A stretch of 51,703 nucleotides of DNA, from positions 1-51,703 of the forward strand of contig CAMEVC010000017.1 in the NCBI GenBank assembly GCA_945939115.1. Reading direction: 5' to 3'. The position numbers and the translations under genes were made by a program. The stretch comes from an uncultured Eubacterium sp. (lineage in GTDB: Bacteria > Bacillota > Clostridia > Lachnospirales > Lachnospiraceae). Positions 1-51,703 of this stretch are shown piece by piece. Each line of letters opens with the position of its first letter. Position 1 is the stretch's first letter. Below the pieces are notes generated by a model, which was not told where the DNA came from, did not search any database, and worked only from the letters and a program-made list of their open reading frames with translations.

Positions 1-390
1 CCTGAGTAGTCTACCGTGTAAAACACGTATGCAACATTTGATGTAAGGAATCCCTCATTTTCGGGCTTTTCTCGTTCTCAAAACGATAATATTCGCGTTG
101 GCAATGAGCCATGCGACAGTGAATATAAAAAGCTTCGCCCATGCTTGCATGGTGCGAAGCTTTTATTATGGGTCATGCCCCTGTTGATATCGCGAAGCAT
201 GCGAAATATAAACCACCCGCTATTGATATGATTGTAAATAAGCTATTGGTTATATGTAACATTTGAATGATAATAGGAAAAGATTGTATACATTAGCTTA
301 TTTTTTATAAGCAATTGAACATTATTATGGTAAAATCAACATAGAAGTTGTGGCTAATGTAGATTGAATAAGATTGGATAAGGGGGCAAA
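1..390. other. Left-edge intergenic region
   Basis: No convincing gene is seen in these 390 bases. One forward frame is open from base 2 to a stop near base 45 and could be the last 14 codons of a gene outside the window, but it is too short to identify. A strong hairpin lies at 127-164 and is listed separately. The stretch 165-390 is AT-rich and presumably carries the promoter for the channel gene at 391. I could not pick a -35/-10 pair with confidence. Confidence 0.5.
127..170. terminator. Hairpin, likely bidirectional terminator
   Basis: Arms AAAAGCTTCGC and GCGAAGCTTTT enclose a second complementary segment (CCATG/CATGG) around a 4-base loop, with a single T bulge. The A-rich 5' side and T-rich 3' side would give a U-tract on either strand. 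It would end a transcript entering from the left edge, and it isolates the channel gene from upstream transcription. Confidence 0.7.
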
Positions 391-1101
391 ATGCGAAAAA
401 GGATATATGAGATTATAGAAGTAGGTGAGGACGGGGATTGCATAAGTAAAATATATGACTTTTGCATGATGATAGTAATTGTTATAAGTTTGATCCCACT
501 TGCTTTTAAAGAGGAAAATGTAATCTTTAATATGATTGATGGTATAACTGTTGTAATATTTATTATTGATTATTTATTGAGATTAATTACGGCAGATTAT
601 AAACTGGACAAAGGGAAAAAATCATTTGTTTTATATCCGTTTTCAGTAATAGCATTGATTGATTTGATATCAATTTTACCATCATTTGTTGTTGTAAATA
701 AAGGAATAAAGATGTTTAGGGTAGCAAGACTTATAAGGACATTTAGAGTATTTCGAGTGCTTAAGGGCTTTCGCTATTCTAAGAATGTAGATATATTGAT
801 TAAAGTGTTTAAAAGACAAAGGGACAGTCTAGCTATAGTAGCAATGTTGGCAGTGGGATATATACTTATTACATCATTAATAATGTTTAATGTTGAACCT
901 GAAACATATAATAATTTTTTCGATGCAATATATTGGGCAACCGTATCGTTGACAACAGTGGGATATGGAGATATTTATGCAGTATCAGTTATTGGAAAAG
1001 TTATAACAATGATTAGTTCGCTATTTGGTATAGCGATTGTAGCTTTGCCTGCAGGAATTATTACTGCAGGTTATATGGAAGAAATTGGACAAAAAGAGTA
1101 A
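391..1101 (+). CDS. Voltage-gated-type potassium channel (6TM)
   Basis: This is an integral membrane ion channel of 236 residues, the usual size for a bacterial six-helix K+ channel subunit, which assembles as a tetramer. The selectivity filter TTVGYGD sits at about residues 188-194, between the pore helix (FFDAIYWATVSL) and the last membrane helix. Residues 107-127 (FRVARLIRTFRVFRVLKGFR) show an Arg every third position, the S4 voltage-sensor pattern. There is no C-terminal RCK or cyclic-nucleotide domain; the chain stops about 10 residues after S6. The start is supported by a GGGGG Shine-Dalgarno run 6 bases upstream. The next gene begins 15 bases downstream and may be co-transcribed. Ion selectivity is inferred from the GYG filter. 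Confidence 0.9.
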   Translation: MRKRIYEIIEVGEDGDCISKIYDFCMMIVIVISLIPLAFKEENVIFNMIDGITVVIFIIDYLLRLITADYKLDKGKKSFVLYPFSVIALIDLISILPSFVVVNKGIKMFRVARLIRTFRVFRVLKGFRYSKNVDILIKVFKRQRDSLAIVAMLAVGYILITSLIMFNVEPETYNNFFDAIYWATVSLTTVGYGDIYAVSVIGKVITMISSLFGIAIVALPAGIITAGYMEEIGQKE

Positions 1102-1116
1102 GCAGGTTAAGCTAAA

Positions 1117-2061
1117 ATGAAAACAAAAATGGAATCAGACAATAAAGTTGTAAGTGAAACTAAAAAGAATACAGCATATTTCCATCTTCCGGGGATGTTT
1201 GAATTCTACGAATTGTATAGAGTGTTTTTACCGTTATATCGTGAGCATAGAGAATACTTTTATGACTGGTGTGAAATAGGTTCAATATATGGGGCGCCCT
1301 CTGATTGTATCTGGGGAGGCGGTCGCACCTCATTTGGAAATCAAAATCCTCAAGATGTACTAAAATTGACGCAGCAGTATGATATTTCTGCAAGACTGAC
1401 TTTTAGCAACTCATTACTTAGAAAAGAACATCTAACGGACAAAAAATGTAATGAGCTTTGTGCATTATTTGAACAGAATAGCGGAAAAAGAAATGGTGTT
1501 ATTGTTCATTCAGATTTACTGCTGGAGTATTTACAACTGAATTATAAAGAATTGTATTATGTTTCATCAACAACTAAGGTTATTACAGATTTTCCGCAAT
1601 TTCATAACGAGTTAAAACGTGAGGAATTCAGATATGTTGTGCCGGATTTTCGATTAAATAAGGACTTTGATAATCTAAGGCAGCTTGACTCTTTTGAGAA
1701 AAATAAGGTTGAGTTTTTATGCAATGAATGTTGCTATATTGGATGCAAGGATAGAAGGGTCTGTTATGAAGCAGTAAGTCGTAAGAATTTGGGAGAAGAC
1801 CAATGTGAACATCATTGTACAGCACCGGATGCAGGTGATGGGTATAAGTTTTCTAAAGCTATGAACAATCCTACATTTATCAGTATCAATGATATTTCCA
1901 ATATATATTTGCCAATGGGTTTTAATAATTTTAAAATAGAAGGACGAGGCCTTGGAAGTGCATTGATACTGGAATTTTTGCTTTATTACATGACGAGACA
2001 GGAGTATCAGCTGCATGTAAGAGAAAAAATATATTTGGATAATATGCTGGATTTGTTTTAG
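1117..2061 (+). CDS. U32-peptidase-like, Cys-cluster protein
   Basis: This 314-residue soluble protein is of uncertain function. It has a Cys-rich segment at about residues 201-236 (CNECCYIGC, then further Cys in the next 25 residues) and the string FKIEGR near residue 271. In U32-type proteins a KIEGR segment and a four-Cys cluster occur in the same order. In the UbiU/UbiV/RlhA branch the cysteines bind a 4Fe-4S cluster. The N-terminal half alternates predicted strands and helices (SIYGAPSDCIWGGGR, ISARLTFSNSLL, VIVHSDLLLEYL), as expected of a TIM-barrel-like fold. No signal peptide or membrane segment is seen. The family link is inferred from these motifs; the substrate is unknown. It lies 15 bases after the channel gene, so the two probably share a transcript. 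Confidence 0.5.
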   Translation: MKTKMESDNKVVSETKKNTAYFHLPGMFEFYELYRVFLPLYREHREYFYDWCEIGSIYGAPSDCIWGGGRTSFGNQNPQDVLKLTQQYDISARLTFSNSLLRKEHLTDKKCNELCALFEQNSGKRNGVIVHSDLLLEYLQLNYKELYYVSSTTKVITDFPQFHNELKREEFRYVVPDFRLNKDFDNLRQLDSFEKNKVEFLCNECCYIGCKDRRVCYEAVSRKNLGEDQCEHHCTAPDAGDGYKFSKAMNNPTFISINDISNIYLPMGFNNFKIEGRGLGSALILEFLLYYMTRQEYQLHVREKIYLDNMLDLF

Positions 2062-2187
2062 ATTCAGGATCCAAAAGATTAACAGAAATGATTTCAAGTA
2101 AAACATCTGGTGCATATTAGGTGATGCTGATGTTTGTATAGATTTTCGTCATCTAAACCAAATTAGTCATCTTTTGGAAAGGCAAAT

Positions 2188-2487
2188 TTGATTGGCAGGG
2201 CAACCTGCGTGATATATGCGTCCTTGTTTGCACCGTGTGCCGACAGCCCTTCCTTAAAGGACAGCGGAAATGGAGGAAAAATTACCGGAGGAAACAGCAC
2301 AGCCGGTTGTGGCGGCGTATTTGTTGCACAAAACAGCAGCGATGGCATTTATGTTCAGGGTTCTGGGGAAAAGAACAATGTGGAATTCGACGGCAAATCT
2401 GTCAAAGTTTGTGGGGCACTGACTGGCAGCATGGGTATCGTAGAAATAATAATAAACGTGAATAAGGTTTGTAATTGTCCTTTTTAA
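2188..2487 (+). pseudogene. Remnant of beta-helix repeat surface protein
   Basis: The 502-base gap between genes (2062-2563) holds no intact gene, but the forward reading at about 2255-2450 gives a recognisable protein fragment. GGKITGGNS..GCGGVFV is followed by KNNVEFDGKSVKVCGALTGS. This resembles the repeat found in right-handed beta-helix adhesins of Clostridia (ITGGNA..GGGVYV, then NNVYLPDGKTITVTGALTG). It has no signal peptide, no ribosome-binding site and only about one repeat, so it looks like a decayed piece of a much larger gene. An opposite-strand open frame (2163-2348) is also protein-like in places, so the assignment is tentative. Confidence 0.4.
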
Positions 2488-2563
2488 TAAAAAATGATAA
2501 AATAATAAAAAGTTTACGTGAAATACATAAAGATTAAGCTATCGCTTGTAAAGGGGGAAGATT

Positions 2564-4045
2564 ATGGAATTAAAAAAATTTTCAGATAAGCACAGGGTCA
2601 ATTCAACAGCAATATTCTGCTATACTGTCTTGGCAATAGTTTTATCAGCCAGTTATCTGATTGAGGTTATTAAGAAGAGCAGGACAGTTCCGTATTATAT
2701 TGTGTTTATGTTATTACTCTGGGTGCCATATATAATTGGAAGAATTCTAATTGCAAGAAATAAAGAAACTGAACAGTTGAAATATGTCTATGCTGTAGGA
2801 TTTGCTGTTTTTAATATCTTTGTTATATTTACGACAATTTCACCGATTGCATACATATATGCAATAATGATGGCAGTTATTTTAGTTTGTTACAACAATA
2901 ACAAGTTGATTTTATTTTATATGACAGGCATAACACTCAGCAATGTAGCGCATGTGGGTTATCTGTTAGCTACCGGGCAGATAGCATCAGCAGATATGCC
3001 TAATGTGGAAATCAGGGTGGCATCCTTAATTATGTTTACATTTTGCATGTGCATGGGCAGTAAAGCCGCAGAATTAACCAATCGTAACCGCATGGAAGAA
3101 ATTGAGACAGAGAAGGAAAAGGTTGCGTCCCTTATGGAGCAGATACTTAATGTGTCTAACAGAATGTCAGAAAATGTGGTATCTGTTTCACATAAAATGT
3201 CAGAGCTTAGAGACTCATCTAATCAGACCAAAAACTCTATGGAAGAGGTGGTTCGAGGAACTAACGAGACAGTGGATTCCATTCAGATGCAGAAAGAGAA
3301 CACAGAGGAAATACATCAGGCTATACGACAGGTAAGCGATTCTACAGCGGCAATCTCAGACAATATATCTGATACAAGGCAGGAAATCAATGCATCAAAG
3401 TCCAATATTGATGATTTGATTCGCCATGTTAAGCTTTCTAATGAATCTAATAAGAATGTATCCATTGAAATTGTCAAGTTAAATGAGGATGCAGAAAAGA
3501 TGCAGTCAATTATCAAGCTGATTAACGATGTAACATCTCAGACCAGTCTCCTTGCACTGAATGCAAGCATAGAGGCTGCGAGAGCTGGAGAAGCGGGAAA
3601 AGGCTTTGCGGTAGTTGCATCTGAGATTTCTAATCTGGCAGTAAAGACCAAGGATGCAACCGTAAGTATTACTGATTTGATTGAAAATGTATCCGCAGAG
3701 TTGTCCAAGATTGTTAAGGTTATAGAGGAAATGCTTCGTAATTCAGACGAGCAGAATGTTGTTGCTGATAATACGGCACACAGCTTTGAAGAAATAGCAG
3801 TAAAGGCAGAGGCGGTATATCAGGAGGCAGATAAGCTTAATAGACTCGTAGAGGGTCTCAGTGCCGCTAATGAGGAAGTTATAAAGCAGATAGAGACAAT
3901 TTCTGCAGCTACAGAGGAAGTAACTGCACATTCAAGTGAAACATTGGATACAACACAGAAAAACACTGATATTACACACGAGGTTGAGCAGATAGTTGAA
4001 ACGCTTAGCAATCTGGCTAAAGAACTCACATTAGCAGAGTCGTAA
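2564..4045 (+). CDS. Methyl-accepting chemotaxis protein
   Basis: This 493-residue chemoreceptor has an N-terminal membrane region (residues about 15-170, roughly six hydrophobic segments) with no large extracellular ligand domain. A long coiled coil follows. The highly conserved signalling tip [19 protein letters not shown] starts near residue 323 and continues as [14 protein letters not shown], which binds CheW and CheA. A multi-helix membrane sensor in place of a dCache or 4HB domain suggests it senses a membrane-associated or intracellular cue. The start has a strong AAAGGGGG Shine-Dalgarno. It stands alone, with its own downstream hairpin. A CheW-like gene at 35372 is the only other chemotaxis gene here. 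Confidence 0.92.
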
Positions 4046-4063
4046 CTACATAATATATATTAG

Positions 4064-4120
4064 AACCCCATACTGGTTTCTTATGTCATAATGACACAGG
4101 ATGCCAATATGGGGTTTATT
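4064..4120. terminator. Hairpin between convergent genes
   Basis: Arms AACCCCATACTGG and CCAATATGGGGTTT pair with one mismatch around an inner TGTCAT/ATGACA palindrome. The hairpin sits between the chemoreceptor stop and the stop of the minus-strand gene that ends at 4138, so it probably terminates both. Confidence 0.75.
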
Positions 4121-4137
4121 AATATGTTGAATTGGTA

Positions 4138-6156
4138 TTACCAGAACTTTTCCCTGTAAGAATATTCTCCTCTATAGTTAGAAGCGTTGTAATCAGGATA
4201 TTTGTAAGGAGTATAAACATTTTCCTTAGGGGCATCATCCTGAGTATAAATGTACATCTGGTTGTAATCCCATGTAACAATTTCATCTCTGGCATCACCG
4301 TACAGATTGACAGCCTCAGCACAGCATGTAGGGTGACCGTCATCCGGGAATTTTACAACCTGGATTCCGTTCCCGTCAATCATTCCTCCCCGTTCTGAAT
4401 CAGCATTCAGCAGGATAAAATCCTGACCGTCGCCAGTCCAGTTTACAGGGGTGAGGAGATTACCGTTGAGCTCATTTTCCATCTCCCAGAGAGCATTGCC
4501 TTCACTGTCATAGAAATAAATAATTCCCTGGTGTCCCCAGAAATTCACAACAGCCATCTCATATCCCGGTTTGTCAGGAAGATAATTGGCAAGACTTACA
4601 CGCTGGGCATGTCCGATGCCTTCCTTCTTAAGAAGATTGCCCTCAAAGTCACACAGTATAAATCCCTCTCTTCCTGCTACACATGCAAAGAATTTCTTGC
4701 CGGCATTAGGACCGGATGCAAACTGTCCGGGAACAATTTCGTCAATATGATCTTCACTTACAGGCATTGTCCACATTTTCTTGCCGTGACAGTCCAGCAT
4801 ATTGTAGCCCACGAGAAGTTCATCATGCCCATCCCCGTTAATATCGATGGCAAATGGGAAATGTCCTGTATTCTTATCGCTCTGGAAATGCCACATTACC
4901 TCAAGATTATCATTTAATGCATAGACTCTGCAGTAGCGGTCTTTAATGAGAATATCACGAGGTTTGTCAAGACCTCTGAAGTTGCATATCCGCATGCCGT
5001 CAGGATTAATTCTGTCAAAGGCATATATCTTGTCAGGTACACCGATAATGGTGCCATCTTCTTCAGGAGTTGAGTAAGGTGTTTTAGCGCGCTTCTTAAC
5101 TTCTCCGGTTCTGCCATCAAGAATAAGAACCTCAAAATTCTTTGCCGTAATAACCTCATCAAAACCGTCCCCATCAATATCATATATCTGCATCGGCATA
5201 TCAGCGGAAATAGTTCCAATGTCAATATTATCTGTAGGTTCACCATGCTGCCAAAGGATGTTACCATCTAAGTCAAATGCAGTGAGACAACTGATTGTAC
5301 CGTAGGCATCACGGTTGACACGCTTCTGGCACTGGGCAATAACCATCTGGTATTCACTATTACCTAACAGATGCCCGAATCGGAGTTGTCTTCCCGAGCC
5401 GCATCCCTTTAAATCAATCTTCTTTAAAAGCTTCATCTTAGGATATCGTGCCTGTGCAGTCTCACATTCTTTCCTGTAGCTTTCTCTGGCAGCATCAATT
5501 TCGGCAGCAGTGTTATCGTCAGTTGTTACATTTACAAATCCAAACTGGGCAGGGATAGTTGCTGTAATTGCGATTTTGCCACCTTGTCTTGCGTATTCAG
5601 TGTCAGTGTCAAAGTATACCTTATCATCAACACTGCATATCACGTGGCTGCCCTTAACAGATACCTTCATCACATAAGTGTCATCGCAGTTATAGTCAAA
5701 ATGGGTGCTTTCAATAACTTCAATAACCTCCTTATGACGGTATTCCAGACGCAATTCGTGTTCCTCGAACACAAGAACAAGCAGATTAGCGGAATTCTGG
5801 CAGCAGAAACCAATTCCCGCATTGCCCCACTTGGTAGTAAACATGCGCAGGCTGGCAGAGATTTCGTAATCACGCCAGAATCTGTCACCGCTTGTAAGCA
5901 TAGGAAAGGTACGATGCGGCTTGTCATTGCGGATACGCATCTGCTCCATATAGTGTTTTCCTTCATATTCTGTTATTATCCACGACGCACCCTGACCGTT
6001 GTATGTATGGTTGCATACAGGATCATACCATTTGCCATAATATCCCGGATAGTGAATAAAATGATACTCGCCCATTGCGGAGTGATTCTTGTCATAAGGA
6101 AATTCACCAATAGGGAAATCCATAAAGTCTTCGTTAAGTAAGGTTGTTGTTGCCAT
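4138..6156 (-). CDS. LamG-like plus FG-GAP propeller protein, lyase-like
   Basis: This is a 672-residue protein without signal peptide, hence probably cytoplasmic. Residues about 1-210 look like a concanavalin/LamG-type beta-sandwich. The remainder carries repeated Ca-binding FG-GAP/VCBS-type loops (YDIDGDGFDEVITA, DINGDGHDELLVGY), the layout of a beta-propeller. Some rhamnogalacturonan lyases (family PL11) share this propeller with DxDGDG loops, and intracellular members exist. A role in processing imported pectic oligosaccharide is therefore possible, but catalytic residues cannot be assigned by eye. The start at 6156 is chosen because TAAGGAGG lies 7 bases upstream; a longer in-frame start 12 codons earlier has no such site. 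It is a single gene, convergent with the chemoreceptor. Confidence 0.6.
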   Translation of the reverse strand: MATTTLLNEDFMDFPIGEFPYDKNHSAMGEYHFIHYPGYYGKWYDPVCNHTYNGQGASWIITEYEGKHYMEQMRIRNDKPHRTFPMLTSGDRFWRDYEISASLRMFTTKWGNAGIGFCCQNSANLLVLVFEEHELRLEYRHKEVIEVIESTHFDYNCDDTYVMKVSVKGSHVICSVDDKVYFDTDTEYARQGGKIAITATIPAQFGFVNVTTDDNTAAEIDAARESYRKECETAQARYPKMKLLKKIDLKGCGSGRQLRFGHLLGNSEYQMVIAQCQKRVNRDAYGTISCLTAFDLDGNILWQHGEPTDNIDIGTISADMPMQIYDIDGDGFDEVITAKNFEVLILDGRTGEVKKRAKTPYSTPEEDGTIIGVPDKIYAFDRINPDGMRICNFRGLDKPRDILIKDRYCRVYALNDNLEVMWHFQSDKNTGHFPFAIDINGDGHDELLVGYNMLDCHGKKMWTMPVSEDHIDEIVPGQFASGPNAGKKFFACVAGREGFILCDFEGNLLKKEGIGHAQRVSLANYLPDKPGYEMAVVNFWGHQGIIYFYDSEGNALWEMENELNGNLLTPVNWTGDGQDFILLNADSERGGMIDGNGIQVVKFPDDGHPTCCAEAVNLYGDARDEIVTWDYNQMYIYTQDDAPKENVYTPYKYPDYNASNYRGEYSYREKFW

Positions 6157-6485
6157 AGTAGTCCTCCTTAAAATACCGTCTGTTGTGTTCATAAAATGTC
6201 TAATATAATTTAAAGATAGGGTAGCGATAAGATTTTATTATTATCTTAATTATAAATTTTTATGTGATAAAAAGGTACTGATTTTATACTGATTTTCAGA
6301 TAATACCCAGATTTTGAGCACTTGTCGTATAGTAGACAAGCAAAAGAGCCAGAGTTTGCAAAATACTTGCTCAATTTCTTATGTTTTTTCTTCAATTGAC
6401 TTATTGCTAACTATTTTAACAAAAAACCATATAATCTCTCAAAGTCCTGAAATGCGTCTGCTGTTTTGTGCTAAGTGTTATTTCT
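6157..6485. other. Intergenic region between two minus-strand genes
   Basis: This 329-base AT-rich stretch contains no credible gene; short open frames lack ribosome-binding sites. An inverted repeat TAAGAT-9-ATCTTA at 6228-6248 lies about 75 bases upstream of the FG-GAP protein gene and could be an operator. I see no obvious terminator for the DUF4097 gene ending at 6486. Confidence 0.5.
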
Positions 6486-7232
6486 CTATTTCTCCACCTT
6501 AATGTCACCCATATTCACATCAGCAGTAAGACTCTTATTTCCTGTAGCGCTGCAAGAGTATTTGTTAGACACACTGTCGCCATTTACCTTAACATCTCCC
6601 ATGTCAACCATGAGTTTTGCATTATATTTGCTGATGTCAATTCCTTTTATCTTGATGCTGCCCATGTCAACGGACAGGTCAAATGTAGTGCTGACGCAGT
6701 CTTCAATTTTAAGGTCGCCCATATTGACATCCGCATCACAGTTTTCCATGGCAAGACCATCGAGTTTGAGATTACCCATGTCAACTTCTGCATCAACAGA
6801 GGCAATCTTTACATTTTCAATAGTAAAGTCCCCCATATTAACTTCTGCCGAAAGGGATTTAAGTTCAAGATTTTCCGGAACAGTGATAGTTAAGCTGCAG
6901 TCGGTGTCATGAACATTAGTTACGGCTACATGGCTTTTCTGATTTATAACAAGAGTTGTTCCCTCCACTGACATCTCAGGAACATATTTCTCGCCGCCAG
7001 AGAACTTAGCGCTAAGAGAAGAACCTTTGCAGATAGTAACTTTGCCTAAATTCATATCTATAGAGATGTCAGACACATTTGAAAAATCTTTGGAAACCTC
7101 AGTATATTTTCCGGCTGAACCGAAAGTGATTCTGCTGAAAGGGGAGAAATTCAATACATTTCCAAGGATTCCAATAATAATGCATGCCAAAGTAATTATA
7201 TATATAACAGACAGATAAATTCGTTTTCCCAT
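6486..7232 (-). CDS. DUF4097-family beta-helix envelope protein
   Basis: This 248-residue protein has one membrane anchor at residues about 8-28 and a region of short strand repeats, seen as recurring VDMGDLKIE / VNMGDLKI / VDMGSIKIKG units every 20-22 residues. This is the pattern of the DUF4097 (putative adhesin) family, a right-handed solenoid exposed outside the membrane. The chosen ATG at 7232 has AAGGGGG upstream and leaves a 1-base gap after the HAAS gene stop; an upstream in-frame ATG would overlap that gene. It is the third gene of the padR-HAAS-DUF4097 operon. Such trios are common in Firmicutes and are thought to handle envelope stress, but the molecular role is not established. 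Confidence 0.8.
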   Translation of the reverse strand: MGKRIYLSVIYIITLACIIIGILGNVLNFSPFSRITFGSAGKYTEVSKDFSNVSDISIDMNLGKVTICKGSSLSAKFSGGEKYVPEMSVEGTTLVINQKSHVAVTNVHDTDCSLTITVPENLELKSLSAEVNMGDFTIENVKIASVDAEVDMGNLKLDGLAMENCDADVNMGDLKIEDCVSTTFDLSVDMGSIKIKGIDISKYNAKLMVDMGDVKVNGDSVSNKYSCSATGNKSLTADVNMGDIKVEK

Positions 7233-7233
7233 G

Positions 7234-8217
7234 TTAATATACCCCCTTAGTATCATCTTTTAATATGGTTTTAAATATAGCATGTATAATTGCTGCAATC
7301 GGCCATATTACCCATGTGGCAAACCATGCAAATGTTATAAAGCTGACAGACAGGTAAATACATGTCACAGTTGGCCAGAATACAGACATAATTGTTGCAG
7401 CAGTATTGTTTATATACCGGATTTCCTTGTTACTGTCCTTTACATAGCTTCCGGATATTCTTTCGCTGTTAAGGGTAAGAAGAGTCTTGCAGGAAGATGT
7501 CATCATGCATCCTAAAACAATAAAGAATACTCCAATACCGGCAAATATCATAACGAAAACACCTCCGAGGTCATCAATCCCATCAAGAGGGACAGCCTCA
7601 AATATAATGGACGGAATGATACTTGTTATGCAGAATATAACACCGAGTGTCTTATATATGGAAGATATATTATTGATTCGAGCCTGCTCATTTTGAACAT
7701 AAACTATAGTTGAATAATCCAGAATACATTCATGTTTTTTGATATAATCATACTTCTTTACAGATAAATTGGTGATGATAAACAAAGCAACACCACATGC
7801 AACAACAGCAAACATGAGTGCAGCACCAATGGCGGAAGCAATGTCGTTCTTAAACATATCACCAACTATTGGGAATACCGTAGAGATAATACAAAGGAAA
7901 ACGCCAAGGGCTGTCATAAATCCATGCCGGGTCATTGCTTTGATGTATTCTTTGGTTTCATCTAAAGAAAGAGCCCTGCGATTGTCAACAGGAGCAGTGT
8001 TTTCCTTGTTAAGACCCAGTGTTTCTCCCAGTTCGTCAAGATTACCGAATTCAGAAATAACGGTTCCTATAGCTTCATTTTCGCTTTTTCCTTCGTTTAT
8101 GAGTTCATTGTATTTGTCCTCCATCATTCCCAATAGCTCATCTTTAGCTCTTAGTACTTCATTGGTTGCCGGGAGGTTAGCGAACATAGTTTCAAGATAA
8201 CTTTTAATAATATCCAT
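7234..8217 (-). CDS. HAAS-domain (DUF1700-like) membrane protein
   Basis: This 327-residue protein has an N-terminal helical HAAS domain (residues 1-70: YLETMFANLPATNEVLRAKDE, then GKSENEAIGTVISEFGNLDELG) followed by about six membrane helices. HAAS domains occur almost exclusively next to PadR regulators and are thought to couple a membrane sensor to the regulator. The gene starts 3 bases after the PadR gene stop and is followed directly by the DUF4097 gene, so the three are a single translational unit. Its signal and partner are inferred from context. Confidence 0.82.
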   Translation of the reverse strand: MDIIKSYLETMFANLPATNEVLRAKDELLGMMEDKYNELINEGKSENEAIGTVISEFGNLDELGETLGLNKENTAPVDNRRALSLDETKEYIKAMTRHGFMTALGVFLCIISTVFPIVGDMFKNDIASAIGAALMFAVVACGVALFIITNLSVKKYDYIKKHECILDYSTIVYVQNEQARINNISSIYKTLGVIFCITSIIPSIIFEAVPLDGIDDLGGVFVMIFAGIGVFFIVLGCMMTSSCKTLLTLNSERISGSYVKDSNKEIRYINNTAATIMSVFWPTVTCIYLSVSFITFAWFATWVIWPIAAIIHAIFKTILKDDTKGVY

Positions 8218-8220
8218 TTC

Positions 8221-8559
8221 TTAATTCTCCTTCACAATAAATTTTTCAACAACTTCTTTTGTAAGTTCCCACTCTTCACATTTTGACCGGTAATAAGTCC
8301 TTCCAGACTCAGTAATCTGGTAGTAAGTCCGCTTTTTACCACCATTATCACCCATTCCGGGGAAAGAAGTGATATATCCATTCTTCTCCATACGTGTAAA
8401 TGCAGAGTAAAGCGTAGTTTCTTTCATGACATATTTGTCATTGGATAGTGCCTTAATCTGCTTGGATATCTCGTATCCATAAGATGGTTTATCCAGAAGA
8501 AGATACAGAATCATAGTGTCATTGTATCCCCTTATAATGTCGCTGCTTATGACAGCCAT
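8221..8559 (-). CDS. PadR-family transcriptional regulator
   Basis: This 112-residue protein is a winged-helix repressor of the short PadR (subfamily 2) type. Signature segments are YLLLDKPSYGYEISKQIK in the first helices, ETTLYSAFTRMEKNGYI as the recognition helix, and GGKKRTYYQITESGRTYY as the wing. The C-terminal dimerisation helix is brief. It heads the operon with the HAAS and DUF4097 genes. A promoter with a palindromic site just downstream of its -10 (8625-8675) strongly suggests autorepression. Confidence 0.92.
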   Translation of the reverse strand: MAVISSDIIRGYNDTMILYLLLDKPSYGYEISKQIKALSNDKYVMKETTLYSAFTRMEKNGYITSFPGMGDNGGKKRTYYQITESGRTYYRSKCEEWELTKEVVEKFIVKEN

Positions 8560-8624
8560 TCAGATTCCTCCCTTCATAAGATTGTGACAATATTGCAGGT
8601 TGTCGCAAATGTATAAAACAAAAA

Positions 8625-8675
8625 ATACTACGACAGCCGTTACTACGAGTGTCGTAGTATGTCTGACGTAGTATA
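8625..8675. promoter_or_regulatory. Candidate PadR operator (nested inverted repeats)
   Basis: ATACTACGACA (8625-8635) and TGTCGTAGTAT (8650-8660) form a perfect 11-bp inverted repeat with a 14-base spacer. Further half-sites TACTACGAG (8641-8649) and GACGTAGTATA (8665-8675) flank it, giving four copies of a TACTACG/CGTAGTA core. The cluster overlaps the expected transcription start and early leader of the padR operon, the position of an autorepressor site. Confidence 0.75.
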
Positions 8676-8702
8676 TATAACATGATATGCTTGAGTTGTC
8701 AA
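8674..8702 (-). promoter_or_regulatory. Promoter of padR operon
   Basis: Read on the minus strand, a perfect -35 TTGACA (8697-8702) is followed after exactly 17 bases by TATATA (8674-8679). The expected start is near 8667, about 108 bases upstream of the PadR start codon and inside the operator cluster. Confidence 0.75.
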
Positions 8703-8731
8703 CAGGTGAACTAGATAATGAGAGAATAAAT

Positions 8732-9652
8732 CTAGGATTCCTTAAAGTATACTTTATTTGCTGTGCAGGACATAATATTTTCCTTGTCATGTTCAGAGAT
8801 TTCGTCGCTGAGCACAATATAGTCAATAAGATGTCTGTAGCTGTCTTTGCACAGATTCATAGGCAGGTCGCTGCCCCACATAAGCCGGTCGCTTCCTACA
8901 AGTTCAATGGCGCGCCTGATATAGTGGATTGCCTCCGGATAAGGATATTTCGAGTCTTTACCCTGATTAGAAGGGAGGCTTGCAAGGTCAAATACAACAT
9001 TGTCAAGAGTCAGAGCTTCCATACCCTTAAGCCACACATCTTCCTGGGCAAGACCGCGTGGAGCCAGAAGATGGCACACAACAAACTGCATATCCGGATG
9101 GCGTTTTATGGCACGGGCAAGAGCTTCAGGCTGCCAGCACTCGGCAGGGTAGCGCCCTATATCGAAGACAACAGTGTTTCCATGGCCTTCAGCAAATGTG
9201 AGCATTTCTTCAATAATTTCACCATCAAGAGGAATAGTTCTGTGATAGCTCATAAGACCGCTTCCGGTACTTACCTCGAATTTTACAATCCTTATTCCAA
9301 GCTCTTCGAATAAATGCTTTCGTATGGAATCCACATTTCTGCAGAAAGGATCGTATGTGGCAGCAGCAGCAAGTCTGTCAGGATATTTCTGTGCTGCCTC
9401 ATAAGTGTAGAGATTCTGCGGGCCGAGAAAATTTCCCTGAAGCATTACTGCCTTGGAAACACCGGCTTCATCCATTACTTTAATGACAGCCTCCGGAGTT
9501 ACATCATACTCGCCAAGACACTCCGGAATCATCTGAAATACAGTTCCATCGGCATAACTTGCGTAGCCTCCGCCAATAGCCTGCATTTCTCCGCCGTTGC
9601 CAAAACCATTGATACAGCGGCAGATGTGAATATGAGAATCTATAATGTTCAT
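8732..9652 (-). CDS. Amidohydrolase-family metal hydrolase (TIM barrel)
   Basis: This 306-residue protein is of the amidohydrolase_2 type. The N-terminal DSHIHI metal site (residues 4-9), VVCHLLAP with a conserved His, and the C-terminal GSDLPM Asp motif are in the expected order. The family covers decarboxylases and hydrolases of small carbon rings or lactones; the substrate cannot be read from sequence. The start at 9652 has CAAGGAGG 7 bases upstream. The preceding XRE-like regulator gene ends 25 bases upstream, so they are probably co-transcribed. Confidence 0.8.
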   Translation of the reverse strand: MNIIDSHIHICRCINGFGNGGEMQAIGGGYASYADGTVFQMIPECLGEYDVTPEAVIKVMDEAGVSKAVMLQGNFLGPQNLYTYEAAQKYPDRLAAAATYDPFCRNVDSIRKHLFEELGIRIVKFEVSTGSGLMSYHRTIPLDGEIIEEMLTFAEGHGNTVVFDIGRYPAECWQPEALARAIKRHPDMQFVVCHLLAPRGLAQEDVWLKGMEALTLDNVVFDLASLPSNQGKDSKYPYPEAIHYIRRAIELVGSDRLMWGSDLPMNLCKDSYRHLIDYIVLSDEISEHDKENIMSCTANKVYFKES

Positions 9653-9677
9653 CAGATAACCTCCTTGATTAATATTG

Positions 9678-10139
9678 TTAAAATGTTTTGTCCTGTGTAC
9701 TTGAAGTATTAAGGATATCAAGATTGTGTCCATACAGGAATTCATTGATTATGCCTACATCGAATTCACATTTGTTAATCATGATAATAATTGCGGCATC
9801 GCGGCTTACCTTAGAATAAAGCGGGCTTAAACCGGCAATTTTCAAAGCTCTGTTGGTATCGGTCAGATTCATCCGGCATGCCAGACACAGAGCGATAACA
9901 CGGTCGCGGCTGGGCCTGCTTTTATTGCCGTTTAACAGGCCGTAGGCATAATTAGAAGGAATATCGCTTCGTTTTATGACATCCTTTAACAAAAGATTGT
10001 GGGTGCCCATATAGTCCATAAAGAAGTCGCTGAGACTTAAAGCTGTGTCAGTATTTTCAGAAGTCCTGAACTGGTCAAAGCTTTCCGGTTCAACCTTATT
10101 AAGAATCCTGTCAAGTTCATAAGTTGGTTTTTCGTTCAT
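9678..10139 (-). CDS. XRE-like helix-turn-helix regulator
   Basis: This 153-residue protein has a helix-turn-helix-like core at about residues 48-95: NLLLKDVIKRSDIPSNYAYGLLNG, then KSRPSRDRVIALCLACRMN. This arrangement matches XRE-type domains, where the recognition helix follows IPSNYAYGLLNG. The C-terminal part (LTDTNRALKIAGLSPLYSK..) resembles the extension seen in regulators that pair with protein kinases in Clostridia. It is divergent from the Ser/Thr kinase at 10268, sharing a 128-base intergenic region, and lies upstream of the amidohydrolase. A functional link to the kinase is inferred from position only. Confidence 0.7.
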   Translation of the reverse strand: MNEKPTYELDRILNKVEPESFDQFRTSENTDTALSLSDFFMDYMGTHNLLLKDVIKRSDIPSNYAYGLLNGNKSRPSRDRVIALCLACRMNLTDTNRALKIAGLSPLYSKVSRDAAIIIMINKCEFDVGIINEFLYGHNLDILNTSSTQDKTF

Positions 10140-10267
10140 TTCATCATCTCCGTATATGATAAATCTAATTATGTATTACAGGGGCATTTTGTTAAGTTAA
10201 ATATACACATTTATACTTAATATAGTGTATAATATTAATCACAATATTACAACAAAGGAATGAAAGA

Positions 10268-11440
10268 ATGACACTAGAGGAGGAAAGCAGGCTGTCTTTT
10301 TATAAGGAATTGACAGTCATTGATGATAAGAAAAATGTAATACTTGTCCAGCATATTGACACGAAGGAGTTGTATGTTAAGAAGAGACTTGACATATATT
10401 CCAAGGATGTGTATGAGCAGCTTGCGCATACATATGTGTATGGCATTCCGGTTATAAAAGAGTGTATAGAGGACGAGGGCTCACTTGTTGTGGTTGAGGA
10501 GTACATTCAGGGAAAGAATTTAAAACAGCTTATGGATGAGCATGGACTTTTTACTGAACGGCAGGCCTATCAGATTGCGCTTGAACTGGCACAGATACTC
10601 ACAGGGCTTCAGAGCCTTTCCCCGCCTGTTATACACAGGGATATAAAGCCATCGAATATAATAATTGAAAAAAACGGACATATTCATCTGATAGATTTCA
10701 ATGCGGCAAGACATGTGAGTGATAAGAAGAATGAAGATACGAGAATGCTGGGGACAGTGTATTTTGCGGCGCCGGAGCAGTATGGTTTCGGGCAGTCAGA
10801 CCAGCGGACGGATATATACGGCTTCGGAGCAACGATTAACTACCTGATGACTGGCGATAAGCCGGGAGCAGGAATTGCCAGATGTAGATTCACTGATATA
10901 CTTACCAGATGTCTCAAAGTGGATGTCAATGACAGATATTCATCAGCAGGAGAACTGCTGCAGATGCTTAAGAACAAGATAAACACAGGTGTCAGGCAGC
11001 CATGCAATGATATGTTACACGTGGTTAAGGTGCTGTTGGATAGGCAATATAATAATCATAAGGAACAGAGTGAAAGAATAAACAGCTCCTGGAGGAAATA
11101 TCTTCTTCCGGGATTTCGAAGCCTCAATTTAGTGTATTGTATACTTGCCATTCTGTGGTATGCATTTGTTATATGGATGACGTCAGGTTTTACCGTTTCA
11201 GATGGGCATACCGGAATTATGATAACAGGGTTGGAATTACTATTGTACAAGATTACCGTATTTTTAATGTTTATGGGACTGACTCTGTGGATTGGTAATT
11301 ATCTGGGGGTGAGAAGAAAACTTCCGGGTATGAAGAATAATATAGTTCTCAGATTTATATTAACCTTTGTCTATGGGGCGGTGTATATTTTCCTTTTGAT
11401 AGTATTGCTGTGCATTGTTGTATCCCTTCTCGGATTCTAA
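10268..11440 (+). CDS. Membrane-anchored Ser/Thr protein kinase
   Basis: This 390-residue Hanks-type kinase has the VAxK-type lysine near residue 37 (YVKKRL), the catalytic loop HRDIKPSNI at about 123-131, DFN in place of DFG near 142, and an APE motif near 168 followed by DQRTDIYGFG. The catalytic domain ends near residue 235. The C-terminal part carries three hydrophobic segments (about 285-310, 325-345, 365-388), so the enzyme is membrane-bound with its kinase domain in the cytoplasm. No PASTA repeats are present, unlike the cell-wall-sensing PrkC type. DFN instead of DFG is seen in some bacterial kinases and should keep metal binding. The start has AAAGGA upstream. Confidence 0.88.
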   Translation: MTLEEESRLSFYKELTVIDDKKNVILVQHIDTKELYVKKRLDIYSKDVYEQLAHTYVYGIPVIKECIEDEGSLVVVEEYIQGKNLKQLMDEHGLFTERQAYQIALELAQILTGLQSLSPPVIHRDIKPSNIIIEKNGHIHLIDFNAARHVSDKKNEDTRMLGTVYFAAPEQYGFGQSDQRTDIYGFGATINYLMTGDKPGAGIARCRFTDILTRCLKVDVNDRYSSAGELLQMLKNKINTGVRQPCNDMLHVVKVLLDRQYNNHKEQSERINSSWRKYLLPGFRSLNLVYCILAILWYAFVIWMTSGFTVSDGHTGIMITGLELLLYKITVFLMFMGLTLWIGNYLGVRRKLPGMKNNIVLRFILTFVYGAVYIFLLIVLLCIVVSLLGF

Positions 11441-11459
11441 ATTAACTAATTGAATAAAT

Positions 11460-11547
11460 GTGTGCTGACAGCACACAAACATGTATCCCCTGTGTGGTAA
11501 CATTCAATCTGCGAAAGGCAGTAAATGTTACCGCATAGGGGATTTTT
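11460..11547 (+). terminator. Double hairpin before VanZ-like gene
   Basis: There are two structures. The first is the palindrome GTGTGCTG-A-CAGCACAC at 11460-11476. The second is a long stem at 11485-11543: ATCCCC..TGG/TAACATT pairs with AATGTTACC..GGGGAT, capped by CTGC-GAAAG-GCAG and followed directly by TTTTT. It has the form of an intrinsic terminator for the kinase gene. However, the ATG of the next gene abuts the T-run, and the only Shine-Dalgarno-like bases (AGGGGA) are inside the 3' arm. It may therefore also control the next gene. Confidence 0.65.
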
Positions 11548-11973
11548 ATGAAGACGAAAAAAGAAGTATTTATAAACATAATACTTCCAATTATGACAGG
11601 GGCGGTCATATATTACATAATTTCACCGGATGTAGTATTTGTGCAGAGAATAGACGCATTTATTGGAACAGGTATGCATGCAGGAGAACAGGCAGCAAGA
11701 AATGCTGTCACAGTTCTCATAAGGAATTATCTTCCCGACATACTGTGGGCCTATGCACTTACATTTTCAATTCTTTTCGCAACCGGTAATAATGCAGCAC
11801 ATTTGAGGGGGATATTTCTCACTGCCGCTTCTTTTTCGACGGTGATGGAGATACTTCAACTGACACCGCTTGTGAAAGGCACATTTGATGTGGCAGACAT
11901 TATTGTTGAGGTGGTGGCAGAGCTTGTGGCTGTTTTTATTATAAAAGCACAACAAGGAGGAAGGATTACATGA
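11548..11973 (+). CDS. VanZ-like membrane protein
   Basis: This 141-residue protein has four hydrophobic segments and the VanZ-family pattern: RNYLPDILWAYALTFSILF, then STVMEILQLTPLVKGTFDVADI (the E.lQ......G..D..D motif), then a last membrane helix. VanZ of glycopeptide resistance gives low-level teicoplanin resistance; most chromosomal homologues have unknown function. Its ATG follows a terminator-like hairpin whose stem holds the possible ribosome-binding site. Its stop overlaps the next start (ATGA, 11970-11973), indicating translational coupling to the DUF4352 protein. Confidence 0.75.
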   Translation: MKTKKEVFINIILPIMTGAVIYYIISPDVVFVQRIDAFIGTGMHAGEQAARNAVTVLIRNYLPDILWAYALTFSILFATGNNAAHLRGIFLTAASFSTVMEILQLTPLVKGTFDVADIIVEVVAELVAVFIIKAQQGGRIT

Positions 11974-12503
11974 AAAAGATTAGAAAGTATGTTGCACTGA
12001 TAGGATGCCTTATGGTGTTTGCTGCGTTAGCTTTAGGAAGTGGTTCAGATACCAGTGTGGACAACAGCAATGCAGGAGGAATATCTGACAAAACAAATGA
12101 AGAGAAAGACAATACTGTTATGGTAGGAGGATGCTTTGAAAATAATGGATTAAAATGTACAGTGACGGATGCAGATACAGATTTTACAGATTATGAAGAT
12201 AAATATGGAATGTACACGCCGGGGGATGGCAACAAATATGTCAAGGCAGATTTCACATTTGAGAATACGGGAAAGTCTGATGTGTATGTAAGCGTATCTG
12301 ATTTTGACTGTTATGCAGATAATGCAAGCTGCGAGCAGAGATTTATGTCTCAAGTATGTGACTTTATGGGAGATGACCTGTCAACAGGAAGACAGGCAAG
12401 CTTTAGTGTGATATTTGAGGTGCCGGTAGGTGCAGAATCAATAGATCTGGAATACACTGCCAATATATGGACAGGTGATAAAGTGATAATAAAGCTTCAG
12501 TAA
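11970..12503 (+). CDS. Exported DUF4352-like protein
   Basis: This 177-residue protein has an N-terminal signal sequence (KKIRKYVALIGCLMVFAALAL) and no clear lipobox, so it is probably secreted or held by the uncleaved helix. After a low-complexity spacer, residues about 50-177 match the DUF4352 immunoglobulin-like fold (YVKADFTFENTGKSDVYVS, then a strand-rich end ..SIDLEYTANIW). It has a strong ribosome-binding site (AAGGAGG) and overlaps the VanZ-like gene by 4 bases. Function is unknown; the fold commonly mediates extracellular binding. Confidence 0.7.
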   Translation: MKKIRKYVALIGCLMVFAALALGSGSDTSVDNSNAGGISDKTNEEKDNTVMVGGCFENNGLKCTVTDADTDFTDYEDKYGMYTPGDGNKYVKADFTFENTGKSDVYVSVSDFDCYADNASCEQRFMSQVCDFMGDDLSTGRQASFSVIFEVPVGAESIDLEYTANIWTGDKVIIKLQ

Positions 12504-12526
12504 AGCAGAGTAAGGAGAAAAATGTT

Positions 12527-12883
12527 ATGAAGATTTGGAAATTAGTATCAGGAATTCTGTCAATTATATTATTTGCGGTAGTTATGTTTCAATCCTGTGC
12601 GGCAGGAGTGGTAAATGCTCTTGAGGACAACGGGGGGACATCGGGAAGCATAGGAGCAATAGTAGGAATACTAATGCTTGCAGGAGGAATTGTTTCGATT
12701 GCAACAAAAAATAAGACAGGCAAGGGACATGACATTGCACTTGCAGTATTATTCGGTCTCGCTGCAGTTATAGGCTTTGCAGGTTATGGTAATTACAGCG
12801 ACCTGGTTATCTGGTCTGTATGGTGCCTGATTAATGCAGTTCTTGCCATTGTCAGCATGATAAAAAATAAAAAAGCTCTTTAA
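12527..12883 (+). CDS. Small membrane protein, unknown function
   Basis: This 118-residue protein has about four hydrophobic helices (residues 5-27, 42-60, 69-88, 94-112) and a basic C-terminus. I do not recognise the family with certainty. It has a good Shine-Dalgarno (AAGGAG) and lies 23 bases after the DUF4352-like gene, so it is the last gene of the VanZ-like group before a terminator. The Cys in the first helix (FQSCAAG) sits at a lipobox-like position, but the helix is long for a lipoprotein signal. Confidence 0.6.
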   Translation: MKIWKLVSGILSIILFAVVMFQSCAAGVVNALEDNGGTSGSIGAIVGILMLAGGIVSIATKNKTGKGHDIALAVLFGLAAVIGFAGYGNYSDLVIWSVWCLINAVLAIVSMIKNKKAL

Positions 12884-12903
12884 TTAAAAATATTTCTATA
12901 TAT

Positions 12904-12962
12904 AAAATGAGTCATTGACTGATGGGAAAATATTTCCCGCAAAGCCAGTGGCTCATTTTTTT
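12904..12962 (+). terminator. Intrinsic terminator
   Basis: AAAATGAG..TTGACT pairs with AGCCAGTGGCTCATTTT, with a few mismatches. It encloses a GGGAAA/TTTCCC inner palindrome and is followed by a run of seven T. It ends the VanZ-like/DUF4352/membrane-protein group. Confidence 0.8.
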
Positions 12963-13039
12963 GTGATTGCATTTTTGTCAACTAATACTGTTAAGAAAGC
13001 AAAATATAGTGTAAAATATGTGGAAAAGAAACTATCTTT

Positions 13040-13174
13040 CCGGATGGATTTGCATATTCGATTGCAGACACGCTCTCGCTCGGGACGCAACGTAGCGGTA
13101 CTAAATTCGCCAAGCAGCTCATTAAGTACCGACGTTGCTTTACGGTCTGGAATCGAATATGCAAATCCATCCGG
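13040..13174 (+). repeat. Long hairpin element, copy 1
   Basis: The intergenic region 12884-13229 contains this 135-base foldback. The outer arms 13040-13069 and 13145-13174 pair over 29 of 30 positions. The inner stem GCAACGT-(ag)-CGGTACT (13087-13102) pairs with AGTACCGACGTTGC (13125-13138), leaving a 2-base bulge seven pairs below the loop. Blocks shared with copy 2 are GACACGCTCTCGCTCGG (13067-13083), GTACTAAATTCGC (13098-13110), CAGCTCATTAAGT (13115-13127) and ACGGTCT (13142-13148). No U-run follows, so it is not a simple terminator. Open frames read across it are artefacts of the palindrome. Confidence 0.9.
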
Positions 13175-13229
13175 GAATATAAGAAATATAAATAAATAAG
13201 GGGCAAAAGTAATAGAGAGATAGAATGAT

Positions 13230-14348
13230 ATGGGCAAAATGCTTAGGATAATAAAGAAAGATACTGTGCTTGTGATAAGCTGGGTACTTGCGGTTGTATC
13301 CGCATTTTTCGTAATGCCGGATAAAACATATGCAGAATATATTGACTGGCGTTCGCTGGGAATACTCTGGAGCCTGATGATAATCACACAGGGGTATATG
13401 GATAATGGAGTGTTTGAAAAAATCGGACATTCACTGCTTTTAAGAACCAGAAAAGTATGGCAGCTTGTTCTTGCGCTTATAACAATGTGCTTTTTCGGAG
13501 GAATGGTGATAACCAATGATGTTGCATTAATTACATTTGTACCATTTGCAATTATTATGCTGAAAAACTGTGAAAGAGAGGATATAATGATTCCGGTTGT
13601 TGTACTTCAGACAATTGCCGCTAATTTGGGAAGCATGATGACTCCAATAGGTAATCCACAGAATCTTTATCTGTACGAATTATCAGGTATGAGTATAGGA
13701 CAGTTTATACTCTGGATGCTTCCCTTTACCATGATAGCAGCGGCATTGCTGCTGGTGTCGCTTCTGTTTATCAGAGACAAAGGGGCAGAGATATCAGTCC
13801 CGGCAGATAAAAAAGTCAGGAAGGACACACGGAAGAGAATTAATATAATAATATTTACACTGCTTTTTGTGGTTGCGCTTCTGGTGGTGTCAAGATGGAT
13901 TCCGTGGTATGTATTAGCCTGTATGACAGTAGTAATCGTGTTTGTGGCTGACAGAAGAATTCTTCTTAAAGCAGACTACGGGCTTCTCTTAACATTTGTC
14001 GGTTTCTTTATATTTACAGGAAATATTGGCAGGATTCCGGTGGTTTCGAATTTCCTTGCAAATGTGGTGAATGGACGGGAAGTCATTGTAGGAATACTGA
14101 CAAGCCAGTGTATAAGCAATGTCCCGGCAGCGCTTTTACTATCGGGGTATACGGATAGTATCCGGATGCTGTTGGTGGGGGTTAATATTGGGGGCCTTGG
14201 AACTCTGATAGCTTCAATGGCAAGTCTTATCTCATATAAACTGTATGTCAATGAGGTGCCTGGAAATAAGGGAAAGTACTTTGTGACATTTACATTTTAT
14301 AATTTGGTGTATCTTATTATTATGTTTGGGTGTACACTTTTATTGTAG
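13230..14348 (+). CDS. ArsB/NhaD-type ion transporter superfamily permease
   Basis: This 372-residue polytopic membrane protein has about ten to eleven hydrophobic helices. The two re-entrant motifs of the ion-transporter superfamily are visible: NLGSMMTPIGNPQNLYLY at about residues 130-147 and SQCISNVPAALLLSGYT at about 290-306. In ArsB, NhaD and SLC13-like carriers these loops form the substrate site. The substrate (arsenite, dicarboxylate, sulfate or Na+/H+) cannot be decided. The Shine-Dalgarno is weak (GAGAGA). The gene is preceded by hairpin copy 1, and the AAA ATPase gene follows after 25 bases. Confidence 0.8.
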   Translation: MGKMLRIIKKDTVLVISWVLAVVSAFFVMPDKTYAEYIDWRSLGILWSLMIITQGYMDNGVFEKIGHSLLLRTRKVWQLVLALITMCFFGGMVITNDVALITFVPFAIIMLKNCEREDIMIPVVVLQTIAANLGSMMTPIGNPQNLYLYELSGMSIGQFILWMLPFTMIAAALLLVSLLFIRDKGAEISVPADKKVRKDTRKRINIIIFTLLFVVALLVVSRWIPWYVLACMTVVIVFVADRRILLKADYGLLLTFVGFFIFTGNIGRIPVVSNFLANVVNGREVIVGILTSQCISNVPAALLLSGYTDSIRMLLVGVNIGGLGTLIASMASLISYKLYVNEVPGNKGKYFVTFTFYNLVYLIIMFGCTLLL

Positions 14349-14373
14349 TATTTTTAAAACAGGAGGGGGATTA

Positions 14374-15756
14374 ATGGACGCACTTGACCTGTGTTTCGAA
14401 ATGTGTGACTACATACAGCAGAATGGAGTGGCTAAGCTGGCAGGAAACACGAAATTAAAGGATAATCTGAAGAAGGATTTTCTTCATTTTCTTATATATA
14501 TATCTATGATTGACGGAAGCTTTGGCGTACAGGAGAGAAAATTTATAAAAGATAATCTTGGATTTGATATAAGTCCGGAAATGGCGGCAGATATTAAGAC
14601 AAGAAATATGTTGGGAGCAGGATATATCACAAGAATTCCATCAACTATAAAGTATTTTATTCTTGCAAATGCAGGACACAAGATTAAGAACGACAGATAC
14701 GGCAATAAGGAGGCAAGAACGCTGGCTGAGAGCTACAGAACGCTTGGACAGGCATATCTTGCGGCTAATAATGATTGTACCGATGCTGAGATAAATGCAC
14801 TTTCTGCATACTGCGTTATGTTGGACGAGAGTCTTAAACAGTACGGTCTATTAAGGCCGGATTACAAAGCTTCTGCTTTTAAATCCACAGGACAGGCAGG
14901 GTTATCCGGTGGGGATTCATCACAGGAAGAGCAGACAGAGAGCGCAGATGACCTTATTGCAGAGCTGAATTCCCTTACGGGTCTTACCGCAGTAAAGGAA
15001 GATGTCAATGCGCTGATTAATCTTCTCAAGGTACAGAAAATGCGTGAAGAGCAGGGAATGAAGCAGACAAGTGTCAACAAACATCTTGTGTTTATGGGTA
15101 ATCCCGGCACAGGAAAAACTACAGTTGCCAGACTTCTGTCAAAGATATATAAGTCAATTGGTGCTATTTCCAAGGGACATCTTGTGGAGGTCGACAGATC
15201 AGGTCTGGTGTGCGGTTATGTTGGACAGACTGCAACTAAGACGGCCGAAGTAATAGAGTCAGCTCTTGGAGGAGTACTTTTTATAGATGAGGCGTATACT
15301 CTCACTAATGGCAAAGGGCAGGGGGATTTCGGACAGGAAGCAGTAGACACACTGCTTAAAGGCATGGAAGACCACAGAGATGACCTTGTAGTTATAGTTG
15401 CCGGTTATACAGACCTTATGGAAGAATTCCTTGATTCTAATCCGGGGCTTCGCTCTCGTTTTAATAAGTTTATTACTTTTGAAGACTATACAGCCGAGGA
15501 GGAGATAGAAATTCTTGTAAATAACTGCAAAAAGCAGGAATACATGTTGTCCCGGGATGCATTGGAGGAGGCAAGGCGATTCTTTACAGAAAGAGTTGCC
15601 AATAAACCGGAAGGGTATGCCAACGCAAGAGATGTCCGCAACTACCTTGAGAAAGCCATATCTAACCAGGCAACACGTATAGTTGGGCTTAAGGATGTAG
15701 ACAGGAACATACTGGCAATTCTTGAGCGTGAGGATTTGGAGGGAATCACGCTGTGA
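14374..15756 (+). CDS. CbbX/SpoVK-type AAA+ ATPase
   Basis: This 460-residue protein has an N-terminal helical region (residues about 1-170; FLHFLIYISMIDGSFGVQE recalls a TerB-like segment). A C-terminal AAA+ module follows: Walker A GNPGTGKTT near residue 242, Walker B LFIDEAY near 305, an arginine finger in LRSRFNK and a sensor-2 region ANARDVRNYLEKA. CbbX/CfxQ-type ATPases remodel inhibited Rubisco; clostridial relatives (SpoVK) have other, mostly unknown clients. The start at 14374 follows AGGAGGGGG, and an earlier in-frame start would overlap the permease gene. Hairpin copy 2 begins 21 bases after the stop. Confidence 0.82.
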   Translation: MDALDLCFEMCDYIQQNGVAKLAGNTKLKDNLKKDFLHFLIYISMIDGSFGVQERKFIKDNLGFDISPEMAADIKTRNMLGAGYITRIPSTIKYFILANAGHKIKNDRYGNKEARTLAESYRTLGQAYLAANNDCTDAEINALSAYCVMLDESLKQYGLLRPDYKASAFKSTGQAGLSGGDSSQEEQTESADDLIAELNSLTGLTAVKEDVNALINLLKVQKMREEQGMKQTSVNKHLVFMGNPGTGKTTVARLLSKIYKSIGAISKGHLVEVDRSGLVCGYVGQTATKTAEVIESALGGVLFIDEAYTLTNGKGQGDFGQEAVDTLLKGMEDHRDDLVVIVAGYTDLMEEFLDSNPGLRSRFNKFITFEDYTAEEEIEILVNNCKKQEYMLSRDALEEARRFFTERVANKPEGYANARDVRNYLEKAISNQATRIVGLKDVDRNILAILEREDLEGITL

Positions 15757-15776
15757 TGAGTTGATATTCGTGGGGC

Positions 15777-15919
15777 TGTGGGGGTATTCTATTTTAAGAC
15801 ACGCTCCCGCTCGGAGAAAAACGCAACTGTACTAAATTCGCTGATTTGGCTGCCTTGCAGCCCATCAGCTCATTAAGTGCAGGCGTTTTTCAACGGTCTT
15901 AAAATAGAATACCCCCACA
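15777..15919 (+). repeat. Long hairpin element, copy 2
   Basis: This is a 143-base foldback in the 203-base gap after the AAA ATPase gene. The outer arms 15777-15800 and 15896-15919 are perfectly complementary over 24 bp and share no sequence with the arms of copy 1 beyond the innermost GAC/GTC. The inner stem GAAAAACGC-(aa)-CTGTACT (15816-15833) pairs with AGTGCAG-GCGTTTTTC (15876-15891), with the same 2-base bulge position as copy 1. The apical loop holds an extra hairpin (GCTGAT..GGCTGC/GCAGCC.ATCAGC). Shared core blocks are at 15798-15814, 15829-15841, 15866-15878 and 15893-15899. The orientation is the same as copy 1. Confidence 0.9.
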
Positions 15920-15959
15920 CAACAACCCCGATTAACATTAGAATTAAGGAGGAAAACCA

Positions 15960-16496
15960 ATGGGAATAGTGTATTTTACACGTCATGGACAGACGGTGTG
16001 GAATGTGGAAAATAAGATATGTGGTGCAACAGATTCGCCGCTTACCGGGCTGGGGCATGAACAGGCAGTAGCTCTTGGCAACAGAATAAAGGAGGAGAAT
16101 ATCCCGATTGATGAAATTCTGTATTCGCCATTAATAAGGGCTAAGGATACGGCGCTTCATGTGTCGGAAATAACCGGTATTCCTGCACGGGAGGAAATAA
16201 GACTTAAGGAACAGAATTTTGGTAAATATGAGTCAACACCAAGAGACGGAGAAGAATTTGCGAAAGCAAAATGTAATTTTATATATAGCTTTGATGGTGG
16301 GGAGACCATGCTTCACCTGGCACAACGCATTTATAATCTTCTTGACGAGTTAAAGGAACAGCCGGAGAAAACATATCTTTTAGTTGCACACAACGGAATT
16401 GCAAGGATGGTAAAATCATACTTTAATGATATGGCAAATGAGGAATTCTCCGCATTCAAGATAAAGAATTGCGAGATACTTAAATTTGAGTTTTAG
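15960..16496 (+). CDS. Histidine phosphatase / phosphoglycerate-mutase-like
   Basis: This 178-residue protein carries the catalytic TRHGQTVWN motif at residues 6-14, SPLIRAKDTA near 60, and LVAHNGIAR near 141 with the second catalytic His. This is the histidine phosphatase superfamily (phosphoglycerate mutase-like, CobC/PhoE type). Length and motif spacing fit a cytosolic broad-specificity phosphatase rather than a true glycolytic mutase. The strong TAAGGAGG is 7 bases before the ATG. It follows hairpin copy 2 directly (41 bases). Confidence 0.88.
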   Translation: MGIVYFTRHGQTVWNVENKICGATDSPLTGLGHEQAVALGNRIKEENIPIDEILYSPLIRAKDTALHVSEITGIPAREEIRLKEQNFGKYESTPRDGEEFAKAKCNFIYSFDGGETMLHLAQRIYNLLDELKEQPEKTYLLVAHNGIARMVKSYFNDMANEEFSAFKIKNCEILKFEF

Positions 16497-16542
16497 ACTA
16501 TGAAATCAACAATCATCATATTATAACAAGAGAGGCAGGACA

Positions 16543-17955
16543 ATGTTTAACAAGAAGTATATCAGAGGGATAGCGGCTGCAATAGGGACAGTAGTGATTG
16601 CAGCATCATGTTTGTTTATTAATACGGCAAAGGCAGATACACAGCCTGCGGATGCCGGCACAGCATCAACAGAAATCCGCACAGTGCAGGAGCTTGTGGA
16701 AGCGGCAAAGAATCCGGAGGGAAACTACAAGCTGATGGCAGACCTGGATATGTCCGGAGTAGAATGGACACCTTGGGATTTTTCCGGCACATTTGAAGGC
16801 AATGGACACAGCATATTAAACCTGTCTGTAAAGACTGTAAGTAAGCAGACAATGAAGACTTACGATGGCAACAGAAAGGAATATGACACCTATGGCGCCG
16901 GATTTTTCGGTGTTTTGAAGAATGCCAGGGTGAGTAATCTTAATATGTATGGAGAGAGGGTTGAGATAACATCAACAGACCATTGCTTTGCCGCACCAAT
17001 TGCGGGACTTGCCGACAACAGTGACATTTCAGGCTGTACTATTAAAGATGCGTACATAAGCCTGACAGATTCTGCTAAAATGTGGGGGACAGGCGGAATT
17101 GTCGGATTTGGAAGCGGGAATCTTGACAATGTAACAACACAAGTAACACTGGTATGCATTGACACGGATAAGCAGGTAAAGGATGAGCAGTTTATGGGCG
17201 GAGCCTATGCAGCCGGATTTCTTAATATACGGGGATGTTCTATTACAATAGACGGATATGATTCTGACCACGGATATGTTCATAATGGCGGACTTGTGGG
17301 TATGTATATGGTATATCCTCTGGAATTGTCTAAGACATACGCAGGTGAAGTTCTTAACAACAAAGTTAAGGGAATGATTACATTTTACGAGGACAATACA
17401 GACCGACGTGCATACTGCCAGGCAAATATGGGCGAGGTCATGAACTGGACATATGCCTATTCAGGCTTTACCTCTGACTTCAAAAGAAACGAGACCTATG
17501 ATTATACAGCAACTTTAAAACCGGAGATGTGTGCAAATCCTGTCTATACTGATACAGTGACAGAGGCGTCTCAAGATGCATTTGGTTTCACGACACATAC
17601 ATGCAGCAGTTGCGGTTACACATATTCAGACAGTTACAGGATTCATGAGCATAAGGTTAACGGGTACACGGTTGTTAAAGAGCCGACGGGAACAGGAATA
17701 AGCGATGGAATAGAGTCAGGAACCTGCAGCCTCTGCAGCCAGACAGTTTACAGGAATTTTGCCGCAAATGCTGTAGAAGAAGAACAGACTGGTGAAAGCA
17801 CAGCAGACAGTGTTAAGACAGAGAAGAAGGCTGGCTTTAATACAGCAGTTGGAATATTTATTGCGGTAGTAGCAGCTATAGTTGTCATAATCTTTATAAT
17901 GATAGCTGTAATGGTTCAGAATAATAAGAGAAGAAGACACAGAAGACGCAGATAA
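16543..17955 (+). CDS. Surface protein, beta-helix-like, C-terminal membrane anchor
   Basis: This 470-residue exported protein has a signal peptide at residues 1-31 ending around KAD. A solenoid-like ectodomain follows, with the motif LMADLDMSGVEWTPWDFSGTF and EGNGHSILNLSV, typical of clostridial GLUG/adhesin-type repeats. There is then a module with two CxxC pairs (CSSCGY near 353, CSLCSQ near 393). It ends in a membrane helix (about 433-458) and a basic tail NNKRRRHRRRR, which anchors it without a sortase motif. The CxxC pairs could bind metal or form disulfides. It lies 46 bases after the phosphatase gene. Confidence 0.75.
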   Translation: MFNKKYIRGIAAAIGTVVIAASCLFINTAKADTQPADAGTASTEIRTVQELVEAAKNPEGNYKLMADLDMSGVEWTPWDFSGTFEGNGHSILNLSVKTVSKQTMKTYDGNRKEYDTYGAGFFGVLKNARVSNLNMYGERVEITSTDHCFAAPIAGLADNSDISGCTIKDAYISLTDSAKMWGTGGIVGFGSGNLDNVTTQVTLVCIDTDKQVKDEQFMGGAYAAGFLNIRGCSITIDGYDSDHGYVHNGGLVGMYMVYPLELSKTYAGEVLNNKVKGMITFYEDNTDRRAYCQANMGEVMNWTYAYSGFTSDFKRNETYDYTATLKPEMCANPVYTDTVTEASQDAFGFTTHTCSSCGYTYSDSYRIHEHKVNGYTVVKEPTGTGISDGIESGTCSLCSQTVYRNFAANAVEEEQTGESTADSVKTEKKAGFNTAVGIFIAVVAAIVVIIFIMIAVMVQNNKRRRHRRRR

Positions 17956-17978
17956 CAGTGTAGAAAGCAGGGGTATTT

Positions 17979-19316
17979 ATGACAGAGGATAACACATTTA
18001 TTGATATTTCAAAGGAGCTTATGACCTTTATTGAGAAGAGTCCTACGGCATTTCATGTTGTGGCTAATTTTGCAGAGGAGCTGACTGATGCCGGATTTGT
18101 GCGGTTGAATGAGAAGGACAGATGGCAGCTTTATCCGGGTGGCAAGTATTATGTCACACGGAATGATTCATCGATAATTGCATTCCGTATGCCTGCACAG
18201 GAGAGTTTTACTAACTTCCAGATAGCGGCAGCCCACAGTGATTCTCCGTCATTTAAGGTGAAAGAAAATCCGGAGATTTCCGGTGATAATAATTATGTTT
18301 CCCTGAATGTGGAGAAGTACGGTGGAATGCTTATGCAGCCATGGTTTGACAGACCTTTGTCAGTGGCAGGACGTGTCATCATTAAGGAGGGAAGTGCATA
18401 TAAGCCTGTATTAGTAAATGTGGACAGAGACCTCTGCATGATTCCAAATCTTGCAATTCATATGAACAGAGACGCCAATTCCGGTGTTAATCTGAATGCA
18501 CAGAAGGATACGATACCACTTCTTGGGGAAGCTTCTTCAAAGGGGCTTTTTGCTGACATAATAGCAGATGCAGCGCAGACAAATGCAGATTCTGTTGTGG
18601 GCAGGGATTTGTTTCTGTACAACAGACAGCCTGGTACCATATGGGGAGCGGACAATGAATTTATATCAGCTCCGAGACTTGACGATATAATGTGCGCTTA
18701 TAGCTGCATGAATGCCCTTATTGACAGCGATGAGGGCAATCAGGAGAGTGTGGCTGTATGCGCAGTATTTGACAATGAAGAAGTGGGAAGCACAACAAAG
18801 CAGGGAGCAGATTCTACATTTCTGGAGAATGTGATTACAAGAATAGGCATATGTGCAGGTAAGGATGAAGAGGACTTACAACGGGTGATATCGCAATCCT
18901 TTATGATTTCAGCAGACAATGCCCATGCGGTGCATCCAAACTACATGGATAAAGCAGACCCGACTAACAGGCCATATATGAACAAAGGCATTGTCATCAA
19001 ATTCAATGCCAACCAGAAATATACTACGGATGCCGTATCTGCAGCTATATTCAGGGGAATATGCAAGAGAGCCGAAGTTCCGGTACAGACCTATGTAAAC
19101 CGCTCAGACATAGCGGGAGGTTCTACCCTTGGGAATATCTCAAACAGTCATGTGTCTCTTAATACAGTAGATATCGGACTTGCACAGCTTGCCATGCATT
19201 CACCTTATGAGACGGCAGGAATTATGGACATCAGGTATATGTTAAAGGCTGTGAGGGAATTTTTTGAAACGACGATAACAACAAACAGCAACGGAACATA
19301 CACGCTGGAGAGTTAA
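17979..19316 (+). CDS. apeB: M18 family aminopeptidase
   Basis: This 445-residue cytosolic di-zinc aminopeptidase of the aspartyl aminopeptidase (M18) family removes N-terminal residues, often acidic ones, from peptides. Family marks are AAHSDSPSFKVK near residue 85 (first zinc His), YGGMLMQPWFDRPL, SAPRLDD (bridging Asp), and FDNEEVGSTT near 262 (catalytic Glu pair). The C-terminal AHAVHPNY and the His of SPYETAGIMD are also present. Full family length, no signal peptide. It lies 23 bases downstream of the surface-protein gene and 14 bases upstream of the dihydrouridine synthase gene. Confidence 0.92.
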   Translation: MTEDNTFIDISKELMTFIEKSPTAFHVVANFAEELTDAGFVRLNEKDRWQLYPGGKYYVTRNDSSIIAFRMPAQESFTNFQIAAAHSDSPSFKVKENPEISGDNNYVSLNVEKYGGMLMQPWFDRPLSVAGRVIIKEGSAYKPVLVNVDRDLCMIPNLAIHMNRDANSGVNLNAQKDTIPLLGEASSKGLFADIIADAAQTNADSVVGRDLFLYNRQPGTIWGADNEFISAPRLDDIMCAYSCMNALIDSDEGNQESVAVCAVFDNEEVGSTTKQGADSTFLENVITRIGICAGKDEEDLQRVISQSFMISADNAHAVHPNYMDKADPTNRPYMNKGIVIKFNANQKYTTDAVSAAIFRGICKRAEVPVQTYVNRSDIAGGSTLGNISNSHVSLNTVDIGLAQLAMHSPYETAGIMDIRYMLKAVREFFETTITTNSNGTYTLES

Positions 19317-19330
19317 CAGAAGGTAAATTA

Positions 19331-20350
19331 ATGAAAAGCAGAATATATATGGCGCCTATGGAGGGGCTTACAGATTACACATTCCGCCGTGCCTATGAAG
19401 CCACATTTGGCAAGGGCAGAGTGGATAAGTATTTCACACCCTTTATTTCGCCCAACCAGTCAGAGAATTTCCTCGCACGGGAGATTCGTGACATAGACAG
19501 TGAACATAATAAGGGAACAAATGTTGTAGTGCAGGTGATGACCAATGAACCTAAGGATTTCATCTGGACAGCCAAGATGCTTCATGAAAAATATGGTTAC
19601 AGCGAGATTAATCTGAATGCCGGATGTCCCTCCGGAACGGTAGTTTCCAAGGACAAGGGTTCAGGAATGCTGCGGGATGCAGAAAAACTGGACCGTTTTC
19701 TGGATGCAGTGTTTGAGGATACATTTATACAGAATAATATTAAAGTTTCGGTCAAGACGCGTATAGGTGTTGAAAACGACGAGAATTTTCCGGACATTAT
19801 GGATGTATATAACAGATATCCGCTTGAGGAACTGATTGTCCATCCACGGGTACGCACTGATTATTACAGGAATGACCTGCATCTGGACGCATTCAGATAT
19901 GCTGTGGAAAACAGCACCAACCCCTTAGTGCTTAACGGAGATATATTTACGAGAAAAAATTATATAGAGATGAGACATAAATTCCCGGAAGTGCATACAT
20001 TTATGCTGGGACGGGGACTGATAGCAGACCCAGGCCTTATAGATGTACTGGTATCTGAAGAGCCGGAAAGCTTTGTGCGTGACCTTGATTCGGATAAGAA
20101 AAGGATGAAAGAACTTCACAATCTTGTGTATGCGGACCGGGTGTCAATCATGCCGGGGGATACCCATGCAATACACCGTATGAAAGAAATGTGGTGCTAC
20201 ATGGAGTATGTTTTTGATGACTGCAAAAAAGAGATTAAGGCAATCAAGAAATCCCAGCGTATGGAAGACTATAAAGCCGCAGTAGATGTGTTCTTTAACC
20301 GCGCAAAGCTTGCCGAGCGCGAAAATATCATATTTTCTAAGAAGTTCTAA
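19331..20350 (+). CDS. dus: tRNA dihydrouridine synthase
   Basis: This 339-residue FMN-dependent reductase of uridines in tRNA D-loops is recognisable from the N-terminal MAPMEGLTDYTFRR flavin motif, NLNAGCPSGTVVSKDKGSGML with the catalytic Cys near residue 100, and VKTRIG. Further marks are LIVHPRVRTDYY and NGDIFT...LGRGLIADPGL near 225-235. The last 100 residues form the helical tRNA-binding domain. AGAAGGT upstream supports the start. Its stop overlaps the convergent SDR gene stop by four bases. Confidence 0.92.
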   Translation: MKSRIYMAPMEGLTDYTFRRAYEATFGKGRVDKYFTPFISPNQSENFLAREIRDIDSEHNKGTNVVVQVMTNEPKDFIWTAKMLHEKYGYSEINLNAGCPSGTVVSKDKGSGMLRDAEKLDRFLDAVFEDTFIQNNIKVSVKTRIGVENDENFPDIMDVYNRYPLEELIVHPRVRTDYYRNDLHLDAFRYAVENSTNPLVLNGDIFTRKNYIEMRHKFPEVHTFMLGRGLIADPGLIDVLVSEEPESFVRDLDSDKKRMKELHNLVYADRVSIMPGDTHAIHRMKEMWCYMEYVFDDCKKEIKAIKKSQRMEDYKAAVDVFFNRAKLAERENIIFSKKF

Positions 20351-21102
20351 CTTTTTTTCTTCTGCTGGTGTCCTGTTATGCAGGCAAGAAGCTCCCTTGG
20401 AAGCAGCCTGCTGGCAAAAACACCAGCTTTCATTGTCAATGTCGGTATTATCATGAATTTCCCGGTAAACATTTTACACAGAGCATAGTAGGCGCAATAC
20501 TCAGCAGAAATTCCGGGAAGTGCGAATTTTACACTTGCGACATTATTAAAGTTGGTATCTACCGGTCCCGGGCAGAGCATACTTATATGAACATTGCTTC
20601 TAATGTCTTTCAGTTCTCTGTGTATTGCAGTCGTAAGGCTTGTAACATATGCCTTGCTTGCGTAATAAGTTGACATATAAGGCCCTCCAGGCAGAAGCCC
20701 GGCACTTGAAGCAACATTCATTATATAGCCACAGTCACGCTCTATGAACCCTGGAAGAACCGCTTTTGTGAGTATATGGACGGCTTTTATGTTGACATTA
20801 ATCATGCTTAAATCATTTCTTAATCTGGTACAGGCAAATTCGCCAAGTTCTCCAAATCCGGCATTATTAATCATAATGTCAAGCTTATATTTCTTTAGTT
20901 TTTTACCAAGCTTAACACAGGATTTTTCATCAGAAAGGTCGCATGTTATGCATTTGCATTTCACATCTACATTGTCAGCTATTTTGTGAAGCATATCAGT
21001 ATTTCTTCCAACTATAATTAAATCGTAATCCAGCTTTGCAAGTAAGAAAGCCAGTTCTCTCCCGATACCGGAAGAGGCTCCGGTAATACATGCTAATTTC
21101 AT
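20347..21102 (-). CDS. Short-chain dehydrogenase/reductase (classical SDR)
   Basis: This 251-residue NAD(P)-dependent oxidoreductase has the cofactor motif TGASSGIG at residues 7-14, NNAGFG near 83, a catalytic Ser in NVASSAG and YYASKAYV (YxxxK). The C-terminal hydrophobic part resembles the SDR subgroup acting on fatty or steroid-type substrates; the substrate is not assignable. The start at 21102 follows AAAGGAGG at 8 bases; an earlier in-frame start has no better site. It is convergent with dus, overlapping by 4 bases (CTAA). Confidence 0.85.
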   Translation of the reverse strand: MKLACITGASSGIGRELAFLLAKLDYDLIIVGRNTDMLHKIADNVDVKCKCITCDLSDEKSCVKLGKKLKKYKLDIMINNAGFGELGEFACTRLRNDLSMINVNIKAVHILTKAVLPGFIERDCGYIMNVASSAGLLPGGPYMSTYYASKAYVTSLTTAIHRELKDIRSNVHISMLCPGPVDTNFNNVASVKFALPGISAEYCAYYALCKMFTGKFMIIPTLTMKAGVFASRLLPRELLACITGHQQKKKS

Positions 21103-21172
21103 GTGCAATCCTCCTTTTCTCAAGCAGTTAGGCGGTTAGGCGTAATATAATTAATTCTTGCGGAGTAACTGA

Positions 21173-21202
21173 TTGACACCGCTCCCCAATCTGCATTAGA
21201 AT
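21173..21202 (+). promoter_or_regulatory. Promoter of YcxB-like gene
   Basis: TTGACA (21173-21178), 18-base spacer, TAGAAT (21197-21202). The expected start is about 60 bases upstream of the ATG. The 12-bp palindrome TGCGCTAGCGCA (21245-21256) lies between this start and the ribosome-binding site. Confidence 0.5.
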
Positions 21203-21270
21203 TATACCATATATTCTGATGCATAGGAAAGCACCAGATATAATTGCGCTAGCGCAGGAATGAGGTACAT

Positions 21271-21813
21271 ATGATTATTAAGAATGAAACCGCATTTACA
21301 AAGGAGTGTATGGAAGGAGCAATGCGGGCAAGTAATTTCGACAATAACAGGTATAAGACATTTAAACTCATATATAATATGTTTGGGCTGATTTTCGGTA
21401 TGATGATGATACGGGCTGTTGTTCTTAAACTCACAGGAAGCAGTGAGTCAGACACCTTTATGATAGTGCTGTTTGGACTTGCGGCAGCAGTTTTCCTATA
21501 TATAGGAATGGTGGGCATGGATAAGAGTAACAGGGTTAAGTTCCATAATATATATGGGAAGATGGTGGGCGTTAAGTTCACATATGAGATTGACGCAGAG
21601 AATATTGTTATTACCGATGAGGAGAATGACAGTGATACTTTTTCATGGGAAAGTATAATCAAGTGGAATCAGGATCAGGATAATATTTACCTGTTTGTTG
21701 CTGAAGATAACTGCCTTGTAGTAAGCAGGAAAGGTTTCACGGAGGGAACTGACAAAGACTTAAGAGAGCTTGCAGAGGCTGTTATGGGAATGAGGCAAAT
21801 TGACAAACAATAG
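21271..21813 (+). CDS. YcxB-like membrane protein
   Basis: This 180-residue protein has two membrane helices (about residues 37-58 and 67-87) followed by a cytoplasmic YcxB-like domain. Visible segments are FTYEIDAENIVITDEENDSDTF, then SWESIIKWNQDQDNIYLFV and the terminal ..VVSRKGF.... This domain is PH-like in other families and has no established function. A second member is at 44780. Likely monocistronic, with the promoter listed above. Confidence 0.7.
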   Translation: MIIKNETAFTKECMEGAMRASNFDNNRYKTFKLIYNMFGLIFGMMMIRAVVLKLTGSSESDTFMIVLFGLAAAVFLYIGMVGMDKSNRVKFHNIYGKMVGVKFTYEIDAENIVITDEENDSDTFSWESIIKWNQDQDNIYLFVAEDNCLVVSRKGFTEGTDKDLRELAEAVMGMRQIDKQ

Positions 21814-21882
21814 CTAATATAGGATAATAACCCTATCTGCGTTTTTAGCTATGCGGGCAAATTATTTACGAGGAGGAAAGCT

Positions 21883-23256
21883 ATGAACAATCAGGAAATG
21901 ATGGAACTTACAACAGTGGATAAAAGCGATTTTGAGGAGCTTGTAAAGGAATGTACAGCTTCAGGAATAATCGATCAGAATCTTTATACTGAGTACGATG
22001 TTAAAAGAGGCTTAAGAGACAGCAATGGTAACGGTGTACTGACAGGATTGACAGAGATTTCAGATGTACTTGGAAACCAGAGCATTAATGGACGAAAGAT
22101 ACCGGTAGATGGAGAGCTGTACTTCCAGGGATATAATGTTGGAGATATTATTAAGAGAAGTAACCTTGACAGATTCAGATTTGAGGAGGTTACATATCTG
22201 CTTCTTTTTGGTGTACTTCCTAATCAGGACCAGTTAGACAGATTTATAAGGATTCTTACTGACCTTCAGGAGCTGTCAGGCGCATTTATCAGAGATGTTA
22301 TTATGAAAGCTACAAGTACTAATCTTATGAATTCTCTCATGAAGAGTATCTTAAGCCTTTATTCTTATGACGAGAATCCGGATGATATCTCAGTTCCTAA
22401 TGTATTAAGACAGAGTCTTCAGCTCATAGCTAAGATGCCTCTTCTTGCAGTATATGCTTATCAGTCATACAGACATTTTAAGCTTGACGGAACACTTATG
22501 ATTAAGAATCCTAAGAAGGGGTACTCAACAGCCGAGAATATTCTCTATATGTTAAGAGATGATGGAGTCTTTACAGAGCTTGAGGCCGAAGTACTTGATA
22601 TATGTCTTGTTCTGCATGCAGAGCATGGCGGTGGTAATAACTCAACATTTACAACACATGTTGTCACATCATCAGGAACAGACACATATTCTGCAATTGC
22701 ATCATCAATAGCATCACTTAAGGGACCTAAGCACGGCGGTGCCAATTTAAAGGTTCAGGAGATGTTTACTGATATCAAGGCACATTGCAGCAACTGGGAA
22801 GACAGAGATGAGATATGTTCATATCTGAATAAGATACTCGACAAGGAAGCATTTGACAAAGCGGGACTTATCTATGGAATGGGACATGCTGTATATACGA
22901 ACTCAGATCCAAGAGCTGTTATCCTCAAGAAGTTTGCCAAAAAGCTTTCTGAGGAGAAGGGAATGCAGAAGGAATTCGCTTTGTATGAGCTTGTTGAGAG
23001 TGAAGCAGGACAGCTTATAATGAATAAGAGAAAAATGTTTAAGCCTGTATGTGCCAATGTAGATTTTTACAGTGGTTTTGTATATACAATGCTTGGTATT
23101 CCGGAAGAAATGTTTACACCTATGTTTGCTACATCAAGAATTTCAGGCTGGTGTGCCCACCGTCTTGAGGAACTTGTTAACGCAGGCAAGATAATAAGAC
23201 CTGCTTACAAGTATGTTGGACATCACAAGCCATATCTTGATATGGAAGAAAGATAA
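21883..23256 (+). CDS. gltA: Citrate synthase
   Basis: This 457-residue enzyme condenses acetyl-CoA and oxaloacetate to citrate. The diagnostic segment LHAEHGGGNNSTFTTHVVTSS near residue 244 carries the catalytic His, and SLKGPKHGGANLKV near 285 and YGMGHAVYTNSDPRA near 330 complete the active site. An N-terminal extension of about 40 residues makes it longer than the short archaeal-type enzyme. In Lachnospiraceae it usually feeds glutamate synthesis rather than a full TCA cycle. The GAGGAGG start signal is clear. It is followed after 34 bases by aroA. Confidence 0.93.
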   Translation: MNNQEMMELTTVDKSDFEELVKECTASGIIDQNLYTEYDVKRGLRDSNGNGVLTGLTEISDVLGNQSINGRKIPVDGELYFQGYNVGDIIKRSNLDRFRFEEVTYLLLFGVLPNQDQLDRFIRILTDLQELSGAFIRDVIMKATSTNLMNSLMKSILSLYSYDENPDDISVPNVLRQSLQLIAKMPLLAVYAYQSYRHFKLDGTLMIKNPKKGYSTAENILYMLRDDGVFTELEAEVLDICLVLHAEHGGGNNSTFTTHVVTSSGTDTYSAIASSIASLKGPKHGGANLKVQEMFTDIKAHCSNWEDRDEICSYLNKILDKEAFDKAGLIYGMGHAVYTNSDPRAVILKKFAKKLSEEKGMQKEFALYELVESEAGQLIMNKRKMFKPVCANVDFYSGFVYTMLGIPEEMFTPMFATSRISGWCAHRLEELVNAGKIIRPAYKYVGHHKPYLDMEER

Positions 23257-23290
23257 TAGGACAGTTTCATTATAATGGAGTAGTAGAGTT

Positions 23291-24586
23291 ATGTCACAGT
23301 ACAAGGTTAAGAAGTTAGACCATCCTATTCACTGTACAGTTGAAGTGCCTGGTTCGAAAAGTATTACAAACAGAGCGCTGCTTATGGCAGCCTTATCCCA
23401 GGGTGAATGTACCCTTAGCGGAGTTTTATTTAGCGATGATTCAAGACATTTTTTAATTAGTCTTTTATCACTGGGATATATTATTGAAGTGAATGAAGTT
23501 GAGAAGTATGTAATTATTCACGGCTGTGGAAGAGATATTCCCAAGAAGAGCGGAACAATTGATGTGGGGAGTGCAGGAACAGCAGCAAGGTTTCTCACAG
23601 CAATGCTTGCGTTATCTGACGGCGAATATACCATCAACGCATCAGAGCAGATGAAGAGAAGACCGATGATGCCATTATTTAATGCATTAAAATGCATGGG
23701 AGCAGAGTTTGATTTCCTGGAAAAGGAAGGTCATCTCCCGGTTAAGGTGAAGGGAGCTGCATTTGGAGGCAGAAAACCGGTTAACTCAGTAGATATCGAT
23801 ATAAGTGAGAGTACACAGTTTCTAAGTGCACTTATGATGACGGCACCTATGCTTGAGGAGGGCATGAATATCCATATCACAAGCACTAAGACCGAAGGCT
23901 CTTATATCAGGATAACAGCTAAGATGATGGAACAGTTTGGCTGTCCGGTTAAGCACGAAGGAGCTGAGTATAGCATTCCGGCAGGTGTAGGTTATTATCC
24001 GGAGACTTATCATATTGAACCGGATGTATCTGCAGCATGCTATTTTTATGCCGCTGCGGCACTTACAGGAGGCACTGCAATTGTCAAGGGAGTTCATTCT
24101 AATTCAATGCAGGGTGACCTTAAGTTTATTGATGTGTTAAAGCAGATGGGCTGTGCGGTGACAGAAGAGCGTGAAGGAATATGCGTCAGCGGTCCTAAGG
24201 ACGGAGAGTATAATGGTGTTGATATTGACATGAATGATTTTTCAGATCAGACAATGACACTTGCAGTAATTGCACCATTTGCAAAGACTACTACATGTAT
24301 CAGAAACATTGAACACATCAGATTACAGGAATCTGACAGAATTGAGGCTATAGTTAATGAGCTTAACGGCTTATGCATAGATGTTAAAGAGGGAAGAGAC
24401 CGCATAGAGATATGCCCTGGCGAGGTTAAGGGCGGAGTGGTTAAGACCTACAACGATCACAGAATGGCAATGTCTTTTGCACTTATAGGATTGAAGGTTG
24501 ACGGTATTATAATCGACAATTATGAGTGCTGCGGCAAGACATTTGAGAATTACTTCGATGTACTCGAAGATGCGTGCAGACAATGA
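23291..24586 (+). CDS. aroA: 3-phosphoshikimate 1-carboxyvinyltransferase (EPSP synthase)
   Basis: This 431-residue shikimate-pathway enzyme joins PEP to shikimate-3-phosphate. The signature PGSKSITNRALLMAAL at residues 20-35, GSAGTAARFLTA near 97, RRPM near 122, ESTQFLSAL, and DHRMAMSFA near 391 are all present. The chain ends with CGKTFENYFD. The start is preceded by GGAG. Its stop overlaps the next gene start (ATGA at 24583-24586). The pairing with citrate synthase and a glycosyltransferase is not a known pathway unit. Confidence 0.95.
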   Translation: MSQYKVKKLDHPIHCTVEVPGSKSITNRALLMAALSQGECTLSGVLFSDDSRHFLISLLSLGYIIEVNEVEKYVIIHGCGRDIPKKSGTIDVGSAGTAARFLTAMLALSDGEYTINASEQMKRRPMMPLFNALKCMGAEFDFLEKEGHLPVKVKGAAFGGRKPVNSVDIDISESTQFLSALMMTAPMLEEGMNIHITSTKTEGSYIRITAKMMEQFGCPVKHEGAEYSIPAGVGYYPETYHIEPDVSAACYFYAAAALTGGTAIVKGVHSNSMQGDLKFIDVLKQMGCAVTEEREGICVSGPKDGEYNGVDIDMNDFSDQTMTLAVIAPFAKTTTCIRNIEHIRLQESDRIEAIVNELNGLCIDVKEGRDRIEICPGEVKGGVVKTYNDHRMAMSFALIGLKVDGIIIDNYECCGKTFENYFDVLEDACRQ

Positions 24587-25758
24587 GAATTTTATTGTAC
24601 AGATGGAAAGTATTTAATCAGGATGATGTCCGGGATGCTATTGAATATTTCGGACATCAGGTGACTGATTACACAGAGACAGTAATTGATAAGGATGATG
24701 AGACCGGTTTTAAGCTGAGGGATATGTTGGAGCTTGAACAGGTCTTTTCTTCATGCGACTGCGTTTTCTCCCTGAATTATTTTCCACATGTATCTGACCT
24801 ATGTGAGAAGTTAAGAATAAAATATATTGCGTGGACGGTAGACAGTCCTCTGATTTCTCTCTATCATCAGTCATTATTTAACGAGTGTAATTATATATTT
24901 ATATTTGACCGTTTCTACTACGAGGAGTTAAGGCGGCTTGGTGTAAAGAATATATGGTATCTGCCCCTTGCGGTAAACTGTGGGCGTGTGGATAAAATAA
25001 CATCCTCGCTCACGCCGAAAGAGCGTGACAGGTGGAACAGTGATGTCTCTTTTGTAGGCGGGATGTACCATAGGAATTCCTATGATGGGATAAAGGACGA
25101 TCTTCCGGAGTATCTTCAGGGTTATTTTGATGCAGCTATGCTTGCCCAGATGCAGATTTTTGGAGACAGTATATTTGACAAAGTGTTAACTGTGGATATT
25201 CTTCAGAAATTGTGCGAGATAATTGATTTCCGTCAGGATTCAAGAGCGTTTTCCGATATAGCCCTGGTTTTTTCATCAACATTTTTAGGCTTTAAGCTCG
25301 CTAATATTGAGCGTGTGCAGATACTAAATAAACTGGCAGAACATTTTGAAACTGATCTGTACACCGATGATCCGGATTCAGCTCTGGTTAATGTAAATCT
25401 AAAGGGTTCTGTGGATTACATGACGGATATGCCAAAGGTGTTTAACTGCTCGAAAATCAATATTAATCCTGTCATGAGAAACATAAGAACCGGGATTCCC
25501 TTAAGAGCATGGGATGTAATGGGGGCGGGCGGGTTTCTTATGACAAGTTACCAGCTTGAATATACTGATTATTTCCAGAATGGACGCGACTATGTGTATT
25601 ATGAAAGCCACGAGGATTTATTAAGGAAGACAGAGTATTATCTAAATCATGAAGAGGAGCGGGCGCAGATTGCAAAAAGAGGGCATGATATAGTAGCTGC
25701 CCACCACTCATATATACACCGTATTAAGTTTATTCTGGACAAATGTGGCATCTATTAA
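24583..25758 (+). CDS. CgeB-like glycosyltransferase
   Basis: This 391-residue GT-B-type protein has an N-terminal domain reading as a DUF3880-like fold (IKYIAWTVDSPLISLY, IFDRFYYEELRRLGVKNIWYLPLAVN). Its C-terminal domain has KININPVMRNIRTGIPLRAWDVMGAGGFLMTSY and a last stretch HEDLLRKTEYYL, matching Glyco_trans_1_2 donor-binding domains (CgeB/spore-protein maturation type). Acceptor unknown; glycosylation of a spore or surface protein is possible. The start at 24583 overlaps the aroA stop; an ATG 9 bases earlier is an alternative. Neither has a strong Shine-Dalgarno. Confidence 0.78.
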   Translation: MRILLYRWKVFNQDDVRDAIEYFGHQVTDYTETVIDKDDETGFKLRDMLELEQVFSSCDCVFSLNYFPHVSDLCEKLRIKYIAWTVDSPLISLYHQSLFNECNYIFIFDRFYYEELRRLGVKNIWYLPLAVNCGRVDKITSSLTPKERDRWNSDVSFVGGMYHRNSYDGIKDDLPEYLQGYFDAAMLAQMQIFGDSIFDKVLTVDILQKLCEIIDFRQDSRAFSDIALVFSSTFLGFKLANIERVQILNKLAEHFETDLYTDDPDSALVNVNLKGSVDYMTDMPKVFNCSKININPVMRNIRTGIPLRAWDVMGAGGFLMTSYQLEYTDYFQNGRDYVYYESHEDLLRKTEYYLNHEEERAQIAKRGHDIVAAHHSYIHRIKFILDKCGIY

Positions 25759-25840
25759 GAATAATTGGAAATTGCATGACAAAAAAATGTAATAGTGATA
25801 TTATAATTAAATTGGAATATTATTTATAGAGAAAGAAATA

Positions 25841-25865
25841 CTCCTCATGACATGGGAGGATTTTG
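25841..25865 (+). terminator. Short hairpin with T-run in leader
   Basis: CTCC-t-CATG and CATGGGAG form a short stem with one T bulge, then ATTTTG. It lies 26 bases upstream of the zinc-ribbon/Yip1-like gene. It may be a weak terminator of the aroA group or an attenuator of the next gene. Confidence 0.35.
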
Positions 25866-25890
25866 TTTCACAAGGTAAGGAGGAAAAGGA

Positions 25891-26664
25891 ATGAGTTTTT
25901 GTATGTATTGTGGCAGACAGTTAAATGATGGAGAAATCTGTAAATGTCAGCAGACGGCAGGTACACAGCTAGGAGGGACGCAGCAACAGGCGGGAGCACC
26001 ACAGCAGGCAGCTAAGCCGTCTGGACCTAATCCTGTGGCAGAGTATATTAATATATTTAAGGGATTATTTGCATCACCGGTGGAGACGATATCATCATAT
26101 GTTGCCAAAGCTAACATTGTATTGATGGCAATCCTTATTGGAGGTCAGGCAGTCATTAATATGCTTACAAGGTTGTTTGATATGCTCATTGCTAATTCAA
26201 AGGCTAAAGTAACAATAGGGAGTAAGGAACTTGACAGTTTACTTTCCGTATATACTAATACAGCATATAAGCCATACAATACAGGGGCTATATTCAAGAA
26301 TATATTTCTTGAGATTCTTCTGGTTGCAGTATCGGCAGCAGTATTTGCGCTTGTTGTAATGCTTCTTGTTAAGGCGTTCAGTAAAGTAAATATTACATAT
26401 ATCCAGGGACTTGCAATCTATAGTATTGTTGCAGTGCTTGGTATACCGGCAGAGCTGCTTAGTTGGGTTATAGGACTTACATCAGTAGGATTCTTTGACA
26501 GAGTTTCAACATGTATATCTGTGTTTGCTAATGTTACGGGATATGTGTTTATATTTATGGCAATCCGTGCTCTTTGCAAGGACGAGAAGAAATTGCCTCT
26601 TGTTATGGGTATTTCATATGTAGCAGTCAGCTTTGCTGCATGGTTAATAAGACTTATGTTCTAA
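25891..26664 (+). CDS. Zinc-ribbon plus Yip1-like membrane protein
   Basis: This 257-residue protein starts with a small zinc-ribbon (MSFCMYCGRQL..ICKCQ: Cys 4, 7, 18, 20), then a Gln/Pro/Ala linker to about residue 50. The rest has about five hydrophobic helices (residues 70-95, 130-160, 170-195, 205-228, 236-257). This is the common zinc_ribbon_2 plus Yip1-type layout of Firmicute proteins of unknown function, probably an envelope membrane protein with a cytosolic metal-binding N-terminus. The strong AAGGAGG lies 9 bases before the ATG. Confidence 0.7.
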   Translation: MSFCMYCGRQLNDGEICKCQQTAGTQLGGTQQQAGAPQQAAKPSGPNPVAEYINIFKGLFASPVETISSYVAKANIVLMAILIGGQAVINMLTRLFDMLIANSKAKVTIGSKELDSLLSVYTNTAYKPYNTGAIFKNIFLEILLVAVSAAVFALVVMLLVKAFSKVNITYIQGLAIYSIVAVLGIPAELLSWVIGLTSVGFFDRVSTCISVFANVTGYVFIFMAIRALCKDEKKLPLVMGISYVAVSFAAWLIRLMF

Positions 26665-26681
26665 GTGTCATATATGTAAAG

Positions 26682-26731
26682 ATGGGCTGCTGCTTTAAAC
26701 GAAATTTCATCGTTAAAGCAGCAGCCCATTT
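26682..26731. terminator. Bidirectional intrinsic terminator
   Basis: A perfect 17-bp stem, ATGGGCTGCTGCTTTAA / TTAAAGCAGCAGCCCAT, caps with a further CG/CG pair. It lies between the convergent zinc-ribbon gene and the serine hydrolase gene and has T-rich ends on both strands. Confidence 0.88.
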
Positions 26732-26734
26732 AAA

Positions 26735-28174
26735 CTATTCTTTCAATGTTCCGCTGAATACGCCATTGTATTCCTGAAAATATGTCTCTTCAATCTTTCT
26801 CATCATAACTGTGATGTAGTTATCTGTAAAGCTTAGGCATATATACATATTACCTACAGCTGTATCGATAATCTGAACCTTGATAAGCAGGCTGTTTTCA
26901 GTTCTAAAGGCTGCACTGGCGGCACATTTGAAATTATAATCAGGAAATTCCTGTATTATATTCTTTCCAAGTCCGAATTGTATAGAATGCTTTCCTGTCT
27001 TATTAGTGAAATTAAGAACTCCTGAGTCTTTTGAGAAACTGAGGGAAAGCTGTCCGACTCCACATGGATTACTGTCAAATTCATATGTACGGTTGTTAAT
27101 AATCTCCATGAGTGCAGAATTATACTCTCCGGGTTCCACAAGAAGCTGCCTTGAGTTTTCGAATTCCACAAAACTGTCATAATCATCAGGCGTATCAGAA
27201 GCCTCATCAAGATGATTGTATACTTCCTCATAAAAGGCATCATATATGCACTGGACACCACCCTGACGTCCCTGGGTGTCAGAAGTTGTCACAAGAATAA
27301 TGTCCTTATCCGGATAGTATACAGCAAGCTGTCCACCCATACCGTAGAATGCATAACCATTGTGGGTTGTCATCCATATCTGATAGCCGTAACCCTGCAT
27401 TTCTTCAAATGTTCCTGACTTTCCATAAGGGTCGCTATGCTTAACAGTAGCTTCATTAAGATAGTCAGCAGGAAGAAGCTGTTTTCCATTAATGCATCCG
27501 CCTTTTGATACAACATACATGACTTTGAGAATATCTCTCGGCAGGGCACACATTCCGGAGCCGCCCATGCTCACCTTGCCAGAAGGGTCTTTCAGTATAA
27601 ATGCTTCTTTAGAAAAACCAATCTCATCAAGGAATTTCAGACGAAGATAATCAAGAAGATCCATTCCGGTAAGCTTTTCTACTAATGCACCAAGAGTGTG
27701 AGTTGATGCAGTATCATATGAGAAATTCGTTCCCGGGACATGATCCGGCGTTACAGTAAAAAATGCTCCTACCCAGTCGGGAGTTCCATGAATCTTGTAG
27801 GCATTCTTGTCATGACATGTCTGCATAGTAAGCATCTGCCTTATAGTAAGCATTTTAAGGTATGGATGAGCTCCGGTTTCCGGCAGCTTTTCAGGGAAAT
27901 AGTCTACTATATGATCGTCAAGAGAGATTTTACCCTCATCTGCTAAAAGACCTATTGCAAGTGATACCATGCTTTTTGTTACAGAGAACATACGGTGCAG
28001 AGTGTCTTTTGTGTAAGGTGCGTAATATGTTTCCATGCATATTTTACCATGACGCATTATTATTATGCTGTGCATGGGAATGTTCTGATTTTCAAGCCGC
28101 CTGGCAAAGTTGATAAGCCGTGAAGACGCAATTCCAGCAGCCTCCGGTTTAATGCTTTCAAAATCCAATATCAT
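26735..28174 (-). CDS. Beta-lactamase-like serine hydrolase
   Basis: This 479-residue cytoplasmic protein of the class C beta-lactamase/PBP4*-type fold has the nucleophile motif SVTKS near residue 68 (SxxK), YDTAS near 156 at the YxN position, and YGMGGQ near 297 at the position of the third motif. No signal peptide is seen. Members act as esterases, D-amino peptidases or unassigned hydrolases; clinical beta-lactamase activity should not be assumed. The C-terminal 130 residues form an extra beta-rich domain. The start at 28174 follows GGAGG; an ATG 25 codons upstream has none. It is convergent with the zinc-ribbon gene. Confidence 0.82.
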   Translation of the reverse strand: MILDFESIKPEAAGIASSRLINFARRLENQNIPMHSIIIMRHGKICMETYYAPYTKDTLHRMFSVTKSMVSLAIGLLADEGKISLDDHIVDYFPEKLPETGAHPYLKMLTIRQMLTMQTCHDKNAYKIHGTPDWVGAFFTVTPDHVPGTNFSYDTASTHTLGALVEKLTGMDLLDYLRLKFLDEIGFSKEAFILKDPSGKVSMGGSGMCALPRDILKVMYVVSKGGCINGKQLLPADYLNEATVKHSDPYGKSGTFEEMQGYGYQIWMTTHNGYAFYGMGGQLAVYYPDKDIILVTTSDTQGRQGGVQCIYDAFYEEVYNHLDEASDTPDDYDSFVEFENSRQLLVEPGEYNSALMEIINNRTYEFDSNPCGVGQLSLSFSKDSGVLNFTNKTGKHSIQFGLGKNIIQEFPDYNFKCAASAAFRTENSLLIKVQIIDTAVGNMYICLSFTDNYITVMMRKIEETYFQEYNGVFSGTLKE

Positions 28175-28321
28175 GTTTAGCCTCCGATTATAGCAATAGT
28201 CACTCCTATTATAGTACCTTTTTACATTTGCTGTAAATGAAAAAAACAATCTTTTAATTTTTTTTAATGTAGTATATACTGATACAAATTATGTCGAAGC
28301 CATGGCATGGAGGGATTATTA

Positions 28322-29491
28322 ATGATAGAGTTTCTACTTAAGACATTTGTTAAAGATTATAAGAATACGAAAGAACCGAAAATAAGAACAAGGTATGGGG
28401 TTTTTGCAGGTATAGTAGGAATAATATGTAATATTATTCTTTTTACTGCTAAGATTATAGCCGGAATTATTACTGCATCTGTATCAATTATGGCTGATGC
28501 TGTAAATAACCTTTCAGATGCAGGTTCTTCAATAATAACGCTTATCGGGTTTAAGCTTGCCGGAAAGCCTGCTGATTACGAGCATCCTTATGGACACGGA
28601 AGGATGGAATATATCTCTGGGTTTATGGTGTCAGCGGCAATTGTGATAATGGGATTTGAACTGCTGAAATCTTCCTTTGGGAAAATTCTGCATCCGACAG
28701 CGTTAGAGTATTCTATTCCGTCAATAATTATTCTTGTGTTCTCAATCCTTATGAAAATATGGATGGCGGGATTTAACAGAAATCTTGGGAAAAGGGTGGA
28801 TTCATCAGCTATGAAGGCTACTGCCACAGACAGCTTATCAGACTGTATAGCCACTTCTGTAGTTCTTGTGAGCGCATTGCTTTCACTGATATTTGATATA
28901 AACGTGGATGGATACGCAGGTATTGTAGTTGCTGTATTTGTAATGCTGGCAGGTGTTGGGGCAGCTAAGGATACTTTGCAGCCACTGCTTGGGCAGCCTC
29001 CAACGAAAGAATTCGTTAAAGAGCTGGAGAGTCTTGTCCTTCAGGACGAGCATCTTATAGGGGTTCATGACCTGATAGTGCATAATTATGGTCCGGGAAG
29101 GGTATATGCGTCTCTTCACGCAGAAGTACCGGCCAGTATGGATATGATGGAGGCGCACGATTATATTGATATGGCAGAGCAGAGGGTTGAACAGAATATG
29201 AACTGCTTTATAAGCATACATATGGATCCGGTTGTCACTGATGATGAGGTGATTAATGAGCTTAGACAGATGACTGTGGAGGTAGTGGAGTCTGTGGGCG
29301 AAGAATTGAAAATTCATGATTTCAGGACGGTAAAGGGGCCGTATCTTACGAATCTTATCTTTGATGTGCTTGTTCCGTATAATTATCAATTGTCTGATGA
29401 GGAGATTAAGAACCGGATACAGGAACAAATCACCGCGAAGCATCATGAGTGCCATGCGGTGATTAAGATTGACAAGAGCTATGTGGGTTAA
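28322..29491 (+). CDS. Cation diffusion facilitator (CDF) metal transporter
   Basis: This 389-residue CDF efflux carrier exports divalent metal (Zn, Mn or Fe) in exchange for protons. It has six membrane helices in the first 220 residues. Site A residues are in SIMADAVNNLSDAGSS near 57-72 and in DSLSDCIATSVV near 166. The conserved HPYGHGRMEYISG sits near 88-100. The cytoplasmic C-terminal domain has the ferredoxin-like pattern around VHDLIVHNYGPG. The start at 28322 is supported by GGAGGG; an earlier in-frame ATG lacks one. The gene ends with a 4-base overlap with a convergent SDR gene. Confidence 0.9.
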   Translation: MIEFLLKTFVKDYKNTKEPKIRTRYGVFAGIVGIICNIILFTAKIIAGIITASVSIMADAVNNLSDAGSSIITLIGFKLAGKPADYEHPYGHGRMEYISGFMVSAAIVIMGFELLKSSFGKILHPTALEYSIPSIIILVFSILMKIWMAGFNRNLGKRVDSSAMKATATDSLSDCIATSVVLVSALLSLIFDINVDGYAGIVVAVFVMLAGVGAAKDTLQPLLGQPPTKEFVKELESLVLQDEHLIGVHDLIVHNYGPGRVYASLHAEVPASMDMMEAHDYIDMAEQRVEQNMNCFISIHMDPVVTDDEVINELRQMTVEVVESVGEELKIHDFRTVKGPYLTNLIFDVLVPYNYQLSDEEIKNRIQEQITAKHHECHAVIKIDKSYVG

Positions 29492-30222
29492 ATCCAGCCA
29501 CCGTCAAGGGTAATTATCTGCCCTGTGAGATAACTGTTCATATTAACAAGAGATTCAACAAGCTGGGCAACTTCCTGCGGGTCACCAAAACGGCCTGCAG
29601 GAATTTCTTCTTCAAGAGCATTTTTTTCAGATTCATCAAGGTGACTGTTCATATCTGTGTTAATTGCACCACAGGCAATAGCATTGACCTGGATTGAGCT
29701 AGGCGCAAGCTCTTTTGCGAGGGCTCTGGTAAAAGCATTTACAGCTCCCTTTGTTGCAGAGTAGGCAACTTCGCAACTGGCACCATACAGTCCCCATACA
29801 GAAGAAATATTGATTATTTTCCCACAGTGTCTTCCAAGCATATCTTTTACGGCAAAATGACAGCAGTTAAACACAGAATCAATGTTTGTACTGCATATTT
29901 TGTTCCATTCATCAGCAGTCATATCCTGAAACAGTCCAACCATAGATATTCCGGCATTGTTAATAAGTATATCTACATGGCCGAAGGACTGAAAAGCAAG
30001 GTCAAACATTTTCATTGCATCTGAATAATTTCCCATATCTCCTATATATGTTTCACAGCGGGCGCCTTTTTCTTCAATCAGAGCTTTTACTTCATTCAGT
30101 TTCGCTGCACTCTTAGAGCAGGATATAAGAAGGCTGGTTTCCTCGTTGGCTAAAGACAGTGCGATTGCCCTTCCGATGCCGCGGGAAGCACCTGTTACTA
30201 TAATATTTCTTCTCATAATCAT
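29488..30222 (-). CDS. SDR oxidoreductase, FabG-like
   Basis: This short-chain dehydrogenase of about 244 residues resembles 3-oxoacyl-ACP reductase. TGASRGIG is at residues 10-17 of the chosen start, with NNAGIS, a Ser in NISSVWG, and YSATKGAVNAFT (YxxxK). It ends GQIITLDGGWI, typical of FabG-type C-termini. Several in-frame starts exist in the first codons (MERHMIM..MRRN). I chose the one after GGAAAGG. Substrate not assignable. It overlaps the CDF gene stop by four bases (TTAA). Confidence 0.85.
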   Translation of the reverse strand: MIMRRNIIVTGASRGIGRAIALSLANEETSLLISCSKSAAKLNEVKALIEEKGARCETYIGDMGNYSDAMKMFDLAFQSFGHVDILINNAGISMVGLFQDMTADEWNKICSTNIDSVFNCCHFAVKDMLGRHCGKIINISSVWGLYGASCEVAYSATKGAVNAFTRALAKELAPSSIQVNAIACGAINTDMNSHLDESEKNALEEEIPAGRFGDPQEVAQLVESLVNMNSYLTGQIITLDGGWI

Positions 30223-30407
30223 ATGCCTTTCCATAATTTAAATCTCAATAATATCGTAATTATAATACAAGAAAAGTTACTAAAATACTATAAAAAAATT
30301 TAAATCAAATGTTGACAAAAAATGTCTTGTGCATCCTTACCAAAAAGAAATTAGGATTGTATTTATTTTAAAAATAACTTGACAGATTTATAGATTCAGT
30401 AAAAAAG

Positions 30408-30478
30408 TTATCCACAATAAAAAAGTCAGGTTTTATCTAAAAATATACTTATCAACTAAGTTATCCACATTATCCACA
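30408..30478 (+). promoter_or_regulatory. DnaA-box cluster (three perfect boxes)
   Basis: TTATCCACA occurs exactly at 30408-30416, 30461-30469 and 30470-30478. The last two are directly adjacent. TTATCAACT at 30449-30457 and TTATCTAAA at 30433-30441 are weaker matches in the same direction. The surroundings are strongly AT-rich. No dnaA gene is in the window. The cluster lies about 130-200 bases upstream of the hpf promoter. DnaA binding for control of transcription or DnaA titration is possible. Confidence 0.8.
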
Positions 30479-30609
30479 AAAAAATGTGGGGATTTAATCT
30501 TGATTTACTATGACCAAAAAAGAATAAATGTTTTGTGAAATTTTCCAAAAAATGAAAAAAATGCAATGTGGTACTTGACAGATTTGCATAAAATAATTAT
30601 GCGATACTC

Positions 30610-30637
30610 TTGTTAATTTACAAAGATGTGATATAAT
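30610..30637 (+). promoter_or_regulatory. Promoter of hpf leader
   Basis: TTGTTA (30610-30615), 16-base spacer, perfect TATAAT (30632-30637). The predicted start near 30644 gives a leader of about 240 bases. Confidence 0.7.
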
Positions 30638-30644
30638 GTTTACA

Positions 30645-30880
30645 TAAATTAAGCATGCGAAAGCGCATCTTAAAGTCGTGTTTACTGCATATGGTTATGC
30701 AGAAGGAGGTTAAAGAAAGAGCAACAGAAAGTTATTCACATTTTCGGTTAATATTTTCTTTGGCATATGCAGTGATTTAAGAAGTAAGATAATCTGATAT
30801 ATTTAATTGAGAAGGTTTGAAAGGGATTGTAATCAGATTCTTATCTTTGCCCACGATTATAAAACACGTAAAGGAGTTGG
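30645..30880 (+). ncRNA. Structured leader RNA upstream of hpf (raiA-type candidate)
   Basis: Three stem-loops are visible: AAG(c)ATGCG-AAAG-CGCATCTT at 30651-30671, CTGCATA-TGGT-TATGCAG at 30685-30702, and AAGATA/ATCTGAT pairing with ATCAGAT/(tct)/TATCTT at 30786-30847. The second can be replaced by a longer pairing of ACTGCATATG (30684-30693) with CATATGCAGT (30764-30773). AAGGAGG (30703-30709) follows the second hairpin, yet no start codon lies within 20 bases. A class of structured RNAs named raiA is known from upstream of raiA/hpf in Firmicutes. Position and size fit, but I cannot align to that model by eye. Confidence 0.55.
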
Positions 30881-30885
30881 ACATC

Positions 30886-31413
30886 ATGAGATTTATAATT
30901 ACAGGAAGAAATATCGATATAACAGAAGGTTTGAAGGCAGCAGTAGAGGAGAAACTTGGAAAGCTTGACAGATTCTTTGCACCAGAGACAGAAGTAAATG
31001 TAACATTGAGCGTTGAGAAAGAGAGACAGAAGATAGAGGTTACAATTCCAGTTAAAGGCAACATTATCAGAAGTGAGCAGGTAAGCAGCGATATGTATGT
31101 ATCAATTGACCTTGTTGAAGAGGTTATTGAGCGTCAGTTGAAGAAGTATAAGAATAAGATTGTGGATAAGCAGCAGAATGCAGCAGCATTTGCACAGGAA
31201 TTCGTTGATAAGGATTATGATGATGATGAGGTTAAGATTATAAGAACCAAGAGATTTGGAATTAAGCCTATGGATCCTGAGGAAGCCTGCGTTCAGATGG
31301 AGCTTCTTGGACATAACTTCTATGTATTCTTCAATGCAGAGACAGAGGAAGTTAATGTTGTTTACAAGAGAAAGGGCAACACCTATGGATTGATTGAGCC
31401 TGAGCTTGATTAA
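30886..31413 (+). CDS. hpf: Ribosome hibernation promoting factor, long form
   Basis: This 175-residue long-form HPF (RaiA/YvyD type) has residues 1-100 as the ribosome-binding domain that occupies the tRNA/mRNA channel of the 30S subunit (MRFIITGRNIDITEGLKAAVEEKL). The C-terminal 60 residues (KIIRTKRFGIKPMDPEEACVQMELLGHNFYVF) are the dimerisation domain that joins two ribosomes into a 100S particle. The start at 30886 follows AAAGGAG; an upstream in-frame start would extend into the leader RNA. Monocistronic, with a strong terminator. Confidence 0.95.
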   Translation: MRFIITGRNIDITEGLKAAVEEKLGKLDRFFAPETEVNVTLSVEKERQKIEVTIPVKGNIIRSEQVSSDMYVSIDLVEEVIERQLKKYKNKIVDKQQNAAAFAQEFVDKDYDDDEVKIIRTKRFGIKPMDPEEACVQMELLGHNFYVFFNAETEEVNVVYKRKGNTYGLIEPELD

Positions 31414-31441
31414 TACAATTTTAATAATTAAGCATATTTCG

Positions 31442-31473
31442 CCTGATGGATAGTAATATCCATCAGGTTTTTT
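31442..31473 (+). terminator. Intrinsic terminator of hpf
   Basis: Perfect 11-bp stem CCTGATGGATA-GTAA-TATCCATCAGG followed by TTTTTT. Confidence 0.95.
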
Positions 31474-31550
31474 AGGCTTAAGAGGTATTCTGGGGATTTA
31501 GGAAAATGACTGATAATATTTTCAATAATATTTTCGGTGTTTGTGCGTAC

Positions 31551-31579
31551 TTGATAGAATAATCAATTAGTGGTACAAT
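31551..31579 (+). promoter_or_regulatory. Promoter of secA operon
   Basis: TTGATA (31551-31556), 17-base spacer, TACAAT (31574-31579), about 35 bases upstream of the secA ATG. Confidence 0.7.
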
Positions 31580-31619
31580 TACAAAATAATTAGGCTTTTA
31601 TAAGGAGAAGTATAAGGTA

Positions 31620-34187
31620 ATGGGATTAGCTCAGAAATTATTTGGAACACACAGTCAGCACGAATTAAAGAGAATATATCCAATCGCAGATAAGATAGAA
31701 AGCTATAAGGAAGCTTACGGTAAGTTGAGCAATGAGGAATTAAGGGCAAAGACTAAAGAGTTCAAGGACAGATTAGCTAAGGGAGAAACACTGGATGATA
31801 TACTTCCGGAAGCGTTTGCTACGGTCAGAGAGGCAAGTAAGAGAGTACTTGGCATGGAGCATTACCATGTACAGCTTATCGGTGGTATTATTCTTCATCA
31901 GGGAAGAATTGCTGAGATGAAGACTGGTGAAGGTAAGACCCTTGTTTGTACACTCCCGGCATATCTTAATGCACTTACAGAAGAGGGCGTAATCGTAGTT
32001 ACTGTTAATGATTACCTTGCAAAGCGAGATGCTGAGCAGATGGGTATGATACATGAATTCCTTGGTCTTAAGGTAGGCGTGGTTCTTCATGACTCAACAA
32101 GAGAGGAAAGACAGGCTGCATATGGAAGTGATATTACATATGTAACTAATAATGAACTTGGATTTGATTATCTTCGTGATAATATGGCAATATATAAGAG
32201 CGAGCTTGTATTAAGGAATCTTAAGTACTGTATCATCGATGAGGTGGATTCTGTACTTATTGATGAAGCCCGTACACCACTTATCATTTCAGGACAGAGC
32301 GGAAAGTCAACAAAGCTTTATGAGCTTTGCGATGTTCTTGCCAGACAGCTTCAGCGTGGTGAATACAAGGGCGAAAGAACTAAGATGCAGGCTATTATGA
32401 ACGAGGAAGTTGAGGAAGATGGTGACTTTATCGTCAATGAGAAGGATAAGGTTGTTAACCTTACCGAGCAGGGTGTCCATAAGGTTGAGAAGTTCTTCCA
32501 TATTGATAACTATGCTGATCCGGAGAATCTCGAAATCCAGCATAATGTAACCCTTGCACTCCGCGCACATAATCTTATGTTCAGGGACAAGGATTATGTT
32601 GTAAAGGATGATGAGGTACTTATTGTTGATGAATTTACGGGACGTATTATGCCTGGACGCCGTTATTCAGATGGTCTCCATCAGGCTATAGAGGCGAAAG
32701 AGCATGTTAAAGTTAAGAGAGAGAGTAAAACTCTTGCAACAATTACATTCCAGAATTTCTTCAATAAGTTTGAAAAGAAGGCTGGTATGACAGGTACTGC
32801 TCTTACAGAGGAGAAGGAGTTCCGTGAGATTTATAACATGGATGTAGTTGAAGTGCCAACTAATAAGCCTGTTATAAGAGTGGATAATAATGATGCAGTA
32901 TTCAAGACTAAGAAGGGCAAGTTTAATGCCGTTGTACAGTCAGTAATAGAGTCACATGAGAAAGGACAGCCTGTACTTGTGGGTACAATTACTATCGAGA
33001 CATCGGAACTGTTAAGTGAGATGCTTAGAAAGAAGGGTATACCTCATAATGTGCTTAATGCCAAGTTCCATGAGCAGGAGGCTCAGATTGTATCAGAGGC
33101 AGGACGCCACGGTGCCGTTACAATTGCAACTAATATGGCTGGTCGAGGAACTGATATTAAGCTTGATGAAGAGGCTGTTGCGGCAGGTGGTCTTAAGATA
33201 ATTGGTACTGAGAGACATGAGAGCCGTCGTATTGATAATCAGCTCAGAGGACGTTCAGGCCGTCAGGGAGATCCGGGTGAGTCAAGATTCTATATTTCAC
33301 TTGAGGATGACCTCATGAGATTATTCGCTCAGGAAAGATTGATGAACATATTTAACAGTCTTGGTGTATCAGAGGATGAGCAGATTGAGCATAAGATGCT
33401 CAGCAAAGCAATTGAGACAGCGCAGAAGAAGATAGAAACCAACAACTTTGGTATCAGAAGCCATCTTCTTGAATATGATCAGGTAATGAATGAGCAGAGA
33501 GAGATTATGTATGCTGAGCGTAGAAGAGTTCTTGATGGCGAGAGTATGCGTAACTCTATTATGAAGATGATTACTGATTTTGTAGAGAATGTTGTTAACC
33601 GCTGTGTAGGAGAAGACAAGGATTCAAGTGAGTGGGATTACAATGAAATCAATGAATTGCTTCTTCCGACAATTCCTATTCAGAAGGTAGAATACAGAGA
33701 AGACATTAAGAATAAGAATGAATTAATGCATGACCTCAAGGAGAAGGCCGTTAAGCTTTATGAGGATAAGGAGGCGCTGTTCCCGGAGGCGGAGCAGATT
33801 CGTGAAATAGAGCGGGTTATTCTTCTCAAGGTAATTGACAGAAAATGGATGGATCATATCGATGATATGGATCAGTTGAAGCAGGGTATCGGTCTGCAGG
33901 CACTTGGTCAGAGAGATCCTGTTGTCCAGTATAAGATGATGGGTTATGATATGTTTGATGAGATGACTGCCGGAATCACAGAGGACACGGTAAGACTTCT
34001 CATGCATATTCAGGTTGAACAGAAGGTTGAGCGAGAGCAGGTGGCCAAGGTTACAGGAACTAACAAGGACGAAGGTGCATCCGTAAAGGGGCCTGTCAGA
34101 AGGACAGACAAGAAAATATATCCTAATGATCCATGTCCATGTGGAAGTGGCAAGAAATATAAGAACTGTTGCGGAAGACAGGCATAA
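31620..34187 (+). CDS. secA: Protein translocase ATPase SecA
   Basis: This 855-residue motor protein drives preproteins through SecYEG. Visible are Walker A MKTGEGKT near residue 100, DEVD near 207, and the preprotein cross-linking region after about 220. The second nucleotide fold has [10 protein letters not shown] near 500 and RGRSGRQGD near 545, followed by the helical scaffold/wing. A C-terminal SEC-C zinc motif [13 protein letters not shown] at about 840-852 binds SecB or ribosomes. Full length. It heads a likely operon with prfB, cheW and malQ; spacing to prfB is 46 bases. The Shine-Dalgarno is AAGGAG with an extra AAGG closer to the ATG. Confidence 0.98.
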
Positions 34188-34233
34188 TACTATCTGTTAG
34201 TTGTATGTCAGAATTCGCGGCATGGAGGATAGT

Positions 34234-35355
34234 ATGGTTGAGTTAGATCAGTTCAGATATAGAATATCAGGTTATGATAATCCTATGGCTCAGATTAAGA
34301 AATCGCTTGATCTGGACAACAAGCAGAAAAGAATAGAAGAGCTTGAGGCTGATATGGAAGCACCGGGTTTCTGGGATGATCCGGATAAGTCACAGAAGGC
34401 AATGAAAGAACTGAAATGCCTTAAAGATGCATTTGAAAAATATAATGAGTTAACCTCGGGACTTGATGATATCAGGACGCTTATCGAGATGGCAGAGGAG
34501 TCTAATGACCAGTCACTTGTTCCAGAAATAGATGAAGAGATTTCTTCACTTGAAGATAAGATGGAAAGCTTGAGAGTTGAGACACTTTTGTCCGGGGAAC
34601 ATGATGCCTGTGATGCTATTCTCACACTTCATGCAGGAGCAGGGGGAACAGAGAGCTGTGACTGGTGCCAGATGCTTTTCAGAATGTATTCGCGCTGGGC
34701 AGAGAGCCACGGATATTCAACGGAAACTCTCGACTATCTTGAAGGAGAAGAGGCAGGTATTAAGTCGGTAACTATTGAGATAAGAGGTGAGAATGCCTAT
34801 GGACATCTGAAGTCTGAACACGGTGTTCACAGGCTTGTAAGAATTTCACCATTTAACGCAGCCGGCAAACGTCAGACATCATTTGTATCCTGCGATGTAA
34901 TGCCTGACATTAACCAGGATATAGACATTGAGATTAATGAAGATGATTTAAGAATTGATACTTACAGATCAAGTGGTGCAGGAGGACAGCATATTAACAA
35001 GACATCATCTGCTATCCGTATCACACATCTTCCGACAGGAATTGTGGTTCAGTGCCAGAATGAGAGATCACAGCACCAGAATAAGGACAAGGCTATGCAG
35101 ATGTTAAAGGCAAAGCTTTTTCTTCTCAAGGAAGCTGAGAATGCAGAGAATCTTTCAGATATCAGGGGAGATGTAAAAGATATCAATTTCGGAAGTCAGA
35201 TAAGGAGTTATGTTCTTCAGCCATATACTATGGTTAAGGATAATAGAACTAATAAAGAGGTAGCTAACGCAGGAAGTGTTCTGGATGGGAATATCGATCC
35301 GTTCATCAATGCGTATTTAACATGGATTAGTACGGGAAAAACTGAAGAAAAGTGA
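34234..35355 (+). CDS. prfB: Peptide chain release factor 2, no frameshift site
   Basis: This 373-residue factor releases nascent chains at UGA and UAA codons. It shows the RF2 tripeptide SPF in RISPFNAAG (about residue 205) and the catalytic GGQ in SSGAGGQHINKT (about 248). In many bacteria the N-terminus is made by a programmed +1 frameshift at a CTT-TGA slip site. Here the equivalent codons read CTT GAT CTG (34306-34314) in frame, with no upstream AGGGGG stimulator. The start at 34234 follows TGGAGGAT. Second gene of the secA group. Confidence 0.96.
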   Translation: MVELDQFRYRISGYDNPMAQIKKSLDLDNKQKRIEELEADMEAPGFWDDPDKSQKAMKELKCLKDAFEKYNELTSGLDDIRTLIEMAEESNDQSLVPEIDEEISSLEDKMESLRVETLLSGEHDACDAILTLHAGAGGTESCDWCQMLFRMYSRWAESHGYSTETLDYLEGEEAGIKSVTIEIRGENAYGHLKSEHGVHRLVRISPFNAAGKRQTSFVSCDVMPDINQDIDIEINEDDLRIDTYRSSGAGGQHINKTSSAIRITHLPTGIVVQCQNERSQHQNKDKAMQMLKAKLFLLKEAENAENLSDIRGDVKDINFGSQIRSYVLQPYTMVKDNRTNKEVANAGSVLDGNIDPFINAYLTWISTGKTEEK

Positions 35356-35371
35356 AAGGTGGGTATCAGTT

Positions 35372-35869
35372 ATGGCAGATTACACTAAACCGGTTATATT
35401 CAGACTTGGTAATCAGAAATTTGGCGTTGACATTAATCTGATTCAATCAATTGAACGTGATATTAATATTGTAAGAGTGCCTAATGCAATGAGTTACATC
35501 AGTGGAATTGTTAATTTAAGAGGCGAGGTAATACCGGCGTTCAGCCTGAGAAAGAAGTTTGGCACGGATGATTCTGTGGGAATAATTGGTGAGGACAGTA
35601 CAGTTATTGTGAATATTCCGGGAGTTGTCAAGCTGGCCTTAGAGGTTGATGATGTCCTTGAGATTGGAGATGTTGATATAGAGAGTATTTCTCCAATGCC
35701 TGCACTTACCAGGACTGTTGAAACTGCATATCTTGACAGAGTGGCAAACATTCACGGTGATCTTGTTATCCTGCTGGATATAGAGAAACTGCTCACACAG
35801 TCAGAAGCAGAGAGTGTTAAGAAGTTTGCTGAAGATATGAATAGTGAATCAGGAGGCAGTAATGGCTGA
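35372..35869 (+). CDS. cheW: CheW-like chemotaxis coupling protein
   Basis: This 165-residue protein is a single CheW domain spanning the whole chain. Key segments are FRLGNQKFGVDINLIQSIER, the MSYISGIVNLRGEVIPAFSLR motif near residue 40-60 and VANIHGDLVILLDIEKLL at the end. CheW bridges chemoreceptors to CheA. No CheA, CheY or flagellar gene is near; it sits between prfB and malQ, and its stop overlaps the malQ start by eight bases. This suggests either a displaced adaptor or one with a special partner. Confidence 0.9.
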   Translation: MADYTKPVIFRLGNQKFGVDINLIQSIERDINIVRVPNAMSYISGIVNLRGEVIPAFSLRKKFGTDDSVGIIGEDSTVIVNIPGVVKLALEVDDVLEIGDVDIESISPMPALTRTVETAYLDRVANIHGDLVILLDIEKLLTQSEAESVKKFAEDMNSESGGSNG

Positions 35870-37481
35870 TACTACCAGTTTTAAGAGAAATGCGGGAATT
35901 CTTATGCCGGTAAGTTCTCTTCCGTCACCTTATGGTATTGGGACTTTTGGCAAAGAGGCATATGACTTTGTGACATTTGTAAAGGAATGTAATCACAAAT
36001 ACTGGCAGGTACTCCCTCTTGGGCCTACAACTTACGGAGACAGTCCATATCAGTCATTTTCAGCCTTTGCGGGTAACCCGTATTATGTTGACCTTGATAT
36101 GCTTATAGAAGACGGGCTTCTTAAGAAATCAGAGGTTTTGTCAAGGGACTGGGGAGATGGAACAGTTCCTGTTAATGTATCAGAAGAGGATGTGCTTAGC
36201 GGGAAATATGAAATCATAACTGATATAAATATCGGTGACGAGAGATATGTAAGCTATGAGAAAATATATAACAGCAGATTTGATGTATTAAGAACCGCAT
36301 ATGGCAGATTTAAAGAAATCTGTGCCGAGAGTAAGAAGACGCTTGCAAAAGGTCTTCCTCTGTATAAACAGTTTGATAACTTTGTCAGGGACAATGCTGT
36401 ATGGCTTGAGGACTATGCACTTTTTATGGCGCTTAAGGCACATTTTAATAATGTATCCTGGGCAGAGTGGGATGATGATATAAGATTCAGAAAGCCTGAA
36501 GCTGTTGCGCGATACAGAGAGGAACTTGCTGATGATTTAGGATACTGGGAATTTATCCAGTTTGAATTCTTTAAACAATGGAAAGCATTGAAAAAATATG
36601 CTAATGACAATGGGATTGAAATAATAGGAGATATTCCTATATATATGGGATATGACAGTGCGGATGTATGGGCAGATCAGGAGGAATTCCAGCTCGATGA
36701 AAATCTGATGCCTGTTAAGGTAGCTGGTGTACCGCCGGATGCATTTTCTGATCTTGGACAGAAATGGGGAAATCCATTGTATGATTATGACAAGATGGAA
36801 AAAAACGGATTCAACTGGTGGAGAAAACGGATGAAAGCATCTGCCGAACTGTATGATGTAATAAGAATTGACCATTTTATAGGAATAATTAAGTATTACA
36901 CAATACCTGCTGATATGCCGGACGCGAGACATGGAGAATATAAGAAGGGCCCGGGACAGAAGCTTCTTGATGTAATTAATGAGTCAATCGGTGATAAGAA
37001 GATAATAGCTGAGGATCTTGGGGTAGAGATTCCGGAAGTGGCAAAGCTTCTTGAGAATAATGGATACCCGGGAATGAAGGTTCTGGAGTTCGCATTCGGT
37101 GGAGACAGAAAGAATACACATCTTCCATATAATTATACACAGAATATTGTTTGCTATGGCGGAACTCACGATAACGAAACTTTGCTGGGATATTTTGAGG
37201 AGCGGTCGGATCAGGAGCTCGCTTATGCCTATGATTATCTTGACACAACAGATAAGAAGAAAATGGTTAATCAGGTTTTCAGGGCTGCTTATTCAAGTGT
37301 TGCAGTTCTTACGGTGTTTGCAGTTCAGGATATTCTTAAATTAGGGAACCAGGCAAGGATGAATCTTCCTTCAAGTCTTGGAAATAATTGGAAGTGGCGC
37401 ATGAAGAAGGGACAGCTTGGTGAACAGCAAGTCAAAGATATGCGTTATCTTGCGAGTGTTTTTGACAGAGAAAGGAAATAA
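35862..37481 (+). CDS. malQ: 4-alpha-glucanotransferase (amylomaltase)
   Basis: This 539-residue GH77 enzyme transfers maltosyl units between alpha-1,4-glucans. Recognisable are KYWQVLPLGPTTYGDSPYQS near residue 44, IIGDIPIYMGYDSADVWA near 254, the nucleophile region YDVIRIDHFIG near 333, IIAEDLGVE near 379 with the acid/base, and GTHDNETLLGY near 435. Cytosolic, as expected for maltodextrin and glycogen use. The start at 35862 follows AGGAGG and overlaps the cheW stop. Confidence 0.95.
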   Translation: MADTTSFKRNAGILMPVSSLPSPYGIGTFGKEAYDFVTFVKECNHKYWQVLPLGPTTYGDSPYQSFSAFAGNPYYVDLDMLIEDGLLKKSEVLSRDWGDGTVPVNVSEEDVLSGKYEIITDINIGDERYVSYEKIYNSRFDVLRTAYGRFKEICAESKKTLAKGLPLYKQFDNFVRDNAVWLEDYALFMALKAHFNNVSWAEWDDDIRFRKPEAVARYREELADDLGYWEFIQFEFFKQWKALKKYANDNGIEIIGDIPIYMGYDSADVWADQEEFQLDENLMPVKVAGVPPDAFSDLGQKWGNPLYDYDKMEKNGFNWWRKRMKASAELYDVIRIDHFIGIIKYYTIPADMPDARHGEYKKGPGQKLLDVINESIGDKKIIAEDLGVEIPEVAKLLENNGYPGMKVLEFAFGGDRKNTHLPYNYTQNIVCYGGTHDNETLLGYFEERSDQELAYAYDYLDTTDKKKMVNQVFRAAYSSVAVLTVFAVQDILKLGNQARMNLPSSLGNNWKWRMKKGQLGEQQVKDMRYLASVFDRERK

Positions 37482-37524
37482 CCATCCAATTTTGAAAAAT
37501 AATCAAAAAAGTGCAATAGTACTA

Positions 37525-37552
37525 TTTACTTATCTGAAAAATATGGTATTAT
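37525..37552 (+). promoter_or_regulatory. Promoter of riboswitch-controlled gene
   Basis: TTTACT (37525-37530), 16-base spacer, TATTAT (37547-37552). It would start transcription about 15 bases before the c-di-GMP aptamer. Confidence 0.5.
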
Positions 37553-37576
37553 ATATACTATAGATAAGAGAATATT

Positions 37577-37660
37577 TTAGCAAAACAGTCGAAAGGCTGT
37601 GACGCAAAGCCAAGGGTCTTAATCGGTTAATTAAACAACCGGAATGACAGCCGGTTGCAT
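37577..37660 (+). promoter_or_regulatory. c-di-GMP-I (GEMM) riboswitch
   Basis: The sequence carries the conserved aptamer pieces in order: AGCAAAACAG, a GAAA-capped hairpin (ACAG-TCGAAAGG-CTGT), GTGACGCAAAGCCAAGGG, a second stem CGGTT/AACCG, then AATGACAGCCGGTTGC closing to the 5' side. The GACGCAAAGCC box and GAAA tetraloop are diagnostic of class I cyclic-di-GMP sensors. It precedes a CAP-domain secreted protein, a usual target type in Clostridia. Confidence 0.9.
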
Positions 37661-37690
37661 TACAATCAACACAAATGATTCGTATTTTTC

Positions 37691-37717
37691 AAGCATCCGG
37701 TTATCGGATGCTTTTTT
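37691..37717 (+). terminator. Riboswitch expression-platform terminator
   Basis: GCATCCG-GTTAT-CGGATGC followed by TTTTTT, 30 bases after the aptamer and 20 bases before the ATG. This is the classic transcription-termination platform. Ligand would switch termination; the sign (on or off) cannot be fixed by eye. Confidence 0.85.
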
Positions 37718-37736
37718 AATAAACAGGGAATAAGTT

Positions 37737-38480
37737 ATGAGAAAGGCTAATTCTAAGAAGTCAATCAAGATAATAACAGTAGCAGTACTTGTATTCGGTA
37801 TCGGTGTTGCTTATGCTATGAAAACTTCAGGAACAGTTAATTTAGATAATAATTATGCTAAGACAGTAGTAGCAGCATCTAACATGAATAATCCAGTAGC
37901 TGTAGCAGGTGTTTCGGCAGAGGTCGAGACAGAGACACAGTCTCAGGTAACAGAAGAGGTTAAGGCAGTAACAGAGGAGACAACAGAGGTACAGACAGAA
38001 ACAGCAGCACAGACAGTTGCTCCAACAGTAGAAGAAACACAGCCGGTAGAGCCTGAGATACAGAAAGAGGAGGCTGCTCCGGTAATTGATTCAAGAGTGA
38101 GTGAAGTGATTGCAGGTATCAATGCAGAGAGAGCTGCGGCAGGTGTTGCTCCTGTAGTATATGACGCAACACTTACATCTATGGCACAGACAAGAGCTTC
38201 AGAGAATGCAGATAATAATTTCTTCGTAGTTGAGAATGGCAAGCACATGAGACCTGATGGAAGAACTGCTTCTTCAATATGTACAGATTATGGTGTATAT
38301 GGATATTTCGGCGAGGTTATGGGAAGAAACCAGACAAGCCCGGCTGAGATAGTTACAGGATGGCATGATTCAGCACCACACTATGCATGTATGACGGGTG
38401 CTAAGTATAACAGAGTCGGAGTAGGCGTTGCAGCAGACGCTAAGGGCAATCTTTACTGGGTTGCAATCTTCATGGATTAG
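37737..38480 (+). CDS. Secreted CAP/SCP-domain protein
   Basis: This 247-residue exported protein has an N-terminal signal/anchor (residues 8-27, IKIITVAVLVFGIGVAYA). A Glu/Thr/Val-rich linker follows (residues 60-118, many ETETQ/EETTE repeats). The CAP (PR-1/SCP) domain spans residues 120-247, with VIAGINAERAAAGVAPV, TRASENA and GYFGEVMG. The final part is PAEIVTGWHDSAPHYACMTG, then the terminal NRVGVGVA..GNLYWVAIFMD. CAP domains in bacteria are extracellular; their activity is largely unknown. Expression is predicted to depend on c-di-GMP through the leader riboswitch. Two terminators follow. Confidence 0.9.
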   Translation: MRKANSKKSIKIITVAVLVFGIGVAYAMKTSGTVNLDNNYAKTVVAASNMNNPVAVAGVSAEVETETQSQVTEEVKAVTEETTEVQTETAAQTVAPTVEETQPVEPEIQKEEAAPVIDSRVSEVIAGINAERAAAGVAPVVYDATLTSMAQTRASENADNNFFVVENGKHMRPDGRTASSICTDYGVYGYFGEVMGRNQTSPAEIVTGWHDSAPHYACMTGAKYNRVGVGVAADAKGNLYWVAIFMD

Positions 38481-38527
38481 AAATAAGGTTTATTACATAA
38501 TTTACTGATATAATTTAATATGGTAAG

Positions 38528-38553
38528 AACAATGTATTTGCGGCATTGTTTTT
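38528..38553 (+). terminator. First terminator after CAP gene
   Basis: AACAATG and CATTGTT pair across a 9-base loop, then TTTAT. A moderately strong stop 48 bases after the CAP gene. Confidence 0.6.
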
Positions 38554-38576
38554 ATAGTGCTTCGCAAGAAGCCGGA

Positions 38577-38614
38577 AACCCTCACATTCCTCTCCCGTTG
38601 TGTGAGGGTTTTTT
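38577..38614 (+). terminator. Second terminator after CAP gene
   Basis: AACCCTCACA pairs with TGTGAGGGTT over 10 bp, followed by TTTT. It backs up the first terminator and insulates the pheB operon. The rest of the 305-base gap holds the pheB promoter and palindrome. Confidence 0.85.
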
Positions 38615-38664
38615 GTTGTGGATATTGTAATACATAATTGTTCGGTTAATATAATAATTTCTCC

Positions 38665-38693
38665 TTGCAAATAATGGGTTTGTATGCTAAGAT
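38665..38693 (+). promoter_or_regulatory. Promoter of pheB-hom-lysC operon
   Basis: TTGCAA (38665-38670), 17-base spacer, TAAGAT (38688-38693). Start expected near 38700. Confidence 0.5.
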
Positions 38694-38705
38694 TCTTTGT
38701 GCGAT

Positions 38706-38717
38706 AGACATATGTCT
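38706..38717 (+). promoter_or_regulatory. Perfect 12-bp palindrome, candidate operator
   Basis: AGACATATGTCT is self-complementary and lies just after the predicted start of the pheB transcript. That position would allow repression, for example by PheB itself, which has a helix-turn-helix-like N-terminus. Confidence 0.4.
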
Positions 38718-38785
38718 TTCATGCAGGGACAAGAAAATACAAATGTATCTTCTAAACGGACAATATTGAAAGGGGCAAAAGCGTA

Positions 38786-39235
38786 ATGGCAGACAATATC
38801 AAATATTATGTTGTTAAACAAAAAGCTCTGCCGGAGGTGCTGCTTAAAGTGGCAGAGGCGAACAGAATAATTGAAACTGATAATATATCTGTTGCAGATG
38901 CTACGGAAAGGGTAGGAATAAGCAGAAGTTCTTATTACAAATACAAGGATGATATATTTCCGTTCAGAGAGAATGTAAAGGGAAAGACGATTACATTTGT
39001 ATTATCTATGGATGATGAGCCGGGGCTGCTTTCCCTGGTACTGAAGAAGGTTGCTGAATTCAAAGCTAACATACTTACGATTCATCAGACTATCCCGGTC
39101 AATGGAATAGCGTCATTGACGCTTAGTGTGGATATTTTACCGACAACAGGAGATTCTTCAGAAATGATAGAACAGATTGAAAGGCTTAAGGGGGTCAGAT
39201 ACCTTAAGATTCTCAGCAGTGATGCATCTATCTAA
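38786..39235 (+). CDS. pheB: ACT-domain protein PheB
   Basis: This 149-residue protein has an N-terminal segment with a helix-turn-helix look (ISVADATERVGISRSSYYKYK, residues 33-53) and a C-terminal ACT domain (residues 70-146, ITFVLSMDDEPGLLSLVL, ILTIHQTIPVNG). PheB/UPF0735 proteins lie next to homoserine dehydrogenase genes in many Firmicutes and probably sense an amino acid to regulate the pathway. It is 30 bases upstream of hom. The AAAGGGG start signal is good. Confidence 0.88.
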   Translation: MADNIKYYVVKQKALPEVLLKVAEANRIIETDNISVADATERVGISRSSYYKYKDDIFPFRENVKGKTITFVLSMDDEPGLLSLVLKKVAEFKANILTIHQTIPVNGIASLTLSVDILPTTGDSSEMIEQIERLKGVRYLKILSSDASI

Positions 39236-39265
39236 AAGTACTAATTATTATTTACGGAGGCTGAT

Positions 39266-40483
39266 ATGACAAAAATTGCAGTATTAGGTTATGGAACAGT
39301 TGGTTCCGGGGTGGTTGAGGTATTAAATACCAACGGAGCATCTATTGCAAAGAGAGCAGGAGATACAATAGAAGTAAAAAGTGTTTTGGATTTGAGGGAT
39401 TTTCCGGGTGACCCAATTCAGGAAAAGGTTGTACATGATATAGATTTGATTATAAATGATCCTGAGATAGAAGTTGTTGTAGAGGTTATGGGAGGCGTTG
39501 AACCAGCCTTTACATTTGTTAAGAAAGCACTTGAGGCTGGAAAGAGCGTATGCACATCGAATAAGGCTTTAGTTGCAGCTCATGGACCGGAGCTTCTTGA
39601 GATGGCAAAGGAGAGAAAACTCAACTTTATGTTTGAGGCGTCTGTTGGTGGAGGAATTCCGATTATCCGTCCTCTTAACCAGTCACTCACAGCAGATGAG
39701 ATTACTAAGATTACGGGAATTCTTAATGGAACAACAAACTATATACTCACTAAGATGAGCAGAGAGGGAAGCTCTTATCAGGAAGTGCTTAAGGAAGCAC
39801 AGGCTCTTGGGTATGCAGAGCGTAATCCTGAGGCAGATGTGGAAGGATATGATGCCTGCCGTAAGATAGCTATTCTTACATCACTGGCATTCGGCAATAC
39901 AGTAAAATTCGAGGAAGTGTACACAGAGGGAATTACTAAGATTTCTAATGAGGATTTTGCATATGCCACTGAACTTGGATGTGTTATAAAGCTTCTTGCA
40001 ACAAGCTACAGCAAAGATGGCAGGGTATATGCCATTACAGCGCCTTTCATGATAGATGGTACACATCCTTTGTATAATGTCAATGATGTTCTCAATGGAA
40101 TATATGTACATGGCAATGTTCTTGGCGATGTTATGTTCTTCGGTGCAGGTGCAGGAAAACTGCCTACTGCCAGCGCTGTTGTTTCAGATGTTGTTGACTG
40201 TGTAAAGCACAAGGGCAAGAATGTTATGACAATATGGAGTTCTGTAAAACAGGCGCTTGGTGATACATTTGATGAGGAGAGAAGATTCTTTGTAAGAGTC
40301 AAGGGTGCAGATACCGCTGCAGCAGAAGCTGCATTTGGACCGGGAAAGGTTGTAAATGTAGCAGGAGTTGATGGCGAATTCGGATATGTTACAGGTATTA
40401 TGAGTGAGAAGGCATTCAAGGATGCTGCAGATAAAGTTGAAGTTATCAGCAGGATAAGAATTGATGATACAAAACTTCAGTAA
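39266..40483 (+). CDS. hom: Homoserine dehydrogenase
   Basis: This 405-residue enzyme reduces aspartate semialdehyde to homoserine, the branch toward threonine, methionine and isoleucine. The Rossmann motif GYGTVGSG is at residues 8-15, TSNKALVAAHG near 99, and ASVGGGIPIIRPL followed by GILNGTTNYIL near 129-158. YAERNPEADVEGYDACRK near 191 is the catalytic segment. A short ACT domain forms the last 80 residues, implying feedback control by threonine. It is followed by lysC after 25 bases. Confidence 0.95.
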   Translation: MTKIAVLGYGTVGSGVVEVLNTNGASIAKRAGDTIEVKSVLDLRDFPGDPIQEKVVHDIDLIINDPEIEVVVEVMGGVEPAFTFVKKALEAGKSVCTSNKALVAAHGPELLEMAKERKLNFMFEASVGGGIPIIRPLNQSLTADEITKITGILNGTTNYILTKMSREGSSYQEVLKEAQALGYAERNPEADVEGYDACRKIAILTSLAFGNTVKFEEVYTEGITKISNEDFAYATELGCVIKLLATSYSKDGRVYAITAPFMIDGTHPLYNVNDVLNGIYVHGNVLGDVMFFGAGAGKLPTASAVVSDVVDCVKHKGKNVMTIWSSVKQALGDTFDEERRFFVRVKGADTAAAEAAFGPGKVVNVAGVDGEFGYVTGIMSEKAFKDAADKVEVISRIRIDDTKLQ

Positions 40484-40508
40484 TATTTTAGGAAAAGGGA
40501 GAAGTAAG

Positions 40509-41825
40509 ATGGTTAAAGTAGTAAAGTTTGGTGGAAGTTCACTTGCCAGCGCAGAACAGTTTAAGAAGGTTGGAAATATAATTCGTGCAGATGAAGACAG
40601 AAAGTATGTGGTTCCTTCAGCTCCGGGAAAGAGATTCCCAGAGGACACTAAGGTTACTGATATGCTCTACAAATGTTATGCAGAGGCAGAGAGCGGTAAG
40701 AACTTTGATAAGAGTCTTAAGGCTATCGAGGAAAGATATAATGAGATTATTAAGGGACTGGGACTTAAGATTTCATTAAAGGAACAGTTCGAGACAATCA
40801 AGAAGAACTTTGAGGCACTTGCAGGAAAGGATTATGCAGCCTCAAGAGGTGAATATCTCAATGGTATAATAATGGCTAATTATCTCGGCTATGAGTTTAT
40901 TGATGCAGCTACAGTTATCTGTTTTGATAAGAATGGAGAGTTCGATTCAGAAAAGACTAATTCGCTGTGCGAAGCAAGATTTGCAAAGTCTGAGAGAGCT
41001 GTTGTTCCGGGATTCTATGGTGCTATGCCTAACGGAAAGGTTAAGACATTTTCAAGAGGTGGCTCAGATGTTACTGGTTCAATCGTGGCAAGAGCCCTCA
41101 AGGCAGATATGTATGAGAACTGGACAGATGTGTCAGGCTTTATGGCTGCAGACCCTAGAATTGTGGATAATGCAAAGCCTATCACAGTGATTACATATAA
41201 GGAGTTAAGAGAGCTTTCATACATGGGAGCTTCTGTTCTTCATGAGTCAGCAATATTCCCTGTAAGAAAGGGTGGAATACCTATCAATATCAAGAATACT
41301 AATGCTCCTGAAGATAAGGGTACAATGATTGTTGAGACAACATGTAATATGCCTGAATATACAATTACAGGTATTGCCGGTAAAAAGGGCTTTGTTGCAA
41401 TAAGCATTGATAAGGATATGATGAACTCAGAGATAGGATTCTGCAGGAAGGTTCTTTCAGTGTTTGAGGATAATGGAATCTCTATCGAGCATATGCCATC
41501 AGGAATAGATACAATGACAGTATTTGTTCATCAGGATGAGTTTGTTGAGAAGGAACAGAAGGTTCTGGCACAGATTCATAAGGCTGTTAATCCGGATTCA
41601 ATTGAGCTTGAGTCTAATCTTGCTTTGATTGCAGTTGTTGGCCGCGGAATGAAGAATAATGCAGGTATTGCAGGAAATATATTCTCAGCGCTTGCTAAGG
41701 CTAAGATTAATATTAAGATGATTGACCAGGGTTCTTCAGAGCTTAATATAATAATAGGCGTCAGAAACAGATACTTTGAGGATGCTATCAGAACAATTTA
41801 CGGAGTGTTTGTTCCGGAGGAATAA
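40509..41825 (+). CDS. lysC: Aspartate kinase
   Basis: This 438-residue enzyme catalyses the first step of the aspartate family. KFGGSSLA is at residues 5-12, VVPSAPGKR near 33, FSRGGSDVTGSIVA near 180, and WTDVSGFMAADPRI near 205. Two ACT domains fill the C-terminal 140 residues (VAISIDKDMMNSEIGFCRKV and LIAVVGRGMKNNAGIAG), the site of lysine and/or threonine feedback. The start at 40509 follows AAAAGGGAG; the longer frame has no site. Confidence 0.95.
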   Translation: MVKVVKFGGSSLASAEQFKKVGNIIRADEDRKYVVPSAPGKRFPEDTKVTDMLYKCYAEAESGKNFDKSLKAIEERYNEIIKGLGLKISLKEQFETIKKNFEALAGKDYAASRGEYLNGIIMANYLGYEFIDAATVICFDKNGEFDSEKTNSLCEARFAKSERAVVPGFYGAMPNGKVKTFSRGGSDVTGSIVARALKADMYENWTDVSGFMAADPRIVDNAKPITVITYKELRELSYMGASVLHESAIFPVRKGGIPINIKNTNAPEDKGTMIVETTCNMPEYTITGIAGKKGFVAISIDKDMMNSEIGFCRKVLSVFEDNGISIEHMPSGIDTMTVFVHQDEFVEKEQKVLAQIHKAVNPDSIELESNLALIAVVGRGMKNNAGIAGNIFSALAKAKINIKMIDQGSSELNIIIGVRNRYFEDAIRTIYGVFVPEE

Positions 41826-41851
41826 TTATCACATATAAGGGGGAATAAGAA

Positions 41852-42331
41852 ATGAAAGAGGCAAAAAATGAACTGCTTCAGTTTGTGGCAGGAGTTATTA
41901 TGCTTGTTGTTGGTTTGTACATACTGTCACAGAAGGTTATGGTGTCATCTACATATGGATTCTTTTCATTATGGGGAGGCACATTTTCATCAGGACTTAT
42001 AATGATACCGTTTATTATTGGCGTTGTGTGGATGTTTGTAACGGGAGGTTCATTCGCGTCTAAAGTATTCACTGCTTTATCTGTATTGCTGATAATAGTT
42101 TCTATAATTGTTTCTACAAGAATATGGCTTGTCAGAATTACAATGTATGAGTGGGTTCTCATTCTTGTGCTTATCTTCGGAGGTGCAGGTCTGGTGGCAA
42201 AGGTGCTTTTTGCCAATAACAAGTCAGAACGGGAGACAGGAAAGAAGGACAAGGATGATGCCTATGATTTTAAAAAACAGGCAGGCAGCATTGATGATGA
42301 GATTGAGCGTATGAAGAAAAATATGAAGTAA
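41852..42331 (+). CDS. Four-helix membrane protein, unknown function
   Basis: This 159-residue protein has four hydrophobic helices (about residues 9-27, 44-65, 71-88, 95-117) and a charged cytoplasmic tail rich in Lys/Asp/Glu that ends DDEIERMKKNMK. I recognise no family. It lies 26 bases after lysC with an AGGGGG start signal and may be co-transcribed. A terminator-like hairpin follows. Confidence 0.65.
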   Translation: MKEAKNELLQFVAGVIMLVVGLYILSQKVMVSSTYGFFSLWGGTFSSGLIMIPFIIGVVWMFVTGGSFASKVFTALSVLLIIVSIIVSTRIWLVRITMYEWVLILVLIFGGAGLVAKVLFANNKSERETGKKDKDDAYDFKKQAGSIDDEIERMKKNMK

Positions 42332-42357
42332 TAAGACATTGGTTTACACATATGTTT

Positions 42358-42408
42358 ACTGAAGGCTTATGCAGGTTTGCCGGACTTGGCACTGCATAAG
42401 CCTTTAGT
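42358..42408 (+). terminator. Stem-loop, probable terminator without strong U-tract
   Basis: ACTGAAGGCTTATGCAG pairs with CTGCATAAGCCTTTAGT over about 17 positions with one mismatch. An inner GCCGGACTTGGC can pair. No clean T-run follows, so it may be a transcript-end processing structure rather than an intrinsic terminator. Confidence 0.55.
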
Positions 42409-42477
42409 AATGTTGATAAAGTTGTTTTAAATTGGTATAATCACATGTAATATGCGTATGAAAATGGAGGAATATTA

Positions 42478-44766
42478 ATGGATATCGCAAAGAAAATAGC
42501 AGAAGAATTAGAGATAAAGGCAACTCAGGTGGAGGCTGCTATTAAGCTTATAGATGAAGGATGCACAATTCCTTTTATCGCAAGATACAGAAAAGAGGTT
42601 ACAGGGGCACTCAATGATGAGCAGCTTCGTAATCTTGACGAGAGACTTAAGTATTTAAGAAATCTTGAGGATAGAAAAGAACAGGTGATTTCCAGCATTG
42701 AGGAGCAGGGCAAGCTTACAGAAGAACTCAGAGCCCAGATTATTGCAGCGGAGACTATGGTGCTGGTTGAGGATCTTTACAGACCATACAAGCAGAAGAG
42801 AAGAACAAGAGCAACAATTGCCAAGGAGAAGGGGCTTGAGCCTCTTGCACAGTATATTTACGCACAGGATGCAAAGGAAGATATTACTTTAAAGGCTGCT
42901 GAATTCATCAGTGAGGAGGAGGGCAAGGAGGTTGCCGGCGCTGATGATGCTATAGCAGGAGCTCTTGATATTATCGCTGAGCAGATTTCTGATGTAGCTG
43001 ATTACAGGACATACATAAGAGATATTACTATGAAAGAGGGCAAGCTTGTTGTGGCTGCCAAGGATGAAAAGGCACAGTCTGTATATGAGAATTATTATGA
43101 TTACAGCGAAGCACTTTCAACAATCCCTGGACACAGAATACTGGCAATCAACCGTGGAGAGGATGAGAAATTCCTCACAGTTAAAGTTGATGCACCAGAG
43201 GAGAGAATATTACGGTATCTTGAGAAAAATATTTTAAAGGATAATACATTTACAGAAGAATACCTGAAGAGATGTATAGCTGACTCCTACGAGCGTCTTA
43301 TAGCTCCGGCTATTGAGAGGGAGATAAGAAGCAGTCTTACAGAGACTGCTGAGGATGGAGCAATTAAAGTATTTGGAAAGAATCTTGAACAGCTGCTTCT
43401 TCAGCCGCCTATTGCCGGCAAAGTTGTTCTGGGCTGGGACCCGGCATTCAGAACAGGATGTAAGCTGGCTGTTGTAGACCCGACAGGAAAGGTTCTTGCA
43501 ACTAAGGTTATTTACCCGACAGAACCACATAATAAGGTTGAGGAATCTAAAGCGGAGGTTAAGAAGCTTATTGATAAATATAACGTCAATCTTATATCCT
43601 GCGGTAACGGAACGGCATCAAGGGAATCGGAAAAGATTATATCAGACATGATACATGAGATGAATCTTCCGGTGGATTATGTTATTACTAATGAGGCAGG
43701 TGCTTCTGTGTATTCAGCAAGTAAGCTTGCTACAGAGGAATTCCCTGACTTTGATGTTGCACAGAGGAGTGCTGTATCAATTGCCAGAAGAGTTCAGGAC
43801 CCATTGGCGGAGCTTGTTAAGATAGACCCTAAGTCAATAGGTGTTGGACAGTATCAGCATGATATGAACCAGAAAAAGCTTGAAAATACTCTTACCGGCG
43901 TTGTGGAGGACAGCGTTAATAAGGTTGGCGTGGATTTAAATACAGCTTCTGCTTCGCTTCTTGAATACATTTCAGGAATATCAAAGGCAGTTGCTAAGAA
44001 TATTGTTGAATACAGGGAGACCAACGGAAGATTCACAAACAGAAAGCAGTTGTTGAAGGTTGCAAAGCTTGGCCCTAAAGCTTTTGAGCAGTGTGCAGGC
44101 TTTATGAGAATTTCCGGGGGAGATAATCCGCTGGATGCAACAAGCGTACATCCTGAGAGTTATGAAGCTGCAACAAAGCTTCTCACTCTTCTCGGTTATG
44201 ATATTAATTCTATAACTTCGGGTGAGCTTATCGGGCTTAAGAGCAAGGTTCAGGACATCCAGAAAATGGCTCAGGAACTTGGAATCGGTGAGATGACACT
44301 TGAGGATATAATTAAAGAGCTTGAGAAGCCGGGAAGAGACCCAAGAGATGAAATGCCTAAGCCTATCTTAAGAAAAGATGTACTTGATATGAAGGACCTC
44401 ACACCGGGAATGATTCTTAAGGGCACTGTGAGAAATGTAATTGATTTTGGCGCATTTGTCGATATAGGAGTTCATCAGGACGGACTTGTTCACATTTCCC
44501 AGATGAGCAGTACAAGAAGAGTTGAACATCCTCTTGATGTGGTTAGTGTTGGGGATATTGTAGATGTAAGAGTTATTGATGTGGATATTCCGAAGGCGAG
44601 AATATCTCTTTCTATGATTCTTGACGAGAAGGAAGCTGCCAATAGGAAATTTGCAAGGGACAATTCTTCAAAGGGCAAGAACCACAGGAATAATGGCAAC
44701 AGACAGGACAGAAAGCCAAAGAATGAGGGACTCAATCTATCAGGACTTGCTAAATTTATGCGCTAA
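42478..44766 (+). CDS. tex: Tex-family S1 RNA-binding protein
   Basis: This 762-residue cytoplasmic nucleic-acid-binding protein is related to eukaryotic Spt6. The N-terminal helical region is followed by a YqgF/RNase H-like domain (VVLGWDPAFRTGCKLAVVDPTG near residue 316). A helix-hairpin-helix pair follows (VGVDLNTASASLLEYISGIS near 481). An S1 domain lies near 640-710 (LTPGMILKGTVRNVIDFGAF and VDIGVHQDGLVHISQM). The basic tail is Asn/Arg/Lys-rich. Tex affects transcription and toxin expression in several bacteria. The start signal ATGGAGG is good. Confidence 0.95.
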   Translation: MDIAKKIAEELEIKATQVEAAIKLIDEGCTIPFIARYRKEVTGALNDEQLRNLDERLKYLRNLEDRKEQVISSIEEQGKLTEELRAQIIAAETMVLVEDLYRPYKQKRRTRATIAKEKGLEPLAQYIYAQDAKEDITLKAAEFISEEEGKEVAGADDAIAGALDIIAEQISDVADYRTYIRDITMKEGKLVVAAKDEKAQSVYENYYDYSEALSTIPGHRILAINRGEDEKFLTVKVDAPEERILRYLEKNILKDNTFTEEYLKRCIADSYERLIAPAIEREIRSSLTETAEDGAIKVFGKNLEQLLLQPPIAGKVVLGWDPAFRTGCKLAVVDPTGKVLATKVIYPTEPHNKVEESKAEVKKLIDKYNVNLISCGNGTASRESEKIISDMIHEMNLPVDYVITNEAGASVYSASKLATEEFPDFDVAQRSAVSIARRVQDPLAELVKIDPKSIGVGQYQHDMNQKKLENTLTGVVEDSVNKVGVDLNTASASLLEYISGISKAVAKNIVEYRETNGRFTNRKQLLKVAKLGPKAFEQCAGFMRISGGDNPLDATSVHPESYEAATKLLTLLGYDINSITSGELIGLKSKVQDIQKMAQELGIGEMTLEDIIKELEKPGRDPRDEMPKPILRKDVLDMKDLTPGMILKGTVRNVIDFGAFVDIGVHQDGLVHISQMSSTRRVEHPLDVVSVGDIVDVRVIDVDIPKARISLSMILDEKEAANRKFARDNSSKGKNHRNNGNRQDRKPKNEGLNLSGLAKFMR

Positions 44767-44779
44767 AAGGAGATGCTGT

Positions 44780-45316
44780 ATGGAAGAAAGAATAGAATTT
44801 GACAGCGTTGTTACAGAGAAGGCACTCAACAATTTCAAAATGTATCACAATCTGCATAATGTTGGAGGAGTGTTTGGGTATATATTCGCTGTGTTTGCTC
44901 TGGTTATGTGCGTGCTTGGAATTGCGTTTGGAATGTCAACTAAATATATTGTGATGATGGCAATTTTCGGACTGTTCTTCCTGCTCTATCCATATATCAG
45001 CATGAGAATGAGCAGCAAGAAACAGATGAAGACGGTAGCTGCGTTCAAAGCACCGATGCATTACAGTGTCGGCGAGGACAAGATTATTGTAAGCCAGAAT
45101 GATATGTCAGAGGATTTATTGTGGGAGCAGATTTATAAAGTTAAATTCACAGGAAATAATCTTATACTCTACCTTTCAGCCGTGAGAGCTAACGTGCTGA
45201 CAGTAGACAGCATGGGAGAGCAGGCAGCAGAATTTGTGGAAATGTGTGAGAAGAAACTTAAGCCATTTCAGGTAAAAGTCAATAAAACTAAACTTAGAAA
45301 GGCTATATCCAGATAG
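44780..45316 (+). CDS. YcxB-like membrane protein, second copy
   Basis: This 178-residue protein has two adjacent membrane helices (about 34-54 and 58-77). A C-terminal soluble domain has MHYSVGEDKIIVSQNDMSED and LLWEQIYKVKFTGNNLILYLS, the same layout as the protein at 21271. Function is not established. It lies 13 bases after tex with AAAGGAG at the start, and 13 bases upstream of tsaE, so it is probably part of that transcript. Confidence 0.7.
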   Translation: MEERIEFDSVVTEKALNNFKMYHNLHNVGGVFGYIFAVFALVMCVLGIAFGMSTKYIVMMAIFGLFFLLYPYISMRMSSKKQMKTVAAFKAPMHYSVGEDKIIVSQNDMSEDLLWEQIYKVKFTGNNLILYLSAVRANVLTVDSMGEQAAEFVEMCEKKLKPFQVKVNKTKLRKAISR

Positions 45317-45329
45317 TCTGGTGGTTAAT

Positions 45330-45749
45330 ATGGTTAAAGAAACATTTAGCGCAAAGGAAACATTTGAAACCGGATATGAGATGGGGCTTAAGGCACTTCC
45401 TGGACAAATATACTGTCTGAACGGTGATTTAGGCGTGGGCAAGACTGTATTTACACAGGGTTTTGCCAAAGGGCTTGGGATTGAGGAGCCTGTAAACAGT
45501 CCGACATTTACAATAATCCAGGAATATCACGATGGAAGACTGCCATTGTATCATTTTGATGTATACAGGATTGGTGATATAGAAGAGATGGACGAGCTGG
45601 GTTATGAGGAATATTTTTATTCAGAGGGAGTATGTCTTATTGAGTGGAGCAGCCTTATTAAAGAGATTATCCCGGAGGATGCGATTGAGATAGTTATAGA
45701 GAAGAATCTTGAAAAAGGTTTTGACTACAGAAAAATAACTGTCGGTTAA
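45330..45749 (+). CDS. tsaE: tRNA t6A biosynthesis ATPase TsaE
   Basis: This 139-residue ATPase activates the TsaB-TsaD complex that makes N6-threonylcarbamoyladenosine at position 37 of ANN-decoding tRNAs. Walker A GDLGVGKT is near residue 33, and SPTFTIIQEYHDG with LYHFDVYRI is typical. The start is uncertain: the ATG at 45330 has only a weak GGTGG, and a GTG at 45321 is an alternative. A small hairpin CCAGA-TAG-TCTGG covers the preceding stop codon. Followed after 9 bases by tsaB. Confidence 0.92.
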   Translation: MVKETFSAKETFETGYEMGLKALPGQIYCLNGDLGVGKTVFTQGFAKGLGIEEPVNSPTFTIIQEYHDGRLPLYHFDVYRIGDIEEMDELGYEEYFYSEGVCLIEWSSLIKEIIPEDAIEIVIEKNLEKGFDYRKITVG

Positions 45750-45758
45750 GGAGGAAAT

Positions 45759-46460
45759 ATGCGGATATTAGCGATAGAAAGTTCAGCGGTAACAGCATCT
45801 GTTGCAATAATGGATGAGACTACACTTATAGCGGAATATACTATTAACCATAAGATGACTCATTCCCAGACATTGCTTCCCATGATTGATGAGATATTTT
45901 CTATGATTCAAATGAAACCGGAGGATGTGGATGTAATTGCAGTTTCAGAAGGCCCGGGTTCCTTCACGGGATTGAGAATTGGCGCAGCTACAGGAAAAGG
46001 TATTGCGCTGGCTCTTGATAAGAAGATGGTGTCGGTGCCAACGCTTGCTGCCATGGCATACAATCTTTATGGAGATGACAGATATATCTGTCCTGTTATG
46101 GATGCAAGAAGAAAGCATCTGTATAGTGGAATCTATACATTTGAGGGGAACAGGCTTGTGACTAAGAAGGATGTGAGCCTTATATCTTACGAGGAACTTG
46201 CACAGGAGCTTGCAGGACTTGACAGGAAGGTTGTGCTTACCGGTGACGGGGCAGATGTTGCAGGAGACTTCCTTAAACAGCAACTTGGAGATAAATGTGT
46301 TATTGCACCGCCGCAGATTAAGAGCCAGAGGGCGGGTTCTATAGCGCTGCTTGCAATGCAGATGGCACAGGAAGGATTGTTTGTCTCTGCGGATGAGATG
46401 AAGCCTGAATATTTAAGGCCTTCACAGGCAGAAAGAGAGAAGGCTGAGCATGAATCATGA
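45759..46460 (+). CDS. tsaB: tRNA t6A biosynthesis protein TsaB
   Basis: This 233-residue ASKHA-fold partner of TsaD has a conserved N-terminus ILAIESSAVTASVAI and the loop SEGPGSFTGLRIGAATGKGIAL near residue 66. The scaffold lacks the TsaD metal site, as usual. AAGGAGG precedes the ATG. Its end overlaps rimI by 11 bases. Confidence 0.95.
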   Translation: MRILAIESSAVTASVAIMDETTLIAEYTINHKMTHSQTLLPMIDEIFSMIQMKPEDVDVIAVSEGPGSFTGLRIGAATGKGIALALDKKMVSVPTLAAMAYNLYGDDRYICPVMDARRKHLYSGIYTFEGNRLVTKKDVSLISYEELAQELAGLDRKVVLTGDGADVAGDFLKQQLGDKCVIAPPQIKSQRAGSIALLAMQMAQEGLFVSADEMKPEYLRPSQAEREKAEHES

Positions 46461-46899
46461 TTATATTATAAGACCGATGAAGGTATCTGATACGGAACAG
46501 GTTGAAATGATTGAAAAGCAGATATTCTCAATACCGTGGTCGCAGAAATCTTTTGAGGATGCTTGTCAATCGAATGATAACATATATCTTGTGTGTGAGA
46601 TGAACGGGCAAATAGCCGGATATTGCGGACTCTGGACAGTCCTTGGTGAAGGCAATATTACCAATATGGCGGTGTCAGGCGGGTTCAGGAGATTGGGAAT
46701 CGCAGAAACACTCATGAAAGAAATGGAAAAGCGAGGCATGAGTAAAAATGTGGTCACATATTTTCTGGAAGTGAGAAAGAGTAACGAAGCTGCTGTTAAT
46801 CTTTATAAGAAGATGGGATATGTTCAGATTGGGGTTAGAAAAAATTTTTATGAAAAACCAGTGGAGGATGCACTGGTTATGTCCAAGACAATAGATTAA
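46450..46899 (+). CDS. rimI: Ribosomal-protein-alanine N-acetyltransferase RimI
   Basis: This 149-residue GNAT acetyltransferase has the acetyl-CoA-binding motif RRLGIAETLMKEM near residue 79, and the closing NEAAVNLYKKMGYVQIGVRKNFY is family-typical. Annotated RimI acetylates the N-terminus of ribosomal protein S18; many clostridial members are of unproven substrate. It is embedded in the t6A gene cluster, as often seen. Confidence 0.9.
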   Translation: MNHDYIIRPMKVSDTEQVEMIEKQIFSIPWSQKSFEDACQSNDNIYLVCEMNGQIAGYCGLWTVLGEGNITNMAVSGGFRRLGIAETLMKEMEKRGMSKNVVTYFLEVRKSNEAAVNLYKKMGYVQIGVRKNFYEKPVEDALVMSKTID

Positions 46900-46975
46900 G
46901 AACTACAATATATTTGGTTAAATTAATGGACTATACACTATATGGTGTTGTATAATAAAAACGGAGGTGCGGTAA

Positions 46976-47890
46976 ATGCTTGATGTATGTTTACTTGGAA
47001 CAAGTGGCATGCTTCCTTTGCCGGGGAGATGGCTGACATCTTTAATGATGCGCTATAATGGCAGCAGCCTTATGATAGATTGCGGAGAGGGTACTCAGAT
47101 TGCAGTTAAGCAGAAGGGATGGAGCTTTAATCCGATAGATGTAATATGTTTTACACATTATCATGCGGATCATATCAGTGGTCTGCCGGGATTGCTTTTA
47201 ACAATAGGTAATTCAGACAGGAAAAAACCGCTGACGCTGGTGGGACCTAAGGGGTTGGCTAAAGTCGTTACGTCGTTAAGGGTTATAGCACCGGAACTGC
47301 CATTTGAACTTAATCTGATAGAACTTACGGGGGCGCAGGAACATTTATCGATATGCGGATATGAGATAGAGGCATTCAGGGTTAATCATGCAGTGACATG
47401 CTATGGGTATTCAATAAGTATTCCGCGTATTGGCAAATTTGATGTTGAGAAAGCAAGAGCGCTTGATATTCCATGTAATATGTGGAATAAGCTGCAGCAT
47501 GGGACAGAAGTAGTAATAGATGATAAGATTATTACGCCGGACATGGTTATGGGAGATGCAAGAAAGGGACTTAAAGTTACCTACTGTACGGACACAAGAC
47601 CGGTGCCTTCCATTGTTGATAATGCCAAGGGTTCTGATCTGTTTATATGCGAAGGTATGTATGGAGAAGATGGAAAAGAAGCTAAAGCTAAAGAATATAA
47701 GCATATGACATTTGCAGAGGCGGCAGAGCTTGCCAAGAAAGCGCAGGTAAAACAGATGTGGCTCACACATTACAGCCCGTCACTGGTGAGACCGCAGGAC
47801 TATGTCGACAGGATAAGAAAGATTTTTCCAGATGTAATTGCTGCGAATGACGGAAGAACAATAGAACTAAAGTTTGATGATGAGGATTAG
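46976..47890 (+). CDS. rnz: Ribonuclease Z (tRNA 3' processing)
   Basis: This 304-residue metallo-beta-lactamase-fold endonuclease cuts the 3' trailer of tRNA precursors that lack an encoded CCA. The zinc motif FTHYHADHISGLPGLL is near residue 60, the second His in FRVNHAVTCYGY near 138, and YCTDTRP near 201. The final ligand is in WLTHYSPS near 261. Its presence fits the tRNA-Ser gene downstream, which has no encoded CCA. The start signal ACGGAGG is clear. Confidence 0.93.
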   Translation: MLDVCLLGTSGMLPLPGRWLTSLMMRYNGSSLMIDCGEGTQIAVKQKGWSFNPIDVICFTHYHADHISGLPGLLLTIGNSDRKKPLTLVGPKGLAKVVTSLRVIAPELPFELNLIELTGAQEHLSICGYEIEAFRVNHAVTCYGYSISIPRIGKFDVEKARALDIPCNMWNKLQHGTEVVIDDKIITPDMVMGDARKGLKVTYCTDTRPVPSIVDNAKGSDLFICEGMYGEDGKEAKAKEYKHMTFAEAAELAKKAQVKQMWLTHYSPSLVRPQDYVDRIRKIFPDVIAANDGRTIELKFDDED

Positions 47891-47892
47891 AT

Positions 47893-48474
47893 ATGAAAAA
47901 GTACGGAAGGACTATAATCGTAATAGCGGTTTTGGTGATACTGGGACTGGGATATTATCATTATCTGGCTAACAAAGACGCCGATAAGGATGCAACTGAT
48001 ATCGCAGCAGACACCAGTGAAGTTTCTGTGCTTATTTCTAAGGATATTATGGCTAATTATCCTGAATCACCAAAGGATGTTGTTGATTTATATGCAAGGA
48101 TAACGAAGGCATATTATGATAAGGAACTGACAGATGAACAGATAGAGGGGCTTGGAAGACAGGCAAGACTGATGTTTGACGATGAGCTTAGGAATACCCA
48201 GACAGATGCGGATTTCTTTGAAAAGTTGAAAGAAGACATAAGTAATTACAGGTCAACTAAGACAAGAATCAGTTCCTATGTGATTCAGAGTGCGACGAAG
48301 ACGAAATACTCAACATTTAAAGACAGGCAGTATGCATCAATTGTGCTTGTTTATTATATAAGACAGGGAGATAAGCTTATAGATTCACATACTAAGTTTA
48401 CACTTAGAAAGGATAATGACGGACATTGGAAGATTCTTTTCTGGGAACTTGCAGAATCGGAAAATGATGAGTAA
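47893..48474 (+). CDS. Membrane-anchored protein, unknown function
   Basis: This 193-residue protein has one N-terminal membrane helix (residues 7-25), then a predicted extracytoplasmic domain. The domain is a helical part (DVVDLYARITKAYYDKELTDE) followed by strands (YASIVLVYYIRQGDKLIDSH..HWKILFWEL). I do not recognise it with certainty. It starts 2 bases after rnz and ends 15 bases before tsaD, so it is part of the same transcript. Its conserved place between RNA-processing genes gives no clear function. Confidence 0.65.
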   Translation: MKKYGRTIIVIAVLVILGLGYYHYLANKDADKDATDIAADTSEVSVLISKDIMANYPESPKDVVDLYARITKAYYDKELTDEQIEGLGRQARLMFDDELRNTQTDADFFEKLKEDISNYRSTKTRISSYVIQSATKTKYSTFKDRQYASIVLVYYIRQGDKLIDSHTKFTLRKDNDGHWKILFWELAESENDE

Positions 48475-48489
48475 TGATAGGAGGTTGAG

Positions 48490-49521
48490 ATGGCTGATAA
48501 AGAAGATGTGCTTATTCTTGCAATAGAGAGTTCCTGTGATGAGACAGCGGCAGCAGTTGTCAGGAATGGAAGAGAAGTATTGTCAAATGTGATAAATACA
48601 CAGATAGCTATTCATACAGAGTATGGAGGGGTTGTTCCGGAAATCGCTTCAAGAAAACATATAGAAAATATCAATCCGGTTGTTAAGATGGCATTATCAG
48701 ATGCCGGGGTGACGCTTGACGATATCACGGCTATAGGAGTGACTTACGGACCGGGACTTGTAGGCGCTCTTCTTGTAGGAGTTGCAGAGGCAAAGGCAAT
48801 TGCATTTGCAAAAAATAAGCCGCTTGTCGGAGTTCATCATATTGAGGGACATATAAGCGCTAATTATGTGGAGAATAAGGAACTGGAACCGCCATTTGTT
48901 GCGCTTGTTGTCTCAGGGGGACACACTCATCTTGTAAAGGTCAATGATTACGGCGAGTATGAGATTGTGGGAAAGACAAGAGACGATGCAGCTGGAGAAG
49001 CATTTGACAAGGTTGCAAGAGCGATAGGACTGGGCTATCCGGGTGGACCTAAGATAGACAAGCTTGCCAAAGAAGGTAATCCTGATGCGCTAGAGTTTCC
49101 CAGAGCCCATGTAGATGATGCACCTTATGATTTTTCATTCAGCGGAATTAAATCCGCAGTACTTAATTACATTAATTCAGCTAATATGCATGGCGAAGAG
49201 ATTAACCGTGCTGATGTTGCAGCTTCGTTTCAGAAAGCGGTTGTTGATGCGCTGGTATCGAGAGCGGTACGGCTTACAAAAGAGAGCGGAATGGACAAGC
49301 TTGCTATAGCCGGCGGAGTTGCATCCAATTCAGCTTTAAGAGAAACTGTAAAGCAGGAGTGCGAGAAGAATAACATCAGATTTTTTTCTCCATCGCCAAA
49401 ACTGTGTACAGATAATGCCGCCATGATAGGAGCGGCAGCTTATTACGAATATATTAAAGGTGTAAGGCATGGGTATGATTTAAATGCTGTGCCGAATCTC
49501 AAATTAGGAGAGCGTATATAA
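48490..49521 (+). CDS. tsaD: tRNA t6A transferase TsaD
   Basis: This 343-residue ASKHA-fold enzyme transfers threonylcarbamoyl to A37 of tRNA. It has the N-terminal [15 protein letters not shown] and metal ligands in [12 protein letters not shown] near residues 118-129. SGGHTHLV near 140, [19 protein letters not shown] near 168 and [14 protein letters not shown] near 306 complete the family pattern. The AGGAGG signal is 8 bases before the ATG. It overlaps ispD by one base (TAATG). Confidence 0.97.
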
Positions 49522-50213
49522 TGAATACAGCTATTGTGCTTGCTGGGGGCAGCGGCAGCAGAATGAACAGTTCCATACCCAAGCAATACATGATGCTTAA
49601 TGGCAGACCTGTAATATATTATTCGCTTAAAGCATTTCAGGATTGCAGCTTTGTAGACCATATAATCCTTGTGACTGCGAGTGAATATATAGATTATGTG
49701 AAGCAAAATATACTGGGAGATGAGTTGGGAAAAGTGTCTGCGGTTGTGGAAGGCGGCGCCCAGAGGTATGACTCTGTGTGGGAAGGCCTGAAAAATGCAG
49801 ATGATACCGGGATTATTTTCGTGCATGACGGGGCAAGACCATGCGTAACCCGTAAAATAATAGAGGATTGTTATAATGAAGCTGTGCAAAGCGGTGCATG
49901 TGTGGCAGCAGTGCCTGTGAAGGATACAATAAAAGTATCCGGAGATAAGGGCATAGCCATAGATACTCCTGACAGAAATACGCTGTGGCAGGTTCAGACA
50001 CCACAGGTTTTTTCTGCGGATACAATAAAATCCGCTTATGCTAAAATGTATAGCAGCGGAGAGTTTGACGGTGTGACAGATGACGCAATGGTGGTCGAGA
50101 AATATGAGAAATGCGGGGTTAGACTGGTAAGAAGTGATTACAGAAATATAAAAATAACAACACCTGAAGATATGGAAATTGCCGGGATATTTATCCGTGA
50201 TATTATAGCCTGA
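49521..50213 (+). CDS. ispD: 2-C-methyl-D-erythritol 4-phosphate cytidylyltransferase
   Basis: This 230-residue nucleotidyltransferase of the MEP isoprenoid pathway makes CDP-methylerythritol. The CTP-binding motif LAGGSGSRMNSSIPKQY is at residues 7-23. VHDGARPCVTRKII near 102, VKDTIKV near 134 and WQVQTPQVF near 156 complete the active site. Translationally coupled to tsaD by a 1-base overlap; last gene of the cluster. Confidence 0.95.
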   Translation: MNTAIVLAGGSGSRMNSSIPKQYMMLNGRPVIYYSLKAFQDCSFVDHIILVTASEYIDYVKQNILGDELGKVSAVVEGGAQRYDSVWEGLKNADDTGIIFVHDGARPCVTRKIIEDCYNEAVQSGACVAAVPVKDTIKVSGDKGIAIDTPDRNTLWQVQTPQVFSADTIKSAYAKMYSSGEFDGVTDDAMVVEKYEKCGVRLVRSDYRNIKITTPEDMEIAGIFIRDIIA

Positions 50214-50271
50214 AGAAGGGCGGTATCAATGACATATTATAATTCGCATATATTATATTTTGAATGAATAG

Positions 50272-50300
50272 TTGACGAATAATGAAAAAAATATTATAAT
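50272..50300 (+). promoter_or_regulatory. Promoter of repeat-tail membrane protein
   Basis: TTGACG (50272-50277), 17-base spacer, perfect TATAAT (50295-50300), 32 bases before the ATG. Confidence 0.8.
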
Positions 50301-50332
50301 TAATTAAAATTTTATAAATTAAGGAGATTAGT

Positions 50333-51034
50333 ATGAATAACTTTTCGGTTAAAAACATCAACATTGTTGGCGCTGTAGCTGCGTTTTTGGCATTTGTTTT
50401 CACATTCCTTCCGTTCTACAAGTTAAAGCCATCAGCACTTTATCAGTATAGTATGTCTTCAACAGGTGTTCCGGCATCCTCAATCTCAAAGAATCTTGTA
50501 AGCTACAATTTCTTTGGAGTTTTATGTCTTATACTTGCAATAGTAGCGATTGCATTATATGTGTGGAATGGTACACAGATGATAACAATAGCAGCTATTG
50601 GTGTATCTGTTTTGGACCTTATCTGTATGTTGCTTGCATTAATTGTTGGTAATGGAGATATCAAGACAGCTAAGGAGTTTGCAAGCAGTCTCGGTGCATT
50701 TGGAATAAGTTCAGATGTATTCTTCAAGGGTACTGTATCAGTTGGATTCTTTCTTGAGTTAATCATGATTCTTATTATGATTGCTTCATATTGGATTAAT
50801 GAACTTGTTGTTAAGCCATATGTATGGAAGGATAATTCAGGTGCAAAGCTTAATCCGCTTGATGGTCTTGTTGGAACAGCTAAGGCTACATATACTCAGA
50901 CATATGCACAGGCACCACAGCAGCCGGTACAGCCACAGGGATATGCACAGGCACCACAGCAGCCGGTACAGCCACAGGGATACGCACAGGCACCGCAGCA
51001 GCCGGTACAGAATCAGGGAAATAACGTTCAGTAA
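50333..51034 (+). CDS. Membrane protein with Pro/Gln tandem-repeat tail
   Basis: This 233-residue protein has four hydrophobic helices (about residues 10-27, 60-80, 85-105, 130-155). A C-terminal tail is built of three near-identical 13-residue units, YAQAPQQPVQPQG, then NQGNNVQ. The tail is predicted to be flexible and Pro/Gln-rich, and could bind partners on either membrane side. I know no family with certainty. It has its own strong promoter and an AAGGAG signal, and ends at a terminator. Confidence 0.7.
   Translation: MNNFSVKNINIVGAVAAFLAFVFTFLPFYKLKPSALYQYSMSSTGVPASSISKNLVSYNFFGVLCLILAIVAIALYVWNGTQMITIAAIGVSVLDLICMLLALIVGNGDIKTAKEFASSLGAFGISSDVFFKGTVSVGFFLELIMILIMIASYWINELVVKPYVWKDNSGAKLNPLDGLVGTAKATYTQTYAQAPQQPVQPQGYAQAPQQPVQPQGYAQAPQQPVQNQGNNVQ
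50903..51019 (+). repeat. Three 39-bp tandem repeats inside a gene
   Basis: Units at 50903-50941, 50942-50980 and 50981-51019 encode the 13-residue tail repeats. Units 1 and 2 appear identical in DNA and unit 3 differs by a few bases. This suggests recent expansion by slippage. Confidence 0.95.
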
Positions 51035-51061
51035 TTGATTCATAACAATATATAAGGATAT

Positions 51062-51103
51062 AAGGTGCTTCGACAGTTTAAGAGCTGGTGAGGCACCTTT
51101 TTT
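51062..51103 (+). terminator. Intrinsic terminator
   Basis: AAGGTGCTTC and GAGGCACCTT pair (one wobble), followed by a T-run of six. Confidence 0.88.
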
Positions 51104-51154
51104 ATTGGTTGAATAATAAAATCTGCAAATAATGAAAAAAAGTAAAAATAGCTG

Positions 51155-51183
51155 TTGACAAAGTGTTAATTGAATGATAATAT
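51155..51183 (+). promoter_or_regulatory. Promoter of tRNA-Ser
   Basis: Perfect TTGACA (51155-51160), 17-base spacer, TAATAT (51178-51183). An overlapping TATAAT at 51181-51186 would have a 20-base spacer. Confidence 0.7.
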
Positions 51184-51218
51184 AATCAAGTCGCTGGTGC
51201 GATGAAGTTAAATAGTAT

Positions 51219-51304
51219 GGAGAGGTACCGAAGTGGTCATAACGGGGCGGTCTTGAAAACCGTTTGTCTTCACGGGCGCATGGGTTCGAATCCCATCCTC
51301 TCCG
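51219..51304 (+). tRNA. tRNA-Ser (anticodon UGA)
   Basis: The acceptor arms GGAGAGG and CCTCTCC pair fully. The anticodon stem-loop GGTC-TTGAAAA-CC carries TGA. There is a long variable arm as in class II tRNAs, and the T-loop GGTTCGAATCCC is standard. The discriminator is G. CCA is not encoded (the next bases are CT), so 3' maturation needs RNase Z and CCA-adding enzyme; rnz is in the window. Confidence 0.95.
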
Positions 51305-51306
51305 CT

Positions 51307-51337
51307 AAAGCCGTTCATCAAGTATGAATGGCTTTTT
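51307..51337 (+). terminator. Terminator of tRNA-Ser
   Basis: AAAGCCGTTCAT and ATGAATGGCTTT pair with one wobble, then TT. Confidence 0.85.
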
Positions 51338-51457
51338 GTTTGCCAAATAGCAGTGCGCAATATGCACATATTACGCTACAGAAATTGTAGTGGTTAAGAA
51401 CTACATACACAATATATAGCAACTTTAAAAAAATGTGACGAAATGAGAAAAAAGTTC

Positions 51458-51486
51458 TTGACAAATAAATTTGGCGATGATATCCT
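51458..51486 (+). promoter_or_regulatory. rRNA operon promoter
   Basis: Perfect TTGACA (51458-51463), 17-base spacer, TATCCT (51481-51486), preceded by an A-rich tract that may act as an UP element. Confidence 0.75.
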
Positions 51487-51489
51487 AAT

Positions 51490-51703
51490 TAAGCTGTCGG
51501 CGAAAAACGACAAGCTGATAATCAGTTCTTTGATAATTGAATAGAAAGACAACCTTGAAATTCTTTGAGAATTTTAATGATTCATTAATGAATCTTGCGA
51601 GTATCGAAAGATACACGAACCTAAACAGTAAGTTTTGGTATTTTATTTAAGCTAGTTAGTTTAATACTGACGAGGCAGACTTAAACAAGTTGCTTTAGCA
51701 GCT
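51490..51703 (+). other. Leader of an rRNA operon (5' of 16S)
   Basis: The string CAGTTCTTTGATAATTGAAT (51523-51542) is the box typical of Firmicute pre-16S leaders, involved in processing. Two hairpins follow (GATTCAT-TA-ATGAATC and GTATC-GAAA-GATAC). The conserved 16S start (AGAGTTTGATC) is not reached before the window ends. Between the tRNA terminator and this promoter (51338-51457) nothing else is seen. Confidence 0.75.

Follow-up and report, generated by a model that had tools for sequence, protein, structure and literature searches.

The window analysed here, a stretch of 51,703 nucleotides from an uncultured Eubacterium sp. of the Lachnospiraceae, contains at positions 13040–13174 a foldback of 135 bases (copy 1) that shares its core with a second foldback nearby (copy 2, 15777–15919), although the outer stems of the two are unrelated. 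This raises the question of what kind of element retains its core in sequence and its stems in pairing. A reading of the window made from its letters, referred to below as the sequence-only reading, had offered two answers: a structured RNA and a mobile or rearrangement-prone DNA hairpin. Our analysis favours the second. Copy 1 probably belongs to a large family of non-autonomous, trans-mobilized DNA hairpins of the Lachnospiraceae, which resemble REP/BIME repeats.

Structure of the two hairpins

Copy 1 forms a single long hairpin. Its length of 135 bases and the match of its outer arms over 29 of 30 positions, as given by the sequence-only reading, were confirmed, as were its coordinates and fold. 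A repeat finder extended these arms to 13033–13069 and 13145–13181 (92% over 37 nt). The RNA fold, calculated on 13030–13184, had a z-score of −11.9, with none of 200 shuffles equally stable; the DNA folds had z-scores of −11.0 (plus strand) and −12.0 (minus strand), with 0 of 200 shuffles in each case. Inside the outer arms are a side mini-hairpin, an inner stem P2 with a 2-base bulge, and an upper stem P3, in which two conserved blocks flank a loop that varies. The bulge, described earlier as lying seven pairs from the loop, occupies 13094–13095, seven pairs below the first inner-stem mismatch. Copy 2 has the same anatomy with a longer loop hairpin. Covariance model R1 matches it at 15788–15907 (E = 7.9e-26), and its blocks were also found by pattern match. 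As had been claimed, the core blocks are common to both copies and the outer stems are unrelated, copy 2 having a different, perfect 24-bp arm; the exchange of a G–C pair of copy 1 for a T–A pair of copy 2 in the upper inner stem is real. The features of this region are as follows (A1 is the alignment of copies described below):

13040–13069, plus strand: copy 1, outer arm P1, 5' side (subfamily A), 29/30 complementary to 13145–13174
13071–13080, plus strand: side mini-hairpin CGCTCTCGCT (2 bp, 4-nt loop), with GC/AT covariation
13087–13093, plus strand: inner stem P2, 5' side, partner 13132–13138 (A1)
13094–13095, plus strand: 2-base bulge, A followed by a purine (A1)
13096–13110, plus strand: P3, 5' side, CGG and then core block TACTAAATTCGC (A1)
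13117–13131, plus strand: P3, 3' side, core block GCTCATTAAG and then TACCG (A1)
13132–13138, plus strand: inner stem P2, 3' side (A1)
13145–13174, plus strand: copy 1, outer arm P1, 3' side (repeat finder and arm comparison)
13230–14348, plus strand: CitMHS-type transporter gene, 3' of copy 1 (PF03600)
14326–15756, plus strand: AAA+ ATPase gene (PF00004), ending 20 nt before the arm of copy 2
15777–15800, plus strand: copy 2, outer arm, 5' side (subfamily B), perfect 24 bp (sequence and folds)
15801–15895, plus strand: copy 2, core with long variable P4 hairpin, blocks at 15830–15841 and 15868–15877
15896–15919, plus strand: copy 2, outer arm, 3' side (sequence)
15960–16496, plus strand: histidine phosphatase gene, 3' of copy 2 (PF00300)

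A consensus scan 5' of copy 1 gave no support for a promoter.

Extent and distribution of the family

Copies were fetched with two core blocks as the pattern, exactly at first and with a few mismatches in later scripts, the stems lying outside the pattern; relaxed forms of the core were found later by covariance model. The pattern search of genome contigs yielded at least 116 stretches. Their titles were mostly those of Lachnospiraceae, its genera or related Clostridia (among the matches listed, 80 of at least 116), and the family is named on this basis. Pattern searches also revealed other subfamilies, with stems unrelated between subfamilies. In the genome of the window, a DNA search found eight further near-full-length relatives of copy 1 that are 88–92% identical to it, stems included. 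The earlier description of the stems as private to each copy thus stands between subfamilies and fails for copy 1 alone, because eight other copies share its stems. Arms are common to the copies both within subfamily A and within genome G416.

Further copies with the core blocks had been predicted, and model R1 located them widely. It found 14 copies in the window's own genome; within the window's family, 167 of the 397 genomes examined were positive, representing 148 of 334 genera. In a sample of the phylum, 5 of 398 genomes were positive: four of the window's family, its own genome included, and one outside it (G774, eight matches). Both the family and the phylum counts refer to at most 9 candidates per genome and to stricter filters. 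The exact core was absent from the viral contigs searched; with one query each, phages gave no match to a G416 composite (see below) and plasmids none to copy 1.

The sequence-only reading knew of no named family with this design, and our searches agree. At gathering scores, cmscan with Rfam 15 matched no family to the hairpin in a scan of the whole window; within 12900–13300, with E up to 10, the best score was 12.1 bits, where the gathering threshold is 70. The only match near copy 1 at this relaxed level (E up to 10), a weak one to RUF1, was rejected as an identification. None of the papers listed by our literature search described the hairpin family. Elsewhere in the window, the only Rfam matches at gathering score were a c-di-GMP-I riboswitch (37569–37662) and a tRNA (51219–51304).

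Two arrangements of copies were also recorded. At locus L238 (G255 C11:17497–17727), a hairpin copy occurs in tandem with a period of 130 bp, and locus L186 (G014 C16:17500–24300) has two very similar two-hairpin composites located 3' of two successive genes.

Covariation and divergence of the stems

Alignment A1 comprised 42 dereplicated copies of 43 selected (L147 was left out, as were the core-like strings L063, L076, L087, L109, and L123) and was the source of a structure of 26 pairs. In this structure 90.4% of cells pair, compared with 29–40% in slid control structures. Two-sided changes occur in 19 of the 26 pairs (143 cells), and 0 of 500 shuffles reached any of the five measures used. 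The proposal that pairing is preserved and stem sequence is free is therefore well borne out. In the mini-hairpin (A1 columns 17–18 with 23–24), 95.2% of cells are paired, with two-sided changes in both pairs, and the CGG of P3 covaries with its partners. The near-invariance of TACTAAATTCGC and GCTCATTAAG in A1 is partly built in, because the copies were fetched by those blocks.

Divergence of the arms can be followed within single genomes and at a single site. In the eight copies of G774 the cores are 80% identical and the 5' arms 50% (shuffled, 45%), and the arms match their own partners at 76%. In 60 hairpins of G416, variants of one arm such as GGAG, GCAG, GGCA, and GTCA are matched in the other. 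The mismatches of these hairpins are lopsided (63 A–C, 24 C–T, and 3 G–T); they lie mostly at the same few positions and are inherited by many copies, and A–C equals G–T on the other strand. At the site of copy 2, comparison with presumed orthologues in three relatives showed that the core without its loop is identical across species at 67–71 of 75 positions and the arms at 13–17 of 24, yet each copy still matches its own arm at 20–22 of 24. The arms therefore change fast in place and their pairing is kept.

In one copy at L059 (JAFVCQ contig, minus strand, near core 1118–1149) the base of the hairpin, GGACGCTACC/GGTAGCGTCC, is perfectly complementary, and the sibling copies are AGCTGTTCACTGGC-like at this place. 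This copy is a candidate for a recent arm-to-arm correction.

Wobble pairs in the stems

In an RNA helix G–U is a normal intermediate of compensatory change, and such pairs should far exceed A–C. Pairs were counted in 80 dereplicated copies from alignments A2 and A3 (273 rows), with one core pair, T43–R72, left out. The R1 matches aligned were 150 of 161 from 100 sources and 123 of 123 from 91 sources. The inner stems comprised 1431 cells: 1345 Watson–Crick, 21 G–T, 17 A–C, and 48 other. The inner end of P1 had 4 G–T and 9 A–C, and the mini-hairpin 0 and 3, respectively. Outer arms were aligned with symmetric scoring. In 152 copies they contained 147 G–T and 131 A–C; they were alignable in 60 of the 66 copies remaining after dereplication, with 65 G–T, 62 A–C, and 221 other mismatches. 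The clear excess of G–U over A–C expected of a structured RNA was thus found neither in the inner stems (21 vs 17) nor in the outer arms (65 vs 62), and with 25 G–T vs 29 A–C in the 80 copies, that one core pair apart, the RNA alternative of the sequence-only reading has lost ground. The excluded pair T43–R72 itself is T–A in 37, T–G in 36, and C–G in 7 of the 80 copies, so wobble is not excluded everywhere. An inner-stem ratio of G–T to A–C of 48:6 was dropped as evidence: it is driven by one fixed T–G pair.

Known RNAs from the same loci behaved differently. Four of them, counted from four of six alignments (Cobalamin and a second GA-cis were left out), had 111 Watson–Crick, 11 G–T, 2 A–C, and 5 other among 129 pairs, although these G–T controls are few and unequal, TwoAYGGAY having 1 G–T in 53 pairs. 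Nine tRNAs had 22 G–T and 0 A–C in 207 pairs; here 9 of 14 bracket lines passed the filter, and the program may list allowed pairs only. Among the loci of known RNAs, L052 contains two GA-cis RNAs in direct tandem (5101–5278), and in L307 (G200, 5387–5757) some 110 nt separate a TwoAYGGAY RNA from a hairpin copy.

Since the covariation is nearly free of wobble and G–T is no richer than A–C, it points to a palindrome maintained as DNA rather than to an RNA. Complementarity would then be kept at the DNA level, where a hairpin or cruciform may form and mismatches, wobble included, would be removed.

Insertion sites and composite units

Two sites show presence or absence of the whole unit. At the site of copy 1, the orthologous CitMHS-type gene in genomes G017, G001, G008, and G014 is without the hairpin and without either arm (judged by eye; no R1 match). 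At the site at 36.7 kb of contig C16 in G000, where we take the ORFs to be rnpA and rpmH, alignment showed that the same four genomes are without the insert, arms included (no R1 match); the same anchors enclose 227 nt in G000 and 37 in G017. The absence of the insert from four relatives at each of two sites supports the suggestion that the element is mobile. At these two sites it gives no support to the accompanying idea that inverted copying of host sequence produces the arms, both arms being absent from the relatives at each site tested. An all-against-all comparison of loci for empty sites gave nothing usable.

In the insert of subfamily A, imperfect inverted ends lie beyond the hairpin arms. 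Subfamily C is a unit of 231 bp with 26-bp terminal inverted repeats (two copies measured); its copies in G013 are 90–95% identical to the G000 copy, and the other listed G013 blocks are 64–77% identical, except for one short block (89%). The complete unit of several subfamilies consists of two hairpins that differ in their arms and lie in inverted orientation on either side of a linker. Thirty-seven complete composites of this kind and 3 cut ones were found in G416 among 40 of 119 candidates scored. They consist of two inverted hairpins around a linker, measure 427–437 bp (30 read), end in GGACGC...GCGTCC, and usually differ in the arms of their left and right hairpins. None of the 30 G416 composites showed a target-site duplication, the best result being 4 of 30 sharing a 3-mer with all offsets tried. 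A basal GGACGCY / RGCTGTTY-like motif was seen by eye in several subfamilies, subfamily A not among them. Pairs with a plus copy followed by a minus copy within 600 bp are frequent, and no minus–plus pair lies so close; single and same-strand copies occur as well. Short tandem repeats of AGGACGCT-like sequence occur at composite ends in G416 loci L279, L284, and L272, and a subset of the G416 composites share further outer ends with GATAGTGTAACTTT.

Locus L029 is a different case. In G001 and G017, the stem AAAAAAGTTCCTGC...AGGAACTT encloses a C-type core in its loop and is followed by T-rich sequence, in the manner of a terminator. A similar stem in G014 and G008 has TGCTTTATG and TTTAAAG as its loops and is not matched by R1, and G000 is without the whole structure. 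The interpretation of L029 as an insertion into a terminator was lowered, given that the short loops resemble core remnants and that G000 has no such structure. Because these loops resemble the core's own ends, we read the locus as loss of the apex, leaving a plain terminator; at this locus the arms may nevertheless be linked to a host terminator. Another short repeat, GCGACTACCTATAGGTATCACATCA, recurs in the genus at L029 (about 1425–1463 in G001, with matches in G008, G014, and G017).

Gene context and candidate mobilizing enzymes

Ninety-six copies had enough flanking sequence for analysis of gene context, in which ORFs were crude longest-frame calls. Eighty-one lay between two called genes, 14 inside one of these crude ORFs, and the remaining copy lacked a called gene on one of its sides. 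The 81 intergenic copies comprised 32 in ++, 24 in +− (convergent), 19 in −−, and 6 in −+ (divergent) orientation. The upstream gene was on the same strand in 56 of them, and in 42 of these 56 the core lay 70–140 nt past its stop. Several G416 composites are placed after a terminator-like hairpin and T-run, as judged by eye.

Single hairpins modestly prefer one strand (68 of 109, p = 0.012, uncorrected), and the G416 composites do so more clearly (24 of 30, p = 0.0014, uncorrected; 17 ++ vs 4 −−). A symmetric palindrome need not prefer one strand, and this preference therefore counts against one. The bias cannot separate transcription from replication, because genes tend to share that strand.

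No transposase was recognized among the 25 largest printed clusters of 1067 neighbouring ORFs. Open frames between distant inverted pairs were considered as a partner and rejected, since they looked like ordinary genes. Y1 transposase genes (PF01797) show no association with the element: they were found in 89 of the 167 genomes that carry it and in 130 of the other 230 (Fisher p = 0.54), a count that pools all Y1 genes, the RAYT subfamily among them. Y1 genes were absent from 31 of the 59 genomes having at least 9 R1 matches.

Interpretation of the hairpin family

The reading that we prefer assigns copy 1 to a family of DNA hairpins moved in trans. A conserved apex, composed of the core internal loops, the 2-base bulge, and the side mini-hairpin, is carried on stems that are free in sequence provided they pair. 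The working form would be folded DNA: a putative enzyme acting in trans may recognize the folded apex and insert the unit between genes, mostly just past the 3' end of a gene. The stems would then diverge quickly and yet be held complementary at the DNA level. The simplest cause would be that a strand folds back during replication and its mismatches are repaired against the other arm. It is also conceivable, though rather doubtful, that the family is one of structured DNA in a narrower sense: the enzyme would read the apex only when folded, stem sequence would be irrelevant and kept strictly Watson–Crick by inter-arm repair, and the unit could sit in terminator-like palindromes where loss of the apex leaves a plain terminator. 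The G416 mismatches and the strand preferences stand against a symmetric reading of the DNA hairpin. Other points that count against the preferred reading are the failure to recognize a mobilizing gene among the printed neighbour clusters, the missing association with Y1 genes, the absence of a target-site duplication from 30 composites, and the T–G form of T43–R72 in 36 of 80 copies.

A structured RNA, either a 3'-UTR element or a small RNA whose stems covary through selection on the fold, would account for the strong two-sided covariation and the conserved unpaired bases, for the frequent location 3' of a co-directional gene with a modest strand bias, and for the retention of the copy 2 core at a seemingly orthologous site across species. 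We regard it as unlikely, since wobble is nearly absent, with no excess of G–T over A–C, unlike in known RNAs of the same loci; orientation to neighbouring genes is weakly biased (32 ++ vs 19 −−), and Rfam gave no match. The apex alone might instead be mobile or captured and housed in the loops of pre-existing palindromes, such as intrinsic terminators or miniature transposons, the private arms being the host palindrome. This would suit the C-type core at L029, whose terminator-like stem is kept with a short loop in G014 and G008, the occurrence of the C-type core also in other arms, inside the 231-bp element with 26-bp inverted ends, and the eight G774 copies with similar cores (80%) and arms (50%) close to the shuffled level (45%). 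The proposal is nonetheless quite improbable: the short loops of L029 look like leftovers of the core ends, so that loss fits better than gain; G000 is without that entire structure, and at the two other sites relatives have neither arm; and the arms at the site of copy 2 diverge in place.

If the copies were ordinary MITEs, each of several unrelated IS families would have multiplied a deletion derivative of its own, with the core as a passenger. The terminal inverted repeats of subfamily C, the imperfect inverted ends of the subfamily A insert, and MITE-like copy numbers and flank patterns agree with this. It seems distinctly unlikely, however, because the one core would have to be captured repeatedly to occur between unrelated ends in many subfamilies; target-site duplications were absent from the one subfamily tested (the G416 composites), and no IS gene was recognized among the printed neighbour clusters. 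Genuine REP elements, mobilized by a RAYT (Y1) transposase, share with the family the inverted pairs, the bulged hairpins, and the extragenic position just past genes. They are a very improbable explanation, given that Y1 genes are no more frequent in genomes with the element and are missing from many genomes rich in it, and that the units, which lack the GTAG or CGTC foot described in PMC3733652, are several times longer.

Relationship to known systems

Composites of REP repeats are called BIMEs. The repeats themselves measure 20–40 bp and have a GTAG or CGTC foot, according to PMC3733652. The likeness of the hairpin family to REPs and BIMEs lies in extragenic palindromes of high copy number and variable stems, with dimers often made of two different hairpins (PMC3733652), and inverted dimers, extragenic positions, and locations 3' of genes were all found here. 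It differs in its length of at least 135 bp with a conserved multi-part apex and in having no link to Y1/RAYT. We class the family as a REP/BIME-like variant because it works like a REP/BIME repeat yet departs from one on two of its tests. RU-1, an intergenic repeat unit of enterobacteria, is equated with ERIC. Its length is 127 bp (PMC2759123), and MITEs and RU-1 resemble the hairpins as short non-coding mobile inserts between genes. The short non-coding element with terminal inverted repeats was found in subfamilies C and A; the difference is that one apex is common to subfamilies with unrelated ends and that G416 has no target-site duplication. The subterminal hairpins of IS200/IS605 elements and the attC sites of integrons are active when their DNA is single-stranded and folded; they have extrahelical bases, and their stems tolerate change. 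By analogy, the hairpins may resemble them in these properties, but here no adjacent enzyme was recognized and no cassette genes were seen. Among 3161 structured RNA candidates of the human microbiome, PMC8040213 lists 250 as palindromic, 230 of them predicted terminators; the comparison is by description rather than by sequence, and some of them may overlap with the hairpin family.

Of the 397 genomes sampled from one family of gut bacteria, 167 contain the repeat family described here, which is unmatched in Rfam 15 and among the papers listed by our literature search. Covariation without wobble is suggested as a practical criterion by which comparative data could separate folded DNA from folded RNA. 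The family would also open two questions to test: whether selection or replication-associated repair keeps the arms of a palindrome complementary, and whether a mobile hairpin can give rise to a terminator.
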